Source: Porphyrobacter sp. IPPAS B-1204 (GTDB lineage Bacteria; Pseudomonadota; Alphaproteobacteria; Sphingomonadales; Sphingomonadaceae). Taken from it: a stretch of DNA of 64,000 bases. Below, in pieces: positions 1 to 64,000 of this stretch. Within the stretch, counting starts at the first letter, position 1, and each line of letters starts with the position of its first letter. The notes beneath the pieces were generated by a model, which had not been told where the DNA came from, ran no database searches, and saw only the letters and a program-made list of their open reading frames with translations. The position numbers were made by a program, and so were the translations under genes. The DNA lies in assembly GCA_003724185.1 (NCBI GenBank), contig RHGM01000003.1, positions 248,001-312,000 on the forward strand, read 5' to 3'.

Positions 1-396
1 CGACCGGGCAACGATCGAGCGGGTGGGCCTTGGTGAGCGGGCCAGCAGTGGCCTGGGTGAAGGTCTTTTCGCCGACATGGCAAAAGCTGCCGCTCTTTGT
101 GTAGCCAGCCGGACAAGGTGCGGAGCTTGAGGCCGGCACGAAGGCAGGCTTTGCGCCCCTCATGGGATAGCAAGTATCTCCCTTCGGGCTGGACACGTTG
201 GTCGGGTCGTTCGCCTGCGACGCACGATCGGTCCAATTTACCGGGCAGCTCCCGTTGGTCGGCTTCTTCTGCGGGTTCAGCGTCCCCTGCGCCAGCGCGG
301 GCACGGGAGTGGCGGCGACCAGCCCTGCTGCTAAAGCAGCGGCCAACGCCAGCGCCCCTCGGCCCTTGGCGCGGCCGAAAACGGATTCAAAATTCA
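1..396 (-). CDS. Exported small Cys-containing protein, C-terminus cut by window edge
   Basis: The frame opens at an ATG at 396 and is still open at base 1, so only about 132 residues are visible. The first ~36 residues are a signal peptide: a basic start, a long Ala/Leu core and a PALA-Q type cleavage site. The mature part is Pro/Ala/Ser-rich and has evenly spaced cysteines (SCPVNW, DTCYPM, APCPAGY, SFCHVG, DRCPV), which suggests a periplasmic or secreted protein held by disulfides. I do not recognise the family and assign no function. It is transcribed away from the universal stress protein gene, with about 200 bp of apparently non-coding DNA in between. Confidence 0.7.
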
Positions 397-594
397 TGGA
401 TACTTCCTCCAGCACATGACGAGCGCCGCACTTTCTAAGCGCAGCGCCCAACACACCATGCAAGGCTGGCTTTTGTTCGCGACCCCCGCCCTATCCTCGC
501 CACACCGATTTACATCGCCCGGCCCGATCTGCAAGCCACAAATCGGCATGCAAATCGCTCCAGATCAATGATATAGCCCTTCGGTCGGGGCAGA

Positions 595-1410
595 TCAGTG
601 CGCCAGCAATATCGGCATCTGCGGCGCGCTCAGCATCTTCCGCGTTACCCCGCCCAGCAGCATTTCGGCCAGCCGTGAATGGCCGTAAGCGCCCATCACC
701 ATCAGCCCGCATTCGCGCATCTGTGCCGCGGAAAACAGCGTGTCGGCGATACTTGCCTCCCCGCGCGGGATTTCCACGATCTCGCAATCGATCCCGTGGC
801 GGCTGAGGTATTTCGCGCCCTCGGTTGACGGGAAATCAAACCGCGCCTTGTCCGAAGGCTCGGCGATGCTCGCCAGCGTCACCTTGCACGAGCACGCCAG
901 CAGCGGCACGGCGGCGCGCAGTGCGTGGGCCGCTTCGGCCGAGCCGTTCCACGCCACCAACATCGGCGCGCCGACATCGAGGCTTTTGGCGTCCTCTGGC
1001 ACCACCAGCACCGGCACCGGCGCTTTCAGGGCCAGATCGCCCACCAGCGCAGAAGGCCCGCGCCCGTCAGTGCCGGCCTCCGCCGGGCCGACGATCACGA
1101 TATCGGCGAGCGGCGAGGCTTCGAGCAGGCGGTGCGGGGCGATGCCATAGGTAAAGCGCCAATCCCACGGCACGCCTTCATGTTCGAGATCACGCTCGAT
1201 CTCGGCGCGAAGCTTGTCGGCATTTTCCTTGATCACCGGCATCGCCGCCGCAATCGCCGAGCCGTAGAAATCGCCCGGTGCGAACACTTCATAGCTGACC
1301 GCCTGCAGGCAGGTGATGTGACCATTGGTCGCCCGTGCAATATCGAGCGCCACGTGCAGCCGGGCGCGCATCGCGCGGTCGTGGTCGATGTGAAGCAGAA
1401 TCGATTTCAT
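595..1410 (-). CDS. Universal stress protein (UspA family), tandem-domain
   Basis: A 271-residue cytoplasmic protein with two Usp folds in tandem. The N-terminal unit starts MKSILLHIDHD. The C-terminal unit carries the ATP-binding signature, seen as MGAYGHSRLAEMLLGG, close to the G-2x-G-9x-G pattern. Family members bind nucleotides and support survival under stress and growth arrest; the specific role here is unknown. I chose the ATG at 1410 over an in-frame start 18 bases upstream because GGGAG lies 7 bases before it. It stands alone and is divergent from the carotenoid oxygenase gene. Confidence 0.88.
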   Translation of the reverse strand: MKSILLHIDHDRAMRARLHVALDIARATNGHITCLQAVSYEVFAPGDFYGSAIAAAMPVIKENADKLRAEIERDLEHEGVPWDWRFTYGIAPHRLLEASPLADIVIVGPAEAGTDGRGPSALVGDLALKAPVPVLVVPEDAKSLDVGAPMLVAWNGSAEAAHALRAAVPLLACSCKVTLASIAEPSDKARFDFPSTEGAKYLSRHGIDCEIVEIPRGEASIADTLFSAAQMRECGLMVMGAYGHSRLAEMLLGGVTRKMLSAPQMPILLAH

Positions 1411-1560
1411 GGCATGTCTCCCATTCATGATGAGGATATTCGCCCCGAACGCCGCGACTTGCTTTGACAGGGATCAAATTTCCCCTGCGAGCATGGCCTG
1501 CGCATAGCACCTTGCCAGAGGCAAAGCCTGCGATCATTCTGGCGGCAGGGAGAGACCATC

Positions 1561-3093
1561 ATGCAGATCACGCGCCACCCGCCGGTAAAAACGTCGCTGG
1601 AGCCTTCGAACCACCCCTATCTGACAGGGCCGTGGACGCCCTTGCATGAAGAAGTGGACGTTGCCGAACTGTCCGTGATCGAAGGCGTGATCCCTGCCGA
1701 CATTGACGGCATCTATCTGCGCAACACCGAAAACCAGGTGCATCAGCCGCTCGGGCGCCATCACCCCTTCGATGGCGATGCGATGATCCATCAGGTCAAT
1801 ATCTCCGGTGGCAAGGCGAGTTATCGCAACCGATTCGTGCGCACCCATTGCTTCGAGGCGGAACAGATCGCGGGCCGCAGTCTGTGGGGCGGGTTGATGG
1901 ACCCTTGGGGCACAAGCGTGCGCCCGGGTTTCGGCGCGCATGGCGGGCTGAAGGATACAGGCTCCACCGACATCATCGTTCACGCGGGCACCGCCTATGC
2001 CACGCTCTACCAGTGCGGCGAGGCGTGGATGCTCGATCCGGTGACGCTCGGCAGCCGCGGCAAGGCGCCGTGGGTGCCATTGGACGGCATCTCGGCCCAC
2101 CCCAAGGTGGACGAGGCGACCGGCGAGCTGATGTTCTTCAACTACTCCAAGCACGCGCCTTTCATGCATTACGGCGTCGTGGACCGCACCGGGCAGCTGG
2201 TCCATTACGTCCCCGTGCCGCTGCCGGGGCCGCGCCTGCCGCATGACATGGCGATCACGCCGAACTGGTCGATCCTCAACGACATGCCGCTTTATTGGGA
2301 CGAGGAACTGCTGGGACGGAACATTCATGCCGCCCGCATCCATGACGGCGTGCCGACCCGTTTCGGCCTGATCCCCCGCCACGGTCAGACACAGGATATC
2401 CGCTGGTTCGAGGCCGCACCGACCTATGTGCTGCACTGGACGAATGCGTGGGAGGAAGGCGACGAGGTGATCCTCGAAGGCTATCACCAGGCCAAGCCCA
2501 TGCCCGATCCGCTGGAGGAAATGGGCCGTTACAGCCACATGATGGCCTATGTGGACGAACACTCCTTCCAGAGCCGCCTCCACCGCTGGCGCTTCAACCT
2601 TGTAACGGGTGAGACGCGGGAGGAGCGCCTCGGCGAGAAGATCGTCGAATTCGGGATGATCAACCCGCAATATGCCATGCAAAAGAGCCGCTACGTCTGG
2701 TCGACCACCACCCGGCCCGGCTGGTTCCTGTTCAACGGCTATGTCCGCCATGACACGCAGACGGGCGAGGAACAGGTCTACCGCCCGCCTGAAGGGGTTT
2801 ATGCCAGTGAAAGCCCGATGATCCCGCGCAAACCCGCCTCAAGTAGCGAAGCGATAGGCGAACCAGGACTCGCCACAGCAGAGGATGACGGTTACCTCAT
2901 CACCTTCCTGATCGACGAGAACACCGGCACCTCGCAATGCGCGATCCTCGATGCCTCGGACGTGACCAAGGGCCCGATCTGCCGTCTCGCGCTGCCGCAC
3001 AAGATCTGTTCGGGCACGCATTCGGTGTGGGTCGAACACGATCAGCTGCGCAAGGATGCCGCCTTTCATGCGGAGCGGTTCGCGCGCGCCTGA
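1561..3093 (+). CDS. Carotenoid oxygenase (RPE65/lignostilbene dioxygenase family)
   Basis: A 510-residue non-heme iron enzyme that would cleave carotenoids or stilbene-like substrates oxidatively. The seven-bladed propeller family is recognised by its opening (a GPWTPLHEE stretch, then IDGIYLRNTENQ) and by four histidines at family-typical positions: H180 (SAHPKV), H228 (LPHDMAIT), H292 (LHWTNAW) and H487 (GTHSVW). These would bind Fe(II). There is no signal peptide, so it is probably cytosolic or membrane-peripheral. An AGGGAGAG ribosome site precedes the ATG by about 6 bases. The substrate cannot be told from sequence: apocarotenoid or lignostilbene cleavage are both possible. Sphingomonadales are usually carotenoid-pigmented, and an ABA4-like gene lies at 36.1 kb. 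Confidence 0.88.
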   Translation: MQITRHPPVKTSLEPSNHPYLTGPWTPLHEEVDVAELSVIEGVIPADIDGIYLRNTENQVHQPLGRHHPFDGDAMIHQVNISGGKASYRNRFVRTHCFEAEQIAGRSLWGGLMDPWGTSVRPGFGAHGGLKDTGSTDIIVHAGTAYATLYQCGEAWMLDPVTLGSRGKAPWVPLDGISAHPKVDEATGELMFFNYSKHAPFMHYGVVDRTGQLVHYVPVPLPGPRLPHDMAITPNWSILNDMPLYWDEELLGRNIHAARIHDGVPTRFGLIPRHGQTQDIRWFEAAPTYVLHWTNAWEEGDEVILEGYHQAKPMPDPLEEMGRYSHMMAYVDEHSFQSRLHRWRFNLVTGETREERLGEKIVEFGMINPQYAMQKSRYVWSTTTRPGWFLFNGYVRHDTQTGEEQVYRPPEGVYASESPMIPRKPASSSEAIGEPGLATAEDDGYLITFLIDENTGTSQCAILDASDVTKGPICRLALPHKICSGTHSVWVEHDQLRKDAAFHAERFARA

Positions 3094-3226
3094 CACTGCT
3101 TTGACGCCGTGACGTCATGACCCCGGTCGAAGCGCCAACGTCGCTCGTCGCCGCCCTGCTTGCGGGTGCACGGCCCCCGGCCTAGTGCGCCGCGTTTGGA
3201 TGACTGACGTTTCGGGGACTTTTCAC

Positions 3227-5059
3227 ATGATCTTGCGCCTTGCCCTTGCCGCTTCGACCGCGCTGCTGCTGACGGGCGCGCCCGCTGTGGCCCACCCCGC
3301 CGCCGCGCCCATCCCCGCAACCGGCGCGACCACAACCGCACCCCAGACCGAACACGACAAGCTGTTCGCCCTATTCGAAGACGCCGACGCGCGCGAACTG
3401 GCGCTGAACCCGCTCAGCCGCCTGTTCCGCGGCGATGAGGACAACGCCGACCGGCTTGGCGACCTGCTGACCGATTCCAGCTTCCTTGCCAGCCGCACCG
3501 ACATCAAGCTGAACCTCGCGCTGCTCGGCGCAATCGACCGTGCCAAGCTCGATGCGACCGATGCGCTGGCCTATGACGTGTTCAAATACACGCAGGAACG
3601 TGCCCTCGAAGGCTATACCGACGAAATGCGCGCACTGACCGAGGTGCGCCCGATGAACCACTTCTACGGGTTGCATACCTTCTACCCGCAATTCGCCAGC
3701 GGCACCGGGGTCGCCCCGTTCAAGACCTTGGCCAATTACGAAGACAACCTTTCGCGCCACGATGATTACATCGCCTTCATCGACCGTGCGATCGCCAAGT
3801 TCCGCGATGGCATGGCGAGCGGTGTGGTCGAAACGAAGTTGACCGTCGGCATCATGGTCACGCAGCTCGATACCCAGCTGAAGACCCCGCTGGCGGATTC
3901 GATGTTCATGGCGCCGACCAAGGCCTTCCCCGATAGCGTTGCCGAGGCTGACCGCACCCGCCTGACGGCCGCCTACGCCGCCAAGACCGCCGAAATCTAC
4001 GCAGCCACCACGCGGCTCAGGGATTTCCTGCGCGATGAATACCTGCCCGCCGCACGCGACAGCATCGGCCTTTCCCAGATGAAGGGCGGTGACAAGCTTT
4101 ACGCCCGGCTGGTCGAGGAATCGACCACCCTGCCGCTGGACCCGGAAACGATCCACCAGCTTGGCCTGTCGGAAGTGGCGCGGATCAAGGCCGATCTGGA
4201 AAAACTGAAAAAGGAAGTGCGCTTCAAAGGCACGCTCACCCAGTTCTTCGATTATGTCCGCACCGATCCCAAGTTCCAGCCCAAGAGCCGCGAGGCGCTG
4301 ACCGAGGATTACTACCGGATCGGGCGGGAGGTTGATGGCAAGATCGGCGAATATTTCTCGCTGATCCCCAAATCCCCGCTGGAAATCCGCCCTTACGACC
4401 CTTCGACCGAGGAGTTCGAGGCTGGTGGTTCCTATCAGTCCGGTTCGGCTGACGGATCACGGCCCGGCGTGTTCTACTTCAACGCCTATGACCTGCCGAG
4501 CCGCCTGACACCGGGCAATGTCACGCTCTACCTCCACGAAGGCGCGCCGGGGCACCACTTCCAGATCAGTCTGGCGCAGGAGAACGAGGCGCTGCCCGCC
4601 TTCATGCGGTACGGCGGAACCACCGCCTATGTCGAAGGCTGGGCGCTTTATGCCGAGACGCTGGGTTACGAAATGGGCTTCTACAAGGACCCGTGGAACC
4701 GGTACGGCACGCTGCAGGACGAACAGCTGCGCGCGATGCGGCTGGTGGTCGATACCGGCATCCACGCCAAGGGGTGGACGCGGGATCAGGCGATTGCCTT
4801 CATGATGGACAATTCGGGCATGACCCGCACCGAGGTCGTCGCCGAGGTGGACCGCTACATCGCGATTCCGTCGCAGGCGCTGGCTTACAAGATCGGCGCG
4901 CTGAAGATCCAGGAGCTGCGCCAGCGGGCCGAAACCAAGCTGGGCAGGAAGTTCGACATCAAGGCCTTCCACGAGCAGGTTTTGAACACCGGCGGCCTGC
5001 CGCTGGCGGTGCTCGAAGCCAAGATCGACCGCTGGATCGCGGCCCAATCCGGCAGCTGA
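3227..5059 (+). CDS. DUF885 family exported protein with HEGxPGHH motif
   Basis: A 610-residue periplasmic or exported protein. A signal peptide of ~24 residues (MILRLALAAS... ending around AVAHP) is followed by the DUF885 domain over most of the length. The hallmark HEGAPGHH at residues 437-444, with the downstream YVEGWALYAE stretch, resembles the zinc site of gluzincin peptidases. A metal-dependent peptidase is therefore likely but unproven for most members. The frame extends to a GTG at 3185, but the ATG at 3227 is preferred because it begins a clean signal peptide and has GGGGA upstream. A strong hairpin follows the stop. Confidence 0.82.
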   Translation: MILRLALAASTALLLTGAPAVAHPAAAPIPATGATTTAPQTEHDKLFALFEDADARELALNPLSRLFRGDEDNADRLGDLLTDSSFLASRTDIKLNLALLGAIDRAKLDATDALAYDVFKYTQERALEGYTDEMRALTEVRPMNHFYGLHTFYPQFASGTGVAPFKTLANYEDNLSRHDDYIAFIDRAIAKFRDGMASGVVETKLTVGIMVTQLDTQLKTPLADSMFMAPTKAFPDSVAEADRTRLTAAYAAKTAEIYAATTRLRDFLRDEYLPAARDSIGLSQMKGGDKLYARLVEESTTLPLDPETIHQLGLSEVARIKADLEKLKKEVRFKGTLTQFFDYVRTDPKFQPKSREALTEDYYRIGREVDGKIGEYFSLIPKSPLEIRPYDPSTEEFEAGGSYQSGSADGSRPGVFYFNAYDLPSRLTPGNVTLYLHEGAPGHHFQISLAQENEALPAFMRYGGTTAYVEGWALYAETLGYEMGFYKDPWNRYGTLQDEQLRAMRLVVDTGIHAKGWTRDQAIAFMMDNSGMTRTEVVAEVDRYIAIPSQALAYKIGALKIQELRQRAETKLGRKFDIKAFHEQVLNTGGLPLAVLEAKIDRWIAAQSGS

Positions 5060-5065
5060 TGGCAA

Positions 5066-5097
5066 GCACGCGCAGCCCCGGATAGGGCAGCGCGTGC
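5066..5097 (+). terminator. Hairpin after the DUF885 gene
   Basis: GCACGCGC (5066-5073) pairs perfectly with GCGCGTGC (5090-5097), and an inner GCCC/GGGC pair extends the stem. It begins 7 bases after the stop codon. No T-run follows, so it may be a weak intrinsic terminator or only an mRNA 3'-end stabiliser. Confidence 0.45.
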
Positions 5098-5260
5098 CTC
5101 AACTCGCCGCATCAATGGCCCCGGTTGCCCGCTCCTGTGGCAGCCGGGATAGCCCCGTTCATCTGGCAGCAAGGTGTTGCTGAACAACCACGCCTCGCGC
5201 ACAACGCCAATCATGGGCCACCATAACGGGACCGCGGCCCCCACACAGGAGCAATAAGCT

Positions 5261-6166
5261 GTGACCACCATTCTTCGCCACCCGCGCAGCCTCGCGCTGA
5301 TCGCCTTGCTGGGCGCCGTTTCGGCCACCGGCCTCGCGGCCCAGACCCAGCAGCCCGCCACCGATGAGGGCGAGGTTCTGACCACCGTCTACGGCTCGTT
5401 GCCGCCGCTGGCCGAAATGGCCGAAGGGCCGAAGGTCACAGGCATCATCTCGGCACGCAGGGGCTCGCGCCTGCAAGTCACGGCGGAGGATGGCACCACC
5501 ACGATGGTGACTCTCCACCCGGAAACCGAAATCCGCACCCGCGGCGGGTTCCTCGGCATCGGCAACAAGACCTTCGACCAGAGCGCGCTGATCAACGGCC
5601 TGCCCGTGATCGTGAAGACCGGGCAGTATGGTCAGGGCCTCGTCGCCAGCGAAGTGCGCTTCACCAGCGATGATCGACAGATCGCAGCGATGATCCGCGG
5701 CGGCACCCAGCAGCAGTTCGGCGAGCAGGGCGCCGCAATCCAGCAGAATGCCGCCGCCACCGAAGCCCTGCGCGGCCGTCTGGGTGACATCGACAAGTAC
5801 AACCTGAAGAGCACCACCAACGTCTATTTCGACACCGGCAAGGCGGTGATCTCGCCCTCGGCCAAGGCAGAGCTGTGCAACGCCGCGCAGACCGCCGGCG
5901 CGAACGAAAACTCGCTGATGCTGGTGCTGGGCTACACGGATTCGACCGGCTCGCAGGAGGTCAATCAGGCGCTTTCGGAAAAGCGTGCCGCCGCCGTGGT
6001 CAACCACTTGCAGCAGGTGTGCAAGTGGAAGCCCTACCGGATGCTGACCCCCACCGGCATGGCGACCGCTGACCCGGCTGCCGACAACACCACTGTTGCC
6101 GGACGTGCGCAGAACCGCCGCGTTTCCGTGAATGTGCTCGTGAGCAAGGCGCTCGACGGGCAGTAA
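5261..6166 (+). CDS. OmpA-family outer-membrane/peptidoglycan-associated protein
   Basis: A 301-residue exported protein. The signal peptide is ~26 residues, ending at TGLAAQ. A beta-rich N-terminal domain (about residues 65-150, KVTGIISARRGSRLQVTAEDG and onward) resembles DUF5666-type modules. The C-terminal ~120 residues are an OmpA peptidoglycan-binding domain: NVYFDTGKAVIS, then the helix LSEKRAAAVVNHL and the closing GRAQNRRVSV. It probably links the outer membrane to the cell wall; I see no transmembrane barrel. Start is GTG, with AGGAG about 10 bases upstream. It ends at a perfect hairpin shared with the convergent gene. Confidence 0.82.
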   Translation: MTTILRHPRSLALIALLGAVSATGLAAQTQQPATDEGEVLTTVYGSLPPLAEMAEGPKVTGIISARRGSRLQVTAEDGTTTMVTLHPETEIRTRGGFLGIGNKTFDQSALINGLPVIVKTGQYGQGLVASEVRFTSDDRQIAAMIRGGTQQQFGEQGAAIQQNAAATEALRGRLGDIDKYNLKSTTNVYFDTGKAVISPSAKAELCNAAQTAGANENSLMLVLGYTDSTGSQEVNQALSEKRAAAVVNHLQQVCKWKPYRMLTPTGMATADPAADNTTVAGRAQNRRVSVNVLVSKALDGQ

Positions 6167-6168
6167 GC

Positions 6169-6210
6169 GTGAAGGCTGCGGCGGTGCCAGCGCGCCGCCG
6201 CAGCCTTCAC
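6169..6210. terminator. Perfect 16-bp inverted repeat between convergent genes
   Basis: GTGAAGGCTGCGGCGG (6169-6184) is the exact reverse complement of 6195-6210, with a 10-base loop. It starts 2 bases after the OmpA-family stop and contains the stop codon of the opposite gene (6207-6209). It would fold in both transcripts, so it probably acts as a bidirectional terminator, although no T-run is present on either side. Confidence 0.65.
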
Positions 6211-7031
6211 ATGATTGGCAGGCTGCCGCCGATTTGCGTGTTCGGCTTCCCGCCTTCGGGATGTGGCAGGCCCAGCACGCCATTGACGGCGCGGCGCACC
6301 GGATTGGTGCAAATGGCAGGCCCGCTGGCGTAGAAGATCCGGCCTTCCAGCGTCCGCTTCTTCGCATCCGGGTTGACAATGACTTGCCCCGCATTGCCCC
6401 CATCCCCGCCCTCGGCAATCGGATCGCAGCGGCGCAGGGCGATGGTGCCGTCCGCCTTCCGGTCAATCGCCGCGCAGACGAAGGGCTGATAGTACTCCAG
6501 AATACGGGTGTTCCAGTCGTAGGAGTCTCTTGCGTCAGACAGCACATATTGTGGGTCGCGGGGGAGCAGGTCCAGCGCGCCCGGCGCGACGCTCACCCGC
6601 GCAGGCGATTGGCCGAAATAGTCCGCGACCTGACGCGTGATCCCATCGCGGAAGCTTTGACCCGCGTACCACCGGTCAAAGGCGGCGGCGTTCGGAAACG
6701 TCACCTCTGACCGCCAGTTCACCGCGTTGCGCCAGCAGTCGCCCAGCCGCACGGTCTTGTCGCGCTGGCGGTCAACCGTCGCGCCTTCGGGCAGGCCGAA
6801 TGCCTCGCTGACCAGCGCGGTTTCATCATCGAAGTAATCGCCCTGGCTGTCGATCTGCATGATCGCGACCGGCAGGCCGATGCAGGACAGGAAGGCGAGC
6901 ACGGACAGGGCCTGCACCGGGCGACTGTACCAGATCGGCGCCGGGGTCAGGCGGTGTGCGAGCATTATCAATCCCAGCACCGCAAACGGCACCCCGAAGA
7001 TGGAGATCGTGGCGAAGGTGAACCCGGTCAT
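6207..7031 (-). CDS. Hypothetical membrane-anchored protein
   Basis: 274 residues of no family I recognise. Two hydrophobic segments lie at the N-terminus (about residues 5-25, FATISIFGVPFAVLGLIML, and about 40-60, ALSVLAFLSCIGLPVAIMQI). A ~210-residue soluble region rich in Asp, Arg and aromatic residues follows. Paired cysteines occur in GDCWRNAVNW, FVCAAID, RRCDPI and AICTNPV, which fits a periplasmic domain with disulfides. It is convergent with the OmpA-family gene and its stop lies inside the shared hairpin. The DUF6445 gene upstream is on the same strand, 53 bases away. Confidence 0.6.
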   Translation of the reverse strand: MTGFTFATISIFGVPFAVLGLIMLAHRLTPAPIWYSRPVQALSVLAFLSCIGLPVAIMQIDSQGDYFDDETALVSEAFGLPEGATVDRQRDKTVRLGDCWRNAVNWRSEVTFPNAAAFDRWYAGQSFRDGITRQVADYFGQSPARVSVAPGALDLLPRDPQYVLSDARDSYDWNTRILEYYQPFVCAAIDRKADGTIALRRCDPIAEGGDGGNAGQVIVNPDAKKRTLEGRIFYASGPAICTNPVRRAVNGVLGLPHPEGGKPNTQIGGSLPIM

Positions 7032-7084
7032 GTCGCCAGTTTAGCTGACGGTTCGCTAGAATTCGTAAATCGGCGCTTGGCCTG

Positions 7085-7768
7085 TCAGCTGCCGAACAGG
7101 AACATGTTGACCGTCAGCCGCCCCTTGGCCGGATCATCGGACAAGGCCGCAGGATCGGGGATGATCCCGGAATGCAGCTGCCGCCCGCGATACAGCGCCA
7201 GCCGGTCGGGCCGCGCCTCGACCGCGCCGATCTGTTCGAAGGCATCGCTGTCACCGTGCGGATAGGCCAGCGGCGGCGGGCCATAGTCGCGTTCGTCCTC
7301 GGCCAGCGCGGCGGCATAGGCCGCCTCACGCTCCGGCGTAATCGCCTCGAACCCGGTGCGGCGGTGGCGGTAGAAGGCCGTGCCGCCGCTGTCCGGCCCA
7401 TCCAGATAATGCATGATCGCCACCCGCCCCGCGTCGGAATGGTCATGGTGCGGAATGCGCTGGCGGGGTGAGAGCTGCTCGGGCGGCAGCGTTACCAGCG
7501 AGAACGCCGCGATCTCGCAGCTGATGCCGCGCGACAGGCCGAACACGCGGCCCATGACCTGCATCATCAGCTCGCGCCGCAGGTCGAGATAGGACGGATC
7601 GGCCAGCGCGCGCCGCCCCGGATAATCGACTCCGGCGGGGTGATACTGCGCCGCTGTCCCCATCGCCCGCAGGCGTTCGGGCTGACCGGTGAAGTTGTCG
7701 ATGATGACCAGCGGCTCGCCCTCGCGGCCCAGGCGCTCGACGGTGATGGAGGCATCGGGCAGGATCAT
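7085..7768 (-). CDS. DUF6445 family protein, putative Fe(II)/2-oxoglutarate-type oxygenase fold
   Basis: 227 residues matching the DUF6445 pattern. I see a double-stranded-beta-helix-like metal site: H107xD109 in PHHDHSD, a GGTAFYRHR strand, a distal H199 in RGRQLHSG, and a late Arg in GRLTVNMF. This is the HxD...H arrangement of non-heme iron oxygenases, but the substrate is unknown. The gene starts 9 bases after the uvrC stop on the same strand, so it is very likely co-transcribed with uvrC. Whether that reflects a role in DNA damage is inference only. Confidence 0.7.
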   Translation of the reverse strand: MILPDASITVERLGREGEPLVIIDNFTGQPERLRAMGTAAQYHPAGVDYPGRRALADPSYLDLRRELMMQVMGRVFGLSRGISCEIAAFSLVTLPPEQLSPRQRIPHHDHSDAGRVAIMHYLDGPDSGGTAFYRHRRTGFEAITPEREAAYAAALAEDERDYGPPPLAYPHGDSDAFEQIGAVEARPDRLALYRGRQLHSGIIPDPAALSDDPAKGRLTVNMFLFGS

Positions 7769-7777
7769 GCCGTCACC

Positions 7778-9739
7778 CTACCCGCCCGCGTGGTAGAAAT
7801 CATAGACCTTGCGCGCCACGGTAGCGCTGACGCCGGGGGCGCGTTGCAGGTCTTCCAGCGCCGCCGCACGCACCTTGCTGGCCGTGCCGAAATGCAGCAG
7901 CAGCGCACGCTTGCGCGCCGGGCCAACGCCGGGGATTTCATCGAGCGGGCTGGCGGTGATCGCCTTCGACCGCTTGGCCCGGTGCGCGCCGATGACATAG
8001 CGGTGCACCTCGTCACGCAGGTTCTGCAGATGGAACAGCAGCGGCGAGTTCACCGGCAGCATCTTCTCGCGCCCGTCGGGGAAGTGGAACACCTCGCGCC
8101 CGTCCCGCCCGTGATGCGGCCCCTTGGCGACGCCGACCACCGCGATTTCGTCAGCGATGCCGATCTCGGTCAGCACCCGCATCACGCTGGACAGCTGGCC
8201 CTTGCCGCCGTCGATCAGGATCAGATCGGGCAGCAGGGTTTCGTGGCCACCCTGCTTGGCATCAGGATTCTCTTCCCCTTCGGCAAAGTTGCGAAACCGC
8301 CGCGCCATGACCTCGCGCATCATCGCGAAATCGTCATTGGTCTGCGCCTCGCGGATGTTGAACTTGCGGTACTGGCCCTTCTCGAACCCGTCCGGCCCGG
8401 CGACGATCATCGCGCCCACCGCCTTGGTGCCCTGAATGTGGCTGTTGTCGTAAACCTCGATCCGCTGCGGCGGGGTGTCGAGCTCCAGAAACTCGGCCAG
8501 TTCGCGATTGAGGCGGGCCTTCGTGCCGGTCTCGGCCAGCCGCCGCTCCAGCGCTTCAACCGCGTTGCGCTGCGCCTGCATCATCAGCTTGCGCCGGTCG
8601 CCGCGTTCGGGGACGGAGATGCGCACCTTGCGCCCCGCCAGTTCTGACAAAGCAGCCTCGATCAGCTCGCATTCGGGCAGATCGCGGTCGACCAGAATGG
8701 TCGGCGGCGGCGGCACTTCCTCGTAGAATTGCAGCATCACGTCGGCCAGCACTTGCGCCTCTTCCACATCATTGGTGTGACGCGGGAACAGCGCGCGGTG
8801 GCCCCAATTCTGCCCGCCGCGGATGAAGAAGGACTGGACGCTCATCTGACCGTTCTTTGCCGCCAGCGCGAACACGTCCGCATCACCAAGCCCCTGCGCG
8901 TTGATCGCCTGACTGCCCTGAATGAAGGTCGCCGCACGCAGCCGGTCACGCAGGATCGCCGCAGTCTCGAAATCGAGGTTGGCCGCTGCCTCGGCCATCT
9001 GGCGCTCAAGATCCGCCTGCACCGCGCCCGATTTGCCCGACAGGAAGTCCTTCGCCTGCCGCACCAGCGTATCGTAATCGGCCTCGCCAATCCGCCCCAC
9101 ACAGGGGGCCGAGCAACGCTTGATCTGGTACAGCAGGCAGGGCCGGTCACGGTTGTTGAAGAAACTGTCGGTGCAGGACCGCAGCAGGAACAGTTTTTGC
9201 AGCGCGTTCAGCGTGGTGTTGACGCTGCCCGCGCTGGCAAACGGGCCGTAATAATTGCCCTTGGCCCGCCGCGCGCCGCGATGTTTCTGGATGCGCGGGA
9301 AGGCGTGATCGGCGCGCAGCAGGATGAAGGGGAAGCTCTTGTCATCGCGCAGCAGCACGTTGAACGGCGGGCGGAACCGCTTGATCAGCTGCGCTTCCAG
9401 CAGCAGCGCCTCGGCCTCGGAATTGGTGGTGATGATCTCCATGCTGCGCGTCTGGCTGACCATGCGCAGCAACCGGCCGGAGAGGCCCGCAATCTGCGTG
9501 TAATTCGCCACCCGCGCCTTCAGGCTGCGCGCCTTGCCGACATACAGAACCTCGCCCCGCGTATCGAGCATCCGGTAAACGCCGGGCGATGGCTTCAGCA
9601 CCTTCACCACCTCGCGGATCGCCTGCACCCCGCCTTCCAGATCGGGCTTGGCACTCGACACGGTATAGGCGGCGCGCTCCTCGTTGAAGCGTTCCGCGCC
9701 GCCGGGGTTCTGGGGGGTTCCTGCGGGGGTCTTGGCCAT
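7778..9739 (-). CDS. uvrC: Excinuclease ABC subunit C
   Basis: A 653-residue nucleotide-excision-repair nuclease that makes both incisions with UvrB. In order: a GIY-YIG domain (PGVYRMLDTRGEVLYVGKAR), a cysteine cluster region (CLLYQIKRCSAPCVG), the UVR UvrB-interacting motif (LERQMAEAAANLDFETAA), the RNase-H-like C-terminal nuclease (IEVYDNSHIQGTKAVGAM) and a terminal helix-hairpin-helix (IPGVGPARKRALLLHFG). The frame extends upstream to 9874, but the ATG at 9739 gives the normal length. The ~45 residues before it look non-native. Confidence 0.95.
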   Translation of the reverse strand: MAKTPAGTPQNPGGAERFNEERAAYTVSSAKPDLEGGVQAIREVVKVLKPSPGVYRMLDTRGEVLYVGKARSLKARVANYTQIAGLSGRLLRMVSQTRSMEIITTNSEAEALLLEAQLIKRFRPPFNVLLRDDKSFPFILLRADHAFPRIQKHRGARRAKGNYYGPFASAGSVNTTLNALQKLFLLRSCTDSFFNNRDRPCLLYQIKRCSAPCVGRIGEADYDTLVRQAKDFLSGKSGAVQADLERQMAEAAANLDFETAAILRDRLRAATFIQGSQAINAQGLGDADVFALAAKNGQMSVQSFFIRGGQNWGHRALFPRHTNDVEEAQVLADVMLQFYEEVPPPPTILVDRDLPECELIEAALSELAGRKVRISVPERGDRRKLMMQAQRNAVEALERRLAETGTKARLNRELAEFLELDTPPQRIEVYDNSHIQGTKAVGAMIVAGPDGFEKGQYRKFNIREAQTNDDFAMMREVMARRFRNFAEGEENPDAKQGGHETLLPDLILIDGGKGQLSSVMRVLTEIGIADEIAVVGVAKGPHHGRDGREVFHFPDGREKMLPVNSPLLFHLQNLRDEVHRYVIGAHRAKRSKAITASPLDEIPGVGPARKRALLLHFGTASKVRAAALEDLQRAPGVSATVARKVYDFYHAGG

Positions 9740-9882
9740 AGGGTGCAGATAGGGCGGGCGCGCCCTCTGTCCAAGCCGCAAAACCACTGCAATCGACAGG
9801 CCTGACACAGGCCCGGCGCGAAACACGACAACGGACGCCGGCGGTGTGCCAGCGCCCCCTTGCCGGAAAAACACCAGAGCCC

Positions 9883-10290
9883 TCAGGCTGCGATGATGGC
9901 CTGTTCGATGTCTTCGATCGGGTGGTTCGTCAGCGCCTTGCCCACTTCACCGAGCAAACGCTTTTCCAGCTCGCCATGGTAATGGCGCCTGATTTCACCC
10001 AGCGAACGCTTGTCCGCGACGATGATCAGGTTCTCGACCTTGTTGGTCAGCACCTGATGGTTGAGCCATTCCGCCGCCGCGGCGACATGGGCGGCTTCGT
10101 CCAGATCATTGCCGCTGTGCTGGTTGGTCGTGATCGAATGGCGCATCTTGCCCTGGCTGCGATTGGTGGGGTCAAGATCGGGCGTGCCGATGAGGTCCAG
10201 CTGCGGGTGCGCTGCGTCACCCTTGTTGCGCAACCAGATGAACCGCTCGCCATCGACCACGGCAACATGCGTGCCGTCGGGAATGTTCAT
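9883..10290 (-). CDS. Host attachment family protein (PF10116-like)
   Basis: A 135-residue cytoplasmic protein beginning MNIPDGTHVAVVDGERF. It has the family pattern of an early GTHVAVVDGE strand, a middle region (AAAEWLNHQVLTNKVENLII) and a C-terminal LGEIRRHYHGELEKR-type helix. The name comes from plant-associated bacteria; the fold is related to the release-factor-like baeRF group, so a nucleic-acid or ribosome-linked role is possible. The ATG at 10290 has AGGAG 8 bases upstream. It is the last gene of a three-gene operon with a ribosome-hibernation-like factor and a small hydrophilic protein. Confidence 0.75.
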   Translation of the reverse strand: MNIPDGTHVAVVDGERFIWLRNKGDAAHPQLDLIGTPDLDPTNRSQGKMRHSITTNQHSGNDLDEAAHVAAAAEWLNHQVLTNKVENLIIVADKRSLGEIRRHYHGELEKRLLGEVGKALTNHPIEDIEQAIIAA

Positions 10291-10318
10291 GATGTATACT
10301 CCTGCTTGTGATCGTCGC

Positions 10319-10642
10319 TTACGGGCGGTGCCGGTCGGCCTTGCCGAACACCGTATCCAGCCGGTTGACCAGCGTGCCCAGCGCCGCGTTGACAGCATCG
10401 AAGGGTTCCGCGGCGCGGCCCGACACAAAGATCGGTGCGCCGTTCTGCGGGCGTGCTTCCAGACGCGCTTCGACGCCGTCGCTGCGATTGCTATCGCCAT
10501 CAACGTCGCGAACGTGAACTTCGACCGTTGTCAGACGAGACCCGAACCGGGTGTCGAGCCGCTCTGTGATGCGTTCGCGTACGGCTTCGCCAAGGTCGGC
10601 CGAACCTTCGATCGCGTTGTCGGAGTTGAACCGGATATCCAT
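10319..10642 (-). CDS. HPF/RaiA-like short ribosome-associated factor
   Basis: A 107-residue protein with the sigma-54-modulation/hibernation-factor fold. The start is a beta strand, MDIRFNSDN, then a helix, LGEAVRERITERLDTRFG. A VEVHVRDVDGD strand, a VEARLEAR strand and a final helix, EPFDAVNAALGTLVNRLD, follow. Short HPF proteins bind the 30S decoding region in stationary phase. This copy is acidic in the loop after VHVRDV, whereas canonical HPF is basic, so ribosome binding is not assured. It starts right after the stop of the upstream 68-residue gene, implying translational coupling. Confidence 0.7.
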   Translation of the reverse strand: MDIRFNSDNAIEGSADLGEAVRERITERLDTRFGSRLTTVEVHVRDVDGDSNRSDGVEARLEARPQNGAPIFVSGRAAEPFDAVNAALGTLVNRLDTVFGKADRHRP

Positions 10643-10644
10643 GA

Positions 10645-10851
10645 TCAGCGCACCTTCCTGCTGCGTTCGAGCACGGGACGCTGGCCTTCGGCATCAAGGG
10701 CACCCGAAACGGGCTCGTCCTGATTGCGTTCGCTGATCGGGCCATCGCCCGGCGTGTCCTGCTGGCGGTCCAGGTGATCCTGTGCCGGGGCGTTTTCGGT
10801 CTTCAGCTTCAGCGCCTTTTCGGAGATGTCTTTCTGCGTTTTGTCGGTCAT
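10645..10851 (-). CDS. Small hydrophilic protein of unknown function
   Basis: 68 residues, highly charged (Lys/Asp/Glu/Gln/Arg) with no hydrophobic core, so probably disordered in the cytoplasm. The start, MTDKTQKDISEKALKLK, is mildly helical and the rest is rich in Asp-Gln-Pro-Gly. It leads the operon with the HPF-like and host-attachment genes, and its stop touches the next start codon. That tight spacing is the best reason to accept it as a gene. I recognise no family. Confidence 0.6.
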   Translation of the reverse strand: MTDKTQKDISEKALKLKTENAPAQDHLDRQQDTPGDGPISERNQDEPVSGALDAEGQRPVLERSRKVR

Positions 10852-10996
10852 CGCGTGCCAGCCTTTCCGTGGTGATTGTGCTCCCGAATCTTCGGGTTAT
10901 GGAAAGCAAACCTGATGCCGAGGGGCGATGTTCCATCGATCCGGGCAAAGGACGACGGGGCGAGCCTTACGGCATGACAGGCCGAAGGCACCGCGC

Positions 10997-12253
10997 ATGA
11001 TTGGCAACCGGACGTGCAGGCCCTATCGCGGCGCGGTGAACCAACATGATGTCATTATCCTCGGCGCAGGCGCGGCCGGACTGTTCGCTGCCGGTCAGGC
11101 CGGGCAGCGCGGCCTCAGCGTGGCTTTGCTGGAAAAGGCCGATGCGCCGGGCAAGAAGATCCTGATCTCGGGCGGCGGGCGCTGCAACTTCACCAATCTG
11201 GGCGCGGGGCCGGGCAATTACCTCTCGGCCAACCCGCATTTCGCCAAAAGCGCGCTGGCCCGCTACACGCCTGCCGATTTCATCGCCTTGGTCGATCGCT
11301 ACGGGATCGCGTGGCATGAAAAGACGCTGGGGCAATTGTTCTGCGACGGATCGGCGAAGCAGATCGTGGCGATGCTGCTGGAGGAATGCCCGGCGGACCT
11401 TGTGACGCTGGCCTGCGAAGCGGACGTTGCCGAGGTGGCGCGAAGTGCCGATGGGCTGTTCACCGTCACCGCCGCCGATGGCCGCGTGTGGCGGGCACCT
11501 GCGCTGGTGATAGCCACCGGCGGGCCTTCGATCCCCAAGATGGGCGCGAGCGATTTTGCCTACCGGCTGGCGCGGCAATTCGGCCTCAAGGTGGTCGAAC
11601 CGCGCCCCGCCCTCGTCCCGCTGACGCTGGGGGGCGAGGACGCGCTATTCCGCGAGCTGTCAGGCGTGGCCGCGCCGGTGGTGGCGCGGGCCGGTTCCGG
11701 CAAGGGGAAGGCCGAGTTCGCCGAAGCCGCGCTGTTCACCCACAAGGGCCTGTCAGGCCCGGCGATCCTGCAAGTCTCCAGCTATTGGCGGCATGGCGAG
11801 GAGGTCGGCATCACCTTCCTGCCCGACGCCGCCAGCGACTGGTTGCTGGCCGCCAAGCGTGACCGCCCCCGCACCCACCTGCGCACCTTGCTGCGCGAAG
11901 CTCTCCCCGCCCGGCTGGCCGATGCGCTGGCGGATCGGCTGGCGCTCGATCGCGAATTGGGCAATCTGTCGGACAAAGACTTGCGCGCCGCACAGGCGCA
12001 ATTGGGTGACTGGCGCTTCGCCCCCAATGGCACCGAAGGCCTCGCCAAGGCCGAAGTCACCGCTGGCGGAATCGCCACGGCGGAACTTTCCAGCCGCACG
12101 ATGGAAGCCGCCAAGGTGCCCGGCCTCTATGCCATCGGCGAAGCGGTAGACGTCACCGGATGGCTTGGCGGATACAACTTCCAATGGGCCTGGGCCAGCG
12201 CCTATGCCTGCGCAGAGGCCTTGGCCGAGGCAAACAACAATTCTCACCAATAG
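10997..12253 (+). CDS. NAD(P)/FAD-dependent oxidoreductase, HI0933/YhiN family
   Basis: A ~418-residue flavoprotein. The N-terminal FAD site is HDVIILGAGAAGLFAAGQ, followed by the family hallmark GKKILISGGGRCNFTN. The C-terminal half ends with a second FAD-contacting stretch, LYAIGEAVDVTGWLGGYNFQ. Members are BaiN/RdsA-like reductases; the natural substrate is mostly unknown. Three starts are possible: an upstream ATG at 10928, the ATG at 10997 (GAAGG about 8 bases before it), or a GTG at 11036 that begins right at the Rossmann strand. I favour 10997 on the ribosome site, with moderate certainty. Confidence 0.85.
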   Translation: MIGNRTCRPYRGAVNQHDVIILGAGAAGLFAAGQAGQRGLSVALLEKADAPGKKILISGGGRCNFTNLGAGPGNYLSANPHFAKSALARYTPADFIALVDRYGIAWHEKTLGQLFCDGSAKQIVAMLLEECPADLVTLACEADVAEVARSADGLFTVTAADGRVWRAPALVIATGGPSIPKMGASDFAYRLARQFGLKVVEPRPALVPLTLGGEDALFRELSGVAAPVVARAGSGKGKAEFAEAALFTHKGLSGPAILQVSSYWRHGEEVGITFLPDAASDWLLAAKRDRPRTHLRTLLREALPARLADALADRLALDRELGNLSDKDLRAAQAQLGDWRFAPNGTEGLAKAEVTAGGIATAELSSRTMEAAKVPGLYAIGEAVDVTGWLGGYNFQWAWASAYACAEALAEANNNSHQ

Positions 12254-12260
12254 CACGCTA

Positions 12261-12354
12261 GGGCCGCAGGCCCGCAAGAGCGACTGCGCGCCCGCAGCGA
12301 TGCGGCCTTCAGGCCGCGTGAGCGAGGAAAGCGCCCGCCCGGACGGGCGGGCGC
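12261..12354. repeat. Cluster of three GC-rich palindromes between convergent genes
   Basis: Three hairpins lie in 94 bp: GGGCC/GGCCC at 12261-12273, GCGGCC/GGCCGC at 12302-12317, and a 10-bp perfect stem GCGCCCGCCC/GGGCGGGCGC at 12331-12354 with a 4-base loop. The last one probably ends transcription from both sides of the convergent flavoprotein and TonB-receptor genes. The first two look like a REP-type intergenic repeat. Confidence 0.55.
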
Positions 12355-12364
12355 CCTCCAAAAA

Positions 12365-15300
12365 TCAAAACAATTTCCGCAAGTCGATGCCGAGATACAG
12401 CCCCAGCGGGTCGATCACGAAGGGCTGGTAATTGATCGGCGTCTCGCCCGCCGAATCCCGCACACGGCGCTGGGCATCGAACACATTGTCGGCGATCAGG
12501 CTGACGCGGAAATCCTTCAGCAGCCCTTCGTTCTTGCCTGTGATTTCGCCCATATTGGCGAAGATCCGCAGGTTGAAGGTCACGATATCGTCGAAGAACA
12601 GGTCGCTGGTGCCGACCGCACCATCCAGACGGGTCTCACCCGTGTAGATGCCCGACAGGCGGAAGCCCATGCCCTTGCCGAACAGGCCCGCTTCCAACCG
12701 GCTGGAGTTGCGCGGCTGACCGAAGGCGCCGGTTGCCTGCCCGTCCAGCTGGTCGAGCGGTTGGAGGCCGGGGGCGATCAGGATCTCGTTCTGGAGCTCG
12801 ATCGTGTGGGTCAGGTTGAAGAAATACCGCCAGCCGGGGAAGCTGCGCTGGGCGAGCGGGTTGAAAGCGGGGCCGCCAGCCGGGGGGCCGCCCGCAGGAG
12901 CACCGCCAGCCGCTGCTGCGGGAGGCGCTGCCGCGCAGAAGCGCTGCTGGAACTGGGCCAGCGCCTCTGGCGGAATTGTGCCGTCGGGCAGGCGCGACCG
13001 GTCCAGCGCCATCTTGATAAAGGCAGGATCGACGCCGGGAAGCTCGGCCGAGACATCCTCGCCGCGGTCGATCTTGCCCACCAGCTCGGCGATGGCAGCC
13101 GTGCCATCGGGGCCGCAAGCCCGTTCGCGGAAAGCGGCAAGCTGCGGCGGAATTGCAGCCGCCGGAGCGCCGCCCCCTGCCGGTGCGCCGCCACCGGGGG
13201 CGCCGCCCATCATCGCCGGGTCGAAGCTGCAAATCCGCGTGCGGAACTGCGCCAGCCGCGCCGGATCGACCGTGCCATCGGCCCCGCGCACCCGCGCCAG
13301 CATCGGCGCGAGCCGAGCTGCGTCGATTCCGGGGAATTCGGCAGAGATATCCGCGCCGCTGTCAATCGCGGCGACCAGCTTTTCAAGGAAGGCGAGACCG
13401 TCATCGGCGCACAGGCGCGCACGGAAAGCCATGAACTGTTCCCGTTGCTCTGGCGTGGGCGCAGCGCCGCCGCCAAAGCCCATGCCGCCCGCAGGCCGTC
13501 CGCCGGTGCCCGCTTGCGGAGCCGGGGTCGGGCCGGTGGTCGGCGGCGCAGGTTGAGGCGCCGGAGCTGCTGCCGGGGCCGCAGGCGGCGCGCCGGCGCC
13601 GCCAAACCGTCCGCCACCGCGCCCACCAAACCCGCCGGGGCCACCCGCGCCCTCTGCCGGAGCGCCGATGCTGCCATTGGTCGAGAAAGTGAACTGGATG
13701 CGGTCAGCGCGCGTCTCGGCAAAGCTGACCGAACGGCGGTCAACCGCGATCAACCGTCCATCTGCATCACGCGTCACGCGTCCCGGGAACGCTGCCTCGA
13801 TCTCCGGCGTGATCTGCGGGAAGCCACTCACCACATTGTCTGACCGGTTGCGGATGTAATCCACCGCCAGCCGCGAGCCGTCCCAGAAGGGCAGCTCCCA
13901 ATTGGCCGAGAACTTCCAGTCGCGCTGGGTTTCGGCCGGAAGGTCGGGATTGCCCCCGGTGCGGACATCGGCCAGCACCGTCTCGCCGCGCACGAAATCG
14001 AACACCGGCACGTTGAAGTTGACGATCTGCGGATTGCCCAGCGTCGCCAGACCCGGCGCGACTTCGCGCCAGATATAGGTGGCCGACAGGTCCAGCCCGT
14101 CGAACGGCTGCCAGGTGATCCCGGCGTTCCAGTCCCCCAGCACACCGAAATCGCTGAGATCCTCGACACCCGCCTGCAGGTTGAGCGTGAAGGTGCCCAG
14201 CGCATCGAGGAACTCCTCGCGGCTGCTGGTCAGCGGCACAACCACATTGGCGCCGGTCGAAAGCTGGCGGCGGGTCAGCGTCGCATCGGTGGCCGAACGC
14301 GTGTCGGCGCTTTCGATCCGCTGCCAGTCGAGCCCGAAATCGAAGGTCGCCAGCACCTCGCCCGCCGGCAGGTTGGCAATCGGGCCTTCCAGCGTGGTCA
14401 GCGAGGAACCGTTCAGCACGCGGCTGCGGGCAAGGTCAAAGCCGTTTTCGGTATCGGAGGGCAGCGGGCCGTTGATCGCCAGCGTGCCGGCCAGCGCCGC
14501 ATTCTGGAACACGGCCAGCTGATCGGGCCGCAAACGCCGGTCGATGGCGGTTTCCGCCTCGGTCAGCGCCCCGTCAAAGGTGCTGGTCAGGCGGAAGGCG
14601 TTGACCCGCTTGGTGATGGAACCGGCCGTGGAAATCCGGTCGGTCGATGACCGCCGCGCCAAGGGCGTTTCCTCACCGAAAGTGCGCAGTGCGGTGGTGC
14701 CGGTCGGCCCGGTCAACACCACACTGTTCAGGCCATCGAGGCTGCGGCTTTCGTTGCGTGCGTAATTGAGGTTGGCGCTGAGCGAAGTGCCGCTGTCGAT
14801 GATCGCCTTGGCCCATGACAGGTTGGCATCCAGCCCGAAGGTGTCGGCCAGCAGGCTGCGGAACCGCGCCGGATCGGGATCACCCGCGACCTGCGGGATC
14901 GAACCCGGGGTCTGTTCGATATTGCGCTCGTCCTCGGTCAGCAGCGAGCCGTCGTCGACCTGGATATTGGCGTTGATCCGTCCACCATCGGCGATCTTGA
15001 GGATTCCGAACTGCTGTTCGTTGCGGGAATATCCCCCGCGCGAGGGGACTTCGTATTCGAAATCGATCTGACGGTTGGAATAATTGTCCTTGAGGATGAG
15101 GTTGATGACCCGGCGATCAGGCGGAAAGCCGAAGCGCTGGGCGACCTCTTCAGGGAACACTTCGACCCGCGCCAGGGCTTCGGGCGGGTAATTGGCGAAC
15201 TCGCGGAAAGAGCCGATGCGGATGCCGTTGACGAGAATCACCGGCTGGCCGCCGCCCCCGCGCCCGCGCGCGGAACCGGTGCGCGCGCTGATCTGGGCGA

Positions 15301-15601
15301 TCAGATCCGTGATCGAGGTGACGCCTTCCGCGGCAATCGCGGTTTCATCGAGCTGGAGCAGCGGCGCCTGATCGACAAACAGCTGCCCGCGCAGCCGTCC
15401 GGACCGCACCACGATTTCGCCGCTGGTTACGCCGCTGTCGCTCGCGCTGTCAGGCTCGTCCTGATCAGACTGGGCTGCCGGTTCGGGCTGCGGCTGGGCG
15501 GTCACCCCCGGTTCTGCGGCCGATAGCGGCACCACAAGCGCCAAGGCAAAAGCACAAGTGCCAGCGCGCAAACCGGCGCGGGAGAGCGGAGAGAGGTTCA
15601 T
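12365..15601 (-). CDS. Large TonB-dependent outer-membrane receptor with duplicated extracellular cassette
   Basis: 1078 residues. The order is a signal peptide (~29 residues), a Gln/Asp-rich linker, a plug domain (about 75-180, with DLIAQISARTG, QPVILVNGIRIGSF and RRVINLILKD) and a beta barrel ending in ...LYLGIDLRKLF with the usual aromatic last residue. Between about residues 655 and 900 one loop is expanded by a Gly/Ala/Pro-rich stretch. It carries two ~72-residue repeats (about 723-793 and 818-890), each beginning AFRxRxC and closing LAQFxxRxC. The function would be energised uptake of a large or scarce ligand, which is not identifiable. It is divergent from infA, and palindromes follow its stop. 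Confidence 0.88.
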   Translation of the reverse strand: MNLSPLSRAGLRAGTCAFALALVVPLSAAEPGVTAQPQPEPAAQSDQDEPDSASDSGVTSGEIVVRSGRLRGQLFVDQAPLLQLDETAIAAEGVTSITDLIAQISARTGSARGRGGGGQPVILVNGIRIGSFREFANYPPEALARVEVFPEEVAQRFGFPPDRRVINLILKDNYSNRQIDFEYEVPSRGGYSRNEQQFGILKIADGGRINANIQVDDGSLLTEDERNIEQTPGSIPQVAGDPDPARFRSLLADTFGLDANLSWAKAIIDSGTSLSANLNYARNESRSLDGLNSVVLTGPTGTTALRTFGEETPLARRSSTDRISTAGSITKRVNAFRLTSTFDGALTEAETAIDRRLRPDQLAVFQNAALAGTLAINGPLPSDTENGFDLARSRVLNGSSLTTLEGPIANLPAGEVLATFDFGLDWQRIESADTRSATDATLTRRQLSTGANVVVPLTSSREEFLDALGTFTLNLQAGVEDLSDFGVLGDWNAGITWQPFDGLDLSATYIWREVAPGLATLGNPQIVNFNVPVFDFVRGETVLADVRTGGNPDLPAETQRDWKFSANWELPFWDGSRLAVDYIRNRSDNVVSGFPQITPEIEAAFPGRVTRDADGRLIAVDRRSVSFAETRADRIQFTFSTNGSIGAPAEGAGGPGGFGGRGGGRFGGAGAPPAAPAAAPAPQPAPPTTGPTPAPQAGTGGRPAGGMGFGGGAAPTPEQREQFMAFRARLCADDGLAFLEKLVAAIDSGADISAEFPGIDAARLAPMLARVRGADGTVDPARLAQFRTRICSFDPAMMGGAPGGGAPAGGGAPAAAIPPQLAAFRERACGPDGTAAIAELVGKIDRGEDVSAELPGVDPAFIKMALDRSRLPDGTIPPEALAQFQQRFCAAAPPAAAAGGAPAGGPPAGGPAFNPLAQRSFPGWRYFFNLTHTIELQNEILIAPGLQPLDQLDGQATGAFGQPRNSSRLEAGLFGKGMGFRLSGIYTGETRLDGAVGTSDLFFDDIVTFNLRIFANMGEITGKNEGLLKDFRVSLIADNVFDAQRRVRDSAGETPINYQPFVIDPLGLYLGIDLRKLF

Positions 15602-15837
15602 GGAGTCCCTTTGAAAGCAAAACGTGTGTGGCAGGACGGCTTTTACCGTTCCTGTTCGGGCCGGATCGTTGCCAGTAGCGCTGTCGCCGGGATGCGCCCC
15701 ACCCCCTGAACAGAACCTGCAAATGCCCGCATATTATGCCCCTAACGCACGAGCCTTCCCTTTTGGTTCCCGCATCGCTAAAGCGCAGCCCCACATCGAC
15801 GGGCGTATTGTGCGCCGCAACGGACAAAAGGAATTAC

Positions 15838-16083
15838 ATGGCCAAGGAAGAACTCCTCGAAATGCGCGGGCGCGTGGTTGAATTGCTGCCCAATGCGATG
15901 TTCCGGGTGGAGCTTGAAAACGGCCATGAAGTGCTGGGCCACACCGCGGGCAAGATGCGCAAGAATCGCATCCGCGTGCTGGTCGGCGACGAAGTGCTGT
16001 GTGAACTCACGCCGTATGACCTCACCAAGGCGCGCATCACCTACCGCTTCATGCCGGGTCGCGGCGGCCCCGGCCCGCAGTAA
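15838..16083 (+). CDS. infA: Translation initiation factor IF-1
   Basis: An 81-residue S1/OB-fold protein that occupies the ribosomal A site during initiation. [19 protein letters not shown], then [19 protein letters not shown] and the closing [10 protein letters not shown] are typical. It is slightly longer than E. coli IF-1 because of a short Gly/Pro tail. The frame is open upstream to 15736, but the ATG at 15838, after an AAAGGAATTAC stretch, gives the conserved start. It heads a run with maf, an RNase E/G gene and yacG. Confidence 0.96.
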
Positions 16084-16098
16084 TTGCCGGCGGCCCTG

Positions 16099-16671
16099 AT
16101 GGGCACGCTTCATCTGACATTGGCTTCGGCTTCGCCCCGGCGGCGCGAATTGCTCGCGCGGCTTGGCGTGGTGCCCGATGCCGTGCGGCCGGCCGATATC
16201 GACGAATCCCCGACGAAAGGTGAGCTTCCCCGCGCCTATGCCTTGCGCATGGGGCGCGAAAAGGCGCTGGCGGTGGATGCGCCCGGCCATGTGCTGGCGG
16301 GCGATACGGTGGTGGCTGTGGGGCGGCGCATCCTGCCCAAGACCGAAACCGAAGCCGAAGCCCGCGCCTGTCTCGAACTGATGAGCGGGCGGCGGCATCA
16401 GGTGCTCACCAGCGTGGTGTTGCGCGCTCCTGATGGCACCTTGCGCGAGCGGCTCAATGAAACCGTCGTGCATTTCAAGCGATTGTCCGAGCAGGAAATC
16501 GCCGATTACCTTAGCGGAGGCGATTGGCAGGGCAAGGCTGGCGGATACGCCATTCAGGGCGCAGCGGAAGGGTTGATCCAGTGGATCAGGGGCAGCCATT
16601 CGGGCGTGATGGGCCTGCCGCTTTATGAAACGCGGGCGCTGCTGAAGGCGGCAGGGTTCGCACTTGGCTGA
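16099..16671 (+). CDS. Maf family nucleoside-triphosphate pyrophosphatase
   Basis: A 190-residue housekeeping enzyme that hydrolyses non-canonical or excess NTPs to NMP and PPi. Signatures are LASASPRRRELLARLGV near the start, then HVLAGDTVVAVGRRILPK, and GGDWQGKAGGYAIQG in the C-terminal half. The ATG at 16099 begins 15 bases after the infA stop; an in-frame TTG at 16084 is the alternative. The last codons overlap the TTG start of the RNase E/G gene, so the infA-maf-RNase-yacG block is probably one transcript. Confidence 0.9.
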   Translation: MGTLHLTLASASPRRRELLARLGVVPDAVRPADIDESPTKGELPRAYALRMGREKALAVDAPGHVLAGDTVVAVGRRILPKTETEAEARACLELMSGRRHQVLTSVVLRAPDGTLRERLNETVVHFKRLSEQEIADYLSGGDWQGKAGGYAIQGAAEGLIQWIRGSHSGVMGLPLYETRALLKAAGFALG

Positions 16672-17626
16672 GTGGCTGATCGAGGAAGGCATCGGCGAAA
16701 CCCGCGCGCTGCTGATCGATGGCGAGCAGGTGCTGGCGGCTCAGGCGTTTTGGCCCGGCGAACTGCGCGCCGGACAGGCCGTGCGCGGCCAGCTTACCGC
16801 CAAGCTCAAGGGTGCCCGGCGCGGGGTTGCGCTGCTGGACAGCGGCGCTGAGGCGCTGGTCGATCACCTGCCGCCACACGTAACCGAGGGGCAGAGCCTC
16901 GAGATGATCATCACCCGCGCCCCGATTGCCGAGCGCGGGCGGCTGAAGCGGGCGCAGGCGCGGGTTGCCCCGCCGGACACCACCGCAACGCACACCCTTT
17001 TTCCGCAAGGACGCATTGTGCGCCGCTTTCCGGCCGGCCTGTGGGAGGATGTGTGGCATGCGGCGTCCGCTGGCAGCCTGGATTTTCCGGGCGGCGAAGT
17101 CCTGGTCAGCGTCACCCCTGCCATGACCGTGATCGATATCGACGGGATCGGCACTCCCCGCGAGATTGCGCTTGCCGCCGTGCCCGCCATCGCCCGCGCG
17201 CTGGCGTGGTTCGACATTGGCGGGAACATCGGCATCGACTTTCCGACATTGGCCGAAAAGGCTGATCGTCGCGCAGTGGACGAAGCGCTGGGGGCAGCGC
17301 TCTCCGGCTGGCCGCATGAACGAACGGCCATGAACGGCTTCGGCTTTGTCCAGCTGGTCGCACGGCTGGACGGACCCTCGCTGCTCCACCGCTTTGCCAC
17401 CGCCAGGATCGGGGCAGCGGCGCGCATGGCCTTGCGCCGGGCAGAAATCGCGGCGGACAATGGCGCGGGCCGCAGCCTGCTGCTGACGGTGCATCCGGCG
17501 CTGAAGGCGAAGCTCAAGGACAGCTGGTTGGCAGACCTGTCACGCCGCACGGGCCGTACGGTGGATATCGCGGCCGATCCGACCCTTGCCATTGAAGCCG
17601 CCAATGCCCAGCTTCTTGCATCATGA
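16664..17626 (+). CDS. Short ribonuclease E/G family protein
   Basis: 320 residues, well below the ~490 or more of RNase G/E. The N-terminal half (to about 100) is S1-like, with RALLIDGEQ and GARRGVALLDSGAEALVDHLP. The C-terminal half keeps the DNase-I-like catalytic strand, seen as WFDIGGNIGIDFPTL. The RNase-H-like subdomain and zinc-link cysteines of full-length enzymes are absent. It starts with TTG, overlapping the end of maf, and ends in an ATGA overlap with yacG. Activity on RNA is likely but not certain given the shortened scaffold. Confidence 0.82.
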   Translation: MAEWLIEEGIGETRALLIDGEQVLAAQAFWPGELRAGQAVRGQLTAKLKGARRGVALLDSGAEALVDHLPPHVTEGQSLEMIITRAPIAERGRLKRAQARVAPPDTTATHTLFPQGRIVRRFPAGLWEDVWHAASAGSLDFPGGEVLVSVTPAMTVIDIDGIGTPREIALAAVPAIARALAWFDIGGNIGIDFPTLAEKADRRAVDEALGAALSGWPHERTAMNGFGFVQLVARLDGPSLLHRFATARIGAAARMALRRAEIAADNGAGRSLLLTVHPALKAKLKDSWLADLSRRTGRTVDIAADPTLAIEAANAQLLAS

Positions 17627-17811
17627 GCCTGTCCGCAAAAAAGCCCTGCCCGATCTGCCGCAAGGCCCGTTCCGAGCAATTCCACCCCTTCTGCTCGCAG
17701 CGCTGCAAGGACCGCGATCTGGCGCGGTGGTTCTCGGATTCCTATGCCGTTCCCGGCCCTCCGGCCGACCCTGACGACATTGCGCAGGACAGCTCGCGCG
17801 AACAGGATTGA
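17623..17811 (+). CDS. yacG: DNA gyrase inhibitor YacG (zinc finger)
   Basis: A 62-residue zinc-finger protein with the four cysteines CPICRKA and FCSQRCKD and the family continuation DLARWFSDSYAVPG. YacG binds the gyrase B subunit and blocks DNA binding in E. coli. The tail is acidic, as is usual. The ATG overlaps the stop of the RNase gene (ATGA), so translation is probably coupled. tRNA-Phe follows about 120 bases downstream. Confidence 0.92.
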   Translation: MSLSAKKPCPICRKARSEQFHPFCSQRCKDRDLARWFSDSYAVPGPPADPDDIAQDSSREQD

Positions 17812-17930
17812 TCCTCGCGCAATATTCCGGCGAGAGGCGCACAAAACCCCCTTGCCAACCCCCGCTACCTTCTCCATAGGGCCGCTCTCATTTGCTCGCC
17901 GGGCCACACAGCCCGTCGCTCGCAGCGAAT

Positions 17931-18005
17931 GCCCGAGTAGCTCAGGGGTAGAGCAGCGGATTGAAAATCCGCGTGTCGGTGGTTCAAATCCGCCCTCGGG
18001 CACCA
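17931..18005 (+). tRNA. tRNA-Phe (anticodon GAA), CCA encoded
   Basis: A 75-base cloverleaf. The acceptor arm GCCCGAG pairs with CTCGGGC, discriminator A at 18002, and genomic CCA at 18003-18005. The anticodon stem GCGGA/TCCGC holds the loop TTGAAAA, giving anticodon GAA at 17963-17965. The T arm is GGTTCAAATCC. It sits between yacG and purC. Confidence 0.97.
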
Positions 18006-18044
18006 TTCGCTGAAAAGGGCCAATCGCCCAGAGGGAAAGTGTCG

Positions 18045-18848
18045 ATGTCCCGCCGCACCAAGATATATGAAGGTAAGGCCAAGATCCTCTATGAGGGTCC
18101 GGAGCCCGGCACGCTGATCCAGTATTTCAAGGATGATGCCACCGCCTTCAACGCGGAAAAGAAGGGCACGATCAACGGCAAGGGCGTGATCAACAATCGC
18201 ATCAGCGAGCATGTGTTCACCCGCCTCGCCCATATCGGCATCCCCACCCACTTCATCCGCCGCCTCAATATGCGCGAGCAGTTGATCCGGCAGGTCGACA
18301 TCATCCCGCTGGAAGTGGTGGTGCGTAACGTGGCTGCCGGTTCGATCTCCAAGCGTCTGGGGATCGAAGAAGGCGAACCGCTGCCCCACACCCTGATCGA
18401 ATATTACTACAAGGACGATGCTCTGGGCGATCCGCTGGTCGCCGAAGAACACATCGCCTGCTTCAACTGGTGCAGCAACGAGGAGATGCACGACATTTCC
18501 TCGATGGCGATCCGCATCAATGATTTCCTGTGCGGGATGTTCGCCGCGATCGACATCCGGCTGGTGGACTTCAAGCTCGAATTCGGGCGGCTTTACGATG
18601 GCGATTACAGCCGCGTGATCCTCGCCGACGAAATCAGCCCGGACGGCTGCCGCCTGTGGGACATGACCACGGGCGAAAAGCTCGACAAGGACCGCTTCCG
18701 CCGCGATCTGGGCGGTGAGGAAGAAGCTTACCGCGAGGTCGCGCGCCGGCTCGGCTTGCTGAACGGTGAGGATAATGGTCCGGGCGAAGTGTTCGACCTG
18801 TCCCACGCCCGTTCGCGCCTGCGCGGGCCGCCCCCGCTCAAGAAGTAA
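18045..18848 (+). CDS. purC: Phosphoribosylaminoimidazole-succinocarboxamide synthase
   Basis: A 267-residue SAICAR synthetase that joins CAIR and aspartate using ATP in purine synthesis. Clear marks are [13 protein letters not shown] at the start, [19 protein letters not shown], and VDFKLEFGR followed by [13 protein letters not shown]. The frame runs on through the tRNA region upstream; the ATG at 18045 gives the family start [11 protein letters not shown]. Its usual partners purS and purQ lie 5.6 kb downstream, beyond a protease and a TonB-receptor gene. Confidence 0.95.
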
Positions 18849-18935
18849 CGCAGGTCAAGATTTAGGCTGACAGGCGGGATTGAACCGCTAGTCTCTGGTA
18901 TCGTATCCACGATCCGAGAGAGACGCCTGAAATCC

Positions 18936-21800
18936 ATGCGGAATTTTCCCCTCGCTGCCAGCCTGCTGCTGGCGCTGTCACCGCTTGCCCTCACCACTGC
19001 GCTCGCAGCACAGGAAGCGCCCGCCGCTGAGGCCGCCGCCGAAGCGCCTGCGCCGGTCTGGGCCTTCGAGGACAGCGATGTTCCGGTTGATCAGGGCTAC
19101 ACCTTCGGGCGGCTCGACAACGGGATGCGCTATGTCATCCGCCAGAACGCCACCCCGGCGGGAACGGCGCTGGTGCGGATGCGGATCGATTCGGGCGCGC
19201 TGGAGGAAACCGACACCGAACGCGGCCTCTCGCACTTTCTCGAGCACATGGCCTTCAACGGATCAAAGGGCATACCCGAAGGCGAGATGATCAAACTGCT
19301 CGAACGCGAGGGGCTCGCCTTTGGCGCGGACACCAATGCCTCGACCGGGTTTGAGGCCATCACCTATCTGCTCAACCTGCCCCGCAATGACGAGCCATTG
19401 CTGGGCACGGCGCTGATGCTGATGCGGGAAACGGCGAGCGAGCTGACCATCGCACAGGAGGCAGTGGAACGGGAACGCGGTGTGATCCTGGCCGAGCGGC
19501 GTGATCGCGCAGGCTTCCAGCAGCGCAATTACGAAGACAACGCCGAATTCCTCGCCCCCGGTGCCCGCTACACCAACCGCCTGCCCATCGGCACGCTTGA
19601 TGTGCTGGAGGGCGCCACAGCCGACCAGATCCGTGCGCTTTACCAGCGCACCTACACGCCATCGAACACCACGCTGGTCGTCGTAGGCGATTTTCCGGTC
19701 GAGATGGTCGAGGCGGCAATCCGCACCCGTTTTGCCGATTGGGCACCCGGCCCTGCCCCGGCCGAACCGGAAGCCGGGCCGATTGACGTGACCCGCAAGG
19801 GCCTGACCGACATCTACACCGATCCCGCACTGCCCGAATTCGTCACCATCAGCCGCCTCGCCCCCTGGCGTGACGAGCCTGACACCATCGCCAACCGCCG
19901 CACGGCGAGCCTTCGCAGTGTCGGCTATGCGATAATCAACCGCCGTCTCGCCCGGCTCGCGCGCGGGGCCGATGCCCCCTTCCGCAGCGCGACCTTCGGC
20001 TCTGGCGACATCTTCGAGGACGCGCGCATCACCAGCCTCCAGGTCGGCAGTGCGGATGGCGAGTGGGAGAAGGGCGTGCTCGCCGCCACGCGAGAGGTCA
20101 ATCAGGCGCTGACCTACGGCTTTACCCAGGCCGAGCTTGACGAACAGCTAGCCAATATCCGCACCGCGCTGGAAAACGCTGTGAAGTCCGCCGACACCCG
20201 CAGCAATGCCGTGTTTGCAGGTGCCGCGCTGTCTCTGGCCAGCGACGATCGCGTGCCGGTCACACCCGAATGGCAGCTTGCCGAATTCGAGCGCCTCGTC
20301 CCGGAAATGACCCCGCAGGCGCTGTGGCAGGCCGTGCTGGCGGATGCCGCGCCGCTGGAAGAACCGCTGATCCGCTTCGAAGGCCGCACTGCGCCGGAAG
20401 GCGGCGAGGCAGCCCTGCGCGCCGCTTTTGCGGGAGGCATGGCGCTGCCCATTGCCGCGCCGGTCGACACTGGCCCGCTGGTGTTCGGCTACAGCGATTT
20501 CGGCACACCGGGAACGGTGGTGTCCGACACGGTTGAGGAACGGCTCGGCATTCGCCAGATCACCTTTGCCAACGGTGTGCGCCTCAACCTGAAGCGCACC
20601 GATGTGCGCAAGGACCGTGTTGCGGTTGCCTTTGCGGTCGATGGCGGCGACCTGATGAACACGCCCGACGCGCCGCTTGCCACCTATCTGACCGGATCGC
20701 TCGCGTCGGGCGGGCTTGGCAAGCATAGCCAGGACGAAATCGCCAGCGTTCTGGCAGGCCGCAGTGTCAGCTTCGGGCTGGGCAGCGATGCGGACGCTTT
20801 CACTGCCTCATCCGTCACCACCCCGCGCGATCTGCTGCTGCAATTGCAGGTGCTGACCGCAACCCTGACCGATCCCGGCTACCGCCCCGAAGGTGTGGAG
20901 CGGTTCCGCAAGAACATCGACAACTTCTTCAACACGCTCGATTCCACCCCCGGCCGCGCTTTGTCGGCCGCGAGCGGCGCGATCCTTTCGGACAATGACC
21001 CGCGCTTCAGCCTGCAACCCAAGGAGGCGTTCTTCGCGCTCGATTACGATGGCCTTCGCAATGTGATCGGCGACCGTCTGGCATCGGGCGCCATCGAAGT
21101 CGCACTGGTCGGCGATCTTGATGAAGACGCCGCGATTGCCGCTGTCGCCGCGACCCTCGGCGCGCTGCCGCAGCGCGAGGCAGGCTTCAACCCGCGCACC
21201 GAAAACCGCGACCGCAGCTTCACGGCCAATCGCGGCGAAAAGGTGCTGACCCACAAGGGCGAACCCGATCAGGCGCTGCTGCAATGGATCTGGCCGACCA
21301 CCGATGACAGCGACCATGCAGAAACCCTGCGGCTGCAACTGTTGGCGCGGATCGTGCGGCTCGAACTGACAGACCGGCTGCGCGAGGAGCTGGGGCAAGC
21401 CTATTCGCCCTCGGCCGGATCGAGCAACAGCCGCATCTACCCCGGCTATGGCACCTTTGCGATCAGCGCTTCGGTCGCCGCCGATCAGGTCGGCGCGAGC
21501 CGTGAGGCGCTCAATGGCCTGATAGCCGACCTGCGCGCAGGCCCGCTCGATGCCGATGTGATCGAGCGCGCGCGCAAGCCGGTGCTGGAGGAATACAAGA
21601 ACGCCCTCAAGGATCTAGGCGGCTGGACTGGCCTTGCCGCCCGTGCGCAAAGCGAGCCGGACCGGCTGGACCGGTTTCTGGCCGTGCCGCAGGTGGTGGA
21701 AGCCATCACGCCTGCGGACATCCACCAGGCCGCGCTGAAATACCTTACCCCCGATGGCGCTGTCGCCTTCGCGGTGCTGCCTGAACCCAAGGCTGAATAG
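18936..21800 (+). CDS. M16 family zinc metallopeptidase (insulinase/pitrilysin type)
   Basis: A 954-residue exported protease. The signal peptide is ~25 residues (MRNFPLAASLLLALSP... to LAAQEA). The N-terminal peptidase domain has the inverted zinc motif H100-F-L-E103-H104 with the distal Glu region (VERERGVILAERRDRAG). Three more M16-like lobes follow, the last one containing RLREELGQAYSPSAG, the substrate-anchoring Arg/Tyr pair typical of the C-terminal domain. It is likely a periplasmic peptide-degrading enzyme. It ends at a strong hairpin terminator and is convergent with the TonB receptor, a possible peptide-uptake partner (inference). Confidence 0.9.
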   Translation: MRNFPLAASLLLALSPLALTTALAAQEAPAAEAAAEAPAPVWAFEDSDVPVDQGYTFGRLDNGMRYVIRQNATPAGTALVRMRIDSGALEETDTERGLSHFLEHMAFNGSKGIPEGEMIKLLEREGLAFGADTNASTGFEAITYLLNLPRNDEPLLGTALMLMRETASELTIAQEAVERERGVILAERRDRAGFQQRNYEDNAEFLAPGARYTNRLPIGTLDVLEGATADQIRALYQRTYTPSNTTLVVVGDFPVEMVEAAIRTRFADWAPGPAPAEPEAGPIDVTRKGLTDIYTDPALPEFVTISRLAPWRDEPDTIANRRTASLRSVGYAIINRRLARLARGADAPFRSATFGSGDIFEDARITSLQVGSADGEWEKGVLAATREVNQALTYGFTQAELDEQLANIRTALENAVKSADTRSNAVFAGAALSLASDDRVPVTPEWQLAEFERLVPEMTPQALWQAVLADAAPLEEPLIRFEGRTAPEGGEAALRAAFAGGMALPIAAPVDTGPLVFGYSDFGTPGTVVSDTVEERLGIRQITFANGVRLNLKRTDVRKDRVAVAFAVDGGDLMNTPDAPLATYLTGSLASGGLGKHSQDEIASVLAGRSVSFGLGSDADAFTASSVTTPRDLLLQLQVLTATLTDPGYRPEGVERFRKNIDNFFNTLDSTPGRALSAASGAILSDNDPRFSLQPKEAFFALDYDGLRNVIGDRLASGAIEVALVGDLDEDAAIAAVAATLGALPQREAGFNPRTENRDRSFTANRGEKVLTHKGEPDQALLQWIWPTTDDSDHAETLRLQLLARIVRLELTDRLREELGQAYSPSAGSSNSRIYPGYGTFAISASVAADQVGASREALNGLIADLRAGPLDADVIERARKPVLEEYKNALKDLGGWTGLAARAQSEPDRLDRFLAVPQVVEAITPADIHQAALKYLTPDGAVAFAVLPEPKAE

Positions 21801-21823
21801 CAGGCCCGAAACCGGGCAATGAA

Positions 21824-21853
21824 AAAGCCGGCAGGTCGCCCCCTGCCGGCTTT
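21824..21853. terminator. Strong hairpin terminator after the M16 protease
   Basis: AAAGCCGGCAGG (21824-21835) pairs perfectly with CCTGCCGGCTTT (21842-21853), with a 6-base loop. A-tracts on one side and T-tracts on the other make it usable in both directions between the convergent protease and TonB-receptor genes. Confidence 0.85.
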
Positions 21854-21901
21854 CCCCTTTGGTTCACCTTCCCGAAGGAAGGCCCTCCCTTAGAGCGTTT
21901 T

Positions 21902-21930
21902 CGAGCCGCATGGCATCACCACGCGGCTCG
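21902..21930. repeat. Inverted repeat near the TonB-receptor 3' end
   Basis: CGAGCCGC (21902-21909) pairs with GCGGCTCG (21923-21930), and flanking TTTT/GAAAA nearly extends the stem. It lies 23 bases beyond the receptor stop. It may be a second terminator for the minus-strand gene or one copy of a dispersed intergenic palindrome. Confidence 0.4.
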
Positions 21931-21952
21931 GAAAATGCGAAAATCCAGCGCC

Positions 21953-24181
21953 TTAGTACTTCACGCCGAACATCACGCCGATGATGCGCGGATCGTTCAC
22001 GAAGGCGGTGTTGTTGTTGAAGTCCACCACGCCCAGCACGTTGTCTTCATCAGTGATGTTGCGCGCGAACGCGGCCAGTTCCCACTGCCCGTCATCGCCC
22101 GAATAGCCGATCTTCAGACCGCCTTCGATCCGGCTCTTGGCGTTGAACTCGCGGCTTTCGTACAGCAGGAAGTTGGTGTCGCCGAGGTAGATCCAGTCGG
22201 TGAAGATGAAGAATTCACCCGTATTGCCAACCGGGATGCTGTAGCGAGCGGTGAAATCGCCGCTCCATTCCGGCGCGTTGGGGAAGGGGTTGTTGTTGAT
22301 CAGCGCGCGGGTGTTGCCGCTGATCACGCGGGTCGGATCGGTGACGGTGCACTGCGCGCAGATGCCGACAGCGAGGGTCGAATCCTTGATCGCGGTGTTG
22401 TTGTAGGCCGCTCCCAGCGTGACGAGGAACTGCGGCGAGATCTGGAACGCGCCATCAAATTCGACGCCCCATGCCTCACCCCGGTTGGCGTTGATCAGCT
22501 GAACGAGGTTGCCCGCGCCGCCGACAGCGGTGAACTGCGGGTCTTCGACCGTGTAGTAATAGGCCGCGCCGTTCAGGCGCACACGGCGATCGGCCAGCTC
22601 GCTCTTGAAGCCGACTTCGTAGGAGGTGATGTTCTCCGACTGCGCGACCGAAGGCGGGTTGAAGAAGGCAACGTCGCGGCCCTGAATGGTCGGCCCGCGG
22701 AACGAATTGGCGATCTTGGCATAGACGCTGGCATCGTCCGACACGTCACCGAAGATGCTGATGTCCCAATCGAACTGGTCGTCACCCACGCTGCGCGGCT
22801 GCGGTGCGGCACCCGAACGGACGAAGAAATCCTTCTGGTCGTCGGTGTAGCGCAGGCCGCCGGTGACGCGGACCTTGTCCGTGATCTGGTAGCCGACCTG
22901 CCCGAACAGCGCCCAGGCTTCGTTGGTGTGGTTGACAGTGACCGGCGGCGGGAAGGTGAAGCCCACCGTGGTGACGTCGAAATCGCTTTCGAAGTAGAAG
23001 CCGCCGACCTGCCAGCTGAGCGGGCCATCGCCGTTGGAGGCGAGGCGCACTTCCTGCGTGGTCTGCTTCAGATCAATCGAATCCTGCGTGTCCGAGGGGA
23101 ACGGGATCAGGCCCGGCCCACCGCCGCCCGGCAGGAACACGGCACCAAAACCGCCATCAATATCGCCGCGGCTGCTGCCTTCGCTGGTCCAGTGGCTGGT
23201 GATCGAAGTCAGCGTTGCGCCATCGAATTCGTAAGCCGCAGTCAGCGTTGCGCCGAACTGCTGATATTTCGCCTCGTTACCGCCGCCGGCATCATAGAAC
23301 ACCGTGTCGCGGTCATAATTGTTGTTCAGGCGGTTGTTGCCCGGACCAAGGATGTTGGCGCGAAAGAAGGTCGACGCCCCGTCAAGGTCGCGGAAATTGA
23401 CCGAGGCCAGCACGCTCGCCCGCTCGCTGGGGGTGAACAGCAACTGCCCGCGCACGGCAACATCGTTGAAGCCGCCGAGAACCTTGTCCTGCCCGGTGAA
23501 ACCGTTGCTGATCCAGTCACCACGGCTCTGCAGCTGTGCCGAAACACGGAAGGCCAGCACATCCTGTGCAATCGAACCGCCGACCGCGCCGTTTAGCGCG
23601 AAGGTATCGAGGCTGCCGAAGCTGAGCGAAGCGGCAACCGAGGTGTCATGGCTGGGCTTGATCGAATCGATCTTGACGATGCCTGCCGGGGTGTTGCGCC
23701 CGAACAGCGTGCCCTGCGGGCCGCGCAACACTTCGACGCGTTCGACGTCGAAGATCGGGAAGCTCTTGAGCGTGACGTTCTCCATCACGACATCATCAAG
23801 CAGAACCGACACCGGCTGCGATGCCGCCAGATCGAAATCGGTGTTGCCAAGGCCGCGAATGTAAAAGCGCGGGGCGACCCGGCCATTGGAGCTTTCGATG
23901 TTGAGGCCCGGAACCGATCCTGCCAGCGCGGTGATATCGCCTGCACCGCTGAAGATCGCGCCGACCCGTTCCTGATCGAGAATTTCGGCAGAAACCGCCA
24001 CGTCCTGCAGGTTTTCTTCCCGCCGGTTGGCGGTGACGATGATCGTGGCGAGCTGGCCGTCGGTGGCTTCGGCAGTGGCTTCATCCTGCGCCGCGGCAGG
24101 CGCGGACAGGCCGAAGGCGGCAACGGCGAGCACGGTCGAACCGGCCCAGACAGCGCGAAATGCGGAAAAACGGTGGGACAT
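21953..24181 (-). CDS. TonB-dependent outer-membrane receptor
   Basis: 742 residues. The signal peptide is ~32 residues, ending SAPAAAQ. A TonB-box-like stretch (ATIIVTANRREENLQDV) leads into a plug with RFYIRGLGNTDFDLAASQPV and VEVLRGPQGTLFGRNTPAG. A 22-strand-type barrel ends ...RIIGVMFGVKY. The RGPQGTLFGRN motif and overall length are typical of siderophore, vitamin or glycan receptors; the ligand cannot be inferred. It separates purC from purS/purQ. The ATG is preceded by AACAGGGGGTTATCCG, a purine-rich ribosome site. Confidence 0.9.
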   Translation of the reverse strand: MSHRFSAFRAVWAGSTVLAVAAFGLSAPAAAQDEATAEATDGQLATIIVTANRREENLQDVAVSAEILDQERVGAIFSGAGDITALAGSVPGLNIESSNGRVAPRFYIRGLGNTDFDLAASQPVSVLLDDVVMENVTLKSFPIFDVERVEVLRGPQGTLFGRNTPAGIVKIDSIKPSHDTSVAASLSFGSLDTFALNGAVGGSIAQDVLAFRVSAQLQSRGDWISNGFTGQDKVLGGFNDVAVRGQLLFTPSERASVLASVNFRDLDGASTFFRANILGPGNNRLNNNYDRDTVFYDAGGGNEAKYQQFGATLTAAYEFDGATLTSITSHWTSEGSSRGDIDGGFGAVFLPGGGGPGLIPFPSDTQDSIDLKQTTQEVRLASNGDGPLSWQVGGFYFESDFDVTTVGFTFPPPVTVNHTNEAWALFGQVGYQITDKVRVTGGLRYTDDQKDFFVRSGAAPQPRSVGDDQFDWDISIFGDVSDDASVYAKIANSFRGPTIQGRDVAFFNPPSVAQSENITSYEVGFKSELADRRVRLNGAAYYYTVEDPQFTAVGGAGNLVQLINANRGEAWGVEFDGAFQISPQFLVTLGAAYNNTAIKDSTLAVGICAQCTVTDPTRVISGNTRALINNNPFPNAPEWSGDFTARYSIPVGNTGEFFIFTDWIYLGDTNFLLYESREFNAKSRIEGGLKIGYSGDDGQWELAAFARNITDEDNVLGVVDFNNNTAFVNDPRIIGVMFGVKY

Positions 24182-24491
24182 CGGATAACCCCCTGTTGGT
24201 TAAATCGGATGAGGACAAAGCGAGAGAGTGGCGCGGGCCGTGACATTCTTGCCCGATTCGCGCGAGAACGCTGGCGCACAATCTTGCGTCAAACCGCACA
24301 CGGAGCGGCGTTCTTTGCGCGGTTGTTGCAACAAGGTTACAATCTCAGGTGATAGACAACCGTTTTATGACAGGAATGCGAAAGCAGCGGAGCCTCCGCG
24401 CCGTGCACAAGCGCCATCAGCGCGATTGCGCCCGCGTTCCGGAACGCTATAGCGGCCCGCAACCAGCCCCTTCGATAATGGAGCCTCAGCC
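24182..24491. promoter_or_regulatory. Divergent intergenic region, receptor versus purS
   Basis: 310 bp with no supportable gene. It must hold the promoters for the minus-strand TonB receptor and the plus-strand purS. The middle part (24290-24370) is comparatively AT-rich (TTGTTGCAACAAGGTTACAA). I found no convincing riboswitch fold or known operator. Confidence 0.4.
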
Positions 24492-24731
24492 ATGCAAGTG
24501 CGCGTCCTCGTCAGATTGAAGCCCGGCGTGCTCGATCCGCAGGGCCGCGCGGTGCACCACGCGCTTGAAGGGCTCGGCTTTGCCGGGGTCGAGGATGTGC
24601 GGGTGGGCCGCCTGATCGAGCTCGATGTGGCCGACGGCACGGATCACGATACGCTGAAGGCGATGTGCGAAAAGCTGCTCGCCAACACCGTGATCGAAAG
24701 CTTCACGATCGAAACGGGGGCCGCAGGCTGA
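24492..24731 (+). CDS. purS: Phosphoribosylformylglycinamidine synthase subunit PurS
   Basis: A 79-residue small subunit of the three-part FGAM synthase, bridging PurL and PurQ. It matches the family from [18 protein letters not shown] through [18 protein letters not shown] to a C-terminal [14 protein letters not shown] lies about 10 bases before the ATG. Its stop overlaps the purQ start (TGATG), so the two are translated together. purL is not in the window. Confidence 0.95.
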
Positions 24732-25420
24732 TGGCGTTCCGGGCGGCTGTTATCACCTTCCCGGGCTCCAACTGCGACCGGGATATGGCCACCGCGCTTG
24801 AAGCGGTGTCGGGCCAGCCGGCGATCAGGGTGTGGCATGGCGATGCCGACCTGCCGGAACGGCTCGACCTGATCGCGCTGCCGGGCGGTTTTTCCTACGG
24901 CGATTATCTGCGTTCGGGCGCGATGGCGGCGACTAGCCCGATCATGCGCGCCGTGATCGCCGCGGCCGACCGGGGCGTGCCTGTGCTGGGCGTGTGCAAC
25001 GGTTTTCAGGTGCTCACCGAAGCCCGCCTGCTGCCCGGCGCGCTGCTGCGCAACGCCGGCCAGCGTTTTGTCTGCCGCACTGTCAGCCTGACGGTCTGCA
25101 ACACCGACACGCTGTTCACGGCGGGGTTTAGCGCGGGCGAGACAATCCGCATCCCGGTCGCGCATCATGATGGCAATTATTTCGCCGATGCCGACACACT
25201 GGACCGGCTGGAAGGCGAAGGCCGCGTGGCGTTCCGTTATGCCGAAGCCTGCAACGGATCGGCGCGTGACATTGCCGGGGTGCTCAGCGCCAATGGCCGC
25301 GTGCTCGGCATGATGCCGCACCCTGAACGTGCGATCGAACCGGCGGCGGTTCCCGCGCTGGGCGGTGCGGACGGGCGGCGGCTGTTTGCAAACATTCTCG
25401 CCAGCCTCGCCAACGCCTGA
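24731..25420 (+). CDS. purQ: Phosphoribosylformylglycinamidine synthase subunit PurQ
   Basis: A 229-residue class-I glutamine amidotransferase that supplies ammonia to PurL. It starts [18 protein letters not shown]. The nucleophilic cysteine is in [11 protein letters not shown], the oxyanion strand is [14 protein letters not shown], and the His/Glu pair is in [10 protein letters not shown]. The ATG at 24731 overlaps the purS stop by one base. It is convergent with the GGDEF-EAL gene: the two stop codons abut as TGA-TCA with no intergenic space. Confidence 0.95.
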
Positions 25421-27781
25421 TCAGGCGCGGCGCTCGCGCATCAGATCAAACAGGCTGCGTGCATCATCGGCCGGCATCGGGCGGCCGAAGTAGTATCCCT
25501 GGATCTTGTCGCAGCCCAGATTGCGGATCAGTTCGGCTTCATCGGCGGTCTCCACGCCTTCTGCAGTGGTGGTCATCTTCAGGCTTTGGGCCATCGCCAC
25601 CACGGCATTGATGATCGCCAGACTTTCCGCGCTGCCCTGCGCCGCCCCCTGCACGAAAGTGCGATCCACCTTGATGGTCGAGAACCTGAGCTTGCGCAGA
25701 TAGCCGAGCGACGAATAGCCGGTGCCAAAATCGTCAAGCGCCACCGAACAGCCGAGCGCCATCACCTGCTCCAGCGCGTTGCGCGCCACGCTGGCATCGC
25801 GCAGGAAGATGCTCTCGGTCACTTCGATCTCAAGCCGTTCTGGCTTGAGGCCGGATACGGCGAGCGCCTGCACCACATCATCGTGGAAGCCGGGCTCCAG
25901 CAGCTGTTCGGGCGACACGTTGACGTTGACCTTGACGTGTTCCGGCCAATGACGCGCTTCGTGGCAGGCCTTGCGCATCACCCACTGGCCGATCGGCACG
26001 ATCAGGCGCGTGTCTTCTGCCAGGGGGATGAACTTGGCCGGGCTGACAAAACCGTGATCAGCGCTGTTCCAGCGCACCAGCGCTTCGAAGCCCACCACGC
26101 TTTCGCTGCGCGCATCGACCACGGGCTGATAGTGCAGCACCAGTTCGTCGCGGCCAAGCGCCTTGCGCAGCGACGCTTCGAGCGAGCGGCGTTCCTCGGC
26201 CGAGGCGTGCAGTTCCTGCTCGAACCGGCAATGTTCGCCCCCGCCCATGTCCTTGGCGCGGTAGAGGGCGAGATCGGCATTGCGCATCATTTCCTCGACG
26301 CTGGTACCATCACGCGGCCCTTCGGCAGAGCCGACGCTGGCGCCGACATACAGCGTGTTGTGGTCCACCTGATAGGGTTCGGACAGGCGGTCGATGACGC
26401 GGCGGGCCAGATCGCGGACAACGCCCTGGGTGCTGGCATCGCGGATCACGATGGCGAATTCGTCGCCGCCCAATCGCCCGCACAGCTGGTTTTCGCCCAT
26501 TAGCGATTGCAGCCGCGCCGAAACCTGCGCCAGCAGCTTGTCGCCCGTCATGTGACCCAGCGAATCGTTGACCGCCTTGAACCGGTCAAGATCGACCATT
26601 AGCAGCGCGCAGCGCGTGCGCCACTGCACGGCATAGCGCAGCGCCTCGCCCAGCGTTTCTGTAAGGTGCAGGCGGTTGGGCAACTGGGTGAGCGTGTCGT
26701 AGCGCGCCAGATAAGCGATCTTTTCCGAAGAATTGCGCTGTTCCGTGACATCCGAACCCACGCCGCGAAAGCCGGTGAAGCGGCCCAGTTCATCGCGCAT
26801 CGGCGTGCCCGAAAGCTCCCACCAGCGCTCTTCTCCGAGGATCGAGACCTGCACCAGCATGTTCGAGAAATTCTCGCGGTTCTTGAGCCGCTCGGCCAGA
26901 TCATGGAGGCTGGCGGGAAATTGCCCGCTTTCCCAATTGCGCCCTGATACCATCTCAAGCAGCGGCTTGCCCTCGACATCGCCCTGTGACCGGCCCAGCG
27001 CAAAGGCGAAACGCGGGCTGACGGATCGCAGGCGCCGTGCGGGGTCGATCTCCCACAGCCAATCGGCCTCGTTTTCCTCGAACTCGCGCAGCAGCAGCGA
27101 CACCACCGCTTCCTTTTCGAGCACCGCCGCTTCGGCCAGCCGCGCTTTCACAAAGGTTGAACGCACCTGAATTGTGGCAACCAGGCTGGCGATGGTGAAC
27201 AGGATCGCCCCGCCCATCGCTTGCCACTCACCCGCCAGTGCCAGACTGGCCATTGCCCCTGCCCCGAGGATACCGATGTAGATTAGAACGCTGAGCGGTG
27301 AGGTGGAGAACACGAAGGTCGACGATACCATCAGCACCAGCGCAACCAGCAACATCGTGATGGCCTGCGCTCCGTCGGCCAGTGCCGGAAACACCAGCAC
27401 CGCCGCCACCCAGCACAAGGCCGAGCCGACCGAATTCAGATTCTGCGACCGTTCAAGCGCGGCGGGTGCGATACGGTATTCGGTATCAACCAGCATCAGA
27501 TCGGTCTGGCGTGACTTGTAGAGAATGGCGGCCAGCACCCCGGCCCAAGGCAACACAAAGACAAGGCCGATCAACGGCACAAAGATCGATGCGACAAACA
27601 CCGCCACCAGCGCATTGGCGAGCATCCGGTTGCGACTGGCCTGCGCCAGTTCAGCATATTCGTCACCCCGCAGGCGTGTGGGATCGAAGGCCGGATTGCG
27701 CGACAGCCCGAGCACGTCGGACATCGGCAACTCGGCCGCTGACGACGGCGGAACGGGGGCGAAATGCTTGGCCACGTTCAT
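25421..27781 (-). CDS. PAS-GGDEF-EAL cyclic-di-GMP enzyme with membrane domain
   Basis: 786 residues in the inner membrane. About residues 50-210 form five or six hydrophobic segments with no known sensor name. A short helical linker leads to a PAS/PAC module (about 235-345, ending GFRGVGSDVTEQR). The diguanylate cyclase domain has intact GGDEF at 438-442. The EAL domain has FEALVRW (E566), EVTES, LDDFGTGYSSLGYL and IKVDRTFV. Both catalytic signatures are intact, so it could make and break c-di-GMP; which activity dominates cannot be told. A second ATG at residue 20 is an alternative start. Confidence 0.93.
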   Translation of the reverse strand: MNVAKHFAPVPPSSAAELPMSDVLGLSRNPAFDPTRLRGDEYAELAQASRNRMLANALVAVFVASIFVPLIGLVFVLPWAGVLAAILYKSRQTDLMLVDTEYRIAPAALERSQNLNSVGSALCWVAAVLVFPALADGAQAITMLLVALVLMVSSTFVFSTSPLSVLIYIGILGAGAMASLALAGEWQAMGGAILFTIASLVATIQVRSTFVKARLAEAAVLEKEAVVSLLLREFEENEADWLWEIDPARRLRSVSPRFAFALGRSQGDVEGKPLLEMVSGRNWESGQFPASLHDLAERLKNRENFSNMLVQVSILGEERWWELSGTPMRDELGRFTGFRGVGSDVTEQRNSSEKIAYLARYDTLTQLPNRLHLTETLGEALRYAVQWRTRCALLMVDLDRFKAVNDSLGHMTGDKLLAQVSARLQSLMGENQLCGRLGGDEFAIVIRDASTQGVVRDLARRVIDRLSEPYQVDHNTLYVGASVGSAEGPRDGTSVEEMMRNADLALYRAKDMGGGEHCRFEQELHASAEERRSLEASLRKALGRDELVLHYQPVVDARSESVVGFEALVRWNSADHGFVSPAKFIPLAEDTRLIVPIGQWVMRKACHEARHWPEHVKVNVNVSPEQLLEPGFHDDVVQALAVSGLKPERLEIEVTESIFLRDASVARNALEQVMALGCSVALDDFGTGYSSLGYLRKLRFSTIKVDRTFVQGAAQGSAESLAIINAVVAMAQSLKMTTTAEGVETADEAELIRNLGCDKIQGYYFGRPMPADDARSLFDLMRERRA

Positions 27782-27879
27782 GGTATTAACGCAGAATGGT
27801 TAGGGCGCGGTAAAGGTCTGCCCTGTGCCGCCTTGCAGATATGGTTAAGCCCAGAGGCCGGAAAACGAGGCCGAGCGGC

Positions 27880-29715
27880 CTATTCGACGGTCACCGATTT
27901 GGCGAGATTGCGGGGCTGATCGACATCGGTGCCCTTCACCACGGCCACATGATAGGCGAGCAACTGGACAGGCACCGCATAGACCAGCGGCACGATCAGC
28001 GGGTGGACCACCGGCATTTCGATCGTGGCGATGCACCCTTCTCCCGCAGCAGCGATCCCTTCCGCATCCGAAATCAGCACCACCTGCCCGCCGCGTGCGC
28101 GGACCTCTTCCATGTTGGAGACGGTCTTTTCGAACAAGGGGCCGGACGGAGCGATCACCACCACCGGCACGGCATCGTCGATCAGCGCAATGGGGCCGTG
28201 CTTCATCTCGCCCGCAGCATAGCCTTCAGCATGGATGTAGCTGATCTCCTTGAGCTTCAGCGCGCCTTCCAAGGCCAGCGGATAGTCCTGCCCGCGCCCA
28301 AGATAGAGCACATCGCGTGCAGGTGCGATCAGCGGGGCCATCGCGGCAATGTCATCATCATGCGCCAGTGCCGCGTTGAGCGCGGCGGGCGCTTCGAGCA
28401 GGTGGCGCACGATCTCGGTCTCTTGCTCGCGGCTTAGGCGGCCTTTCTTTACCGCCATATGCGCCGCGAGTGCGGCCAGCACGGCCAGCTGGCAGGTGAA
28501 GGCCTTGGTCGATGCGACTCCGATCTCCGGCCCGGCGTGGGTCGGCAGCAGCAGATCCGCCTCGCGCGCCATGGTGCTGGTCGGCACGTTGACGACAACG
28601 CCGATGGTCTGGCCGTTGGCCTTGCAATGCCTGAGCGCGGCGAGCGTGTCCGCGGTCTCCCCGCTCTGCGAGATGAACAGCGCCAGCCCGCCATCCTCAA
28701 GCACCGGATTGCGATACCGGAACTCGGACGCGACATCGATATCCACCGGCACGCGGGCGAACTGTTCGAACCAGTATTTCGCCACCATCCCGGCATAGAA
28801 CGAGGTGCCGCAGGCGACGATGGTCAGGCGGCGAATGGTGGAAAGGTCAAAATCGATCTGGGGCAATGCCACAGAATTGTCAGACCGGCGCAGATAGGAG
28901 CTGAGCGTCTGCGCCACGACGGTGGGCTGCTCGTAGATTTCCTTCTGCATGAAGTGGCGGTAATTGCCCTTCTCGACCGCTGCCGCCGACGCGCCCGAGG
29001 CGCGGATTTCGCGGGTAACAGGAGTGTTATCGGCGTCATAGATCTGCGCGGAATCGCGCCGCAGCACCACCCAGTCGCCTTCTTCAAGATAGGCGATACG
29101 CTGCGTCAACGGTGCGAGCGCGAGCGCGTCTGACCCCAGATACATCTCTGCCTCCGCGCCCTCAGGCCCGTAACCCAGCACCAGCGGCGAACCGAGGCGC
29201 GCGCCGATCAGCAGATCGGGATGCTGGCGGAAGGCGATTGCCAGGGCAAAAGCCCCGCGCAGCCGCGGCAAAACGCTGCGCACCGCCGCGACCGGATCGG
29301 CCCCCGCCTCGACTTCGGCCGAAATCAGATGCGCGACCACCTCGCTATCGGTCTCGCTTTCGAAGACGCGGCCCTTGGCGGCAAGTTCTGCGCGCAGTTC
29401 CTTGAAATTTTCGATGATCCCGTTGTGCACGATCGCGACCTCGCCGGTCGCATGGGGGTGGGCGTTGGCAGCGGTCGGTGCGCCGTGGGTGGCCCAGCGG
29501 GTGTGGGCAATGCCGACATCGCCCGGGGCCGGATCGCCGGCAAGCACTGTCACCAGATTGGCCAGCCGCCCTTCCGCCCGGCGCCGCACCAGTTCGCCAT
29601 CATGCAGCGTGCAGATCCCGGCGCTGTCATAGCCGCGATATTCCATGCGCTTGAGCCCGTCCACCAGACGGTCGGCAACGCTGGCCTTGCCTACGATCCC
29701 GATAATTCCGCACAT
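27880..29715 (-). CDS. glmS: Glutamine-fructose-6-phosphate aminotransferase (isomerizing)
   Basis: A 611-residue cytosolic enzyme making glucosamine-6-phosphate, the first step toward UDP-GlcNAc for peptidoglycan and lipid A. The N-terminal Ntn glutaminase begins MCGIIGIVGKAS with Cys as residue 1 of the mature enzyme. Two SIS sugar-isomerase domains follow (CGTSFYAGMVAKYW; SQSGETADTLAALR). The C-terminal loop DQPRNLAKSVTVE is canonical. AAGGAAAG precedes the ATG. I see no ribozyme-like leader. cpaF is divergent from it. Confidence 0.96.
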   Translation of the reverse strand: MCGIIGIVGKASVADRLVDGLKRMEYRGYDSAGICTLHDGELVRRRAEGRLANLVTVLAGDPAPGDVGIAHTRWATHGAPTAANAHPHATGEVAIVHNGIIENFKELRAELAAKGRVFESETDSEVVAHLISAEVEAGADPVAAVRSVLPRLRGAFALAIAFRQHPDLLIGARLGSPLVLGYGPEGAEAEMYLGSDALALAPLTQRIAYLEEGDWVVLRRDSAQIYDADNTPVTREIRASGASAAAVEKGNYRHFMQKEIYEQPTVVAQTLSSYLRRSDNSVALPQIDFDLSTIRRLTIVACGTSFYAGMVAKYWFEQFARVPVDIDVASEFRYRNPVLEDGGLALFISQSGETADTLAALRHCKANGQTIGVVVNVPTSTMAREADLLLPTHAGPEIGVASTKAFTCQLAVLAALAAHMAVKKGRLSREQETEIVRHLLEAPAALNAALAHDDDIAAMAPLIAPARDVLYLGRGQDYPLALEGALKLKEISYIHAEGYAAGEMKHGPIALIDDAVPVVVIAPSGPLFEKTVSNMEEVRARGGQVVLISDAEGIAAAGEGCIATIEMPVVHPLIVPLVYAVPVQLLAYHVAVVKGTDVDQPRNLAKSVTVE

Positions 29716-29912
29716 GGTCTGCGTCTTTCCTTGCTGCCGTTACTGCCCCTCTAATCGACCGCAAGGCCACGGCAAGCCCCCGCGATCGGCCACCTGCAAT
29801 CGGGCTTAGGAAAAAAAACAACCTTTCCTGCCTATTCACCATTTTTCGAGACGCACCTTTCGCACGATTAGGGCGAAGTGCGCATTTATTGAGAGAGCCT
29901 CGGGGGCTGGGA

Positions 29913-30112
29913 ATGAGCGCATTCGGCAAAAAGGGCAATGCAGGCGGGATGAAGCCGGGATCTAGGCCCGCCTTCGGCGTCGCACGGCCAATGAAGGGTG
30001 CAGGCGCGGGTCCGCGCGGGGGCGAACAGTTCCCGCCGATCCCGGGAGAGGCGGCTCCGGCTCGTCCGCGCCTGCGCCAAGCCAGTCCCGCCCGACATCG
30101 ACCGCAGAGGCG
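29913..30112 (+). other. Out-of-frame N-terminal segment of cpaF (frameshift)
   Basis: An ATG at 29913 opens MSAFGKKGNAGG, then SRPAFGVARPMKG and GGEQFPPIPGE, which is the N-terminus I know from Sphingomonadales CpaF. The frame then diverges. From about 30062 the residues fitting CpaF (GSGSSAPAPSQSRP, then AMDRLNERM) are read one base earlier. A single missing base near 30045-30065 would explain it. The segment is thus either a broken N-terminus or a sequencing error. Confidence 0.7.
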
Positions 30113-31435
30113 ATGGACCGCCTCAACGAACGCATGGCGGCGATCAACGAAGGCAATTCCGAAGTCGGCGGCTTTGAAGCCAGCGTCCACAAGATCAAGG
30201 AACAGGTGCTCCCGCGCCTGCTCGAACGTGTCGATCCCGAAGCAGCGGCGACGCTGTCGAAGGAAGAACTGTCCGAGGAATTCCGCCCGATCATCATGGA
30301 AGTGCTGGCCGAGCTGAAGGTCACGCTGAACCGGCGCGAACAGTTCGCGCTGGAAAAGGTGCTGATCGACGAGCTTTTGGGCTTCGGCCCGCTCGAAGAG
30401 CTGCTGAACGATCCGGACGTGTCCGATATCATGGTCAACGGGCCGGATCAGACCTACATCGAAAAGAAGGGCAAGCTGCAACTTGCCCCGATCCGCTTCC
30501 GCGACGAACAGCACCTGTTCCAGATCGCCCAGCGCATCGTGAACCAGGTCGGCCGCCGCGTCGACCAGACCACGCCGCTGGCTGACGCCCGCCTCAAGGA
30601 CGGCTCGCGTGTGAACGTGATCGTGCCGCCGCTGTCCCTGCGCGGCACCGCGATCTCGATTCGTAAGTTTTCCGAAAAGCCGATCACGCTCGACATGCTG
30701 CGCGACTTCGGTTCGATGTCGGACAAGATGTGTACCGCCTTGAAGATCGCGGGCGCGTGCCGGATGAACATCGTCATCTCGGGCGGTACGGGTTCGGGTA
30801 AAACGACCATGCTCAACGCCCTGTCGAAGATGATCGACCCGGGCGAGCGCGTGCTGACCATCGAAGACGCCGCGGAACTTCGTCTGCAGCAGCCGCACTG
30901 GCTGCCGCTCGAAACCCGTCCGCCAAACCTTGAAGGCCAGGGCGCGATCACCATCGGCGACCTTGTGAAGAACGCCCTGCGTATGCGTCCTGACCGCATC
31001 ATCCTGGGGGAAATTCGCGGCGCGGAATGTTTCGATCTTCTGGCCGCGATGAACACCGGTCACGATGGTTCGATGTGTACTCTCCACGCCAACAGCCCGC
31101 GCGAATGCCTTGGCCGTATGGAAAACATGATCTTGATGGGCGACATCAAGATCCCCAAGGAAGCCATCAGCCGCCAGATTGCCGAATCGGTCGATCTGAT
31201 CGTGCAGGTGAAGCGTCTGCGCGACGGTTCACGCCGCACCACCAACATCACCGAGGTGATCGGGATGGAAGGCGACGTGATCGTGACGCAGGAACTGTTC
31301 AAGTTCGAATACCTGGACGAGACCGAAGACGGCAAGATCCTTGGCGAATTCCGCGCCTCGGGCCTGCGCCCCTACACGCTGGAAAAGGCGCGCCAGTTCG
31401 GCTTCGATCAGGCGTATCTGGAGGCGTGTCTCTGA
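30113..31435 (+). CDS. cpaF: Pilus assembly/secretion ATPase CpaF (TadA family)
   Basis: 440 residues readable in one frame; with the out-of-frame N-terminus it would be ~507. It powers Tad/Flp pilus assembly at the inner membrane. Visible are the N-terminal VHKIKEQVLPRLLERVD helix region, MVNGPDQTYIEKKGK, the Walker A ISGGTGSGKTTML, the Asp box and Walker B (LRMRPDRIILGEIRGAE) and the His box (AMNTGHDGSMCTLHANS). All catalytic motifs are intact. No other tad/cpa genes lie in the window, so this copy stands apart from a pilus cluster. A perfect hairpin follows. Confidence 0.93.
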   Translation: MDRLNERMAAINEGNSEVGGFEASVHKIKEQVLPRLLERVDPEAAATLSKEELSEEFRPIIMEVLAELKVTLNRREQFALEKVLIDELLGFGPLEELLNDPDVSDIMVNGPDQTYIEKKGKLQLAPIRFRDEQHLFQIAQRIVNQVGRRVDQTTPLADARLKDGSRVNVIVPPLSLRGTAISIRKFSEKPITLDMLRDFGSMSDKMCTALKIAGACRMNIVISGGTGSGKTTMLNALSKMIDPGERVLTIEDAAELRLQQPHWLPLETRPPNLEGQGAITIGDLVKNALRMRPDRIILGEIRGAECFDLLAAMNTGHDGSMCTLHANSPRECLGRMENMILMGDIKIPKEAISRQIAESVDLIVQVKRLRDGSRRTTNITEVIGMEGDVIVTQELFKFEYLDETEDGKILGEFRASGLRPYTLEKARQFGFDQAYLEACL

Positions 31436-31441
31436 CACGCC

Positions 31442-31465
31442 GATCCGGGCCATCCGGCCCGGATC
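31442..31465 (+). terminator. Hairpin terminator after cpaF
   Basis: GATCCGGGCC (31442-31451) pairs perfectly with GGCCCGGATC (31456-31465) around a 4-base loop, 6 bases after the cpaF stop. The downstream sequence is GTTCGGCCTTG, so the T-run is poor but the stem is very stable. Confidence 0.65.
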
Positions 31466-31510
31466 GTTCGGCCTTGCGAAAGCTTCGGGTTCGGTTTTGG
31501 AGGCCTGCCT

Positions 31511-32183
31511 CTACACTTTCCGCCTCGGTTTTCGCGCGCGCATCCACCAGAGCGCAAGCATCACCATACCGGCAGCGAGCGCCCCTGCGGCGTAGCGCAG
31601 AAGGTTAGGCTGGGATGTGCGACGCAGGGGAAGTTCCTCGCCGTTGGTGTAGCCCTCGTCGTAGTTCAGCCGGGTCTCGTCCGCCGCACCCGCTGCAATC
31701 CAGCGCTTGATCGTCGCGATATCGCGCGGGCCCGGCAGGAAAGATGGATGCAGGGCTGCACGCGATCTGGTGGACCATGGGAAGGCTGCGGATCGCTGCT
31801 TCGGAAGGGTATCTGACGCTGCCGCCCCCATCGGGCGCGTTCCGCTCCGCGGGAATGGCGGCGACCACAGTGGAAGCGTGACGCGGCATGGCAGGCGGAT
31901 ATCCGAAGGTCGAGTTGGGCCACCACAAGCGGATCGTTCGGCCCGCTTTGCCCTTCAGCACCGCGTTGACCTCGTAAGTGAGAACCGCCAGCTCTCGCGC
32001 GAAGCCGTGATCGTCCACCGTGACGAGTTCGTAGTCCGTCAGTTCGCCGACAAAGATAAGGTCAGCTTCAAGGAAGGCCGTCTCGTCATATTCCCTGAAG
32101 TCGACGCAAGCCTCCACCGCCGTCGCCGAGGCTCCGAGTGATGCGGCCAGCAGCAGGGACGTGACAAGACGGACGCGAACCAT
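31511..32183 (-). pseudogene. Frameshifted exported protein with C-terminal anchor, function unknown
   Basis: The first frame starts at an ATG at 32183 with a signal peptide (MVRVRLVTSLLLAASLGASA) and reads ACVDFREYDETAFLEADLIF and a VLKGKAGRTIRLWW strand up to SLPMVHQIACSPA. It then turns to low-complexity nonsense and stops at 31605. The next frame continues sensibly with FLPGPRDIATIKRWIAAGA, then a transmembrane helix (about 20 residues, AAGALAAGMVMLALWWM) and a basic RKPRRKV tail. One extra base near 31738-31752 explains the break. The pattern suggests an exported, tail-anchored protein of about 220 residues; the family is unknown. Confidence 0.65.
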
Positions 32184-32197
32184 GCCCTTGTCTATGC

Positions 32198-32440
32198 TCA
32201 CAATCCCCCGATCACAACCGGCAGGCTCATCGCCAGGCACCCGCCGCCCAGCATCGCGGCGAGCATGAACAGGCCGGTCCACGGCACCCAGCCAACCTGT
32301 TCAAGCCGGTCAAGATCGCGCCCCTTTGCCCGCCTCCGCTCCATCAGCGCGGCAAACCCGGCGAAAACCCACAAGGCCGCTCCCGTCGCGGCCAGCTGCG
32401 CGGCATCGCTCATCAGCGCGAATTGGGCGACGATATCCAT
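32198..32440 (-). CDS. Small two-helix membrane protein, unknown
   Basis: 80 residues starting MDIVAQFALMSDAAQL. A first hydrophobic helix (about 15-33) is followed by a charged loop (MERRRAKGRDLDRLEQVG), and a second longer hydrophobic stretch (about 51-80) runs to the C-terminus. It would be an integral inner-membrane protein. It lies 14 bases upstream of the frameshifted exported-protein gene on the same strand, so the two were probably one operon. It is divergent from the DMT transporter, whose start lies 64 bases away. I recognise no family. Confidence 0.6.
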   Translation of the reverse strand: MDIVAQFALMSDAAQLAATGAALWVFAGFAALMERRRAKGRDLDRLEQVGWVPWTGLFMLAAMLGGGCLAMSLPVVIGGL

Positions 32441-32504
32441 GCTGCGCGCATATGGGGCACTCGCCCGCTTGCGCAACCCGCAGCGCTCGGCCAAGCGCCT
32501 TGCG

Positions 32505-33416
32505 ATGGATGGCTCAATCGCCCGCCCCCGCCCCTTGCTTGCGCTCGGCGTCCGATTGCTGGCCGCCTTTGCGCTGGCGACGATGGGTATGCTGGTAAAG
32601 CTGGCCGGGGAACGCGGCGCGCATCTGATCGAGCTGATTTTCTGGCGCCAGCTTTTGACCGTGATCCTGCTTGGCGCTGGCCTCGCGCTGACCGGCAGAC
32701 TGGCGATGCTGCAAACGCAGCGCCTGCCTGCCCATGCCCGGCGCGCTGCGGCTGGGCTGTTCGGCATGATCTTCACCTATGGCGCGGTGCTGCTGCTGCC
32801 GCTGGCCGAGGCGACCACGCTGGGGTTCACCGCCCCGGTGTTTGCCGTGCTGATCGCCATTGTCCTGTTCCGCGAACGGATCGGCCCATACCGCTGGGGC
32901 GCGGTGGTGATCGGCTTTACCGGCGTGCTGGTGGTGATGCAGCCCTTTGGCGGACTGGCCGAGGGGGTGACGCTGGCGGGCGTCGCGGTCGGGCTGGTCG
33001 CGCCCTTCATGGTCGCGCTGATCAGCTTCCAGCTTCAGGATCTCAACACCACCGAAAACCCGTGGAGCATCGTCTTCTGGTTCAGCGCGCTGACCACCCC
33101 TGTCGCCGCCATCGCCCTGCCCTTCGTCATTGCGGGGCATGATCCGGTCACCTGGGCGTTGATCCTCGGCATGGGGCTGGTCGGCGCGGCGGCGCAGATG
33201 CTCCTGACGACCTCGCTCAGGTTCGGTTCGGCGGCGGTGATCCTGCTGATGGATTACACCGCGCTGCTGTGGGCCAGTTTCTACGGGTTTTACATCTTCG
33301 ACCGCGCCGCGCCTGCCAGCCTGTGGCTGGGCGCGCCGCTGATCATCGCTGCGGGCCTGCTGATCGCCTGGCGCGAACGGCAGCTTGCCCGATCCCGGGT
33401 GCACTCTGGCGAATAG
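32505..33416 (+). CDS. DMT-superfamily (EamA) transporter
   Basis: A 303-residue inner-membrane protein with about ten transmembrane helices in two EamA repeats. Helix 1 is RLLAAFALATMGMLVKLAG. The first repeat ends with the VFAVLIAIVLFRERIGPYRWG turn, and the second has DYTALLWASFYGFYIFDRAAP. Family members export metabolites such as amino acids or nucleobases; this substrate is unknown. I chose the ATG at 32505 because upstream in-frame sequence is Arg/Ser-rich and not membrane-like. Confidence 0.85.
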   Translation: MDGSIARPRPLLALGVRLLAAFALATMGMLVKLAGERGAHLIELIFWRQLLTVILLGAGLALTGRLAMLQTQRLPAHARRAAAGLFGMIFTYGAVLLLPLAEATTLGFTAPVFAVLIAIVLFRERIGPYRWGAVVIGFTGVLVVMQPFGGLAEGVTLAGVAVGLVAPFMVALISFQLQDLNTTENPWSIVFWFSALTTPVAAIALPFVIAGHDPVTWALILGMGLVGAAAQMLLTTSLRFGSAAVILLMDYTALLWASFYGFYIFDRAAPASLWLGAPLIIAAGLLIAWRERQLARSRVHSGE

Positions 33417-33480
33417 AACGGACCTTTCGGATGCCGGCATCGGTAGCCCCCGCTGGGTCTATTCGAAGGAGCACCCCGCC

Positions 33481-33612
33481 ATGACCACCCGTAACCTGAT
33501 ACTCGCGCTCGCCGCTGTCCCTGCCTTGCTGGCCGTAACCGCCTGCAACACAGTCGATGGCATGGGCGACGATCTCAAGTCGGCCTCGAAAGAGGTCGAA
33601 GAAGAAATCTGA
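33481..33612 (+). CDS. Entericidin A/B-like small lipoprotein (first of two)
   Basis: A 43-residue peptide. The signal sequence MTTRNLILALAAVPALLAVTAC ends with a lipobox Cys at 22, followed by NTVDGMGDDLKSASKEVEEEI. This matches the EcnA/EcnB family of tiny outer-membrane lipoproteins, which in enterobacteria form an antidote/toxin pair. GAAGGAG lies about 10 bases before the ATG. The second, similar gene lies 97 bases downstream. Confidence 0.8.
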   Translation: MTTRNLILALAAVPALLAVTACNTVDGMGDDLKSASKEVEEEI

Positions 33613-33709
33613 TCCTGCGCGGCGGCGGGATGCTTCATGGAATTGTCAGGAATATTTATGCAGGGTCATGCGTTAAGCCTCCATGCCTTCGCATAAAGGA
33701 TGTGATCTG

Positions 33710-33841
33710 ATGATTCGCAATGTTCTGACCGCCGCCGCCCTTGCCGCTCTCGCGTTGACGGCATCTGCCTGCAACACGGTTGACGGGCTGGGTGATGACA
33801 TCAAATCCGTCGGCCAGGCCGGCAAGCGTGCGATTGATTAA
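33710..33841 (+). CDS. Entericidin A/B-like small lipoprotein (second of two)
   Basis: A 43-residue peptide starting MIRNVLTAAALAALALTASAC, with the lipobox Cys at 21, then NTVDGLGDDIKSVGQAGKRAID. It shares NTVDGxGDD with its neighbour but has a basic rather than acidic tail. AAAGGA about 9 bases upstream serves as the ribosome site. Its last codons overlap the last codons of the convergent DUF938 gene. Confidence 0.78.
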   Translation: MIRNVLTAAALAALALTASACNTVDGLGDDIKSVGQAGKRAID

Positions 33842-34443
33842 ATCGACCTGTAAATCAGCATGATGTTGTTGGCGGGCAGAGCGTAACGCGCTGTCCGCTG
33901 CATGCCGTGAGTGGCCGCAAGCGCATCCAGCGCCTCGGCCTCGCGCAGGCCCCACGCGGCGTTTCGTGCCTTCAGACTGGCGTCGAATTCGAGGTTCGAC
34001 GCGGCGATTTCCACCCCCTGCTCAAGATAGGGGCCGTAAAGGACCAGCGGCCCGCCATCTCTGCCCAACAATCGGGCAGCACCCCGGAAAAGCCCCAGGG
34101 TTGCCTCCCACGGGCTGATGTGGACCATGTTGATGCACAAAATCGCGGCAGCTTCGCCGACCGGCCAGATGTCCGGCGCGCACGCATCGAGCAGCAACGG
34201 GGCAAGCAAATTGCTTCCCGCGTATTCTTCCCGGTAGGCCGCGATCGACGCCAGCGCTTCGGGCGAAGGATCGGTCGGCTGCCATTGCAGTGCGGGGAAC
34301 CGTTCCGCGAAGAACACCGCGTGCTCCCCCGTCCCTGCCGCAGTTTCGAGCACCGTGCCGCTGGCGGGCAACTCGCGTGACAAGACCCCGGCGATAGGCT
34401 CGCGGTTGCGGATCGCGGCGGGGGCGTGCTGTTTGGCGGTCAC
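33838..34443 (-). CDS. DUF938 family SAM-dependent methyltransferase-like protein
   Basis: A 201-residue Rossmann methyltransferase fold. Motif I is seen as VLETAAGTGEHAVFFAERFP, then WQPTDPSPEAL, and INMVHISPWEATLGLFRGA is typical of DUF938. The C-terminal ARYALPANNIMLIYR strand is conserved too. The substrate is unknown. I chose a GTG at 34443 that overlaps the acyl-CoA-ligase stop (GTGA); the frame extends 9 codons further upstream. It is likely co-transcribed with the ligase. Confidence 0.82.
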   Translation of the reverse strand: MTAKQHAPAAIRNREPIAGVLSRELPASGTVLETAAGTGEHAVFFAERFPALQWQPTDPSPEALASIAAYREEYAGSNLLAPLLLDACAPDIWPVGEAAAILCINMVHISPWEATLGLFRGAARLLGRDGGPLVLYGPYLEQGVEIAASNLEFDASLKARNAAWGLREAEALDALAATHGMQRTARYALPANNIMLIYRSI

Positions 34444-36005
34444 GAAACCTGCCTCTCCTGCCCCTCCCAATAAGGCGCGCGCAGTTCCCGGCGCAGGATC
34501 TTGCCGCTGGCGTTGCGCGGCATCACCGGAATGACATCAACGCTTTTGGGGGCCTTGAACGCGGCGATCCGTTCGCGGGCCCAGGCGATGACATCGGCCT
34601 CGTCAATTACGCAGCCGGGCTTGGCGACGACGCAGGCCTTGACCTCCTCGCCCCACTTGGCGCTCGGAATGCCGATCACGGCGACTTCGGCGATGGCAGG
34701 GTGGCCGTAGATCGCGCTTTCCACTTCCGCCGGATACACGTTCTCGCCGCCGGAAATGATCATGTCCTTGATGCGGTCCTGAATATAGACATAGCCATCC
34801 GCGTCCATGATCCCGGCATCGCCGGTGTGCAGCCAGCCATCGGGGTCGATGGTCTTGGCGGTGGCTTCGGGCTGCTTCCAGTATCCGGCGGTGTTCGATG
34901 GCGAGTGAATGCACACCTCGCCGATGGTGCCGCGCGGCACCTCGGCATTGTCCGGCCCGCGCACTTCAATCCGCACGCCGGGCAGCGCCTTGCCTGCCGA
35001 ACGCATCCGTTCATTGCCTTCGATGGAGTGGTCCTCAGGCGGCAGGATCGAGATCGTGCCGGTCGTCTCGGTCATGCCGTAGGCCTGCAGGAACTGCGTG
35101 GTCGGCATGGTGGCGACCGCTTGCTTCAGCAATTCGAGCGGCATGGGCGCTGCGCCGTAGATGAAATAGCGCAGATTGGAAAAATCGGTCGTGGCCGCAC
35201 GCGGGTGCTGGATCACGAATTGCAGCGCGGCGGGCACCAGGAACATATGCGTCGCCCCCCCAATGATCGCGTCGATCACGCCGTCTGGGGTGAATTCGGG
35301 CTCGAACACCACGCGGATGCCGCTTTCCACGCCGAGCATGACCGATCCCGTGCCGCCGATATGCGCGACCGGCATCACCACCAGCATGCAATCGCCCGAA
35401 CGGTAATCGGTGTAATAGCTGAGGCCGGCGCGAATCCCTTCAACCCGCAGCTCGCACAGATTGCGATTGGACAGGGTTGCCCCCTTGGGATTGCCGGTGG
35501 TGCCGCTGGTATATAGCTGCAGGATCGCATCATCCGGGCCTGCGGGCGTGTATGGGGCAGGCTCCATCCCCGACAAGGCATCCAGCATCGCAGCAGCCGA
35601 CATCAGCTGCGGCGGTGCGTCCAGGTCCGCCATCGCGGTGCCCGCCATGTCCATGAAGGCATCGGTCGCGATCAGCAGCCTCGCGCCGGTATCGCTGAGA
35701 ATATAGGCGATCTCGCGCGGGGCCAGCCGCCAGCCGACCGGAGCCATCACCGCGCCATAGCGCATACAGGCGCACAGCAGCAGGCCATAGGCCGGGTTGT
35801 TCTTGCCCAGAAATGCCACCCGGTCCCCCGGTGCAATGCCATGCGCCTTGAACAGCGCGATGATCCTGGCAGTGAGCGCCTCGACCTCGCCATAGGTGTA
35901 GCTGAGGCCTTCGCCTTCCATCGCAGGCGCGTCGGGCTGGGTTTCGGCCCAGTGGGTCAGGATTTCTTCGAGGGTGATGAATTCGTGCTGCGCGACGGCG
36001 TTCAT
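34440..36005 (-). CDS. Acyl-CoA synthetase (AMP-forming, ANL superfamily)
   Basis: A 521-residue enzyme that activates a carboxylic acid, probably a fatty acid, to acyl-AMP and then acyl-CoA. Motifs in order: the P-loop LYTSGTTGNPKGATLSN; YGMTETTG; GWLHTGDAG; the hinge and A8 region DRIKDMIISGGENVYPAEVE; and the catalytic Lys in NASGKILRREL. Chain-length preference cannot be read off. GGGAGAG precedes the ATG. It is the first gene of a pair with the DUF938 gene. Confidence 0.9.
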   Translation of the reverse strand: MNAVAQHEFITLEEILTHWAETQPDAPAMEGEGLSYTYGEVEALTARIIALFKAHGIAPGDRVAFLGKNNPAYGLLLCACMRYGAVMAPVGWRLAPREIAYILSDTGARLLIATDAFMDMAGTAMADLDAPPQLMSAAAMLDALSGMEPAPYTPAGPDDAILQLYTSGTTGNPKGATLSNRNLCELRVEGIRAGLSYYTDYRSGDCMLVVMPVAHIGGTGSVMLGVESGIRVVFEPEFTPDGVIDAIIGGATHMFLVPAALQFVIQHPRAATTDFSNLRYFIYGAAPMPLELLKQAVATMPTTQFLQAYGMTETTGTISILPPEDHSIEGNERMRSAGKALPGVRIEVRGPDNAEVPRGTIGEVCIHSPSNTAGYWKQPEATAKTIDPDGWLHTGDAGIMDADGYVYIQDRIKDMIISGGENVYPAEVESAIYGHPAIAEVAVIGIPSAKWGEEVKACVVAKPGCVIDEADVIAWARERIAAFKAPKSVDVIPVMPRNASGKILRRELRAPYWEGQERQVS

Positions 36006-36062
36006 GGCGGCTCTCTCCCAAAAGCTTTTGGCGAGAGATTAAGCGCAACCGCGCACGGCGGT

Positions 36063-36512
36063 CTAGCGAAACCGCCCCTGCCGCCGCGCGATAGGCTCAC
36101 GAATCCCCAGCCACAGCAACAGGCCCAGCGGCCCGGCCATGAAGGTGGCCAGCAGGATCGGGGCCTGCACCAGCCGCGAGATGTTCTTCGCATCCCCGTC
36201 GCGCGCGATCCACAGGCCCACGAACAGATCGAAGGCGAGGTAATGCGTCCAGCCGATCGTCACCCCGCCATCGCTGCCGAAGATCGCCCGCACGCCTTCG
36301 ATCGTCGTGAAGTCCGCCCCGCCCCCGCCTGTATTGGGGAGCAGACCGCTCACCACGCCAATCAGCCCGATGGCATAGATCAGGCACAGCAGTCCGATGC
36401 CAAGATACAGCACGCCCGAAAGCAGCGCTGGCCAGCGCGGCAGCAGGATCAGGGCCACCCAGCCTGTCAGCGCCAGCATGTTCACGCTGCTGAAGACCAA
36501 AGCCCAATCCAT
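36063..36512 (-). CDS. ABA4-like family membrane protein
   Basis: 149 residues starting MDWALVFSSVNMLALTGW, with four hydrophobic helices. The central stretch, GADFTTIEGVRAIFGSDGG, then WTHYLAFDLFVGLWIARD, is the ABA4-like signature. Plant ABA4 is needed for neoxanthin formation, and bacterial relatives have been tied to carotenoid isomerisation, so a carotenoid-related role is plausible here. Its ATG overlaps the stop of the NAD(P)-binding gene upstream (ATGA-type overlap), so they are one operon with dgt. Confidence 0.82.
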   Translation of the reverse strand: MDWALVFSSVNMLALTGWVALILLPRWPALLSGVLYLGIGLLCLIYAIGLIGVVSGLLPNTGGGGADFTTIEGVRAIFGSDGGVTIGWTHYLAFDLFVGLWIARDGDAKNISRLVQAPILLATFMAGPLGLLLWLGIREPIARRQGRFR

Positions 36513-37234
36513 CACACCGCCTCTCCTGCCTCGCCGACCTTGCGCCATTCGCGCGCGGCCCGGCGCATGGCCTCGTTGTCGTGGGTAAAGCGCCCGCCCG
36601 CACGGCGCAGCGCCAGACCCAGCGCAGCCTCCGCCACCAGTCCGGCATCGATCGAGCGATACCGCGTCCAAGACCCCGACAGCAGCGGATCGATCAGCGG
36701 CGCGGCAATGATCGCTGCGCGTTCGGCAAAGCGCAGATCGCCCGCCCGCTCCCCGCGCAGCAGGCCGGGGTGCAGGATATCAAGCCGCTTGAACCCCACG
36801 CGGGACAGCGCGTCCTCGGTCTCACCCTTGACCCGCATGTAAAAGGATTTGGAACGCGCATCGGCCCCCGCCGCGCTGACCAGCACCATGTTGGGCACCC
36901 CTGCGCGCCGCGCCGCTTCGGCGGTGGCGAGCACCAGATCGTGATCGACAGCGCGAAATTCCGCCTCGTCGCTCCCGGCCTTCTTCCATGTGGTGCCCAG
37001 CGCACAGATCAGCGCACGCGGGCGCACCGCTTCCAGCACCTCGCCCCACTTGTCGGGCTGCGAGACGAACATCTCCATCCGTGCGCCCGGCGGCAGCGGA
37101 GCTTCTCTGCGGGCGATGCCGACAATGCGGACTTCGTCGCCTGCGCTGGCGATTTCGATGACCCGGCGGCCAACCAGCCCCGTCGCGCCGACCAGCGCCA
37201 CCCGAACCGGGCCAATGGGACGGGGATCAGACAT
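36512..37234 (-). CDS. NAD(P)H-binding protein (atypical SDR, HTATIP2/YraR-like)
   Basis: A 240-residue Rossmann-fold protein. The dinucleotide motif is VALVGATGLVGRRVIEIA, and the later stretch VPNMVLVSAAGADARSKSFYMRVKGETE has Ser, Tyr and Lys spaced as in atypical SDRs (YMRVK). The closest family I recall is the TIP30/YraR type, often without a proven reaction. It overlaps dgt by 8 bases at its start and the ABA4-like gene by 3 bases at its end. Confidence 0.82.
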   Translation of the reverse strand: MSDPRPIGPVRVALVGATGLVGRRVIEIASAGDEVRIVGIARREAPLPPGARMEMFVSQPDKWGEVLEAVRPRALICALGTTWKKAGSDEAEFRAVDHDLVLATAEAARRAGVPNMVLVSAAGADARSKSFYMRVKGETEDALSRVGFKRLDILHPGLLRGERAGDLRFAERAAIIAAPLIDPLLSGSWTRYRSIDAGLVAEAALGLALRRAGGRFTHDNEAMRRAAREWRKVGEAGEAV

Positions 37235-38393
37235 TGATCAGCCCCTCGGGCCGAATGCCGTAGATCGCCGAGCAAGCCTGCATGGCGAAACGATCGCTCA
37301 TGCCGGCGATGAAATCGGCGATCACGCGGGCGCGCTGCGGATCATGCAGCGGCAGGCGCGGCTGCCAGTCATCAGGCATCAGTGTCGAATCCTGCGCGTA
37401 AGCCGCATAAAGCCGCGCAACCACATCCCGCGCGCGTTCGGCAGCGGCAATCTGTTCGGGGTGATAGTAAAGCCGTTCGTACATGAAGCTTTTCAGCCGG
37501 CGTTCCTGCGCCGCCATCGCGGGCGAGAACCCGGCGAGCTGCCGCCCTGCCGCGCGCACTTCCGCCACCGATGCCATGCCCTGCACCTGCGCGGCGGTGT
37601 GTGCGATCACGTCATTCACCATCATCCCGATCTGGTCGCGTATCATCTCGCGCAGCAGACGCTCTCGCGGGGCGTGGGGAAAGCGCTTTTCGACGTTACG
37701 CCACTGGTCTGCGAGGAAATCGAGCGTCAGCAGGTCATCAAGCTGCAAGAACCCTGCGCGCAGACCATCGTCGATGTCGTGGTTGTCATAGGCGATATCG
37801 TCCGCCACCGCCGCCACCTGCGCCTCAAGCGAGGGCCAGGTGCCCAGATCGAGCGGAAAGGCTGCGTCCAATTCCGCCAGCGCCCAGTTCGGCGCGGTGA
37901 CCGGACCGTTGTGCTTGGCCAGCCCCTCCAGCAGATCCCATGTCAGGTTCAGCCCGTCATGCTCGGGATAGGGGCATTCGATGCGCATCACCGTGCGCAG
38001 CGCCTGCGCGTTGTGATCGAACCCGCCGTGGCGCTCCATCGCCGCAGATAGCGCCGCCTCGCCCGCATGGCCGAAGGGCGGGTGGCCCAAATCATGGGCA
38101 AGGCACAAAGCCTCGGTCAGATCCTCGTCCAGCCCCAGTGCACGGGCGATCACGCGGCCAATCTGCGCGACTTCGAGGCTGTGGGTCAGGCGGGTGCGGT
38201 AATGATCGCCATCGGGCGCGATGAACACCTGCGTCTTGGATTTCAGGCGCCGGAAGCTCATCGAATGGATGATCCGGTCGCGGTCGCGCTGGAAGGCGCT
38301 GCGCGGACCTCGGCTTTCGCCGCCACCGCTGGCTCCGCCGAATTCGCGAATGGGCTGGGCCTCGGGGTTGGCAGCGTAGGGGGCGCGGGTCAT
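37227..38393 (-). CDS. dgt: Deoxyguanosinetriphosphate triphosphohydrolase-like protein
   Basis: A 388-residue HD-domain dNTPase. The start region (FQRDRDRIIHSMSFRRLKSK) and YRTRLTHSLEVAQIGR lead to the metal site AHDLGHPPFGHAGE. The C-terminal half includes DDIAYDNHDIDDGLRAG, which supplies the remaining Asp ligand. It converts dNTPs to deoxynucleosides and PPPi, controlling dNTP pools. I prefer the ATG at 38393 over the adjacent GTG at 38396. It leads the operon with the NAD(P)-binding and ABA4-like genes. Confidence 0.92.
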   Translation of the reverse strand: MTRAPYAANPEAQPIREFGGASGGGESRGPRSAFQRDRDRIIHSMSFRRLKSKTQVFIAPDGDHYRTRLTHSLEVAQIGRVIARALGLDEDLTEALCLAHDLGHPPFGHAGEAALSAAMERHGGFDHNAQALRTVMRIECPYPEHDGLNLTWDLLEGLAKHNGPVTAPNWALAELDAAFPLDLGTWPSLEAQVAAVADDIAYDNHDIDDGLRAGFLQLDDLLTLDFLADQWRNVEKRFPHAPRERLLREMIRDQIGMMVNDVIAHTAAQVQGMASVAEVRAAGRQLAGFSPAMAAQERRLKSFMYERLYYHPEQIAAAERARDVVARLYAAYAQDSTLMPDDWQPRLPLHDPQRARVIADFIAGMSDRFAMQACSAIYGIRPEGLINV

Positions 38394-38396
38394 CAC

Positions 38397-38691
38397 GGCC
38401 TGAGCGATTAGGGGAGCGCGCCGCGCTTCTCAACCGGAACAGGGCAAGAACGGCGTTGAATTGCCGGAAAATCAGAAGCTTGGTGTGAAAAGTATTATGG
38501 GGCCGCCCTCCGGTGATTGGGGGGAGGAGAGCGGCCCCAAGGGCCTGTCGGTGCGACCCGAAGACCCGGATAATGCCTGTTACGTTTCCGTGACAAAATC
38601 CGTGGAGCCACATAGGGAGAACGTTAACAGGTTGCACCCCATGCAATGTTGCGATGCGGCAGGTCGCCCGTGCGAACCGACGAACCGAGGA
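38397..38691. other. Intergenic region upstream of dgt, no gene seen
   Basis: 295 bp between the dgt start and the racemase stop, both on the minus strand. It must include the dgt promoter. Short open frames are present, but none has a ribosome site, domain or codon pattern I would accept. The relatively AT-rich part near 38460-38500 and 38576-38640 is the likeliest promoter area. Confidence 0.4.
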
Positions 38692-39396
38692 CTAACCCAC
38701 CGCTTCCTGTTCAAGAATCCAGTTGGCCGCGGCTTCGCAATGGATGCGGGTGCTGTCGAAGATCGGCAGCACGTTGGCATCGACATCGACCACGAGATCC
38801 AGTTCTGTACAGGCCAGCACGATCGCGGTCGCGCCTTCCTGCGCCTTGTTGGTGATGATGGTTTTCAGCGTCCGCTCTGCCTCGCGGGTGACTTTGCCGA
38901 CCATCAGCTCGTCATAGATGATCCGGTCCAGCATCTCGACGTAATCCAGATTGGGCGGCAGCAGATCGATCCCGTGAGCAACCAGCCGCTTTCGGTAGAA
39001 GCTTTCGGTCATCACGTTGCGGGTGCCCAGCAGCGCGGCACTGCTGACCCCGGCGTGCTTCATTGCCATGCCGACATATTCGGCAATGTGGAGGATCGGG
39101 ATGTTCACGCTCGCGGCGACATCATCATACAGCCGGTGCATCGAATTGGCGCCGATGATCAGCCCTTCCGCGCCTGCCCCTTCGAGCCGCCGGGCGCTGT
39201 CCACCAGCACGCTGGCCGCGCGCTGCCAATCGCGTTCTTCGCGCAAGGCGTAAAGCTGGCAGAAATCCAGGCTTTCGATCAGCAGCGGCGCGCTTGCCAT
39301 CGGGGCAGCGCGTTTCTGGACGATCCGGTTGATCCGGTCGTAATAGGTCGCGGTCGACACCCAGCTCATGCCGCCGATGATCCCGAGTTTGCGCAA
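38692..39396 (-). CDS. Aspartate/glutamate racemase family protein (one catalytic residue missing)
   Basis: A 234-residue protein of the cofactor-independent racemase family. A TTG start at 39396 gives the canonical MRKLGIIGGMSW, and AGGG lies 8 bases upstream. The second nucleophile is present (C196 in VLACTELD). At the first position the sequence is IIGANSMH, placing Ala83 where aspartate racemases have Cys and, as I recall, E. coli YgeA has Thr. Racemase activity may be lost or changed. It is monocistronic, downstream of the alpha/beta hydrolase on the opposite side of a 93-bp gap. Confidence 0.85.
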   Translation of the reverse strand: MRKLGIIGGMSWVSTATYYDRINRIVQKRAAPMASAPLLIESLDFCQLYALREERDWQRAASVLVDSARRLEGAGAEGLIIGANSMHRLYDDVAASVNIPILHIAEYVGMAMKHAGVSSAALLGTRNVMTESFYRKRLVAHGIDLLPPNLDYVEMLDRIIYDELMVGKVTREAERTLKTIITNKAQEGATAIVLACTELDLVVDVDANVLPIFDSTRIHCEAAANWILEQEAVG

Positions 39397-39489
39397 CGCC
39401 GCAGCCCTTTCGATTGTGTGTGCAGGTGCGAACGGGTGTAGGGCAGGGGCGTTCCTGCCGTCCAGTGGGCGCAAGCGCGTGGGCGGGGG

Positions 39490-40476
39490 TTACTCCGGTT
39501 TTGCTGACGGAGCGTGTTCAGCCAGCCACGGCCCAAGATCGGCGAGGCTCGCCTCTGCGGCCTCTTCATGGGGCAGGTGGCCGATCTTCGGATAGATCAC
39601 CAGCCGGTTGTTCGGCATCGTCTTGGCCAGCCATTGCCCGGCCTCGACCGGGATGAGGCGGTCCTCCTCGCCCCATAGTATCAGGGTGGGCGTGGTGACC
39701 GCGGCGATTTGGGCCTCGCTGAGGGGATCATAGGGCAGGCTGAAGCGCTTCAGGGTCGCACGCCGGTTGCCGGGGTAGCGCAGCAGTTCCCAGTAACGGT
39801 CCACCGCCGCCTCGCTTGCCACAGACTTGACCGAGACCGATTGTTCGAGGCTTTGGGCGATCAGGCTGCGCGGCGTGATCTGTTCCACGAGCAGGTTCAC
39901 CCCGGGCATTCGCGCAATGGTGAAGCCGATATTGCCGCTGTCATCATCCTTCTCGTTTGGATCCAGATCCAGCATCGGCCCGCCGCTGCCATCAACCAGC
40001 ACGAGGCCGGTGAGGCGGTCGGGATGCGCCGCCGCAAAGGCCAGCGCGTGCTTGCCGCCCATCGAATTGCCGCCGAGGATGAAGCGTTCCAGCCCCAGCG
40101 CGTCGGCAACCTGAAGAATATTCTCGACATAGTTATCGCGGCTGTAATCATCCTTGGGATCAGGACCGGTCAGCCCGTGGCCGACCTGATCGAAGCGGAT
40201 CACCCGGTACTGGCCCTTCAGCGCCTCCACCCACGGCTGCCAGGTGTGCAGATCGGCGTTGGAGCCGTGGAGCAGCATGATCGCGGGCGCGTCTTTCGGC
40301 CCCTCGTCACGCAGGTGGACGGTCACACCGTTCCCGATGGCAACGAACTGCGACGGCGGCCCGCCATATTTGGCGCGCATTTCAGCCGCGTCAGTATCCG
40401 GGGTGCGGAAAATCAGGAAGGCGATCACGAGCACGCCGAGGAGCGCGAGCAAACCGCGCCAGACCCATTTCATCAT
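39490..40476 (-). CDS. Alpha/beta hydrolase, membrane-anchored
   Basis: 328 residues. The first ~24 form a single N-terminal hydrophobic anchor (WRGLLALLGVLVIAFLIF). The hydrolase fold shows the oxyanion strand MLLHGSNADLHTW, the nucleophile elbow GGNSMGGKHAL, an acid in LILWGEEDRL, and a late His in KIGHLPHEEAAE. The substrate is unknown; family members include esterases and C-C hydrolases. Its start overlaps the end of the diheme cytochrome gene, so it may belong to the same operon. Confidence 0.85.
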   Translation of the reverse strand: MMKWVWRGLLALLGVLVIAFLIFRTPDTDAAEMRAKYGGPPSQFVAIGNGVTVHLRDEGPKDAPAIMLLHGSNADLHTWQPWVEALKGQYRVIRFDQVGHGLTGPDPKDDYSRDNYVENILQVADALGLERFILGGNSMGGKHALAFAAAHPDRLTGLVLVDGSGGPMLDLDPNEKDDDSGNIGFTIARMPGVNLLVEQITPRSLIAQSLEQSVSVKSVASEAAVDRYWELLRYPGNRRATLKRFSLPYDPLSEAQIAAVTTPTLILWGEEDRLIPVEAGQWLAKTMPNNRLVIYPKIGHLPHEEAAEASLADLGPWLAEHAPSAKPE

Positions 40477-41492
40477 TTCATCTCCGCAATCCAGCGCCGC
40501 ACCACCGCAACGCCGTCTGTGTCTACGCTGGCCTTGCCGAGTTCGGGCATGGCAATGCCGGGTTCGGCGCTGTCCATCCGGTAGTGCAGGATCGATCTGT
40601 CAGGCTCCCCGGGCAGGATAGAGAAATCATGCCCCCCCGCTCCGCGCCCCGCCGCAACCGGGCGCTTGAAGATGCCAAGCGCGTGCGCGTCCGATTGCTC
40701 CCAGCGCAGATCGAGCCCGGAATTGGACGCACCGCCGCCGGGCTGGTGGCAATGGGCGCAGTTCACGTCGAGGTAGGCGCGGGCGAGCGCCGCAGTATCG
40801 GGCGCCAGATCGCGGTTGTCCCAATCGGGCAGGAAGCGCGGCACGTCAGGAATGGCCTCCAGCATGTCGGCGGAAAACACCGACTGCAACCACAGGTAGC
40901 CAAGATTGCGCGCCTTTGGGCCGATGGGGATTACCGCGCCGTCCTTGCCGTGGCAGGACTTGCACTGGTTCTTGTTGGGGATGGCATAAGAGATCGCCTC
41001 CCCTGCCGGGGTGACAAGGTCGATCCGCCCGCCCGCGAGTGCCAGCGTTGCGTCGGTCTGTTCGTCATTCCAGCGGTAGGGGAGCGCGATCCAGCCATCC
41101 GCGCGGTGGAGCAGCACGCGGGTCTCGATCAACTGGCGGCTGTCGCCTTCCCCAAAAGCGAAGGTCTTGATGATCGCCGCGCCGACAGGGAATTGCAGCA
41201 GCCCCTCTCCATCCGCCTCCAACCGCGTGCCCTCGGGCAGGTATATAAACCGCAGCTTGTCCGCCCCGTCCGACCACAGCGGGGTGGCGAGGCGATAGGG
41301 GATCACTCTGGCGTTCGGTTCCTGCCGGGCAGCATCGGCGAAGAAGCCATATTCGCTTAAGCTGCGCGGCATCCCCTCGCCTGCGACAGCGGCATCCTTG
41401 ACGCGCAAACCATCGGGCGCAGTGGCCCGCGCAGCCATCGCTCCGCCCAGCGCCAGCAGCGAGCACGCAAGCAGGGCAGCGCCGCGCTTCAC
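40473..41492 (-). CDS. SO2930-family diheme c-type cytochrome
   Basis: A 339-residue periplasmic cytochrome. It has a Sec signal (~22 residues, ALLACSLLALGGAMAARA), then a PYRLATPLWSDGADKLRF domain characteristic of the family. The two heme-binding motifs are CKSCH (177-181) and CAHCH (245-249), with a later IAMPELGK Met-containing stretch as a possible axial-ligand region. A GTG at 41492 overlaps the stop of the beta-helix gene. The pair beta-helix plus this cytochrome is a known conserved neighbourhood (Shewanella SO2929/SO2930 type), but its function is unknown. Confidence 0.85.
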   Translation of the reverse strand: MKRGAALLACSLLALGGAMAARATAPDGLRVKDAAVAGEGMPRSLSEYGFFADAARQEPNARVIPYRLATPLWSDGADKLRFIYLPEGTRLEADGEGLLQFPVGAAIIKTFAFGEGDSRQLIETRVLLHRADGWIALPYRWNDEQTDATLALAGGRIDLVTPAGEAISYAIPNKNQCKSCHGKDGAVIPIGPKARNLGYLWLQSVFSADMLEAIPDVPRFLPDWDNRDLAPDTAALARAYLDVNCAHCHQPGGGASNSGLDLRWEQSDAHALGIFKRPVAAGRGAGGHDFSILPGEPDRSILHYRMDSAEPGIAMPELGKASVDTDGVAVVRRWIAEMK

Positions 41493-42688
41493 TTCAGACG
41501 TTCCTCCAGTGCCGCTGGGGCGCCGACGACGGGGAACATCCAAAGCTCGGTCGGCGCCAGAGTCAGCGGCCCCGGTTGCGCTTCGGCGAGGCTTTGGCCG
41601 ACTTTCGACAGATTGAGCGACCAGCCCATGACCCCCGGCGCGATCTTGAGCGCGTTGTCGGGCGTTTCGGCAAGGCCATCCCACATCACTGGCGGCAGCG
41701 CGCCGCCGAAGGCCGCGAGCAATTGCTCCTTGCCGTCAAGCTGCGGATCGTCCCCGCCGCGCCCGAAGGCATTGCGCCCGATGATCACGTTGCGCGCATG
41801 GGGGTTGTAGCGCGCATCATCGAACGGCTGGGTATAGGCGATCACCATCACATGCGCGGTGGCGTTGCCTTCAAAGGTGTTGCCTTCGATCAGCACGCCG
41901 TCATTTGCCATCACCAGCACGCCGGTGCCGCGCCGGACGCTCGCGACGATGTTGCCGGGAGGCGCGAAATTGGGTGTGTCGTTGTCCTTCACGACATTGT
42001 CGCGAAGAATCACGTCGCCACCGCCCATCACTGGCAGGCCGGGCAGGTCGAACACTAGCAGGCCGCCGGTGTTGTGGGTGGCGATGTTCTGGGTCACGAG
42101 CGCGTTGCGGCTGTTCTCGATCTCGATGCCCGCGACATTATATTCGACGAAGTTATCGCGCACGGTGATGTCGCGGCTCTGGCCGACATAGATCCCCGCG
42201 TCCGACGCGCCCGAGACCTTGGACCTGACCACCAGCACACCGGTGCTTTCGACCGGATAGATGCCATAGGCGCCGTTGGTCGCCTTCGGCCCGCCGGTCC
42301 ATTCGACCCGCAGGCTGTCATAGATGATGTTATCGGCGCCCTTGGACTTGATCCCGTCGCCCTTGGGGTTCTCGACCGCGAAATCGCGCAAGGTGACGTT
42401 GTCCGATGTGACGAGCAGGCCTTCACCGGCGCCCTGCTGGGTGGTGAAGTCGAGAATGGTCTTGTCCATCCCCGCCCCGCGCAGGGTGACCCCGGCAACA
42501 TCGAGGCTGAGACCATCGGTCAGCGCAAAGCGCCCCTCGGCAAGTTCGATCACATCGCCCGGCTGCGCAAGGATCAGCGCTTCCTGCAGGCGCACCTGCG
42601 CACCCTCGCCCGGTTCGACCCGGTGGGTTTCGGCGGCGAGCGGCGCTGCTGTGGCCAGCAACACGGCGGCAAGTGCCAGTCGGTTCAT
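41489..42688 (-). CDS. Parallel beta-helix domain protein paired with the diheme cytochrome
   Basis: A 399-residue exported right-handed beta-helix protein. The signal peptide is 19 residues (MNRLALAAVLLATAAPLAA). Successive coils show repeats such as VTLRDFAVENPKGDGIKSKG, NIIYDSLRVEW, ITVRDNFVEYNVAGIEI and VLIEGNTFEGNATAHV. Such folds are typical of polysaccharide lyases or binding proteins, but I see no defined catalytic residues. GGGAGAC precedes the ATG. Together with the downstream cytochrome this makes a two-gene unit. Confidence 0.83.
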   Translation of the reverse strand: MNRLALAAVLLATAAPLAAETHRVEPGEGAQVRLQEALILAQPGDVIELAEGRFALTDGLSLDVAGVTLRGAGMDKTILDFTTQQGAGEGLLVTSDNVTLRDFAVENPKGDGIKSKGADNIIYDSLRVEWTGGPKATNGAYGIYPVESTGVLVVRSKVSGASDAGIYVGQSRDITVRDNFVEYNVAGIEIENSRNALVTQNIATHNTGGLLVFDLPGLPVMGGGDVILRDNVVKDNDTPNFAPPGNIVASVRRGTGVLVMANDGVLIEGNTFEGNATAHVMVIAYTQPFDDARYNPHARNVIIGRNAFGRGGDDPQLDGKEQLLAAFGGALPPVMWDGLAETPDNALKIAPGVMGWSLNLSKVGQSLAEAQPGPLTLAPTELWMFPVVGAPAALEERLK

Positions 42689-42760
42689 GATTGTCTCCCT
42701 CTCCGCTGCGCAGTGTGGCGCATGGGGGGGGAGCAATTGCAAGCCTCAGGCGCTTTGGCT

Positions 42761-43102
42761 CTATCCGATGCCGATCGCGCACAAGCCAGCGGAAGTGGTG
42801 AGCACGGCCACAGCCTCGCCATCATTGACCCGGTCGAGCCGCTTGATCAGCTCGCCGAGGCCGTAGCCTTCCTCAGGCTCGCTACCTCGCGCGGCCATGC
42901 CTTGGCGCAGCTTCCACAATTGGCCGATAGAGAGGCGGTCCACCATGCGTTCCGCCATGCACGCCGCGCGCTTTTCGCCGATGCCGGATTGGGTCAGCGC
43001 GCCCTTGGCCTGCCATTCGACGAGCGGGTTGGCGAGGCCGGTGTAGAACGCCCCGCCCGCCAGCGCCGCCAGCAGAAGCACCCAGATCAGCAGCCGCTTC
43101 AT
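42761..43102 (-). CDS. Small exported or anchored protein coupled to pntB, unknown
   Basis: 113 residues starting MKRLLIWVLLLAALAGGAFYTG, an uncleaved anchor or signal, followed by a mostly helical soluble part (GEKRAACMAERMVDRLSIGQ, then LGELIKRLDRV). It has two cysteines (AACMAE, GLCAIG) that could pair in the periplasm. Its ATG overlaps the pntB stop (TGATG-type), so it is translated from the transhydrogenase transcript. I recognise no family. Its position suggests, but does not prove, a link to that complex. Confidence 0.62.
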   Translation of the reverse strand: MKRLLIWVLLLAALAGGAFYTGLANPLVEWQAKGALTQSGIGEKRAACMAERMVDRLSIGQLWKLRQGMAARGSEPEEGYGLGELIKRLDRVNDGEAVAVLTTSAGLCAIGIG

Positions 43103-44556
43103 CAGTCGAGCGACTTGACGATTTCCTCGACCATCTTCTTGGCGTCGGCCAGCAGCATGACGGTCTGGTTCATGTAGAACACGTCGTTATCGACCCCGGC
43201 ATAGCCGACGCCGCCCATCGAACGCTTGATGAAGAACACCTGCTTGGCCTTGTCGACATCGAACACCGGCATCCCGTAGATGGGGCTGGATTTGTCGGTC
43301 TTGGCCGCGGGGTTCACCACGTCGTTCGCGCCGATGATGAAGGCGACATCGCACTGGGCGAAATCGGAGTTGATGTCCTCCAGCTCGAAAACTTCATCGT
43401 AAGGCACAGAGGCTTCGGCGAGCAGCACGTTCATGTGACCCGGCATCCGGCCCGCAACGGGGTGGATAGCGTATTTCACGTTGACGCCCTTTTCCTTCAG
43501 CTTGTCGCCCATTTCGCGCAGCGCGTGCTGGGCCTGGGCGACCGCCATCCCGTAACCGGGGATGATGATGACGCTTTCGGCCTGTTCGAGCATGTAGGCG
43601 GCGTCTTCCGCGCTGCCCTGCTTGTAGGGCCGCTGTTCGCGTGCGCCGCCGGGGCCCGCTTCGGGCGCTGCACCGAACCCGCCCGCGATCACCGAAATGA
43701 AGCTGCGGTTCATGGCGCGGCACATGATGTAGCTGAGGATCGCGCCGGAGCTTCCGACCAGCGCCCCGGTGATGATCATCGCGCTGTTGCCCAGCGTGAA
43801 GCCCATCGCGGCGGCTGCCCAGCCCGAATAGGAGTTCAGCATGGAAACGACCACGGGCATGTCCGCCCCGCCGATCGGGATGATCAGCAGGAAGCCGATG
43901 GCAAAGGCCAACACCGCGATGGCAAGGATCATCCAGCCTTCACCCGCCCCGCCCTCAGGCGACACGGTGTAGAGCGCGATCAGGCCAAGGATCGCCGCCA
44001 GCGTGCCGAGGTTGATGACATGCCGCCCCGGCAGCATGATCGGCGAGCCGCTCATCCGGCCCGACAGCTTGAGGAAGGCGATGACCGACCCCGAGAACGT
44101 GATCGCCCCGATGGCGATGCCAAGGCCCAGTTCCACGCGGCTGACCGCAAGGATCTGCCCCGCTGCGTCCACGATCCCGAAAGACTGCGGATCGAGCCAC
44201 GCGCCAAGGCCCACCACCACGGCGGCAAGGCCCACAAGGCTATGGAAGCCCGCAACCAGTTCGGGCATCGCGGTCATGGCGATGCGGCGGGCAACGACCA
44301 CGCCGATCACGCCGCCGATCGCGAGCGCGATAGCGATCTCGACGATATTGGCGATGTTGTGGGTCACCAGCGTCGTGATGAGCGCGATGCCCATCCCGAT
44401 CATGCCATTGCGGTTGCCGGTGCGCGAGGTTGCGGGGCTGGACAGCCCGCGTAGTGCGAGGATGAAGAACACCCCCGAGATAAGGTAGGCCAGCATCGCC
44501 CAGGCGGGTGTGCCGCCTTCACCCGCGGCGGCCGCGGAAAGCAGGGAGAAGGTCAT
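43102..44556 (-). CDS. pntB: NAD(P) transhydrogenase subunit beta
   Basis: A 484-residue inner-membrane subunit. It has about nine transmembrane helices in the first ~290 residues (MIGMGIALITTLVTHNIANI; GFTLGNSAMIITGALVGSSG) and a C-terminal NADP-binding domain III (IIIPGYGMAVAQAQHALREM; GANDVVNPAAKTDKSSPIYG). The complex uses proton motive force to reduce NADP+ with NADH. It lies directly after the domain II gene of the alpha subunit. Confidence 0.96.
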   Translation of the reverse strand: MTFSLLSAAAAGEGGTPAWAMLAYLISGVFFILALRGLSSPATSRTGNRNGMIGMGIALITTLVTHNIANIVEIAIALAIGGVIGVVVARRIAMTAMPELVAGFHSLVGLAAVVVGLGAWLDPQSFGIVDAAGQILAVSRVELGLGIAIGAITFSGSVIAFLKLSGRMSGSPIMLPGRHVINLGTLAAILGLIALYTVSPEGGAGEGWMILAIAVLAFAIGFLLIIPIGGADMPVVVSMLNSYSGWAAAAMGFTLGNSAMIITGALVGSSGAILSYIMCRAMNRSFISVIAGGFGAAPEAGPGGAREQRPYKQGSAEDAAYMLEQAESVIIIPGYGMAVAQAQHALREMGDKLKEKGVNVKYAIHPVAGRMPGHMNVLLAEASVPYDEVFELEDINSDFAQCDVAFIIGANDVVNPAAKTDKSSPIYGMPVFDVDKAKQVFFIKRSMGGVGYAGVDNDVFYMNQTVMLLADAKKMVEEIVKSLD

Positions 44557-44559
44557 CTC

Positions 44560-44841
44560 TTACTTCTCCTTCTTCTTGTACATCGCGAGCATGCGCTCGG
44601 TCACGGCAAAGCCGCCGAAGATGTTGATGCTGGCGAGCACCACCCCGAACAGGCCGAGATATTTCGCAATCGGGCTCTGCGCCTCAGCCGCCGCAATCAG
44701 CGCGCCGACGATGATCACCGAGGAGATCGCATTGGTCACCGCCATCAGCGGGGTGTGCAGCGCCGGGGTCACCGACCAGACAACGTAATAGCCCACAAAG
44801 CAGGCCAGCACGAAGATGCTGAGAATTGAGATGAAATCCAT
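44560..44841 (-). CDS. pntAB: NAD(P) transhydrogenase subunit alpha, membrane part
   Basis: A 93-residue protein with three hydrophobic helices: FISILSIFVLACFVGYYVVW, the ALHTPLMAVTNAISSVIIVG turn, and LGLFGVVLASINIFGGFAVT. It corresponds to the membrane end of the alpha chain in bacteria with a split alpha subunit. GGGG lies about 8 bases before the ATG, which overlaps the stop of the 49-residue gene upstream. pntB follows after 3 bases. Confidence 0.94.
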   Translation of the reverse strand: MDFISILSIFVLACFVGYYVVWSVTPALHTPLMAVTNAISSVIIVGALIAAAEAQSPIAKYLGLFGVVLASINIFGGFAVTERMLAMYKKKEK

Positions 44842-44990
44842 TATTCGGTCCCCTGAGCCATGATCGCATCACGCGCATTGTCGCGCAGCGCCATGTCCTT
44901 GCCGTAGCTGTACCCAAACACGACCACGCAAACAAAGGCCGCAAGCCAGCGGTGCTCGCGCAGCCAGTCCCCCACCTGCCGCAGGGTCAA
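44841..44990 (-). CDS. 49-residue single-pass membrane peptide inside the pnt operon
   Basis: A TTG start at 44990 overlaps the pntAA stop (TTGA), and the TAA overlaps the next ATG (TAATG), so the frame fills the gap between the two alpha genes exactly. The peptide starts MTLRQVGDWLREHRW, then a ~15-residue hydrophobic stretch (LAAFVCVVVFGYSYG), then a charged tail with RDNARDAIMAQGTE. AAAGG lies 8 bases upstream of the TTG. It is below most annotation cut-offs. It is possibly an extra membrane subunit or assembly factor of the transhydrogenase; I recognise no family. Confidence 0.65.
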   Translation of the reverse strand: MTLRQVGDWLREHRWLAAFVCVVVFGYSYGKDMALRDNARDAIMAQGTE

Positions 44991-46108
44991 CCCAGCAGCC
45001 TTTCATTCACAACCTTGCCGCCCTGCGTCAGGCGGATTGCGCCTCCGATTTCCTCGTCCAACACAGGCCGCTGCGCGTCCTTGTCCCAGAAGGCGCTGAG
45101 GAAGTTGTAGTGGTTGCGCGCAAACAGTGCCGAGGCGTCGGCGGGCAGGTGCGCGGGGGTGTTGGAAAAGCCGATGATGTTGACGCCGTGGCGGACCACG
45201 ACTTCGTCAGGCTTCGAGCCTTCGACATTCCCGCCCTGCGCCACCGCGAGATCGAAGATCACGCTGCCCGGCTTCATCGTCGCGATCTGTTCATCGGTGA
45301 TGAGGCGCGGCGCGGCGCGGCCCGGGATCAGCGCGGTGGTGATCACGATGTCCTGCTTGGCGATGTGCGACGAAACCAGTTCGGCCTGCGCCTTCTGGTA
45401 TTCCTCGCTCATTTCGGTGGCATAGCCGCCCGAACCTTCGCCTTCGATCCCCGCGACATTCTCGACGAAGATCGGCTTGGCGCCGAGCGACTGGATCTGC
45501 TCCTTGGTTGCGGAGCGCACGTCGGTCGCCGAAACCTGCGCGCCCAGGCGGCGGGCAGTGGCAATCGCCTGAAGCCCGGCAACGCCCACACCCATGATGA
45601 ACGCCCGCGCAGCCTGCACCGTGCCGGCTGCGGTCATCATCATCGGGAAAGCGCGGCCATAGGCATCGGCTGCTGCCAGCACCGCCTTGTAGCCTGCAAG
45701 GTTCGATTGCGAGGACAGCACGTCCATTGATTGTGCCCGGGTGATGCGCGGCATGAATTCCATGCTCAACGCCTCGTAACCGGCAGCGGCATAGGCATCG
45801 ACCCGGTCACGCGCAGTGAAGGGATCGAACAGCGCCGCGACCCATGCACCCGGCTTGGCCCCGGCCAGCAGCGCCACATCGGGCGCCTGAATACCGAGGA
45901 TGATATCGGCATCCTTCACCGTTGCCGCCGCGTCGGCCACCGTGGCCCCGGCCTCGGCATAGGCGGCATCGGTGATCGATGCGATCACCCCCGCCCCTGC
46001 CTCGACCGCGACAGAGCAGCCCAGTGCGGCAAACTTCTTCGCCGTTTCCGGCGTGGCGGCGACGCGCGTCTCGCCCGAGGCGCGCTCCTTCAGGATGGCG
46101 ATTTTCAC
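44987..46108 (-). CDS. pntAA: NAD(P) transhydrogenase subunit alpha, NAD-binding part
   Basis: A 373-residue cytoplasmic domain I subunit that binds NAD(H). Marks are MKIAILKERASGETRVAATP, the Rossmann stretch FIMGVGVAGLQAIATARRLG, ATDVRSATKEQIQSLGAK and the late GGNVEGSKPDEVVV. The start codon is GTG, with no strong ribosome site. It heads the order alpha domain I, 49-residue peptide, alpha domain II, beta, 113-residue exported protein. Confidence 0.95.
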   Translation of the reverse strand: MKIAILKERASGETRVAATPETAKKFAALGCSVAVEAGAGVIASITDAAYAEAGATVADAAATVKDADIILGIQAPDVALLAGAKPGAWVAALFDPFTARDRVDAYAAAGYEALSMEFMPRITRAQSMDVLSSQSNLAGYKAVLAAADAYGRAFPMMMTAAGTVQAARAFIMGVGVAGLQAIATARRLGAQVSATDVRSATKEQIQSLGAKPIFVENVAGIEGEGSGGYATEMSEEYQKAQAELVSSHIAKQDIVITTALIPGRAAPRLITDEQIATMKPGSVIFDLAVAQGGNVEGSKPDEVVVRHGVNIIGFSNTPAHLPADASALFARNHYNFLSAFWDKDAQRPVLDEEIGGAIRLTQGGKVVNERLLG

Positions 46109-46120
46109 TGGTGCGGCAGC

Positions 46121-46243
46121 TTAGCTGGCGATCATCGCGACGACGATGAAGGTGATCACCGCAATCACCGGAACAGCCCATTTGAGCGTCGCCATGAAGC
46201 CGCTGTAGGTGGCCGTGGCCTTTTCCATGTCGTGAACAGTCAT
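46121..46243 (-). CDS. aa3-type cytochrome c oxidase subunit IV-like peptide
   Basis: A 40-residue peptide, MTVHDMEKATATYSGFMATL and then a single transmembrane helix (KWAVPVIAVITFIVVAMI) ending AS. This is the bacterial aa3-oxidase subunit IV pattern: a short amphipathic start with YSGFM followed by one helix. AAGGGGAAATACC lies upstream of the ATG. No other oxidase subunit genes are in the window. Its stop is 12 bases before the pntAA start, so it is probably the first gene of the transhydrogenase transcript. Confidence 0.78.
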   Translation of the reverse strand: MTVHDMEKATATYSGFMATLKWAVPVIAVITFIVVAMIAS

Positions 46244-46523
46244 TGGTATTTCCCCTTGGGCGTTCGAACGCACGGGCGTGCGTTTGGTTGCCGAATGGTT
46301 GGCGAAAATTCGGGCCGCATGGCCCAGTCAGCCTCCCGTATCGAAGGCTGCGCCCTATCTCAAGTCACCTTTAGTGAGAGGCACCCGCCCCGGCTGCCCA
46401 ATCGCACCTGTCCCGCCGCGGTACAGCCTTAATCACGTTTTTACCTCCCCGTCCTATGCCCAGCGGATGTGTCCATGCCCGGCCAATCGCCGGGACGACG
46501 AGTGAAAGCGAGCGGCAGAGCTG

Positions 46524-47969
46524 ATGGCGGATATTGATTGCCACCCCGAAGCGCAGGAAGACGCGCGAATCGTCATGCTGATCGATGATGAGCCTGCCCA
46601 ATCGCGGCTGATCACCGCGATCGCTGCGCGTGATGGCTGGCGCACGATTGTTGCCTCCGATGCGGAAACCGCCATCGCGATGCTCGGCACCCGTGAGGGG
46701 ATGCAGTTGTCCGCGATCCTGCTCGATCAATGGGTGCCCGGCGATGATGCCTGCCAGCTGATCGCCGAGCTGAAATCGCGCCGCCCTGCCCTGCCGATCC
46801 TGATGCTCACCACCAGCGCCTCGCCGCTGCTGGCGGTGGAAGCGATGCGGGCGGGCGCTTCGGATTACCTCGTGAAGCCCGTCTCGCCCGACCGGCTGAT
46901 GGAGGCGCTGCGGACCGTCACGGCCCGTCAGGCCCCGCGTGACGAGCTCGCCCCGCTGACCGAAAAAATGTCCGCCAGCCTCGATTTCGACGCGATGATC
47001 GGCACCGCCCCGCAGTTCCGCGCCGCCCTTGCGCAGGCCGCCAAGGCTGCACGCGGGCATGGCCACGTGCTGATCGAAGGCGAAACCGGTACCGGCAAGG
47101 AAATGCTGATGCGCGCGATGCACGGCGCATCCCCGCGTTCCAAGGAATCGCTTCGGATCGTCAACCTGGCATCGGTTCCGCCCGGTTCGATTGATTCGGT
47201 GCTGTTCGGGCATGAACCCGGCAGCTTCCCCGGCGCCTTTGATCGCCAGATCGGCGCCTTCCAGCATTGCGACGGCGGCACGCTGATTCTCGACGAGATC
47301 GACCGCCTGACCCCGGTGCTGCAGCAACGCCTTGCCGAAGCCCTCAAAAGCGGGATCATCCGTCCGGTTGGGGCAAGCTATGGCTTCCGCGTCGATGTGC
47401 GGCTGCTGGTGACCAGCAATGTCGGGCTTGATCGGATGGTGCAGGCCGGACAGTTCGATGCAGGGCTTGCCGCGAAGCTTGGCGCGACCCGGATCGTGCT
47501 GCCACCCCTGCGTGATCGCACTGGCGATATTCCCGCGCTAACCCGTCACTTCCTTGCCCGCATTGGCGAACAGCCCGGCCTGAACCACCTTTCGGTGTCG
47601 GATTCTGCGCTGGCGCTGCTCGCCGCCTATGACTGGCCGGGCAATGTCCGCCAGCTGCAATCGGTGCTGTTCCGGGCCGCGGTCTACTGCGAGAACAATT
47701 CCCTGACCGCCGACAGCTTCCCGCAGCTCTCCGAAATGCTCGGCGAACAGGGCAGCGTCACCGTGGCAAGCGCGCATGAGGGCGTGGGCATCATGCTCTA
47801 CACCCCCGACGGCAACCTGCGCCCGCTGGAGGAGATCGAGGCCGACGTGATCCGCCTTGCCATCGGCCATTATCGCGGGCGCATGACCGAAGTGGCGCGC
47901 AGGCTGGGGATCGGGCGCTCGACGCTCTATCGCAAGCTGAGCGATCTGGGGATTGATAACGCGGCTTGA
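46524..47969 (+). CDS. Sigma-54-type response regulator with degenerate GAFTGA
   Basis: 481 residues. Receiver domain (about 15-130) has the phosphoacceptor D68 in ILLDQWVPG, T96/S98 in LMLTTSAS and K118. The AAA+ domain (about 155-390) has Walker A GETGTGKE (186-193) and Walker B GGTLILDE (251-258). A Fis-type helix-turn-helix is at the C-terminus (MTEVARRLGIGRSTLYRKL). The sigma-54-contact loop is GSFPGA (233-238) in place of GAFTGA, and the usual REDLYYRLN stretch is DAGLAAKLG. It may therefore bind DNA and respond to phosphorylation without activating sigma-54. Confidence 0.88.
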   Translation: MADIDCHPEAQEDARIVMLIDDEPAQSRLITAIAARDGWRTIVASDAETAIAMLGTREGMQLSAILLDQWVPGDDACQLIAELKSRRPALPILMLTTSASPLLAVEAMRAGASDYLVKPVSPDRLMEALRTVTARQAPRDELAPLTEKMSASLDFDAMIGTAPQFRAALAQAAKAARGHGHVLIEGETGTGKEMLMRAMHGASPRSKESLRIVNLASVPPGSIDSVLFGHEPGSFPGAFDRQIGAFQHCDGGTLILDEIDRLTPVLQQRLAEALKSGIIRPVGASYGFRVDVRLLVTSNVGLDRMVQAGQFDAGLAAKLGATRIVLPPLRDRTGDIPALTRHFLARIGEQPGLNHLSVSDSALALLAAYDWPGNVRQLQSVLFRAAVYCENNSLTADSFPQLSEMLGEQGSVTVASAHEGVGIMLYTPDGNLRPLEEIEADVIRLAIGHYRGRMTEVARRLGIGRSTLYRKLSDLGIDNAA

Positions 47970-48000
47970 TCGGCGCGGATTGCGGGCCTAGCCCTGATCC

Positions 48001-48759
48001 ATGACACCAATTCATGATTTCGCAGGGCGCTCGGCGCTCGTCACCGGGGCGGCTTCGGGGATCGGGGCTGCCTGTACAAAGGCGCTGGCTGCGCGGGGCG
48101 CGACCAAGCTGTTTCTGATCGATGTCGATGCCGCGGGGCTGGATGCGCTCGATCTGCCGGGCGAAGTTCATCGCATCACCGGCAGCGTCGCTGACGAAGC
48201 GCTTTGGCAGGAGCTAGAACCGCGCCTGGCCGGGCTAGACCATGCCGTGGTCAATGCAGGCATCGGTTCGGGCGGGCCTATCGCGAGCGTTTCACTGGCC
48301 GAATGGCGCCGGGTAATGGCGGTCAATCTTGATGGCGCGTTCATGACGCTGGCCTCGTCACTGCGAGCGATGGAGGCAAAAGGTGGCAGCGCGGTGGTGG
48401 TCGCCTCCACCACGGGGATCAAGCCTGTGGCAGGCATCGGCCCCTACGGCGTGTCCAAAGCGGCGGTCGCCCACATGGCGCGGATCGCGGCGGTCGAGAA
48501 TGCCAGAAAAGGCATCCGCATCAATGCGATAGCCCCGGGCGGTGTGGACACGGCGATCTGGGAAAGCGGCGAGGATTTCCAGCGCTCGGTCGCCGCGATC
48601 GGCCGCGATGCAACCCTGAAGGCGATGGCCAAGACAACGCCCTTGGGCCGCTTCGCCTCGTCAGAGGAGATGGCGGACAGCATCCTCTATCTGCTCAGCG
48701 ATGCCGCCGCCAACATCACCGGCCATGTGATGGTGTCGGACGGCGGCTTTACACTTTGA
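48001..48759 (+). CDS. SDR family NAD(P)-dependent oxidoreductase
   Basis: 252 residues, a classical short-chain dehydrogenase. The cofactor motif is ALVTGAASGIGAACTKAL, NAG is in DHAVVNAGIGSG, the catalytic Ser is in VVVASTTGIKP, and Tyr-xxx-Lys is in PYGVSKAAVAHMAR. The end, GHVMVSDGGFTL, is typical. An Asp at the end of the second strand (LIDVDAAG) favours NAD+ over NADP+. The substrate is unknown. It lies 31 bases after the response-regulator gene on the same strand. Confidence 0.9.
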   Translation: MTPIHDFAGRSALVTGAASGIGAACTKALAARGATKLFLIDVDAAGLDALDLPGEVHRITGSVADEALWQELEPRLAGLDHAVVNAGIGSGGPIASVSLAEWRRVMAVNLDGAFMTLASSLRAMEAKGGSAVVVASTTGIKPVAGIGPYGVSKAAVAHMARIAAVENARKGIRINAIAPGGVDTAIWESGEDFQRSVAAIGRDATLKAMAKTTPLGRFASSEEMADSILYLLSDAAANITGHVMVSDGGFTL

Positions 48760-48800
48760 ATTTGAACGAATTTTTTGCGCAAACCCAATAAGGCTCCAAA

Positions 48801-48816
48801 TTGTTCACGTGAAACA
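48801..48816. promoter_or_regulatory. Degenerate parS-like site
   Basis: The 16-mer here contains the perfect core and right half CACGTGAAACA. Its left half has two mismatches to the ParB-binding consensus TGTTTCACGTGAAACA. It lies in the 68-bp gap between the SDR and PhoD-like genes. It is weaker than the site at 62983. Confidence 0.4.
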
Positions 48817-48827
48817 TAGCGAGAACA

Positions 48828-50000
48828 TCACCAGTTGAACGTCTGCTCTGCCAGCGTCGCGCTGGCGTTGCTCTTCAGGGTCATGGTCAGCGCCTTGGCC
48901 TTCCAGTCGATATCAACCAGACCGTAATTCTCCTCGGAGAAGAACTTCGTCACCCGTGCCGCATCGGGCTCGCGCGCGGTGCTGCGGTCATTGTCGTTGC
49001 CGAAGGCGAGGTTGAGCGAGGAGCTGGTCAGCTCCCACATCGTCTCGCCCTTGTGCGCGGTCTTGTAGATGCCCGCAGCGTGGCGATCGCCCGACAAGAT
49101 CACCAGCCCGCTGGCCTCGCGGTTCTTGAGCGTTTCCAGCAGACGGTTGCGTTCAACCGGCATGTTCGTCCACCCTTCGAACTGGTGCGCGGTGGTGATG
49201 ACCTGCGTCGACGACACCAGGATCCGCACATCGGCGGGCTTGGCCAGCTCCTGCTCCAGCCATTGCCACTGCGTTTCGCCCAGCATGGTCTTGTCGAGGC
49301 TTTCGTCCGGCAGATAGCCGCCCAGCGGCGGGCGATCCTTGGTCCATTCGGCGCGCTTCAGGTCTGACCGGAAATAGCGCGTGTCGAGCAGGATGACCTG
49401 CACGCGTGCGCCCTCCGGCCCGGTGATGCTGCTTTCGTAAACGCCGGGGCGCGAACGGACAGCGTCGGAGGAACCCCAGAAGGTTTCGAACAATTCCTCG
49501 CCCCAGCGGCGGAACGGGAAATTGCCGCCGGCATCGTTGAGGCCGTAATCATGGTCGTCCCATGTCGCCATCATCGGCACCTTGGCGCGGAAGCTGGCAA
49601 ATTCGGGGTGCGATGCCTGCAGGGCGTAGGCGCGGCGCAGGCTTTCCAGCCCGGCATCGGCGTCCCAACCGTTGTCGCCATAGACATTGTCGCCGATCAT
49701 CAGAAACAGCTGCGGATTGGCCGAGGCAATCTGCGCCCACATGTGCTGCGGCGCGCTCTGGTGGTTGCAGCTGCCAAAGGCGATGCGGGTCAGGCGGGTT
49801 GCAGGGGCAAGCGCGGGGTTCGGCCCTGCCACGGGCATATCGACCTGCTGGCGCAGCGCCTCGTAATAGGGGGCGAGCAGCTGGTCCGGTGTGACACTGA
49901 CCGACACCGGCGCGGTGCGCGCAGGGGCCGGTTCGTCATCATGCGCCATGATCGGCGCAGCAATCGCAAGGGCAGTGGCGGCAAGCAGGGACAGGCGCAT
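48828..50000 (-). CDS. PhoD-like alkaline phosphatase/phosphodiesterase family protein
   Basis: A 390-residue exported metallophosphatase-fold protein. The signal peptide is 19 residues (MRLSLLAATALAIAAPIMA). Metal-binding motifs in order: RIAFGSCNHQ, FLMIGDNVYGDNG, TWDDHDYGLND, and SGDRHAAGIY with a downstream SSSLNL. These fit the PhoD/calcineurin-like group acting on phosphomonoesters or diesters. AAGGAG is 6 bases before the ATG. It is convergent with the SDR gene. Confidence 0.88.
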   Translation of the reverse strand: MRLSLLAATALAIAAPIMAHDDEPAPARTAPVSVSVTPDQLLAPYYEALRQQVDMPVAGPNPALAPATRLTRIAFGSCNHQSAPQHMWAQIASANPQLFLMIGDNVYGDNGWDADAGLESLRRAYALQASHPEFASFRAKVPMMATWDDHDYGLNDAGGNFPFRRWGEELFETFWGSSDAVRSRPGVYESSITGPEGARVQVILLDTRYFRSDLKRAEWTKDRPPLGGYLPDESLDKTMLGETQWQWLEQELAKPADVRILVSSTQVITTAHQFEGWTNMPVERNRLLETLKNREASGLVILSGDRHAAGIYKTAHKGETMWELTSSSLNLAFGNDNDRSTAREPDAARVTKFFSEENYGLVDIDWKAKALTMTLKSNASATLAEQTFNW

Positions 50001-50082
50001 GGCAGGCTCCTTGGGGGGGGTGTTCACTCAGGGGCTTTTGACCCCGCTCCGTGACAGAAGTGTGGCAGCAGGGAAAGGCGCG

Positions 50083-51195
50083 TCAGACCGGGGGCAGCGT
50101 GCTGAAATCGGTCAGCGCTGCGTCCCTCAGGCCCCGCCACACATTGCGCGCCTGCACCGTTTCAGCAACGTCATGCACGCGCAGCAGGTGGACGCCTGCC
50201 TCCATGCCTTTCACCGCCAGCGCGATCGACCCGGCGAGGCGGCGGTCGGCCGCCTCTTCTGCGGATAGCGCGCCAATCATCCGCTTGCGGCTCGCCCCCA
50301 GCATCAGCGGGCTGCCCAAGGCGTGGAACAGCGGGAGGGCGTTGATCAGCGCGAGGTTTTCGCCAAGCGATTTGCCGAAGCCGATGCCGGGATCAAGGAT
50401 GATGCGATCCTCCGCGATGCCAGCCTGCACCGCACGGTCGCGGGCGGATTTGAGGAAATCGAACACCTCGCTGACGACATCGACATAATCTGCGCCCTTG
50501 TGCAGATCCTCGCCCGCACCCGGCGCGTGCATCAGCACCACCGGACAGCCGCGCGCCGCCACCACTTCTATGCTGCGCGGGTCATAGCGCAGCGCAGAGA
50601 CATCATTGGCCATGTGCCCGCCCGCATCCAGCCCCGCCGCCAGCACGCCCGCACGCCGGGTATCGAGGCTGATCGCAGCGCCCATGCTGGCGCAATATTC
50701 GACTGCGGGGACGATGCGGCGGATCTCCTCGTCCTCGAAGGTTGCCGCCGCGCCGGGGCGGGTGCTTTCCCCGCCGATATCGATAATCGCCGCGCCCGCT
50801 TCCAGCATCGCCGCAGCGTGGGCGCGGCCAGCCTCGGCAGAATCATGCTGGCCGCCGTCGGAAAAGCTGTCGGGCGTGACATTGAGGATGCCCATCACCT
50901 GCGGCTGATCCAGACGGACAGTGCGGCTGCCAAGCTGCAAGGGCGCGTGCACCTTGCGCAGGTTCGCCCATTGCTCGGACGCATCATGGGCCAAGGGGCC
51001 TGATAGACGCGCGATAGCGGCCTCGATCTCCCGCGGCGTGCCAACCGTTCTTTCGGCCACCGCTCGCCCATCTCGCAGCACCAGCGCGAATTCGCGGGCA
51101 TAGGCCATGCTGCCGCCCAGCCTGACGGCCTCCCCCTTGACTGCCTGCGGGCCGGGAACGAGGGTCAGGGGGTGGAGATAGACGCTGTCAGCCAT
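50083..51195 (-). CDS. folP: Dihydropteroate synthase
   Basis: A 370-residue folate-pathway enzyme joining pABA to dihydropterin pyrophosphate; the target of sulfonamides. The TIM-barrel signatures are QVMGILNVTPDSFSDGG and DIGGESTRPGA, with DPGIGFGKSLGENLALI and LGASRKRMIGAL later. A ~95-residue N-terminal extension precedes the barrel and is longer than in E. coli. I chose the ATG at 51195 (MADSVYLHPL); the frame runs on upstream through Arg/Ser-rich sequence. Confidence 0.93.
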   Translation of the reverse strand: MADSVYLHPLTLVPGPQAVKGEAVRLGGSMAYAREFALVLRDGRAVAERTVGTPREIEAAIARLSGPLAHDASEQWANLRKVHAPLQLGSRTVRLDQPQVMGILNVTPDSFSDGGQHDSAEAGRAHAAAMLEAGAAIIDIGGESTRPGAAATFEDEEIRRIVPAVEYCASMGAAISLDTRRAGVLAAGLDAGGHMANDVSALRYDPRSIEVVAARGCPVVLMHAPGAGEDLHKGADYVDVVSEVFDFLKSARDRAVQAGIAEDRIILDPGIGFGKSLGENLALINALPLFHALGSPLMLGASRKRMIGALSAEEAADRRLAGSIALAVKGMEAGVHLLRVHDVAETVQARNVWRGLRDAALTDFSTLPPV

Positions 51196-51264
51196 GCCAC
51201 GGGGCTTACCCGCCTGCGCCGCCATCGCAAAGCCTGCACGCCCGATCTGCCAACAACCGCGCGC

Positions 51265-51297
51265 AAAAAAAGGCCGCGCCCCGCAAAGGACGCGGCC
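51265..51297 (-). terminator. Intrinsic terminator of the outer-membrane barrel gene
   Basis: On the minus strand GGCCGCG (complement of 51291-51297) pairs with CGCGGCC (complement of 51272-51278) around a 12-base loop. Seven Ts follow directly (complement of 51265-51271). It is the clearest classic terminator in the window. Confidence 0.88.
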
Positions 51298-51328
51298 ATT
51301 CAGGGTCGAACAAATTGTGCGCCGGGCG

Positions 51329-52117
51329 TTATTGGCCGAGCTTGATCCGGACACCCGCCGAAATGATCGACTGGCCGGTTTCCACGCCGAGGTTGGCGGG
51401 CAGCAGGTTGAGCGGCACGTTGGCCGTGTCGGTGCGATCGCGCCATGTGTACTGGCCGAACAGCTCCGCCGAATCCGACAGCGCGACGCTGGCGCCGGCC
51501 ATAAGCTGATAGGCCAAGCCGCCGTCATTGTCGTCGGCCACATCCACACCCGAAGGCCGATACCGCACGTCGGCCCACTGGTAGCCGAGTCCCGCGCCCA
51601 CGAAGGGCTTGAAGCTGCTGCCAGTGTCGATGTCATAGAAGACATTGCCGAACAGGCCGAAGTTCGACACCCGGCCCTGTCCGTCGGCAATCACCGCGCC
51701 CACGGTGGGGTTGGCGGCAGCCGGGGCGCCGCGCGTCAGCACCGCGACATCGACAGAGTCGATATTCGCGCCGCCGACGGTCAGGCCGGTGTGGGTGTCG
51801 ACACCATAGCGGGTGTAGGCGCCTTCAACTTCGATCCGGAAGCCATTGTCAAAGGCATAGCCGACCTGACCATTGATCGCGTAGCCGGTGTCGAATTCGG
51901 TGTTCCAGCCCAGCGGCGTGCCGGCGGGAATTGCACCGAAATCATCCGTTGCGGGAACGGTCGCGTCGAAACTGCCGCTGTTGTTGCTGTCATTCGGTAG
52001 CGCCACGCCGCCGCTGACACCGACATAGGGGCCATCCTTGGCCATCGCCGCCGCGGGGAACAGGGCGAGTGCCGCAGTGCCTGCTGCGATAAGGCCGAGT
52101 TTACTCTTCAGGTTCAT
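51329..52117 (-). CDS. Outer-membrane beta-barrel protein (OmpA-barrel/porin-like)
   Basis: 262 residues. The signal peptide is 26 residues (MNLKSKLGLIAAGTAALALF... to AMA). Alternating hydrophobic strands follow, such as PYVGVSGGVALP, GYAINGQVGYAFDNGFRIEV, FKPFVGAGLGYQWADV and LAYQLMAGASVALSD. It ends SIISAGVRIKLGQ. The size suggests an 8-stranded barrel of the P44/Msp2-like or OmpA-barrel group. No peptidoglycan-binding domain is present. Ends at a strong terminator. Confidence 0.82.
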   Translation of the reverse strand: MNLKSKLGLIAAGTAALALFPAAAMAKDGPYVGVSGGVALPNDSNNSGSFDATVPATDDFGAIPAGTPLGWNTEFDTGYAINGQVGYAFDNGFRIEVEGAYTRYGVDTHTGLTVGGANIDSVDVAVLTRGAPAAANPTVGAVIADGQGRVSNFGLFGNVFYDIDTGSSFKPFVGAGLGYQWADVRYRPSGVDVADDNDGGLAYQLMAGASVALSDSAELFGQYTWRDRTDTANVPLNLLPANLGVETGQSIISAGVRIKLGQ

Positions 52118-52288
52118 GTTGTTTCCTCGTGCTTTCCGGCTGGCCCTTTAGGGGTAGGACCAGCCGCCCTAGCTACGAAGAACGCGCAAATCGGTTTCTG
52201 AAAGTTGCGATAGATTGTGTCACCGATGCGACCATCAGAATGATGGCCCAAACCATTCATATTGCAGCAATGTTTTGGGCTTCAGCAG

Positions 52289-53461
<1,173 letters not shown>

Positions 53462-53470
53462 TTATCCACA
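53462..53470 (+). promoter_or_regulatory. Perfect DnaA box upstream of ccrM
   Basis: TTATCCACA, an exact match to the DnaA-binding consensus TTATNCACA, lies 31 bp upstream of the ccrM GTG. It is 5 bp from the first GANTC site. It suggests that replication initiation and ccrM expression could be linked here. Confidence 0.5.
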
Positions 53471-53475
53471 GGCAT

Positions 53476-53721
53476 GAGTCTTTGAAGAGTCCGCGTCAAG
53501 CGACTAATTTTGCGCAGATTATGGTTGACAGGGGGTTAAGACCCCACCTCTGGCGCGGAACGAAGCAAGACCGGCACAAGATGTTGAGTCCGGCGCTTAT
53601 TGCGGGACTCCAGATGCAGGGGTGTGGCGAGGAAGACTCATCTGCGCGCCATCGGCGCGGCGGCACGGTCGGCTCAGGGGTTCGCCGGGATATTTGGATT
53701 CCACGTGGGCCTGCGCGAATC
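53476..53721. promoter_or_regulatory. Cluster of seven GANTC methylation sites upstream of ccrM
   Basis: GANTC occurs at 53476, 53487, 53586, 53606, 53635, 53697 and 53717. Two are within 60 bp of the ccrM start, the pattern reported to control ccrM in Caulobacter by methylation state. The last two lie in the 3' end of the neighbouring membrane-protein gene. Confidence 0.6.
53525..53539 (-). promoter_or_regulatory. Possible CtrA-binding motif in the ccrM upstream region
   Basis: On the minus strand the sequence reads TTAA-N7-TCAA followed by CCAT. This is one base from the CtrA consensus TTAA-N7-TTAA. It lies about 95-110 bp upstream of the ccrM start. CtrA activates ccrM in Caulobacter. Confidence 0.35.
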
Positions 53722-54093
53722 GAAAAGCCGCATGATCGGCGGCGGCACATCGGTGCAGGTCTTCCCACGGGGCTGGTCTTCACACAGCCGGTTTTCGTGC
53801 CATGCGGTCATCATGACCATGGCGACAAGTGCCCCGAGAACGATGAGGCAAAGGAGGTTGATCCGCGCCAACCAGAGGATTTTGTCTCGCGCTGCCGCTC
53901 GCAAGGCCCGCCACAGGGCGAACGCGGCCAGCAACACCGGTCCGCCGATATGAAATGCGGGAACATCGAGCGCGGTAACAATATTCGTCCCAGCCAGGAC
54001 CAAAAGTGTGATCAGCGCAAGGAAGTAGCGGAAAAGATAACGCCCGCTCCACAGCAGCGAGGTTTCGGTGCGGTCGAAACGATGCTGCCCCAT
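53674..54093 (-). CDS. Small membrane protein, unknown
   Basis: 139 residues starting MGQHRFDRTETSLLWSGRY. Three hydrophobic helices (about 24-42, 50-62 and 76-93: YFLALITLLVLAGTNIVTAL and INLLCLIVLGALVAMVMM) are followed by a Cys-containing tail (ENRLCEDQPRGKTCTDVPPP). It would be an inner-membrane protein with a periplasmic C-terminus. It sits between rnhB and ccrM on the same strand, 24 bases after rnhB. I recognise no family. Confidence 0.6.
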   Translation of the reverse strand: MGQHRFDRTETSLLWSGRYLFRYFLALITLLVLAGTNIVTALDVPAFHIGGPVLLAAFALWRALRAAARDKILWLARINLLCLIVLGALVAMVMMTAWHENRLCEDQPRGKTCTDVPPPIMRLFDSRRPTWNPNIPANP

Positions 54094-54117
54094 CTTGCTC
54101 GCCTCGCCTTGCCGCGA

Positions 54118-54741
54118 TCAGATCAGCTGCAACTGCGACACTGGGGCAAAGCTGCGGCGGTGCAACGGGGTCGCGCCGTGCACGCGTAGCGCCTCCATGT
54201 GTTCCGCAGTGCCATAGCCCTTGTTGCGCTCCCACCCGTAGTGGGGGTGCGCCGCGGCGGCTTCCAGCATCATCCGGTCACGCCATTCCTTGGCAATGAT
54301 CGAAGCTGCGGAGATGCAGGGTTCGATCCCGTCGCCGCCGACGATCGCGCGGGCGGGCCAGCACCAATCTGCGCAGCGGCCCTGCGGGGTCATGTTGCCG
54401 TCAATCAGCACCGCGCCCGGCGCCTCCCCCAGAGCGCCGGCCAGTGCGGCGACGGCGCGGGTCATGGCCAGCATGGTCGCCATGAAGATGTTGACCCGGT
54501 CGATCTCTGCCGGTTCGATCACAGCCACCGCCCAGCCACAGCTTGTCCGGATCGCTTCGTCGAGAACGGCGCGACGCTTGGCGGAAAGGCGCTTGGAATC
54601 GTCGAGCCCCGCAGGTATCGCCTCCCCCAGAACCACCGCCGCGGCCACCACCGGCCCGGCCAACGGTCCGCGGCCTGCCTCGTCGACACCGATGACGATC
54701 GTATCGCCTGCGTGCCTGAAACCCGGAGTGACCCCTAGCAT
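54118..54741 (-). CDS. rnhB: Ribonuclease HII
   Basis: A 207-residue nuclease that cuts RNA in RNA-DNA hybrids, including single ribonucleotides. The catalytic start is IVIGVDEAGRGPLAGPVVAA. The next acid is in VLIDGNMTPQGRC, and the DEDD pattern is completed by ASIIAKEWRDRMM with the YGWERNKGYGT patch. The ATG at 54741 overlaps the ATG of the divergent lipoprotein dehydrogenase gene within the same CATG. Upstream in-frame sequence does not look like RNase HII. Confidence 0.92.
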   Translation of the reverse strand: MLGVTPGFRHAGDTIVIGVDEAGRGPLAGPVVAAAVVLGEAIPAGLDDSKRLSAKRRAVLDEAIRTSCGWAVAVIEPAEIDRVNIFMATMLAMTRAVAALAGALGEAPGAVLIDGNMTPQGRCADWCWPARAIVGGDGIEPCISAASIIAKEWRDRMMLEAAAAHPHYGWERNKGYGTAEHMEALRVHGATPLHRRSFAPVSQLQLI

Positions 54742-55903
54742 GATCCGTTCTGCCCGACTGCTCGCCGCTCTTTCCGCTTCCGCGCTGGCGCTGACAAGCT
54801 GCGCGAATGCCGAATCCGGGGAAACCGCACCTGTTGCCGCGCCCGAAGGTGCGGCTTTCTCGGTCAACGAGGTCTCCACTTTCGAAGAGCCCTGGGCGAT
54901 CGCCTTTGCGCCCGGCACCGCGATGCTGTTCGTGACCGAAAAGGCCGGAACGGTGAAGGTGCTCGACACGGCGAACGGCAAAACCGGCACGGTAACGGGC
55001 GCGCCCGAGGTTGCCTATGGCGGTCAGGGCGGGCTGGGCGACATTGCCTTCCTGCCATCCGAAGCGGGGATGCCGCTGGATGGCCGCACGATCTATCTCA
55101 GCTGGGCCGAAGCAGGCGATGGCGACACCCGCGGCGCGGTGGTCGGCAAGGGCAAACTCGCCTGCACCGGGGTGGATACCTGCGCCATCGATGGGCTTGC
55201 CGTGATCTGGCGCCAGGCACCCAAGGTTTCGGGGCGCGGGCATTATTCGCACCGCATCACCTTCTCGCCCGATGGCAAGTATCTCTACATCGCCAGCGGT
55301 GACCGCCAGAAGATGCAGCCTGCGCAGGATACCATCAACACGCTGGGCAGCATCGTGCGGCTGAACCTCGATGGCACCCCTGCCGCTGGCAATCCGATGG
55401 CAGACAAGGGCGGCGCGACGGCGGAAATCTGGTCTTATGGCCACCGCAACATTCTGGGCATGGACTGGGATGCGCAAGGCCGCCTGTGGGAAGTCGAGCA
55501 CGGCCCGGCGGGCGGGGATGAGCTGAACCTCGTCAAGCCTGCCGCCAATTACGGCTGGCCGATCCGTTCCAACGGCGAGCATTACAACGGCGATCCGATC
55601 CCCGATCACAGCGCGGATGACGGCTTCGCCCAGCCCGCCCTCACCTGGTCCCCGGTGATCGCACCGGGCGACATGCTGATCTACACCGGCGATATGTTCG
55701 CCGCATGGAAGGGCCACGCGCTGATGGCGGGCCTCGCCTCGCAGGCAATCGTCGATGTGGCGATTGATGGCGAGACCGCGCGCGAAGTGACCCGCCACGA
55801 ATTCGACAAACGCCTGCGCTCGATTGCCCAAGGCCCTGACGGCGCCATCTGGGTGGCCGAGGACGGCAAAGGTGCAAAGCTGCTGAAACTCACTGCGCGC
55901 TGA
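54740..55903 (+). CDS. PQQ-dependent sugar dehydrogenase family lipoprotein
   Basis: A 387-residue lipoprotein with a soluble-GDH-like six-bladed propeller. The signal MIRSARLLAALSASALALTSC has a lipobox Cys at 21. The propeller begins STFEEPWAIAFAPGTAMLFV and continues with RGHYSHRITFSPDGKYLYIA, SYGHRNILGMDWDAQGRLW and EVEHGPAGGDELNLV, which include the family's His and Arg cofactor positions. Whether PQQ is really bound is not proven. GGAG lies 11 bases upstream of the ATG. Confidence 0.88.
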   Translation: MIRSARLLAALSASALALTSCANAESGETAPVAAPEGAAFSVNEVSTFEEPWAIAFAPGTAMLFVTEKAGTVKVLDTANGKTGTVTGAPEVAYGGQGGLGDIAFLPSEAGMPLDGRTIYLSWAEAGDGDTRGAVVGKGKLACTGVDTCAIDGLAVIWRQAPKVSGRGHYSHRITFSPDGKYLYIASGDRQKMQPAQDTINTLGSIVRLNLDGTPAAGNPMADKGGATAEIWSYGHRNILGMDWDAQGRLWEVEHGPAGGDELNLVKPAANYGWPIRSNGEHYNGDPIPDHSADDGFAQPALTWSPVIAPGDMLIYTGDMFAAWKGHALMAGLASQAIVDVAIDGETAREVTRHEFDKRLRSIAQGPDGAIWVAEDGKGAKLLKLTAR

Positions 55904-56433
55904 TGGCCTCCACCACTGCGACCCTGATCCCGCTCGAGGCGGTCGAACCCGCCATGATCGAGGAGGTGCTTGACCGTGCCTTCGGGCCGGATCGCCATGC
56001 GCGCACGGCCTATCGCATCCGTGAAGGAATGCCGTGGCTGCCGGGCCTCAGCCTTGCCGCGCTGGACGAGCACGAGATGCTGGTGGCCACGATCCAGTGC
56101 TGGCCGATCGGGCTCCAGACCAAGCAGGGACAGGTGCCGCTGGTGATGGTCGGGCCGGTTGCCGTGGTGCCCGAACGGCAGGGCGAAGGCTTTGGCGTGG
56201 GCCTGATGAGCGCGATGATCGCCGAGGATGCGCGATTGGCTGCAAGCGGCGGACGCGCGCTTCCCCAAGTGCTGATCGGGGATGCGGAGTATTACGGGCG
56301 CTGGGGCTTTTCCGCCGCTTTGACCGGCGGTTGGCGCTGCCCCGGCCCCTATGAAGCGCACCGGCTCCTTGCCCGCGGGCACGGCCTTGCGGCCATGCCG
56401 GGTGAAGGTATGCTGGGGCCCTGGGAGGGTTAG
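55903..56433 (+). CDS. GNAT family N-acetyltransferase (YhbS-like)
   Basis: A 176-residue acetyltransferase with the coenzyme-A-binding region MVGPVAVVPERQGEGFGVGL (the Q/RxxGxG/A motif seen as RQGEGFG), followed by the IGDAEYYGRWGFSAA strand. The substrate is unknown; a small-molecule amine is usual. The ATG overlaps the stop of the sugar-dehydrogenase gene (TGATG), so the two are probably co-translated. Confidence 0.88.
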   Translation: MASTTATLIPLEAVEPAMIEEVLDRAFGPDRHARTAYRIREGMPWLPGLSLAALDEHEMLVATIQCWPIGLQTKQGQVPLVMVGPVAVVPERQGEGFGVGLMSAMIAEDARLAASGGRALPQVLIGDAEYYGRWGFSAALTGGWRCPGPYEAHRLLARGHGLAAMPGEGMLGPWEG

Positions 56434-56484
56434 GGTCCATTCCCCCTTCACCTTCCCCTGCGCATCTGGCATCCCCTTGAAACC

Positions 56485-57039
56485 ATGCCCTACGAACCGC
56501 CCCCATACCTCGCCAGCCTGACCCTTGCGGAAATCGCCGCGCTGGTCGCCGACCGCAAGCTCCCGCCGGTCGAAGGCTGGGCGCCGCAGGTTGTCGGCGA
56601 GAGCCAGATGGTGATTGCGGCTGACGGCACATGGTTTCACGAAGGCGGCGTGATCCGGCGCGAGGCCATGGTGCGCGCTTTTGCAGGCCTGCTGACCCGC
56701 GACGCGGCGGGGCACCACTGGCTTGTCACCCCCTTCGAAAAGCTCGCCATCGAGGTCGAGGATGCGGCCTTCATCGCCACCGATTGCGTGCGGGCGGATG
56801 ATGCACTGGTGTTCCGGTTGAACACGGATGACATCGTGATCGCCGGGCCGGACCATGCCTTGCGCGCAGCCGGTACGGCGGAGGAACCCGCGCTGTATCT
56901 CCACGTCCGGCGCGGGTGCGAGGCACGCCTCAACCGCTCCACCTGGGCGCAACTGGCCGAAATCGCGCTGGCCGAGGGGGCAGAGGATAACGGCTGGCAG
57001 ATCGCCAGCCAGGGCGCGACGTTCCGCCTGTTGCCATGA
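56485..57039 (+). CDS. DUF1285 domain protein
   Basis: A 184-residue cytoplasmic protein. Its DUF1285 pattern includes MVIAADGTWFHEGGVIRRE near residues 40-60, HHWLVTPFEKLAIEVEDA, and YLHVRRGCEARLNRS in the second domain. Structures of this family show two small beta domains, but no reaction is known. It is the first gene of a tight run with the Nudix and CCA genes, overlapping the Nudix start by 4 bases. Confidence 0.88.
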   Translation: MPYEPPPYLASLTLAEIAALVADRKLPPVEGWAPQVVGESQMVIAADGTWFHEGGVIRREAMVRAFAGLLTRDAAGHHWLVTPFEKLAIEVEDAAFIATDCVRADDALVFRLNTDDIVIAGPDHALRAAGTAEEPALYLHVRRGCEARLNRSTWAQLAEIALAEGAEDNGWQIASQGATFRLLP

Positions 57040-57644
57040 GCCTTTACGAGCCCCTTGCCCGGGCATTTGCGCAAGGCCACGCGCAGGCCATTCCCGATCT
57101 GCTCAGCGATGCGCATTTCGCCCGTGATGGCCGCGCTACGCCTGCCGCCGTGCTGATCGCGATCACCGATGTGCCGCATGATCCGCAGGTGATCCTCACC
57201 CAGCGCCCCCGGGGGATGCGCGATCATCCGGGGCAGGTCGCCTTCCCCGGCGGCAAGATCGATCCGGGCGAGGATGCCGTCACCGCAGCCCTGCGCGAGG
57301 CGGAGGAGGAACTCGCCCTGCCGCGCGAAGCCGTGCGCGTGATCGGCACCAGCGATATCTACCACACCGGCACCGGCTTTGTGGTGACGCCGGTGGTCGG
57401 CGTGGTGCCGCCCGGCCTGACACTGGTGCCCAGCCCCACCGAGGTCGAGGCATGGTTCGAAGCGCCACTTAGCCTGCTGCTCGATCCCGCCAGCTGGACG
57501 ACGCACGAGGCGCTGTGGCGCGGGGCCAGCCGGCGCTATCTCGAACTCGACTGGCAGGGTTTCCGCATCTGGGGCGTGACCGCCGCGATCATCGCCAACC
57601 TGTCGCGGCGGATTTCCTGGGAGGCCTTGCGCGATGCTGCGTGA
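57036..57644 (+). CDS. CoA pyrophosphatase (Nudix hydrolase)
   Basis: A 202-residue enzyme that splits CoA to 4'-phosphopantetheine and 3',5'-ADP. The CoA-specific motif is visible as RPRGMRDHPGQVAFPGG, running into the Nudix box GGKIDPGEDAV then REAEEEL. The ATG overlaps the DUF1285 stop, and its end overlaps the start of the CCA-enzyme gene by 11 bases, implying one operon. Confidence 0.91.
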   Translation: MSLYEPLARAFAQGHAQAIPDLLSDAHFARDGRATPAAVLIAITDVPHDPQVILTQRPRGMRDHPGQVAFPGGKIDPGEDAVTAALREAEEELALPREAVRVIGTSDIYHTGTGFVVTPVVGVVPPGLTLVPSPTEVEAWFEAPLSLLLDPASWTTHEALWRGASRRYLELDWQGFRIWGVTAAIIANLSRRISWEALRDAA

Positions 57645-58827
57645 TCTTGCCGGTGCCGATTGGCCCCGCCGCGCCGGCCTTGCTGCGCTTACGGCGGCGC
57701 TGGGGGCGGAAAACATTCGCTGGGTCGGCGGGGCGGTTCGCGATGGCTTGCTGGGCGTTGCCGTCCACGATGTCGATTGCGCCACCACGCTGCTGCCGCA
57801 GGATGTCATCGCGCTTTGCGGCAAGGCGGGCATCCGCACGGTGCCGACCGGGATCGAACACGGCACTGTGACCGCGATCCTGAAAGATGGTCCGGTCGAA
57901 ATCACCACGCTCCGGCAGGATGTCGCCACCGATGGCAGACGCGCCACCATCGCCTTTGCCGCCGATTGGCGCGAGGATGCCGCGCGGCGCGATTTCACCA
58001 TCAACGCGCTTTATGCCCACCCGGAAACGCTGGAAATCACCGACTGGTTCGGCGGGCTGGACGATCTGCGCGATGGCCGTGTGCGGTTTATCGGTGATGC
58101 CCGCCAACGGATTGCCGAGGATCACCTCAGGATCCTGCGTTACTACCGCTTCCAGACCCGTTTCGGCGCGGCGCTGGACGATGAGGCGGAGGATGCCTGC
58201 GCAGACCTTGCGCACACGCTGAAGGGCCTGAGCCGGGAACGGATCGCGGCGGAATTGCTGAACCTGCTGGCTTTACCCGATCCGCACCCGACGCTCGAAC
58301 GGATGCGGGCACGCGGTGTGCTCGGCGTGATCCTGCCCGAGGCGTGCAAGGCGCAGATGGCGGCGCTGGCCCGCCTCGTCGCCGCCGAAAGCGCACAAGG
58401 CTTTGCCCCCGATCCGGTGCGCAGGCTGGCCGCGCTGCTGCCGCCCTCGCCCGAAGTGGCAGAGACGGTCGCCGCCCGCCTGCGCCTGTCGAAAGCCCAG
58501 CGCACCCGGCTTGTCAGCGCCGCCGAACGCTCCGCCAGCGACAATGATGATCCCAAGGCGCTGGCCTATCGCCTGTCGCCCCCGCTCGCCATTGATCGCC
58601 TGCTGCTGGCAGGCGGCGATGGGCGCATGCTGGCCGAATGGCAGGTGCCGGTCTTCCCGCTGAAGGGCGGCGCGATCGTCGCGCGCGGGATCACCGCAGG
58701 GCCGGAGGTGGCAAAGCTGCTGCAACTGATTGAACGGCGCTGGATGGCCGAAGGCTTCCCCTCCGCCGACCGCGTGAACCAGATGCTCGCCGAGGAACTG
58801 GGGACGAGCGCCTTCAAGTTCGACTGA
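57634..58827 (+). CDS. cca: CCA tRNA nucleotidyltransferase (class II poly(A)-polymerase family)
   Basis: A 397-residue enzyme that adds or repairs the 3' CCA of tRNAs. The nucleotidyltransferase core is RWVGGAVRDGLLG followed by the acidic pair in HDVDCATTLLP, then RRDFTINALYAHPETLEI, DDLRDGRVRFIGD and the DHLRILRYYRF motif. The C-terminal helical domain is intact. It is the last gene of the DUF1285-Nudix-CCA run. A dispersed palindrome follows its stop. Confidence 0.94.
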   Translation: MLRDLAGADWPRRAGLAALTAALGAENIRWVGGAVRDGLLGVAVHDVDCATTLLPQDVIALCGKAGIRTVPTGIEHGTVTAILKDGPVEITTLRQDVATDGRRATIAFAADWREDAARRDFTINALYAHPETLEITDWFGGLDDLRDGRVRFIGDARQRIAEDHLRILRYYRFQTRFGAALDDEAEDACADLAHTLKGLSRERIAAELLNLLALPDPHPTLERMRARGVLGVILPEACKAQMAALARLVAAESAQGFAPDPVRRLAALLPPSPEVAETVAARLRLSKAQRTRLVSAAERSASDNDDPKALAYRLSPPLAIDRLLLAGGDGRMLAEWQVPVFPLKGGAIVARGITAGPEVAKLLQLIERRWMAEGFPSADRVNQMLAEELGTSAFKFD

Positions 58828-58835
58828 TTTTTGTC

Positions 58836-58881
58836 GCATCACTTTTTGCGGAAAACCGGTGCCCACTTTTCCGCGTGATGC
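58836..58881. repeat. Dispersed alphaproteobacterial palindromic repeat
   Basis: GCATCAC (58836-58842) pairs with GTGATGC (58875-58881), and GCGGAAAA (58848-58855) pairs with TTTTCCGC (58867-58874), around an ACCGGTGCCCAC core. The core GGAAAACCGGTGCCCACTTT is the kind of short intergenic palindrome common in alphaproteobacterial genomes. It lies between the convergent cca and parC stops and may also end transcription. Confidence 0.7.
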
Positions 58882-58882
58882 T

Positions 58883-61192
58883 TCAATCGAAGCGGTTGCC
58901 TTTCGGGAATCCCTGCGGCGGCATCCGCCCGGCAGCCCCGCGCGCGACCTTCCACATCCGGATTTCCGTTTCGGTGCGGGTGCGTTCGCCCGATCCCCCC
59001 ATCTGCCAGCTGAGCCCGTCAGCCAGCACGAAGGTGATCGCATCGGACATCCCGCCATCACGATACCGCTGCAACTGCACCCCCTGCCCGCGGGTCATCA
59101 CCGGCAGTTCCTCAAGGTTGAACACCACCAGCTTGCGGTTGTCGCCGACGCAGGCGACGTGGTCGTGGGTCTCGCCGATCTGGCGGATCACCTGCAACCG
59201 CGCCCCGTCCTTCAGGTTCACCACCTGCCGGCCTTTGCGCGTTTCGGCCAGTAGCTCGTTCATTTCCGCCACGAACCCCTTGCCGTGGCTGGACGCAAGC
59301 AGCAGCTTGCCGCCGGGCCGATGCACCATCATCGCCGAGACATTGGCATCGCTTTCCAGATCGACCATCGTGCGCACCGGCTCGCCGAAACCGCGTGCGC
59401 CGGGCAGCTTGTCGCAGCCGAGCGTGTAGAACCGCCCGTCAGAAGCGGCCAGCAGCAGCTTGTCGGTGGTCTGGGCGTGGAGGATGAAGGCCAGCGCATC
59501 GCCTTCCTTGTATTTGAATTCCTGATCCAGCGGCACATGGCCGCTGGCGGCACGGATCCAGCCCTTCTGGCTGAGGATCACGGTGACGGGCGCCTTTTCG
59601 ATCATCGCGTCCATGCTGAATTCGACCGTCGCGGCAGCCTCGGCAATCAGCGTGCGGCGTGCGCCAAGCGCGGTATCCTCGGCATAGTCCTTGCGCAGGG
59701 TGCGCAGGTCGCGCTTCAGCCGCGTGCGCTGTTTCGCGGGGCTTTCCAGCAGGGCCTGCAAGTCCGCTTCCTCGGCCAGCAGCGCGTCCTGCTCCTTGCG
59801 CAGCTGCATTTCCTCCAGCTTGCGCAAGCTGCGCAGCCGCATGTTGAGGATCGCTTCGGCCTGCACATCGCTGAGGTCGAACTCCGCGATCAGCACCGGC
59901 TTGGGCTCATCCTCGGCGCGGATGATGGCGATCACCCGGTCAAGGTTGAGGTAGGCGATGATGTAGCCGCGCACCAGTTCCAGTCGCTTGGCAATCTGCG
60001 CCAGCCGGTGGCGGGCACGGCGCTGGAGGATGTCGATCTGGGCGAGCGTCCAGCTTTCCAGCAGCTCCTTCAGCCCCATCACCATCGGCGTGCGGCCGAA
60101 ACCGGGGCGTTCGTCCAGCACATTGAGGTTGAGGCTGAACCGCGTTTCCAGATCGGTGAGCTTGTAGAGGCTTTCCTTCAGCAGCTCCGGATCGACATTG
60201 CGGCTTTTGGGGACAAGGACGATGCGGATCGCCTCGTCACTTTCATCGCGCACGTCCTCAAGGATCGGCAGCTTGCGATCCCCGATCAGCGCGGCGATCT
60301 GTTCGATCAGCTTGCCCTTGGGCACCTGATAGGGGATTTCCGAGATGACGAGCTGCCACTGCCCGCTGCCTAACCGTTCGATTCCCGTTGCAATATCATC
60401 CGCTTCCTTCGCCTCGGGCGCATGGAACCGGCCGCGCAGCCGGAAAGACCCGCGCCCGGTGCGGTAAGCCTCGGCGATGGCGGCGGGGCTGTCCACCACC
60501 TGGCCGCCAGTGGCGAAATCGGGGCCGCGGAACACCTCCATCAGCTGATCGTGGCTGATCGAGGGATTGTCGATAAGCGCCAGCGTCGCGTCGATCACCT
60601 CGGCGACATTGTGGCTGGGAATGCTGGTCGCCATGCCGACCGCAATCCCGCTGGCGCCATTAGCGAGCAGGTTGGGGAACAGGCCGGGGAAAATGACCGG
60701 CTCTTCCTCCTCGTTGTTGTAGGTCGGGATGAAATCGACCGTGCCTTCGTCCAGCCCCTGCATCAGCTGCATCGCGGTGCGGGTCAGGCGGCATTCGGTG
60801 TAGCGGTCAGCCGCAGCGTTATCGCCGTCGATATTGCCGAAGTTCCCCTGCCCCTCGATCAGCGGATAGCGCAGCATGAACGGCTGGGCGAGGCGCACCA
60901 GCGCGTCATACAGCGCAAGGTTCCCGTGCGGGTGATACTTGCCCATCACATCGCCCACCACGCGGGCGCATTTCTTGAAGGCGCTGTCAGGCGTCACCCG
61001 CAGCTGGCGCATCCCCCACAGCAGGCGACGGTGAACCGGCTTCAGCCCGTCCCGCAGATCGGGGAGCGAACGCGCAGTGATGGTGGACAGGGCATAGACC
61101 AGATACCGCTCTGACAGGGCGGCATCGAAGGGGGCATCGACAATGGCATCGAAGCCATCGCCGGGCACATCTGTGGTGACGGGATCGGTCAT
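58883..61192 (-). CDS. parC: DNA topoisomerase IV subunit A
   Basis: A 769-residue type IIA topoisomerase subunit that decatenates daughter chromosomes. The order is the start helix region ([20 protein letters not shown]), the winged-helix QRDR ([16 protein letters not shown]) and the catalytic Y131 in DRYTECRL. A tower and coiled-coil gate ([18 protein letters not shown]) and a C-terminal pinwheel domain ending before the stop follow. QRDR positions equivalent to E. coli ParC Ser80 and Glu84 are Leu92 and Asp96. parE is not in the window. Confidence 0.95.
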
Positions 61193-61356
61193 GCGCTTCG
61201 TCTAGCAAGCCGGAGGCGGTGCAGGGAGAGGGGTTTCCACAGGGAAAGCACCCTAGCGCGCGCCAGTCCCACCCCAGTCTCGTCTCGTCCCGAACGGTGG
61301 AACATGGCGGCCAGCCAAAGCCTATGCCTGTAGAGATCAACCACAGGAGACCCTTC

Positions 61357-61890
61357 ATGCAGCGCATCCTCATCATCGCGACCGACGGCTATGAACAGTC
61401 CGAACTGACTGGTCCGCGTGACCTTCTGAAAAAAGCCGGCGCGCAGGTGACCATCGCCAGTCTCAAAGCAGGAGAAATCCGCGGCTGGGATCAGAAGGAC
61501 TGGGGCGACAGCGTGCCGGTCGATCTGACCATCGGCGAGGTTTCGGTGGAAGATTACGACGCGCTGCTGCTCCCCGGCGGCCAGATCAACCCCGATGTGC
61601 TGCGCATGGAGCGCAAGGTGATTGACGTCGTGCGCGCTTTCGATGCGGCGCAAAAGCCGATTGCCGCCATCTGCCATGCGCCTTGGCTGCTGGCCGAAGC
61701 CGATCTGATCGAAGGGCGCACAGTCACCGGCTGGCCCTCGATCCGGACCGATCTGATCAATGCCGGGGCTGCGGTGATTGACGAGGAAGTTGTGGTCGAC
61801 GGCAATTTCATCACCAGCCGCAAGCCTGATGACATCCCGGCCTTTACCAATGCCTTGATGGCGGCGCTCAACATGGAAAGCGCAGACTGA
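61357..61890 (+). CDS. DJ-1/PfpI family protein
   Basis: A 177-residue flavodoxin-like protein. It has the nucleophile elbow AAICHAPWLL with Cys106 followed by His107, a GYEQSEL start region with the conserved acid, and DALLLPGGQINPDVL before the elbow. PfpI-type proteins act as proteases, glyoxalases or deglycases. The ATG has AGGAGA 6 bases upstream; the long open frame before it is not part of the gene. A DUF202 gene follows after 5 bases. Confidence 0.9.
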   Translation: MQRILIIATDGYEQSELTGPRDLLKKAGAQVTIASLKAGEIRGWDQKDWGDSVPVDLTIGEVSVEDYDALLLPGGQINPDVLRMERKVIDVVRAFDAAQKPIAAICHAPWLLAEADLIEGRTVTGWPSIRTDLINAGAAVIDEEVVVDGNFITSRKPDDIPAFTNALMAALNMESAD

Positions 61891-61895
61891 CGGCG

Positions 61896-62309
61896 ATGGC
61901 CGACCCGCCCGGCAAAACCGACCTTGCCGAACAGCGCACCGACTGGGCAGAACGGCGCACCGATTGGGCCGAGGATCGCACGATCATGGCCAACGAGCGC
62001 ACTTTTGCCGGGTGGATGCGCACCGGGCTGGCGGCGGTCGGCATCGGGCTGGGCTTCAACGCCCTGTTCGGAAAGCTGGAACCAGCGTGGCTGCCCAAGG
62101 CCTTGGCGACCGGTTTCATTCTTATCGCCATCGCGATTTTCTATGCCGCGCAAGGCAAGGCGGCGGCGGTGGCGCGGCGGCTGGAATGTCACAAGTCCGA
62201 GCCGATGCGCGGCCTCACCATGCGGTTGGTGGCGGCGGGCCTGATCGCGGCAAGCGTGGGTCTGGCGGGGGCCATCTGGTGGCTGGACGCATCAAGCCCA
62301 CCCGCCTGA
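61896..62309 (+). CDS. DUF202 (YidH family) membrane protein
   Basis: A 137-residue inner-membrane protein. The first ~30 residues carry a short heptad repeat (LAEQRTD, WAERRTD, WAEDRT) before the DUF202 core: ANERTFAGWMRTGLAAVGIG and two more hydrophobic helices (ALATGFILIAIAIFYAAQ; MRLVAAGLIAASVGLAGAIW). The function of DUF202 is unknown. It is 5 bases after the DJ-1/PfpI gene, so the two are likely one operon. Confidence 0.86.
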   Translation: MADPPGKTDLAEQRTDWAERRTDWAEDRTIMANERTFAGWMRTGLAAVGIGLGFNALFGKLEPAWLPKALATGFILIAIAIFYAAQGKAAAVARRLECHKSEPMRGLTMRLVAAGLIAASVGLAGAIWWLDASSPPA

Positions 62310-62313
62310 CGGG

Positions 62314-62649
62314 CTACATCCGCCGCGCGTCGCTCGCCTCGCCCGGCACGCTGACGCTGAGACCGTCAAGCGCCTCCGTCACCTCGATCTGGCACGACAG
62401 CCTGCTGGTCCGCCGCGCCCCGGCGGCGAAATCGAGCATGTCCTCCTCCTCTTCCGAGGCGGGGGGCAGGCGGTCAAACCACTCGGGCGCAACGATCACG
62501 TGGCAGGTGGAACAGGCCATCTGGCCTTCACAGGTGCCCTCCAGCGGCAACCCTGCCGCCTGCCCTGCGCGCAGCAGATTGTCGCCCGGTTCGGCGGCCA
62601 CTTCGACCGGCTTGCCACGCGGATCGAGGAAGGTGATGGTGATCGTCAC
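62314..62649 (-). CDS. 2Fe-2S ferredoxin, adrenodoxin type
   Basis: A 111-residue electron carrier. The cluster ligands fit C-x5-C-x2-C...C: C40, C46 and C49 in EGTCEGQMACSTCHV and C86 in LSCQIEV. FDRLPPASEEEEDMLDFA is the family's acidic binding stretch. It starts with GTG overlapping the end of the cysteine desulfurase gene (GTGA). This links an Fe-S carrier directly to the enzyme that supplies sulfur for Fe-S assembly. Confidence 0.92.
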   Translation of the reverse strand: MTITITFLDPRGKPVEVAAEPGDNLLRAGQAAGLPLEGTCEGQMACSTCHVIVAPEWFDRLPPASEEEEDMLDFAAGARRTSRLSCQIEVTEALDGLSVSVPGEASDARRM

Positions 62650-63755
62650 AAGCCCTGCTCCCTGGCCGCGGCGGTGATGATGGCCGCGGCGTCTGCAATA
62701 TCCTGAAGGCTTGTATAGCGCCCGAATCCGAGGCGGATAGAGGACTTTGCTTGCGCATCGGTCAGTCCGATGGCGCGCAGCACGTGGCTGGGCCTGCCCG
62801 ATCCGCTGGCGCAGGCGCTGCCGGCGGAAAACATCACGTTGCGGCAGTCGCTCATCAGCCGGGCGACGTCCAAGCCCCCATGCTCGTTGGCGCGCCGGAT
62901 GTTGAGATTGCCCTTCCAGCGGTCCACCGCGCTGCCGTTCAATTCCCAGCCTGCGAAGGCCTCCCGCGCCATGTTCCACAAATGTTCCACGTGAAACATT
63001 TGCTCCGAAAAGCTCTCCTGCGCCACCTGAGCCGCCGCGCCAAAGCCTGCGCAAAGGGCGGGCGAGAGGGTGCCTGACCTGAGGCTAGCCTCCTGTCCGC
63101 CGCCCCAAAGCAAGGGTGCGGGCGCATCTGCGTCCGGCCCGATCCACAGCGCACCGATGCCCTTGGGCCCGTGGCATTTGTGGGCCGAGATCGCGATGTA
63201 ATCCGCGGCCACCTCTACCGGCACCCTGCCATAGGCCTGAACCGCATCTACCAGCACTCTGGCCCCCACCTGGCGGGCGATAGCGACCACCGGGGCGAGC
63301 GGGTTGCGCACCCCGATTTCATTGTTGATCGCCATCACCGCGATGAGGCCCGTGGCGGGCGTGATCGCGGCCTGCAATGCGTCCAGATCGGCGCGGCCAT
63401 CGGGGGTGACGGGCAGGATGGTGAAACGCCGCCCCTGCGCTTCGACCACCCGCTGGCAATCGAGCACGGCGGCGTGTTCGGTGGCGAAGGTGATGACATC
63501 GCCGGGCGTGCCTTGCAGCACCATGTTGATCGCTTCAGTGGCGCCGGAGGTGAAGATCAGCTTGCCCCCGTCAGGCAGCAGCGCCGCGACCCGTTCGCGG
63601 GCGGTCTCCACTGCGGCGGCGGCCATCCGGCCCATGCGGTGCGGTGAATGCGGGTTGCCGAAAGTGTCGCTGTCCGGCCCGCCCAGCCAGCGCATCATTG
63701 CCTCCCGCGCTTCGGGGCACAGGGGCGTGGTGGCCTGATAGTCGAGGTAGATCAT
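62646..63755 (-). CDS. Cysteine desulfurase (class V aminotransferase family)
   Basis: A 369-residue PLP enzyme releasing sulfur from cysteine as a persulfide. It begins MIYLDYQATTPLCPEAR. The PLP lysine is in SAHKCHGPKGIGALW, and the active Cys loop is SAGSACASGSGRPSHVLRAI, an IscS/NifS-type (group I) loop. A stretch near residues 253-258 (FHVEH) is encoded by a parS site, so part of this surface region may be shaped by DNA function. A second desulfurase lies immediately upstream. Confidence 0.93.
   Translation of the reverse strand: MIYLDYQATTPLCPEAREAMMRWLGGPDSDTFGNPHSPHRMGRMAAAAVETARERVAALLPDGGKLIFTSGATEAINMVLQGTPGDVITFATEHAAVLDCQRVVEAQGRRFTILPVTPDGRADLDALQAAITPATGLIAVMAINNEIGVRNPLAPVVAIARQVGARVLVDAVQAYGRVPVEVAADYIAISAHKCHGPKGIGALWIGPDADAPAPLLWGGGQEASLRSGTLSPALCAGFGAAAQVAQESFSEQMFHVEHLWNMAREAFAGWELNGSAVDRWKGNLNIRRANEHGGLDVARLMSDCRNVMFSAGSACASGSGRPSHVLRAIGLTDAQAKSSIRLGFGRYTSLQDIADAAAIITAAAREQGL
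62983..62998. promoter_or_regulatory. parS: parS site for ParB, inside the cysteine desulfurase gene
   Basis: TGTTCCACGTGAAACA matches the ParB-site consensus TGTTNCACGTGAAACA at every fixed position, and the flanks extend the symmetry to AATG...CATT. It lies within coding sequence and encodes FHVEH. parS sites normally cluster near the chromosome origin. Confidence 0.8.
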
Positions 63756-63773
63756 GGGTTCATGCCCTCACCC

Positions 63774-63875
63774 TCGTCATTGCGAGGAGCGAAGCAACGC
63801 GGCAATCCATGGCCTGCCGTCGCATCGCGCTGCAAGGTCAATCCATGGGTTGCTTCGCTGCGCTCGCAATGACGA
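63774..63875. repeat. 102-bp palindromic intergenic repeat
   Basis: The ends TCGTCATTGCGAG (63774-63786) and CTCGCAATGACGA (63863-63875) are perfect inverted copies. Inside them AGCGAAGCAAC and CCATGG recur in inverted form. It has no coding capacity and looks like a MITE- or REP-like element. It fills the gap between the two cysteine desulfurase genes. Confidence 0.75.
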
Positions 63876-63876
63876 A

Positions 63877-64000
63877 TTAGCATAGCGAAGCCCAAGCCTC
63901 GCTAAACCGCTCCAGCTCGTCAGGCGTGGTGGACCACCCCAAACTGACCCGGATCGTGCGCGCCGCGACATCATCCGCCACGCCGAAGGCATCGAGCACC
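63877..64000 (-). CDS. Second cysteine desulfurase, C-terminal end only
   Basis: Only the last 40 residues are visible; the rest lies beyond base 64000. They read VLDAFGVADDVAARTIRVSL and then GWSTTPDELERFSEAWASLC before the TAA stop. RVSLGWSTT and the following helix are the usual C-terminus of class-V-aminotransferase desulfurases. It is on the same strand as the complete desulfurase, so the two are tandem paralogues separated by the palindromic repeat. Confidence 0.75.
   Translation of the reverse strand, partial: VLDAFGVADDVAARTIRVSLGWSTTPDELERFSEAWASLC

Follow-up and report, generated by a model that had tools for sequence, protein, structure and literature searches.

The window, the whole 64 kb stretch of DNA analysed here, encodes a CcrM-type GANTC adenine methyltransferase on its reverse strand, with features upstream of the gene that are listed in Table 1. 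The ccrM product features an N6_N4_Mtase domain (Pfam, 1.9e-65) and a C-terminal RAMA domain (2.8e-20), and it matches the NCBIfam CcrM model NF050803 with 599.9 bits (1.2e-180), which is under the model cut-off of 830. By homology, this protein probably methylates GANTC, and the depletion of GANTC in the window (63 sites versus 258.5 ± 14.9 in dinucleotide shuffles of the 64 kb) fits such an activity; GANTC scarcity has been reported for Alphaproteobacteria (PMC3973325). The ORF located between rnhB and ccrM encodes a membrane-protein-like product. A tblastn search for this ORF across related ccrM loci (L002-L168, E ≤ 1e-3) returned its own genome only, and in most relatives rnhB lies directly upstream of the conserved block, with no 139 aa ORF in between.

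Table 1. Features at and upstream of ccrM, in window coordinates
Feature	Position	Strand	Basis or remark
ccrM	52289..53431	-	CcrM-type GANTC adenine methyltransferase, GTG start as listed
-10-like hexamer CATGCC	53471..53476	-	17 bp from -35-like element; placed from class-wide pattern
GANTC site 1	53476..53480		Overlaps -10-like hexamer
GANTC site 2	53487..53491		In spacer between -35-like and -10-like elements
-35-like element TTGACG	53494..53499	-	Sequence; conserved TTGAC-N-GANTC arrangement
CtrA-like box TTAA-N7-TCAACC	53523..53539	-	One mismatch from TTAA-N7-TTAA
Conserved upstream block (model R1)	53555..53640	-	Model match, conservation
NrdR-like box, promoter-proximal, GCACAAGATGTTGAGT	53574..53589	+	12/16 to consensus
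GANTC site 3	53586..53590		Outer end of proximal box arm facing distal box
GANTC site 4	53606..53610		Distal box arm facing proximal box
NrdR-like box, distal, ACTCCAGATGCAGGGG	53607..53622	+	Weak, 9/16 counted by eye
GANTC site 5	53635..53639		Conserved, unexplained by promoter or boxes
ORF, 139 aa	53674..54093	-	No Pfam or NCBIfam family
GANTC site 6	53697..53701		Within ORF 53674-54093, not conserved
GANTC site 7	53717..53721		Within ORF 53674-54093, not conserved
rnhB, ribonuclease HII	54118..54741	-	Upstream neighbour, Pfam/NCBIfam

An initial annotation of this DNA had described seven GANTC sites upstream of the methyltransferase gene, and a site search of the window located all seven (sites 1-7). 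Its estimate that about one site would occur by chance agrees with base composition, from which 0.79 sites are expected in 246 bp; at the window's own rate, with the cluster excluded, the expectation is 0.22. The Poisson probability of at least seven sites in 246 bp is 3.6e-9, or ~9e-7 across 260 windows, and the second-densest separate 246 bp stretch carries three sites. Inside an ORF at 46524-47969(+), whose product by eye resembles an NtrC-type sigma-54 response regulator, three GANTC sites lie within 145 bp (47145-47289), with a fourth at 47601. Density was also assessed in a sample comprising the window and twenty 20 kb stretches of the same contig (C8), which covers 464 kb of 3.55 Mb (13%) and contains 429 sites. 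At least four sites per 250 bp were found in two clusters of seven sites each, which precede ccrM and a ribonucleotide reductase (RNR) gene, respectively, while all remaining 250 bp stretches of the sample have at most three. Similar density before many unrelated genes, which the annotation had named as evidence against its reading, did not occur in the sampled 13%, where the RNR gene is the sole equal.

Comparable regions were examined in a class set of 66 of 175 matching genomes (60 families, from the 26 best-scoring loci of other families and 40 loci that each add one more family) and in an order set of 20 of 22 matches from other families of the same order. Within 400 bp upstream of their ccrM matches, genomes of the class set contain on average 3.76 GANTC sites, with at least five in 27/66 genomes and none in 8/66, whereas seven sister pentamers of the same form have means of 0.76-1.55. 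For the order set (n = 20), the mean is 5.3 versus 0.55-1.4 for the sister pentamers. Many members of the class therefore have a GANTC-rich region before ccrM, among which the window is unexceptional, and the suggestion of an unusually high density for ccrM is not supported. The spacings between sites are not kept in other families.

To assess conservation within the family (Sphingomonadaceae), ccrM loci were collected by whole-genome searches and from an organism-named collection (Erythrobacter, Porphyrobacter, Qipengyuania and others; best 80 of 413). Anchoring of the upstream regions left out 19/110 loci in one set and 17/188 in another, and the genomes compared are related, hence the counts are not independent. 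Site spacings toward ccrM are near-fixed (29, 20, (19), 69-99 and 11 bp) in most of 77 distinct upstream regions, some of which lose sites or gain extra ones. Sites 5, 4, 3, 2 and 1 of the window belong to this pattern. Sites 6 and 7 sit inside the ORF that has no match in relatives, so the conserved array consists of five sites, and the proposal of a single seven-site array is not supported for these two. The annotation had further proposed that ccrM is controlled by its own methylation, and this is fitted by an array that is non-random, near-unique in the sampled 13% and conserved, while joint action of all seven sites is not supported.

Model R1 and alignment A1 were built from 69 of 95 distinct upstream blocks; the GANTC letters are invariant in A1 because its 95 source blocks were picked by a pattern that demanded three GANTCs. 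This selection does not affect the family counts given here for R1 matches, for box arms in register and for the 53635 position. When searched against the window's own genome, R1 found a single strong place, at ccrM (E = 2.6e-20), with the next match at 0.2, and it matched at E ≤ 0.01 in 106/119 family genomes. The same ccrM place also gave a reverse-strand match (E = 0.0016), a sign of dyad symmetry. Outside the GANTC sites and the NrdR-like boxes, conserved letters of the 53555-53640 block include ACACC beside the distal box and TTTCGTTC beside the proximal box.

The two sites closest to ccrM fit the arrangement TTGAC-N3-GANTC-N6-GANTC, which recurs in other alphaproteobacterial families. 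The looser pattern TTGAC-N1..4-GANTC-N5..8-GANTC occurs in 99/118 family, 13/20 order and 20/66 class upstream regions, with a Markov expectation of 0.00. In these regions, position 2 of the hexamer that follows TTGACN at 17 bp is A (98/99 family, 12/13 order and 19/20 class) and position 6 is often T (52/99, 12/13 and 20/20, respectively), a preference that suggests a -10 element carrying the second GANTC. This suggests that the proximal GANTC doublet is part of a predicted sigma-70-type core promoter. The corresponding hexamer of the window, CATGCC, is without the final T, and a generic promoter scan reported no promoter at the CATGCC/TTGACG place in the window. When the -35 element was ignored, GANTC doublets 10-13 bp apart were found in 17/20 order regions (random placement mean 9.0, largest 15) and in 28/66 class regions, the latter inside the random range (mean 17.8, largest 30; 300 runs). 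The leader position implied by the initial annotation is not borne out for the proximal pair, which is spaced as if located in the spacer and on the predicted -10.

The extended GcrA motif YGAKTCG is absent from this promoter, as site 1 reads TGAGTCT and site 2 reads AGAGTCC; this motif was also not found in Brevundimonas (PMC7987155). The genome does carry a gcrA gene, and by sequence site 2 has the position, between -35-like and -10-like elements, that characterises a GcrA-type methylation-sensing promoter. A 9-mer at 53462-53470(+), TTATCCACA, which we take to be a perfect DnaA box, sits at the predicted start region of ccrM and is present in 109/118 family, 0/20 order and 3/66 class upstream regions. 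The CtrA-like pattern occurs in 59/118 family, 1/20 order and 5/66 class regions, and two class genomes (L114 and L115) feature a perfect CtrA-type box, TTAA-N7-TTAACC, near ccrM beside GANTC sites. Activation of ccrM by CtrA has been described (PMC3667746).

The conserved block contains two 16 bp palindromes that resemble the binding sites of NrdR and are offset by 33 bp, with a spacer of 17 bp. On the ccrM strand, the block holds GACTCAACATCTTGTG, whose 16-mer ACTCAACATCTTGTGC agrees at 12/16 positions with the NrdR box consensus, ACACWATATATWGTGT. A best match of at least 12 was obtained in 90/118 family, 9/20 order and 15/66 class upstream regions (class examples include ACACAATATCTTGTGT and ACACAAGATATTGTGT), versus 1.7%, 4.8% and 2.2% of mononucleotide shuffles, respectively. 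The genome encodes NrdR (TIGR00244, 170.7 bits versus a cut-off of 124.65). NrdR boxes are usually found over or next to the promoter (PMC9110341), whereas those seen here start 75 bp away from the predicted -35-like element, and the pair spans 75-123 bp upstream of it.

NrdR binds two boxes and favours spacers of 15-17 bp, which equal offsets of 31-33 bp (PMC12051234). In profiles of mean score around the best box, the second place lies at -33 for family regions and at 32 both for the order set and for a control set of RNR upstream regions (2 bp register shifts aside), whereas the class set (n = 66) has no clear peak at 31-33. Box pairs scoring at least 20 at these offsets were found in 109/118 family (Markov 5/590), 18/20 order (0/100), 25/66 class (5/330) and 20/30 RNR control regions (3/150), and in 0/400 chunks of the window's own genome. 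Offsets of 36-38, 41-43 and 26-28 bp gave 41, 22 and 3 pairs of 118 in the family, 0, 0 and 2 of 20 in the order, 9, 11 and 15 of 66 in the class and 11, 3 and 5 of 30 in the RNR control; the 41-43 offset is not a clean control because NrdR binding extends to spacers of 24-27 bp (PMC12051234). These counts lend good support to a 31-33 bp spacing in family and order, and modest support in the class. The spacer is 16 bp (32 bp offset) in 17/18 order pairs. Binding requires G-C pairs, whose inversion lowers it 50-fold or more, and NrdR residues D15 and R17 lie near bases in the major groove (PMC9110341). According to our position mapping, the required pairs are C4 and G13 of each box, and all four positions are kept in 98/109 family, 17/18 order and 17/25 class pairs.

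The 464 kb sample was scanned with a weight matrix derived from 40 boxes, plus their complements, of RNR promoters in other genera. The top-scoring pair was that at 53574 and 53607 (score 21.9), followed, an overlapping variant aside, by the genome's own RNR locus (14.9) and a pair at 12.6. The best matrix pair lies upstream of ccrM in 79/79 named loci and in 16/22 of loci L111-L138; with composition-corrected scores, this was the case in 17/23 (including L111, which belongs to the window's family). In controls, the single best box lies upstream of ccrM in 79/79 named and 15/23 other loci, and pairs at wrong offsets do so in 45-78/79 named and 10-13/23 others. Since these controls perform nearly as well, the best-pair test supports the box and not the spacing. 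R2, a covariance model, was made from 19/20 RNR box pairs (the L273 pair was dropped for its shifted register but kept in the weight matrix). It had no match at E ≤ 10 in the window's own genome, the RNR gene there included, and none at E ≤ 1 in 50 ccrM loci, and this test is uninformative.

Two of the conserved GANTC sites are built into the facing arms of the boxes. The family arms GAGTC and GACTC, which are one base from the NrdR arms ACAC/GTGT, are in register in 75/109 and 100/109 pairs; at least one is in register in 105/109 and both in 70/109, where chance would give ~6 register hits. In the class set, 8/25 pairs have at least one GANTC in the facing arms (12 register hits versus 1.1 expected), while only 1/18 order pairs has one. 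Boxes also occur without CcrM sites, as exemplified by L120, where a pair scores 24 and the 400 bp upstream are free of GANTC. The site at the 53635 position is present in 105/109 family upstream regions with a box pair. The central base of each site is fixed: G in 105/105 at 53635 and, on the ccrM strand, G in 75/75 at 53606 and C in 80/80 at 53586 (the proximal arm was counted in 80/109 with the register shifted for offset 31, and in 100/109 unshifted). By comparison, 22% (93/422) of a GANTC sample from the own genome has a G or C centre. Choosing box pairs by NrdR score slightly favours such a centre at the two box sites, but not at 53635. As CcrM ignores the central base, another reader probably recognises these letters. 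The 20 bp between sites 3 and 4 is as expected from the 33 bp box offset. General helical phasing of the sites, with spacings near multiples of 10 bp, was considered but is not claimed here, as promoter geometry and the box offset account for the 11 and 20 bp spacings and other families do not keep the spacings.

The other dense cluster comprises seven GANTC sites at L208:10740-10921, with an eighth at 10655, and lies ~170-440 bp ahead of the gene for an RNR alpha subunit (L208:8460-10484, -) of NrdA type (NF006577, 1046 bits versus a cut-off of 620). Within L208:10655-10921, one GANTC sits inside an NrdR-like box. A box reading GATTCA-N2-ATCTAGTG was found in 10/30 family RNR upstream regions, all among the 15 closest RNR homologues, and six of the ten have a second box 32-33 bp on; others feature plain boxes, such as GACACTATAGCTGGTG. 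The ccrM and RNR upstream regions have a 16-mer pattern in common, but as both places went into its making, its two exact hits carry no weight; a pattern made from the ccrM box only gave one perfect match and two that differ at a single position, versus 13 for a reversed control. In Caulobacter, nrdA is an essential gene that is down-regulated without CcrM and has a conserved promoter GANTC (PMC3973325).

The elements described above, their conservation, spacing and register, and the RNR box with its embedded GANTC are sequence observations; the NrdR-like boxes with two of the sites, the DnaA box and the CtrA-like box go beyond the initial annotation. It is fairly probable on this basis that ccrM has a GANTC-bearing promoter together with an NrdR-like operator into which CcrM sites are built. 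A more tentative reading, quite possible but short of probable, is that the NrdR regulon of Alphaproteobacteria has long included ccrM, with an operator that carries CcrM sites in the NrdR arms, as at an RNR gene of the Erythrobacter group, and that mutual exclusion or sensing by NrdR and CcrM at the same base pairs constitutes an epigenetic switch coupling methylation, dNTP supply and fork passage. Here, we infer that NrdR and GcrA bind, that m6A has any effect and in which direction control runs. In the predicted core promoter, one GANTC would lie in the spacer and another on the -10, about one helical turn apart. With GANTCs at these places, promoter strength should depend on methylation state, which would probably be read by GcrA. 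NrdR is an ATP/dATP-sensing repressor of RNR genes. At high dATP it would occupy the operator, damp ccrM and shield two GANTCs from CcrM. Fork passage would use up dNTPs and leave hemimethylated DNA, leading to the release of NrdR, upon which the GANTC-bearing promoter would fire via GcrA, CtrA or both, and fresh CcrM would then methylate operator and promoter. In this scheme, methylation may block NrdR or may only compete with it, and it may act on the promoter in either direction.

An alternative that we consider unlikely, though credible, is control by GcrA and methylation only, where all five conserved GANTCs would be GcrA or methylation-sensing sites and the likeness to NrdR boxes incidental. 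The presence of a gcrA gene is consistent with this, as is the fact that GANTC enrichment is the most widespread feature before ccrM, and in Caulobacter a group of regulated promoters is distinguished by a GANTC located between -35 and -10 (PMC4287350). However, conservation extends to letters outside GANTC, including the critical NrdR C and G in GANTC-free arms (invariant A1 columns C23 and G65), the boxes persist where GANTC is missing from them (L120; 17/18 order pairs), and a matrix trained on RNR promoters picks out this very place. That resemblance to RNR promoters of other genera, along with the 32 bp offset of 17/18 ccrM pairs in the order set, also argues against a transcription factor other than NrdR binding the conserved dyad. 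We regard such a factor as rather improbable, even if it would accommodate the poor match of the distal box to NrdR and the conserved ACACC, site 53635 and downstream TTTCGTTC, which NrdR leaves unexplained.

The dyad symmetry seen in the reverse-strand self match could reflect an RNA transcribed from the block or the terminator of rnhB, but this is very improbable, as the four predicted pairs are all invariant with no covariation and no Rfam match was found at E ≤ 1. An RNA element was accordingly rejected, based on the Rfam search of 52900-54300 and on the 69-block alignment, which lacks covariation. Chance or compositional clustering with no regulatory role is scarcely believable: GANTC is over-represented in alphaproteobacterial intergenic DNA generally (PMC3973325) and two of the seven sites are not conserved, but the cluster has P ~ 9e-7 in the window and one equal in 464 kb, its site positions are conserved, and GANTC is enriched relative to sister pentamers.

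The timing of ccrM expression relative to replication is a key issue in the cell cycle of Alphaproteobacteria, and the usual answers to it are CtrA, GcrA and DnaA. If the preferred reading of an NrdR operator with embedded CcrM sites is correct, the conserved element would add a direct dNTP-pool input to ccrM and make methylase and RNR answer to a common sensor. The presence of CcrM sites in the arms of the operator leads to a prediction at the level of single sites, namely NrdR-dependent local hypomethylation, and the recurrent two-GANTC core promoter offers a defined place at which the suspected feedback of methylation on ccrM could act. A literature search for NrdR and ccrM gave no such link in titles and the beginnings of abstracts, and one combining NrdR box, Alphaproteobacteria and ribonucleotide reductase found nothing. 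In the main text of PMC5343134, on comparative NrdR regulons, the words ccrM, methyltransferase and methylase do not occur; it is possible that ccrM was predicted earlier as an NrdR target in the supplements of that paper, in RegPrecise or by Rodionov & Gelfand 2005. GANTC sites before cell-cycle genes were counted by Brilli et al. 2010 (PMC2877005), with no conclusion drawn in the available excerpt, and excerpts of PMC11514494, PMC7987155 and PMC3667746 yielded no passage on GANTCs upstream of ccrM.

Several features of this locus are comparable to known systems. Caulobacter ccrM has GANTC sites in its leader. Sites just upstream of ccrM are common to both organisms, but the Porphyrobacter locus has two in the predicted core promoter and three 75-140 bp further upstream, unlike the leader sites of Caulobacter. 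There, methylation acts "most probably" on ccrM itself (PMC3973325), and start sites with a GANTC between -10 and -35 form a separate timing group (PMC4287350). The predicted promoter resembles GcrA/sigma-70 promoters in its core-promoter GANTC (PMC4287350) and in the presence of GcrA, but differs in having two GANTCs about one turn apart, with the second on the -10, and in the absence of YGAKTCG (PMC7987155). The box pair shares 16 bp palindromes, C4/G13 and an offset of 31-33 bp with the NrdR operators of RNR genes (PMC12051234, PMC9110341), whereas its target is a DNA methyltransferase, its facing arms are CcrM sites, and it lies upstream of, not over, the predicted promoter. Repressor sites that contain GANTCs and hide them from CcrM are also found with MucR (PMC5172544), in comparison to which the repressor at ccrM would belong to a different family, and its occlusion of GANTCs is a prediction.
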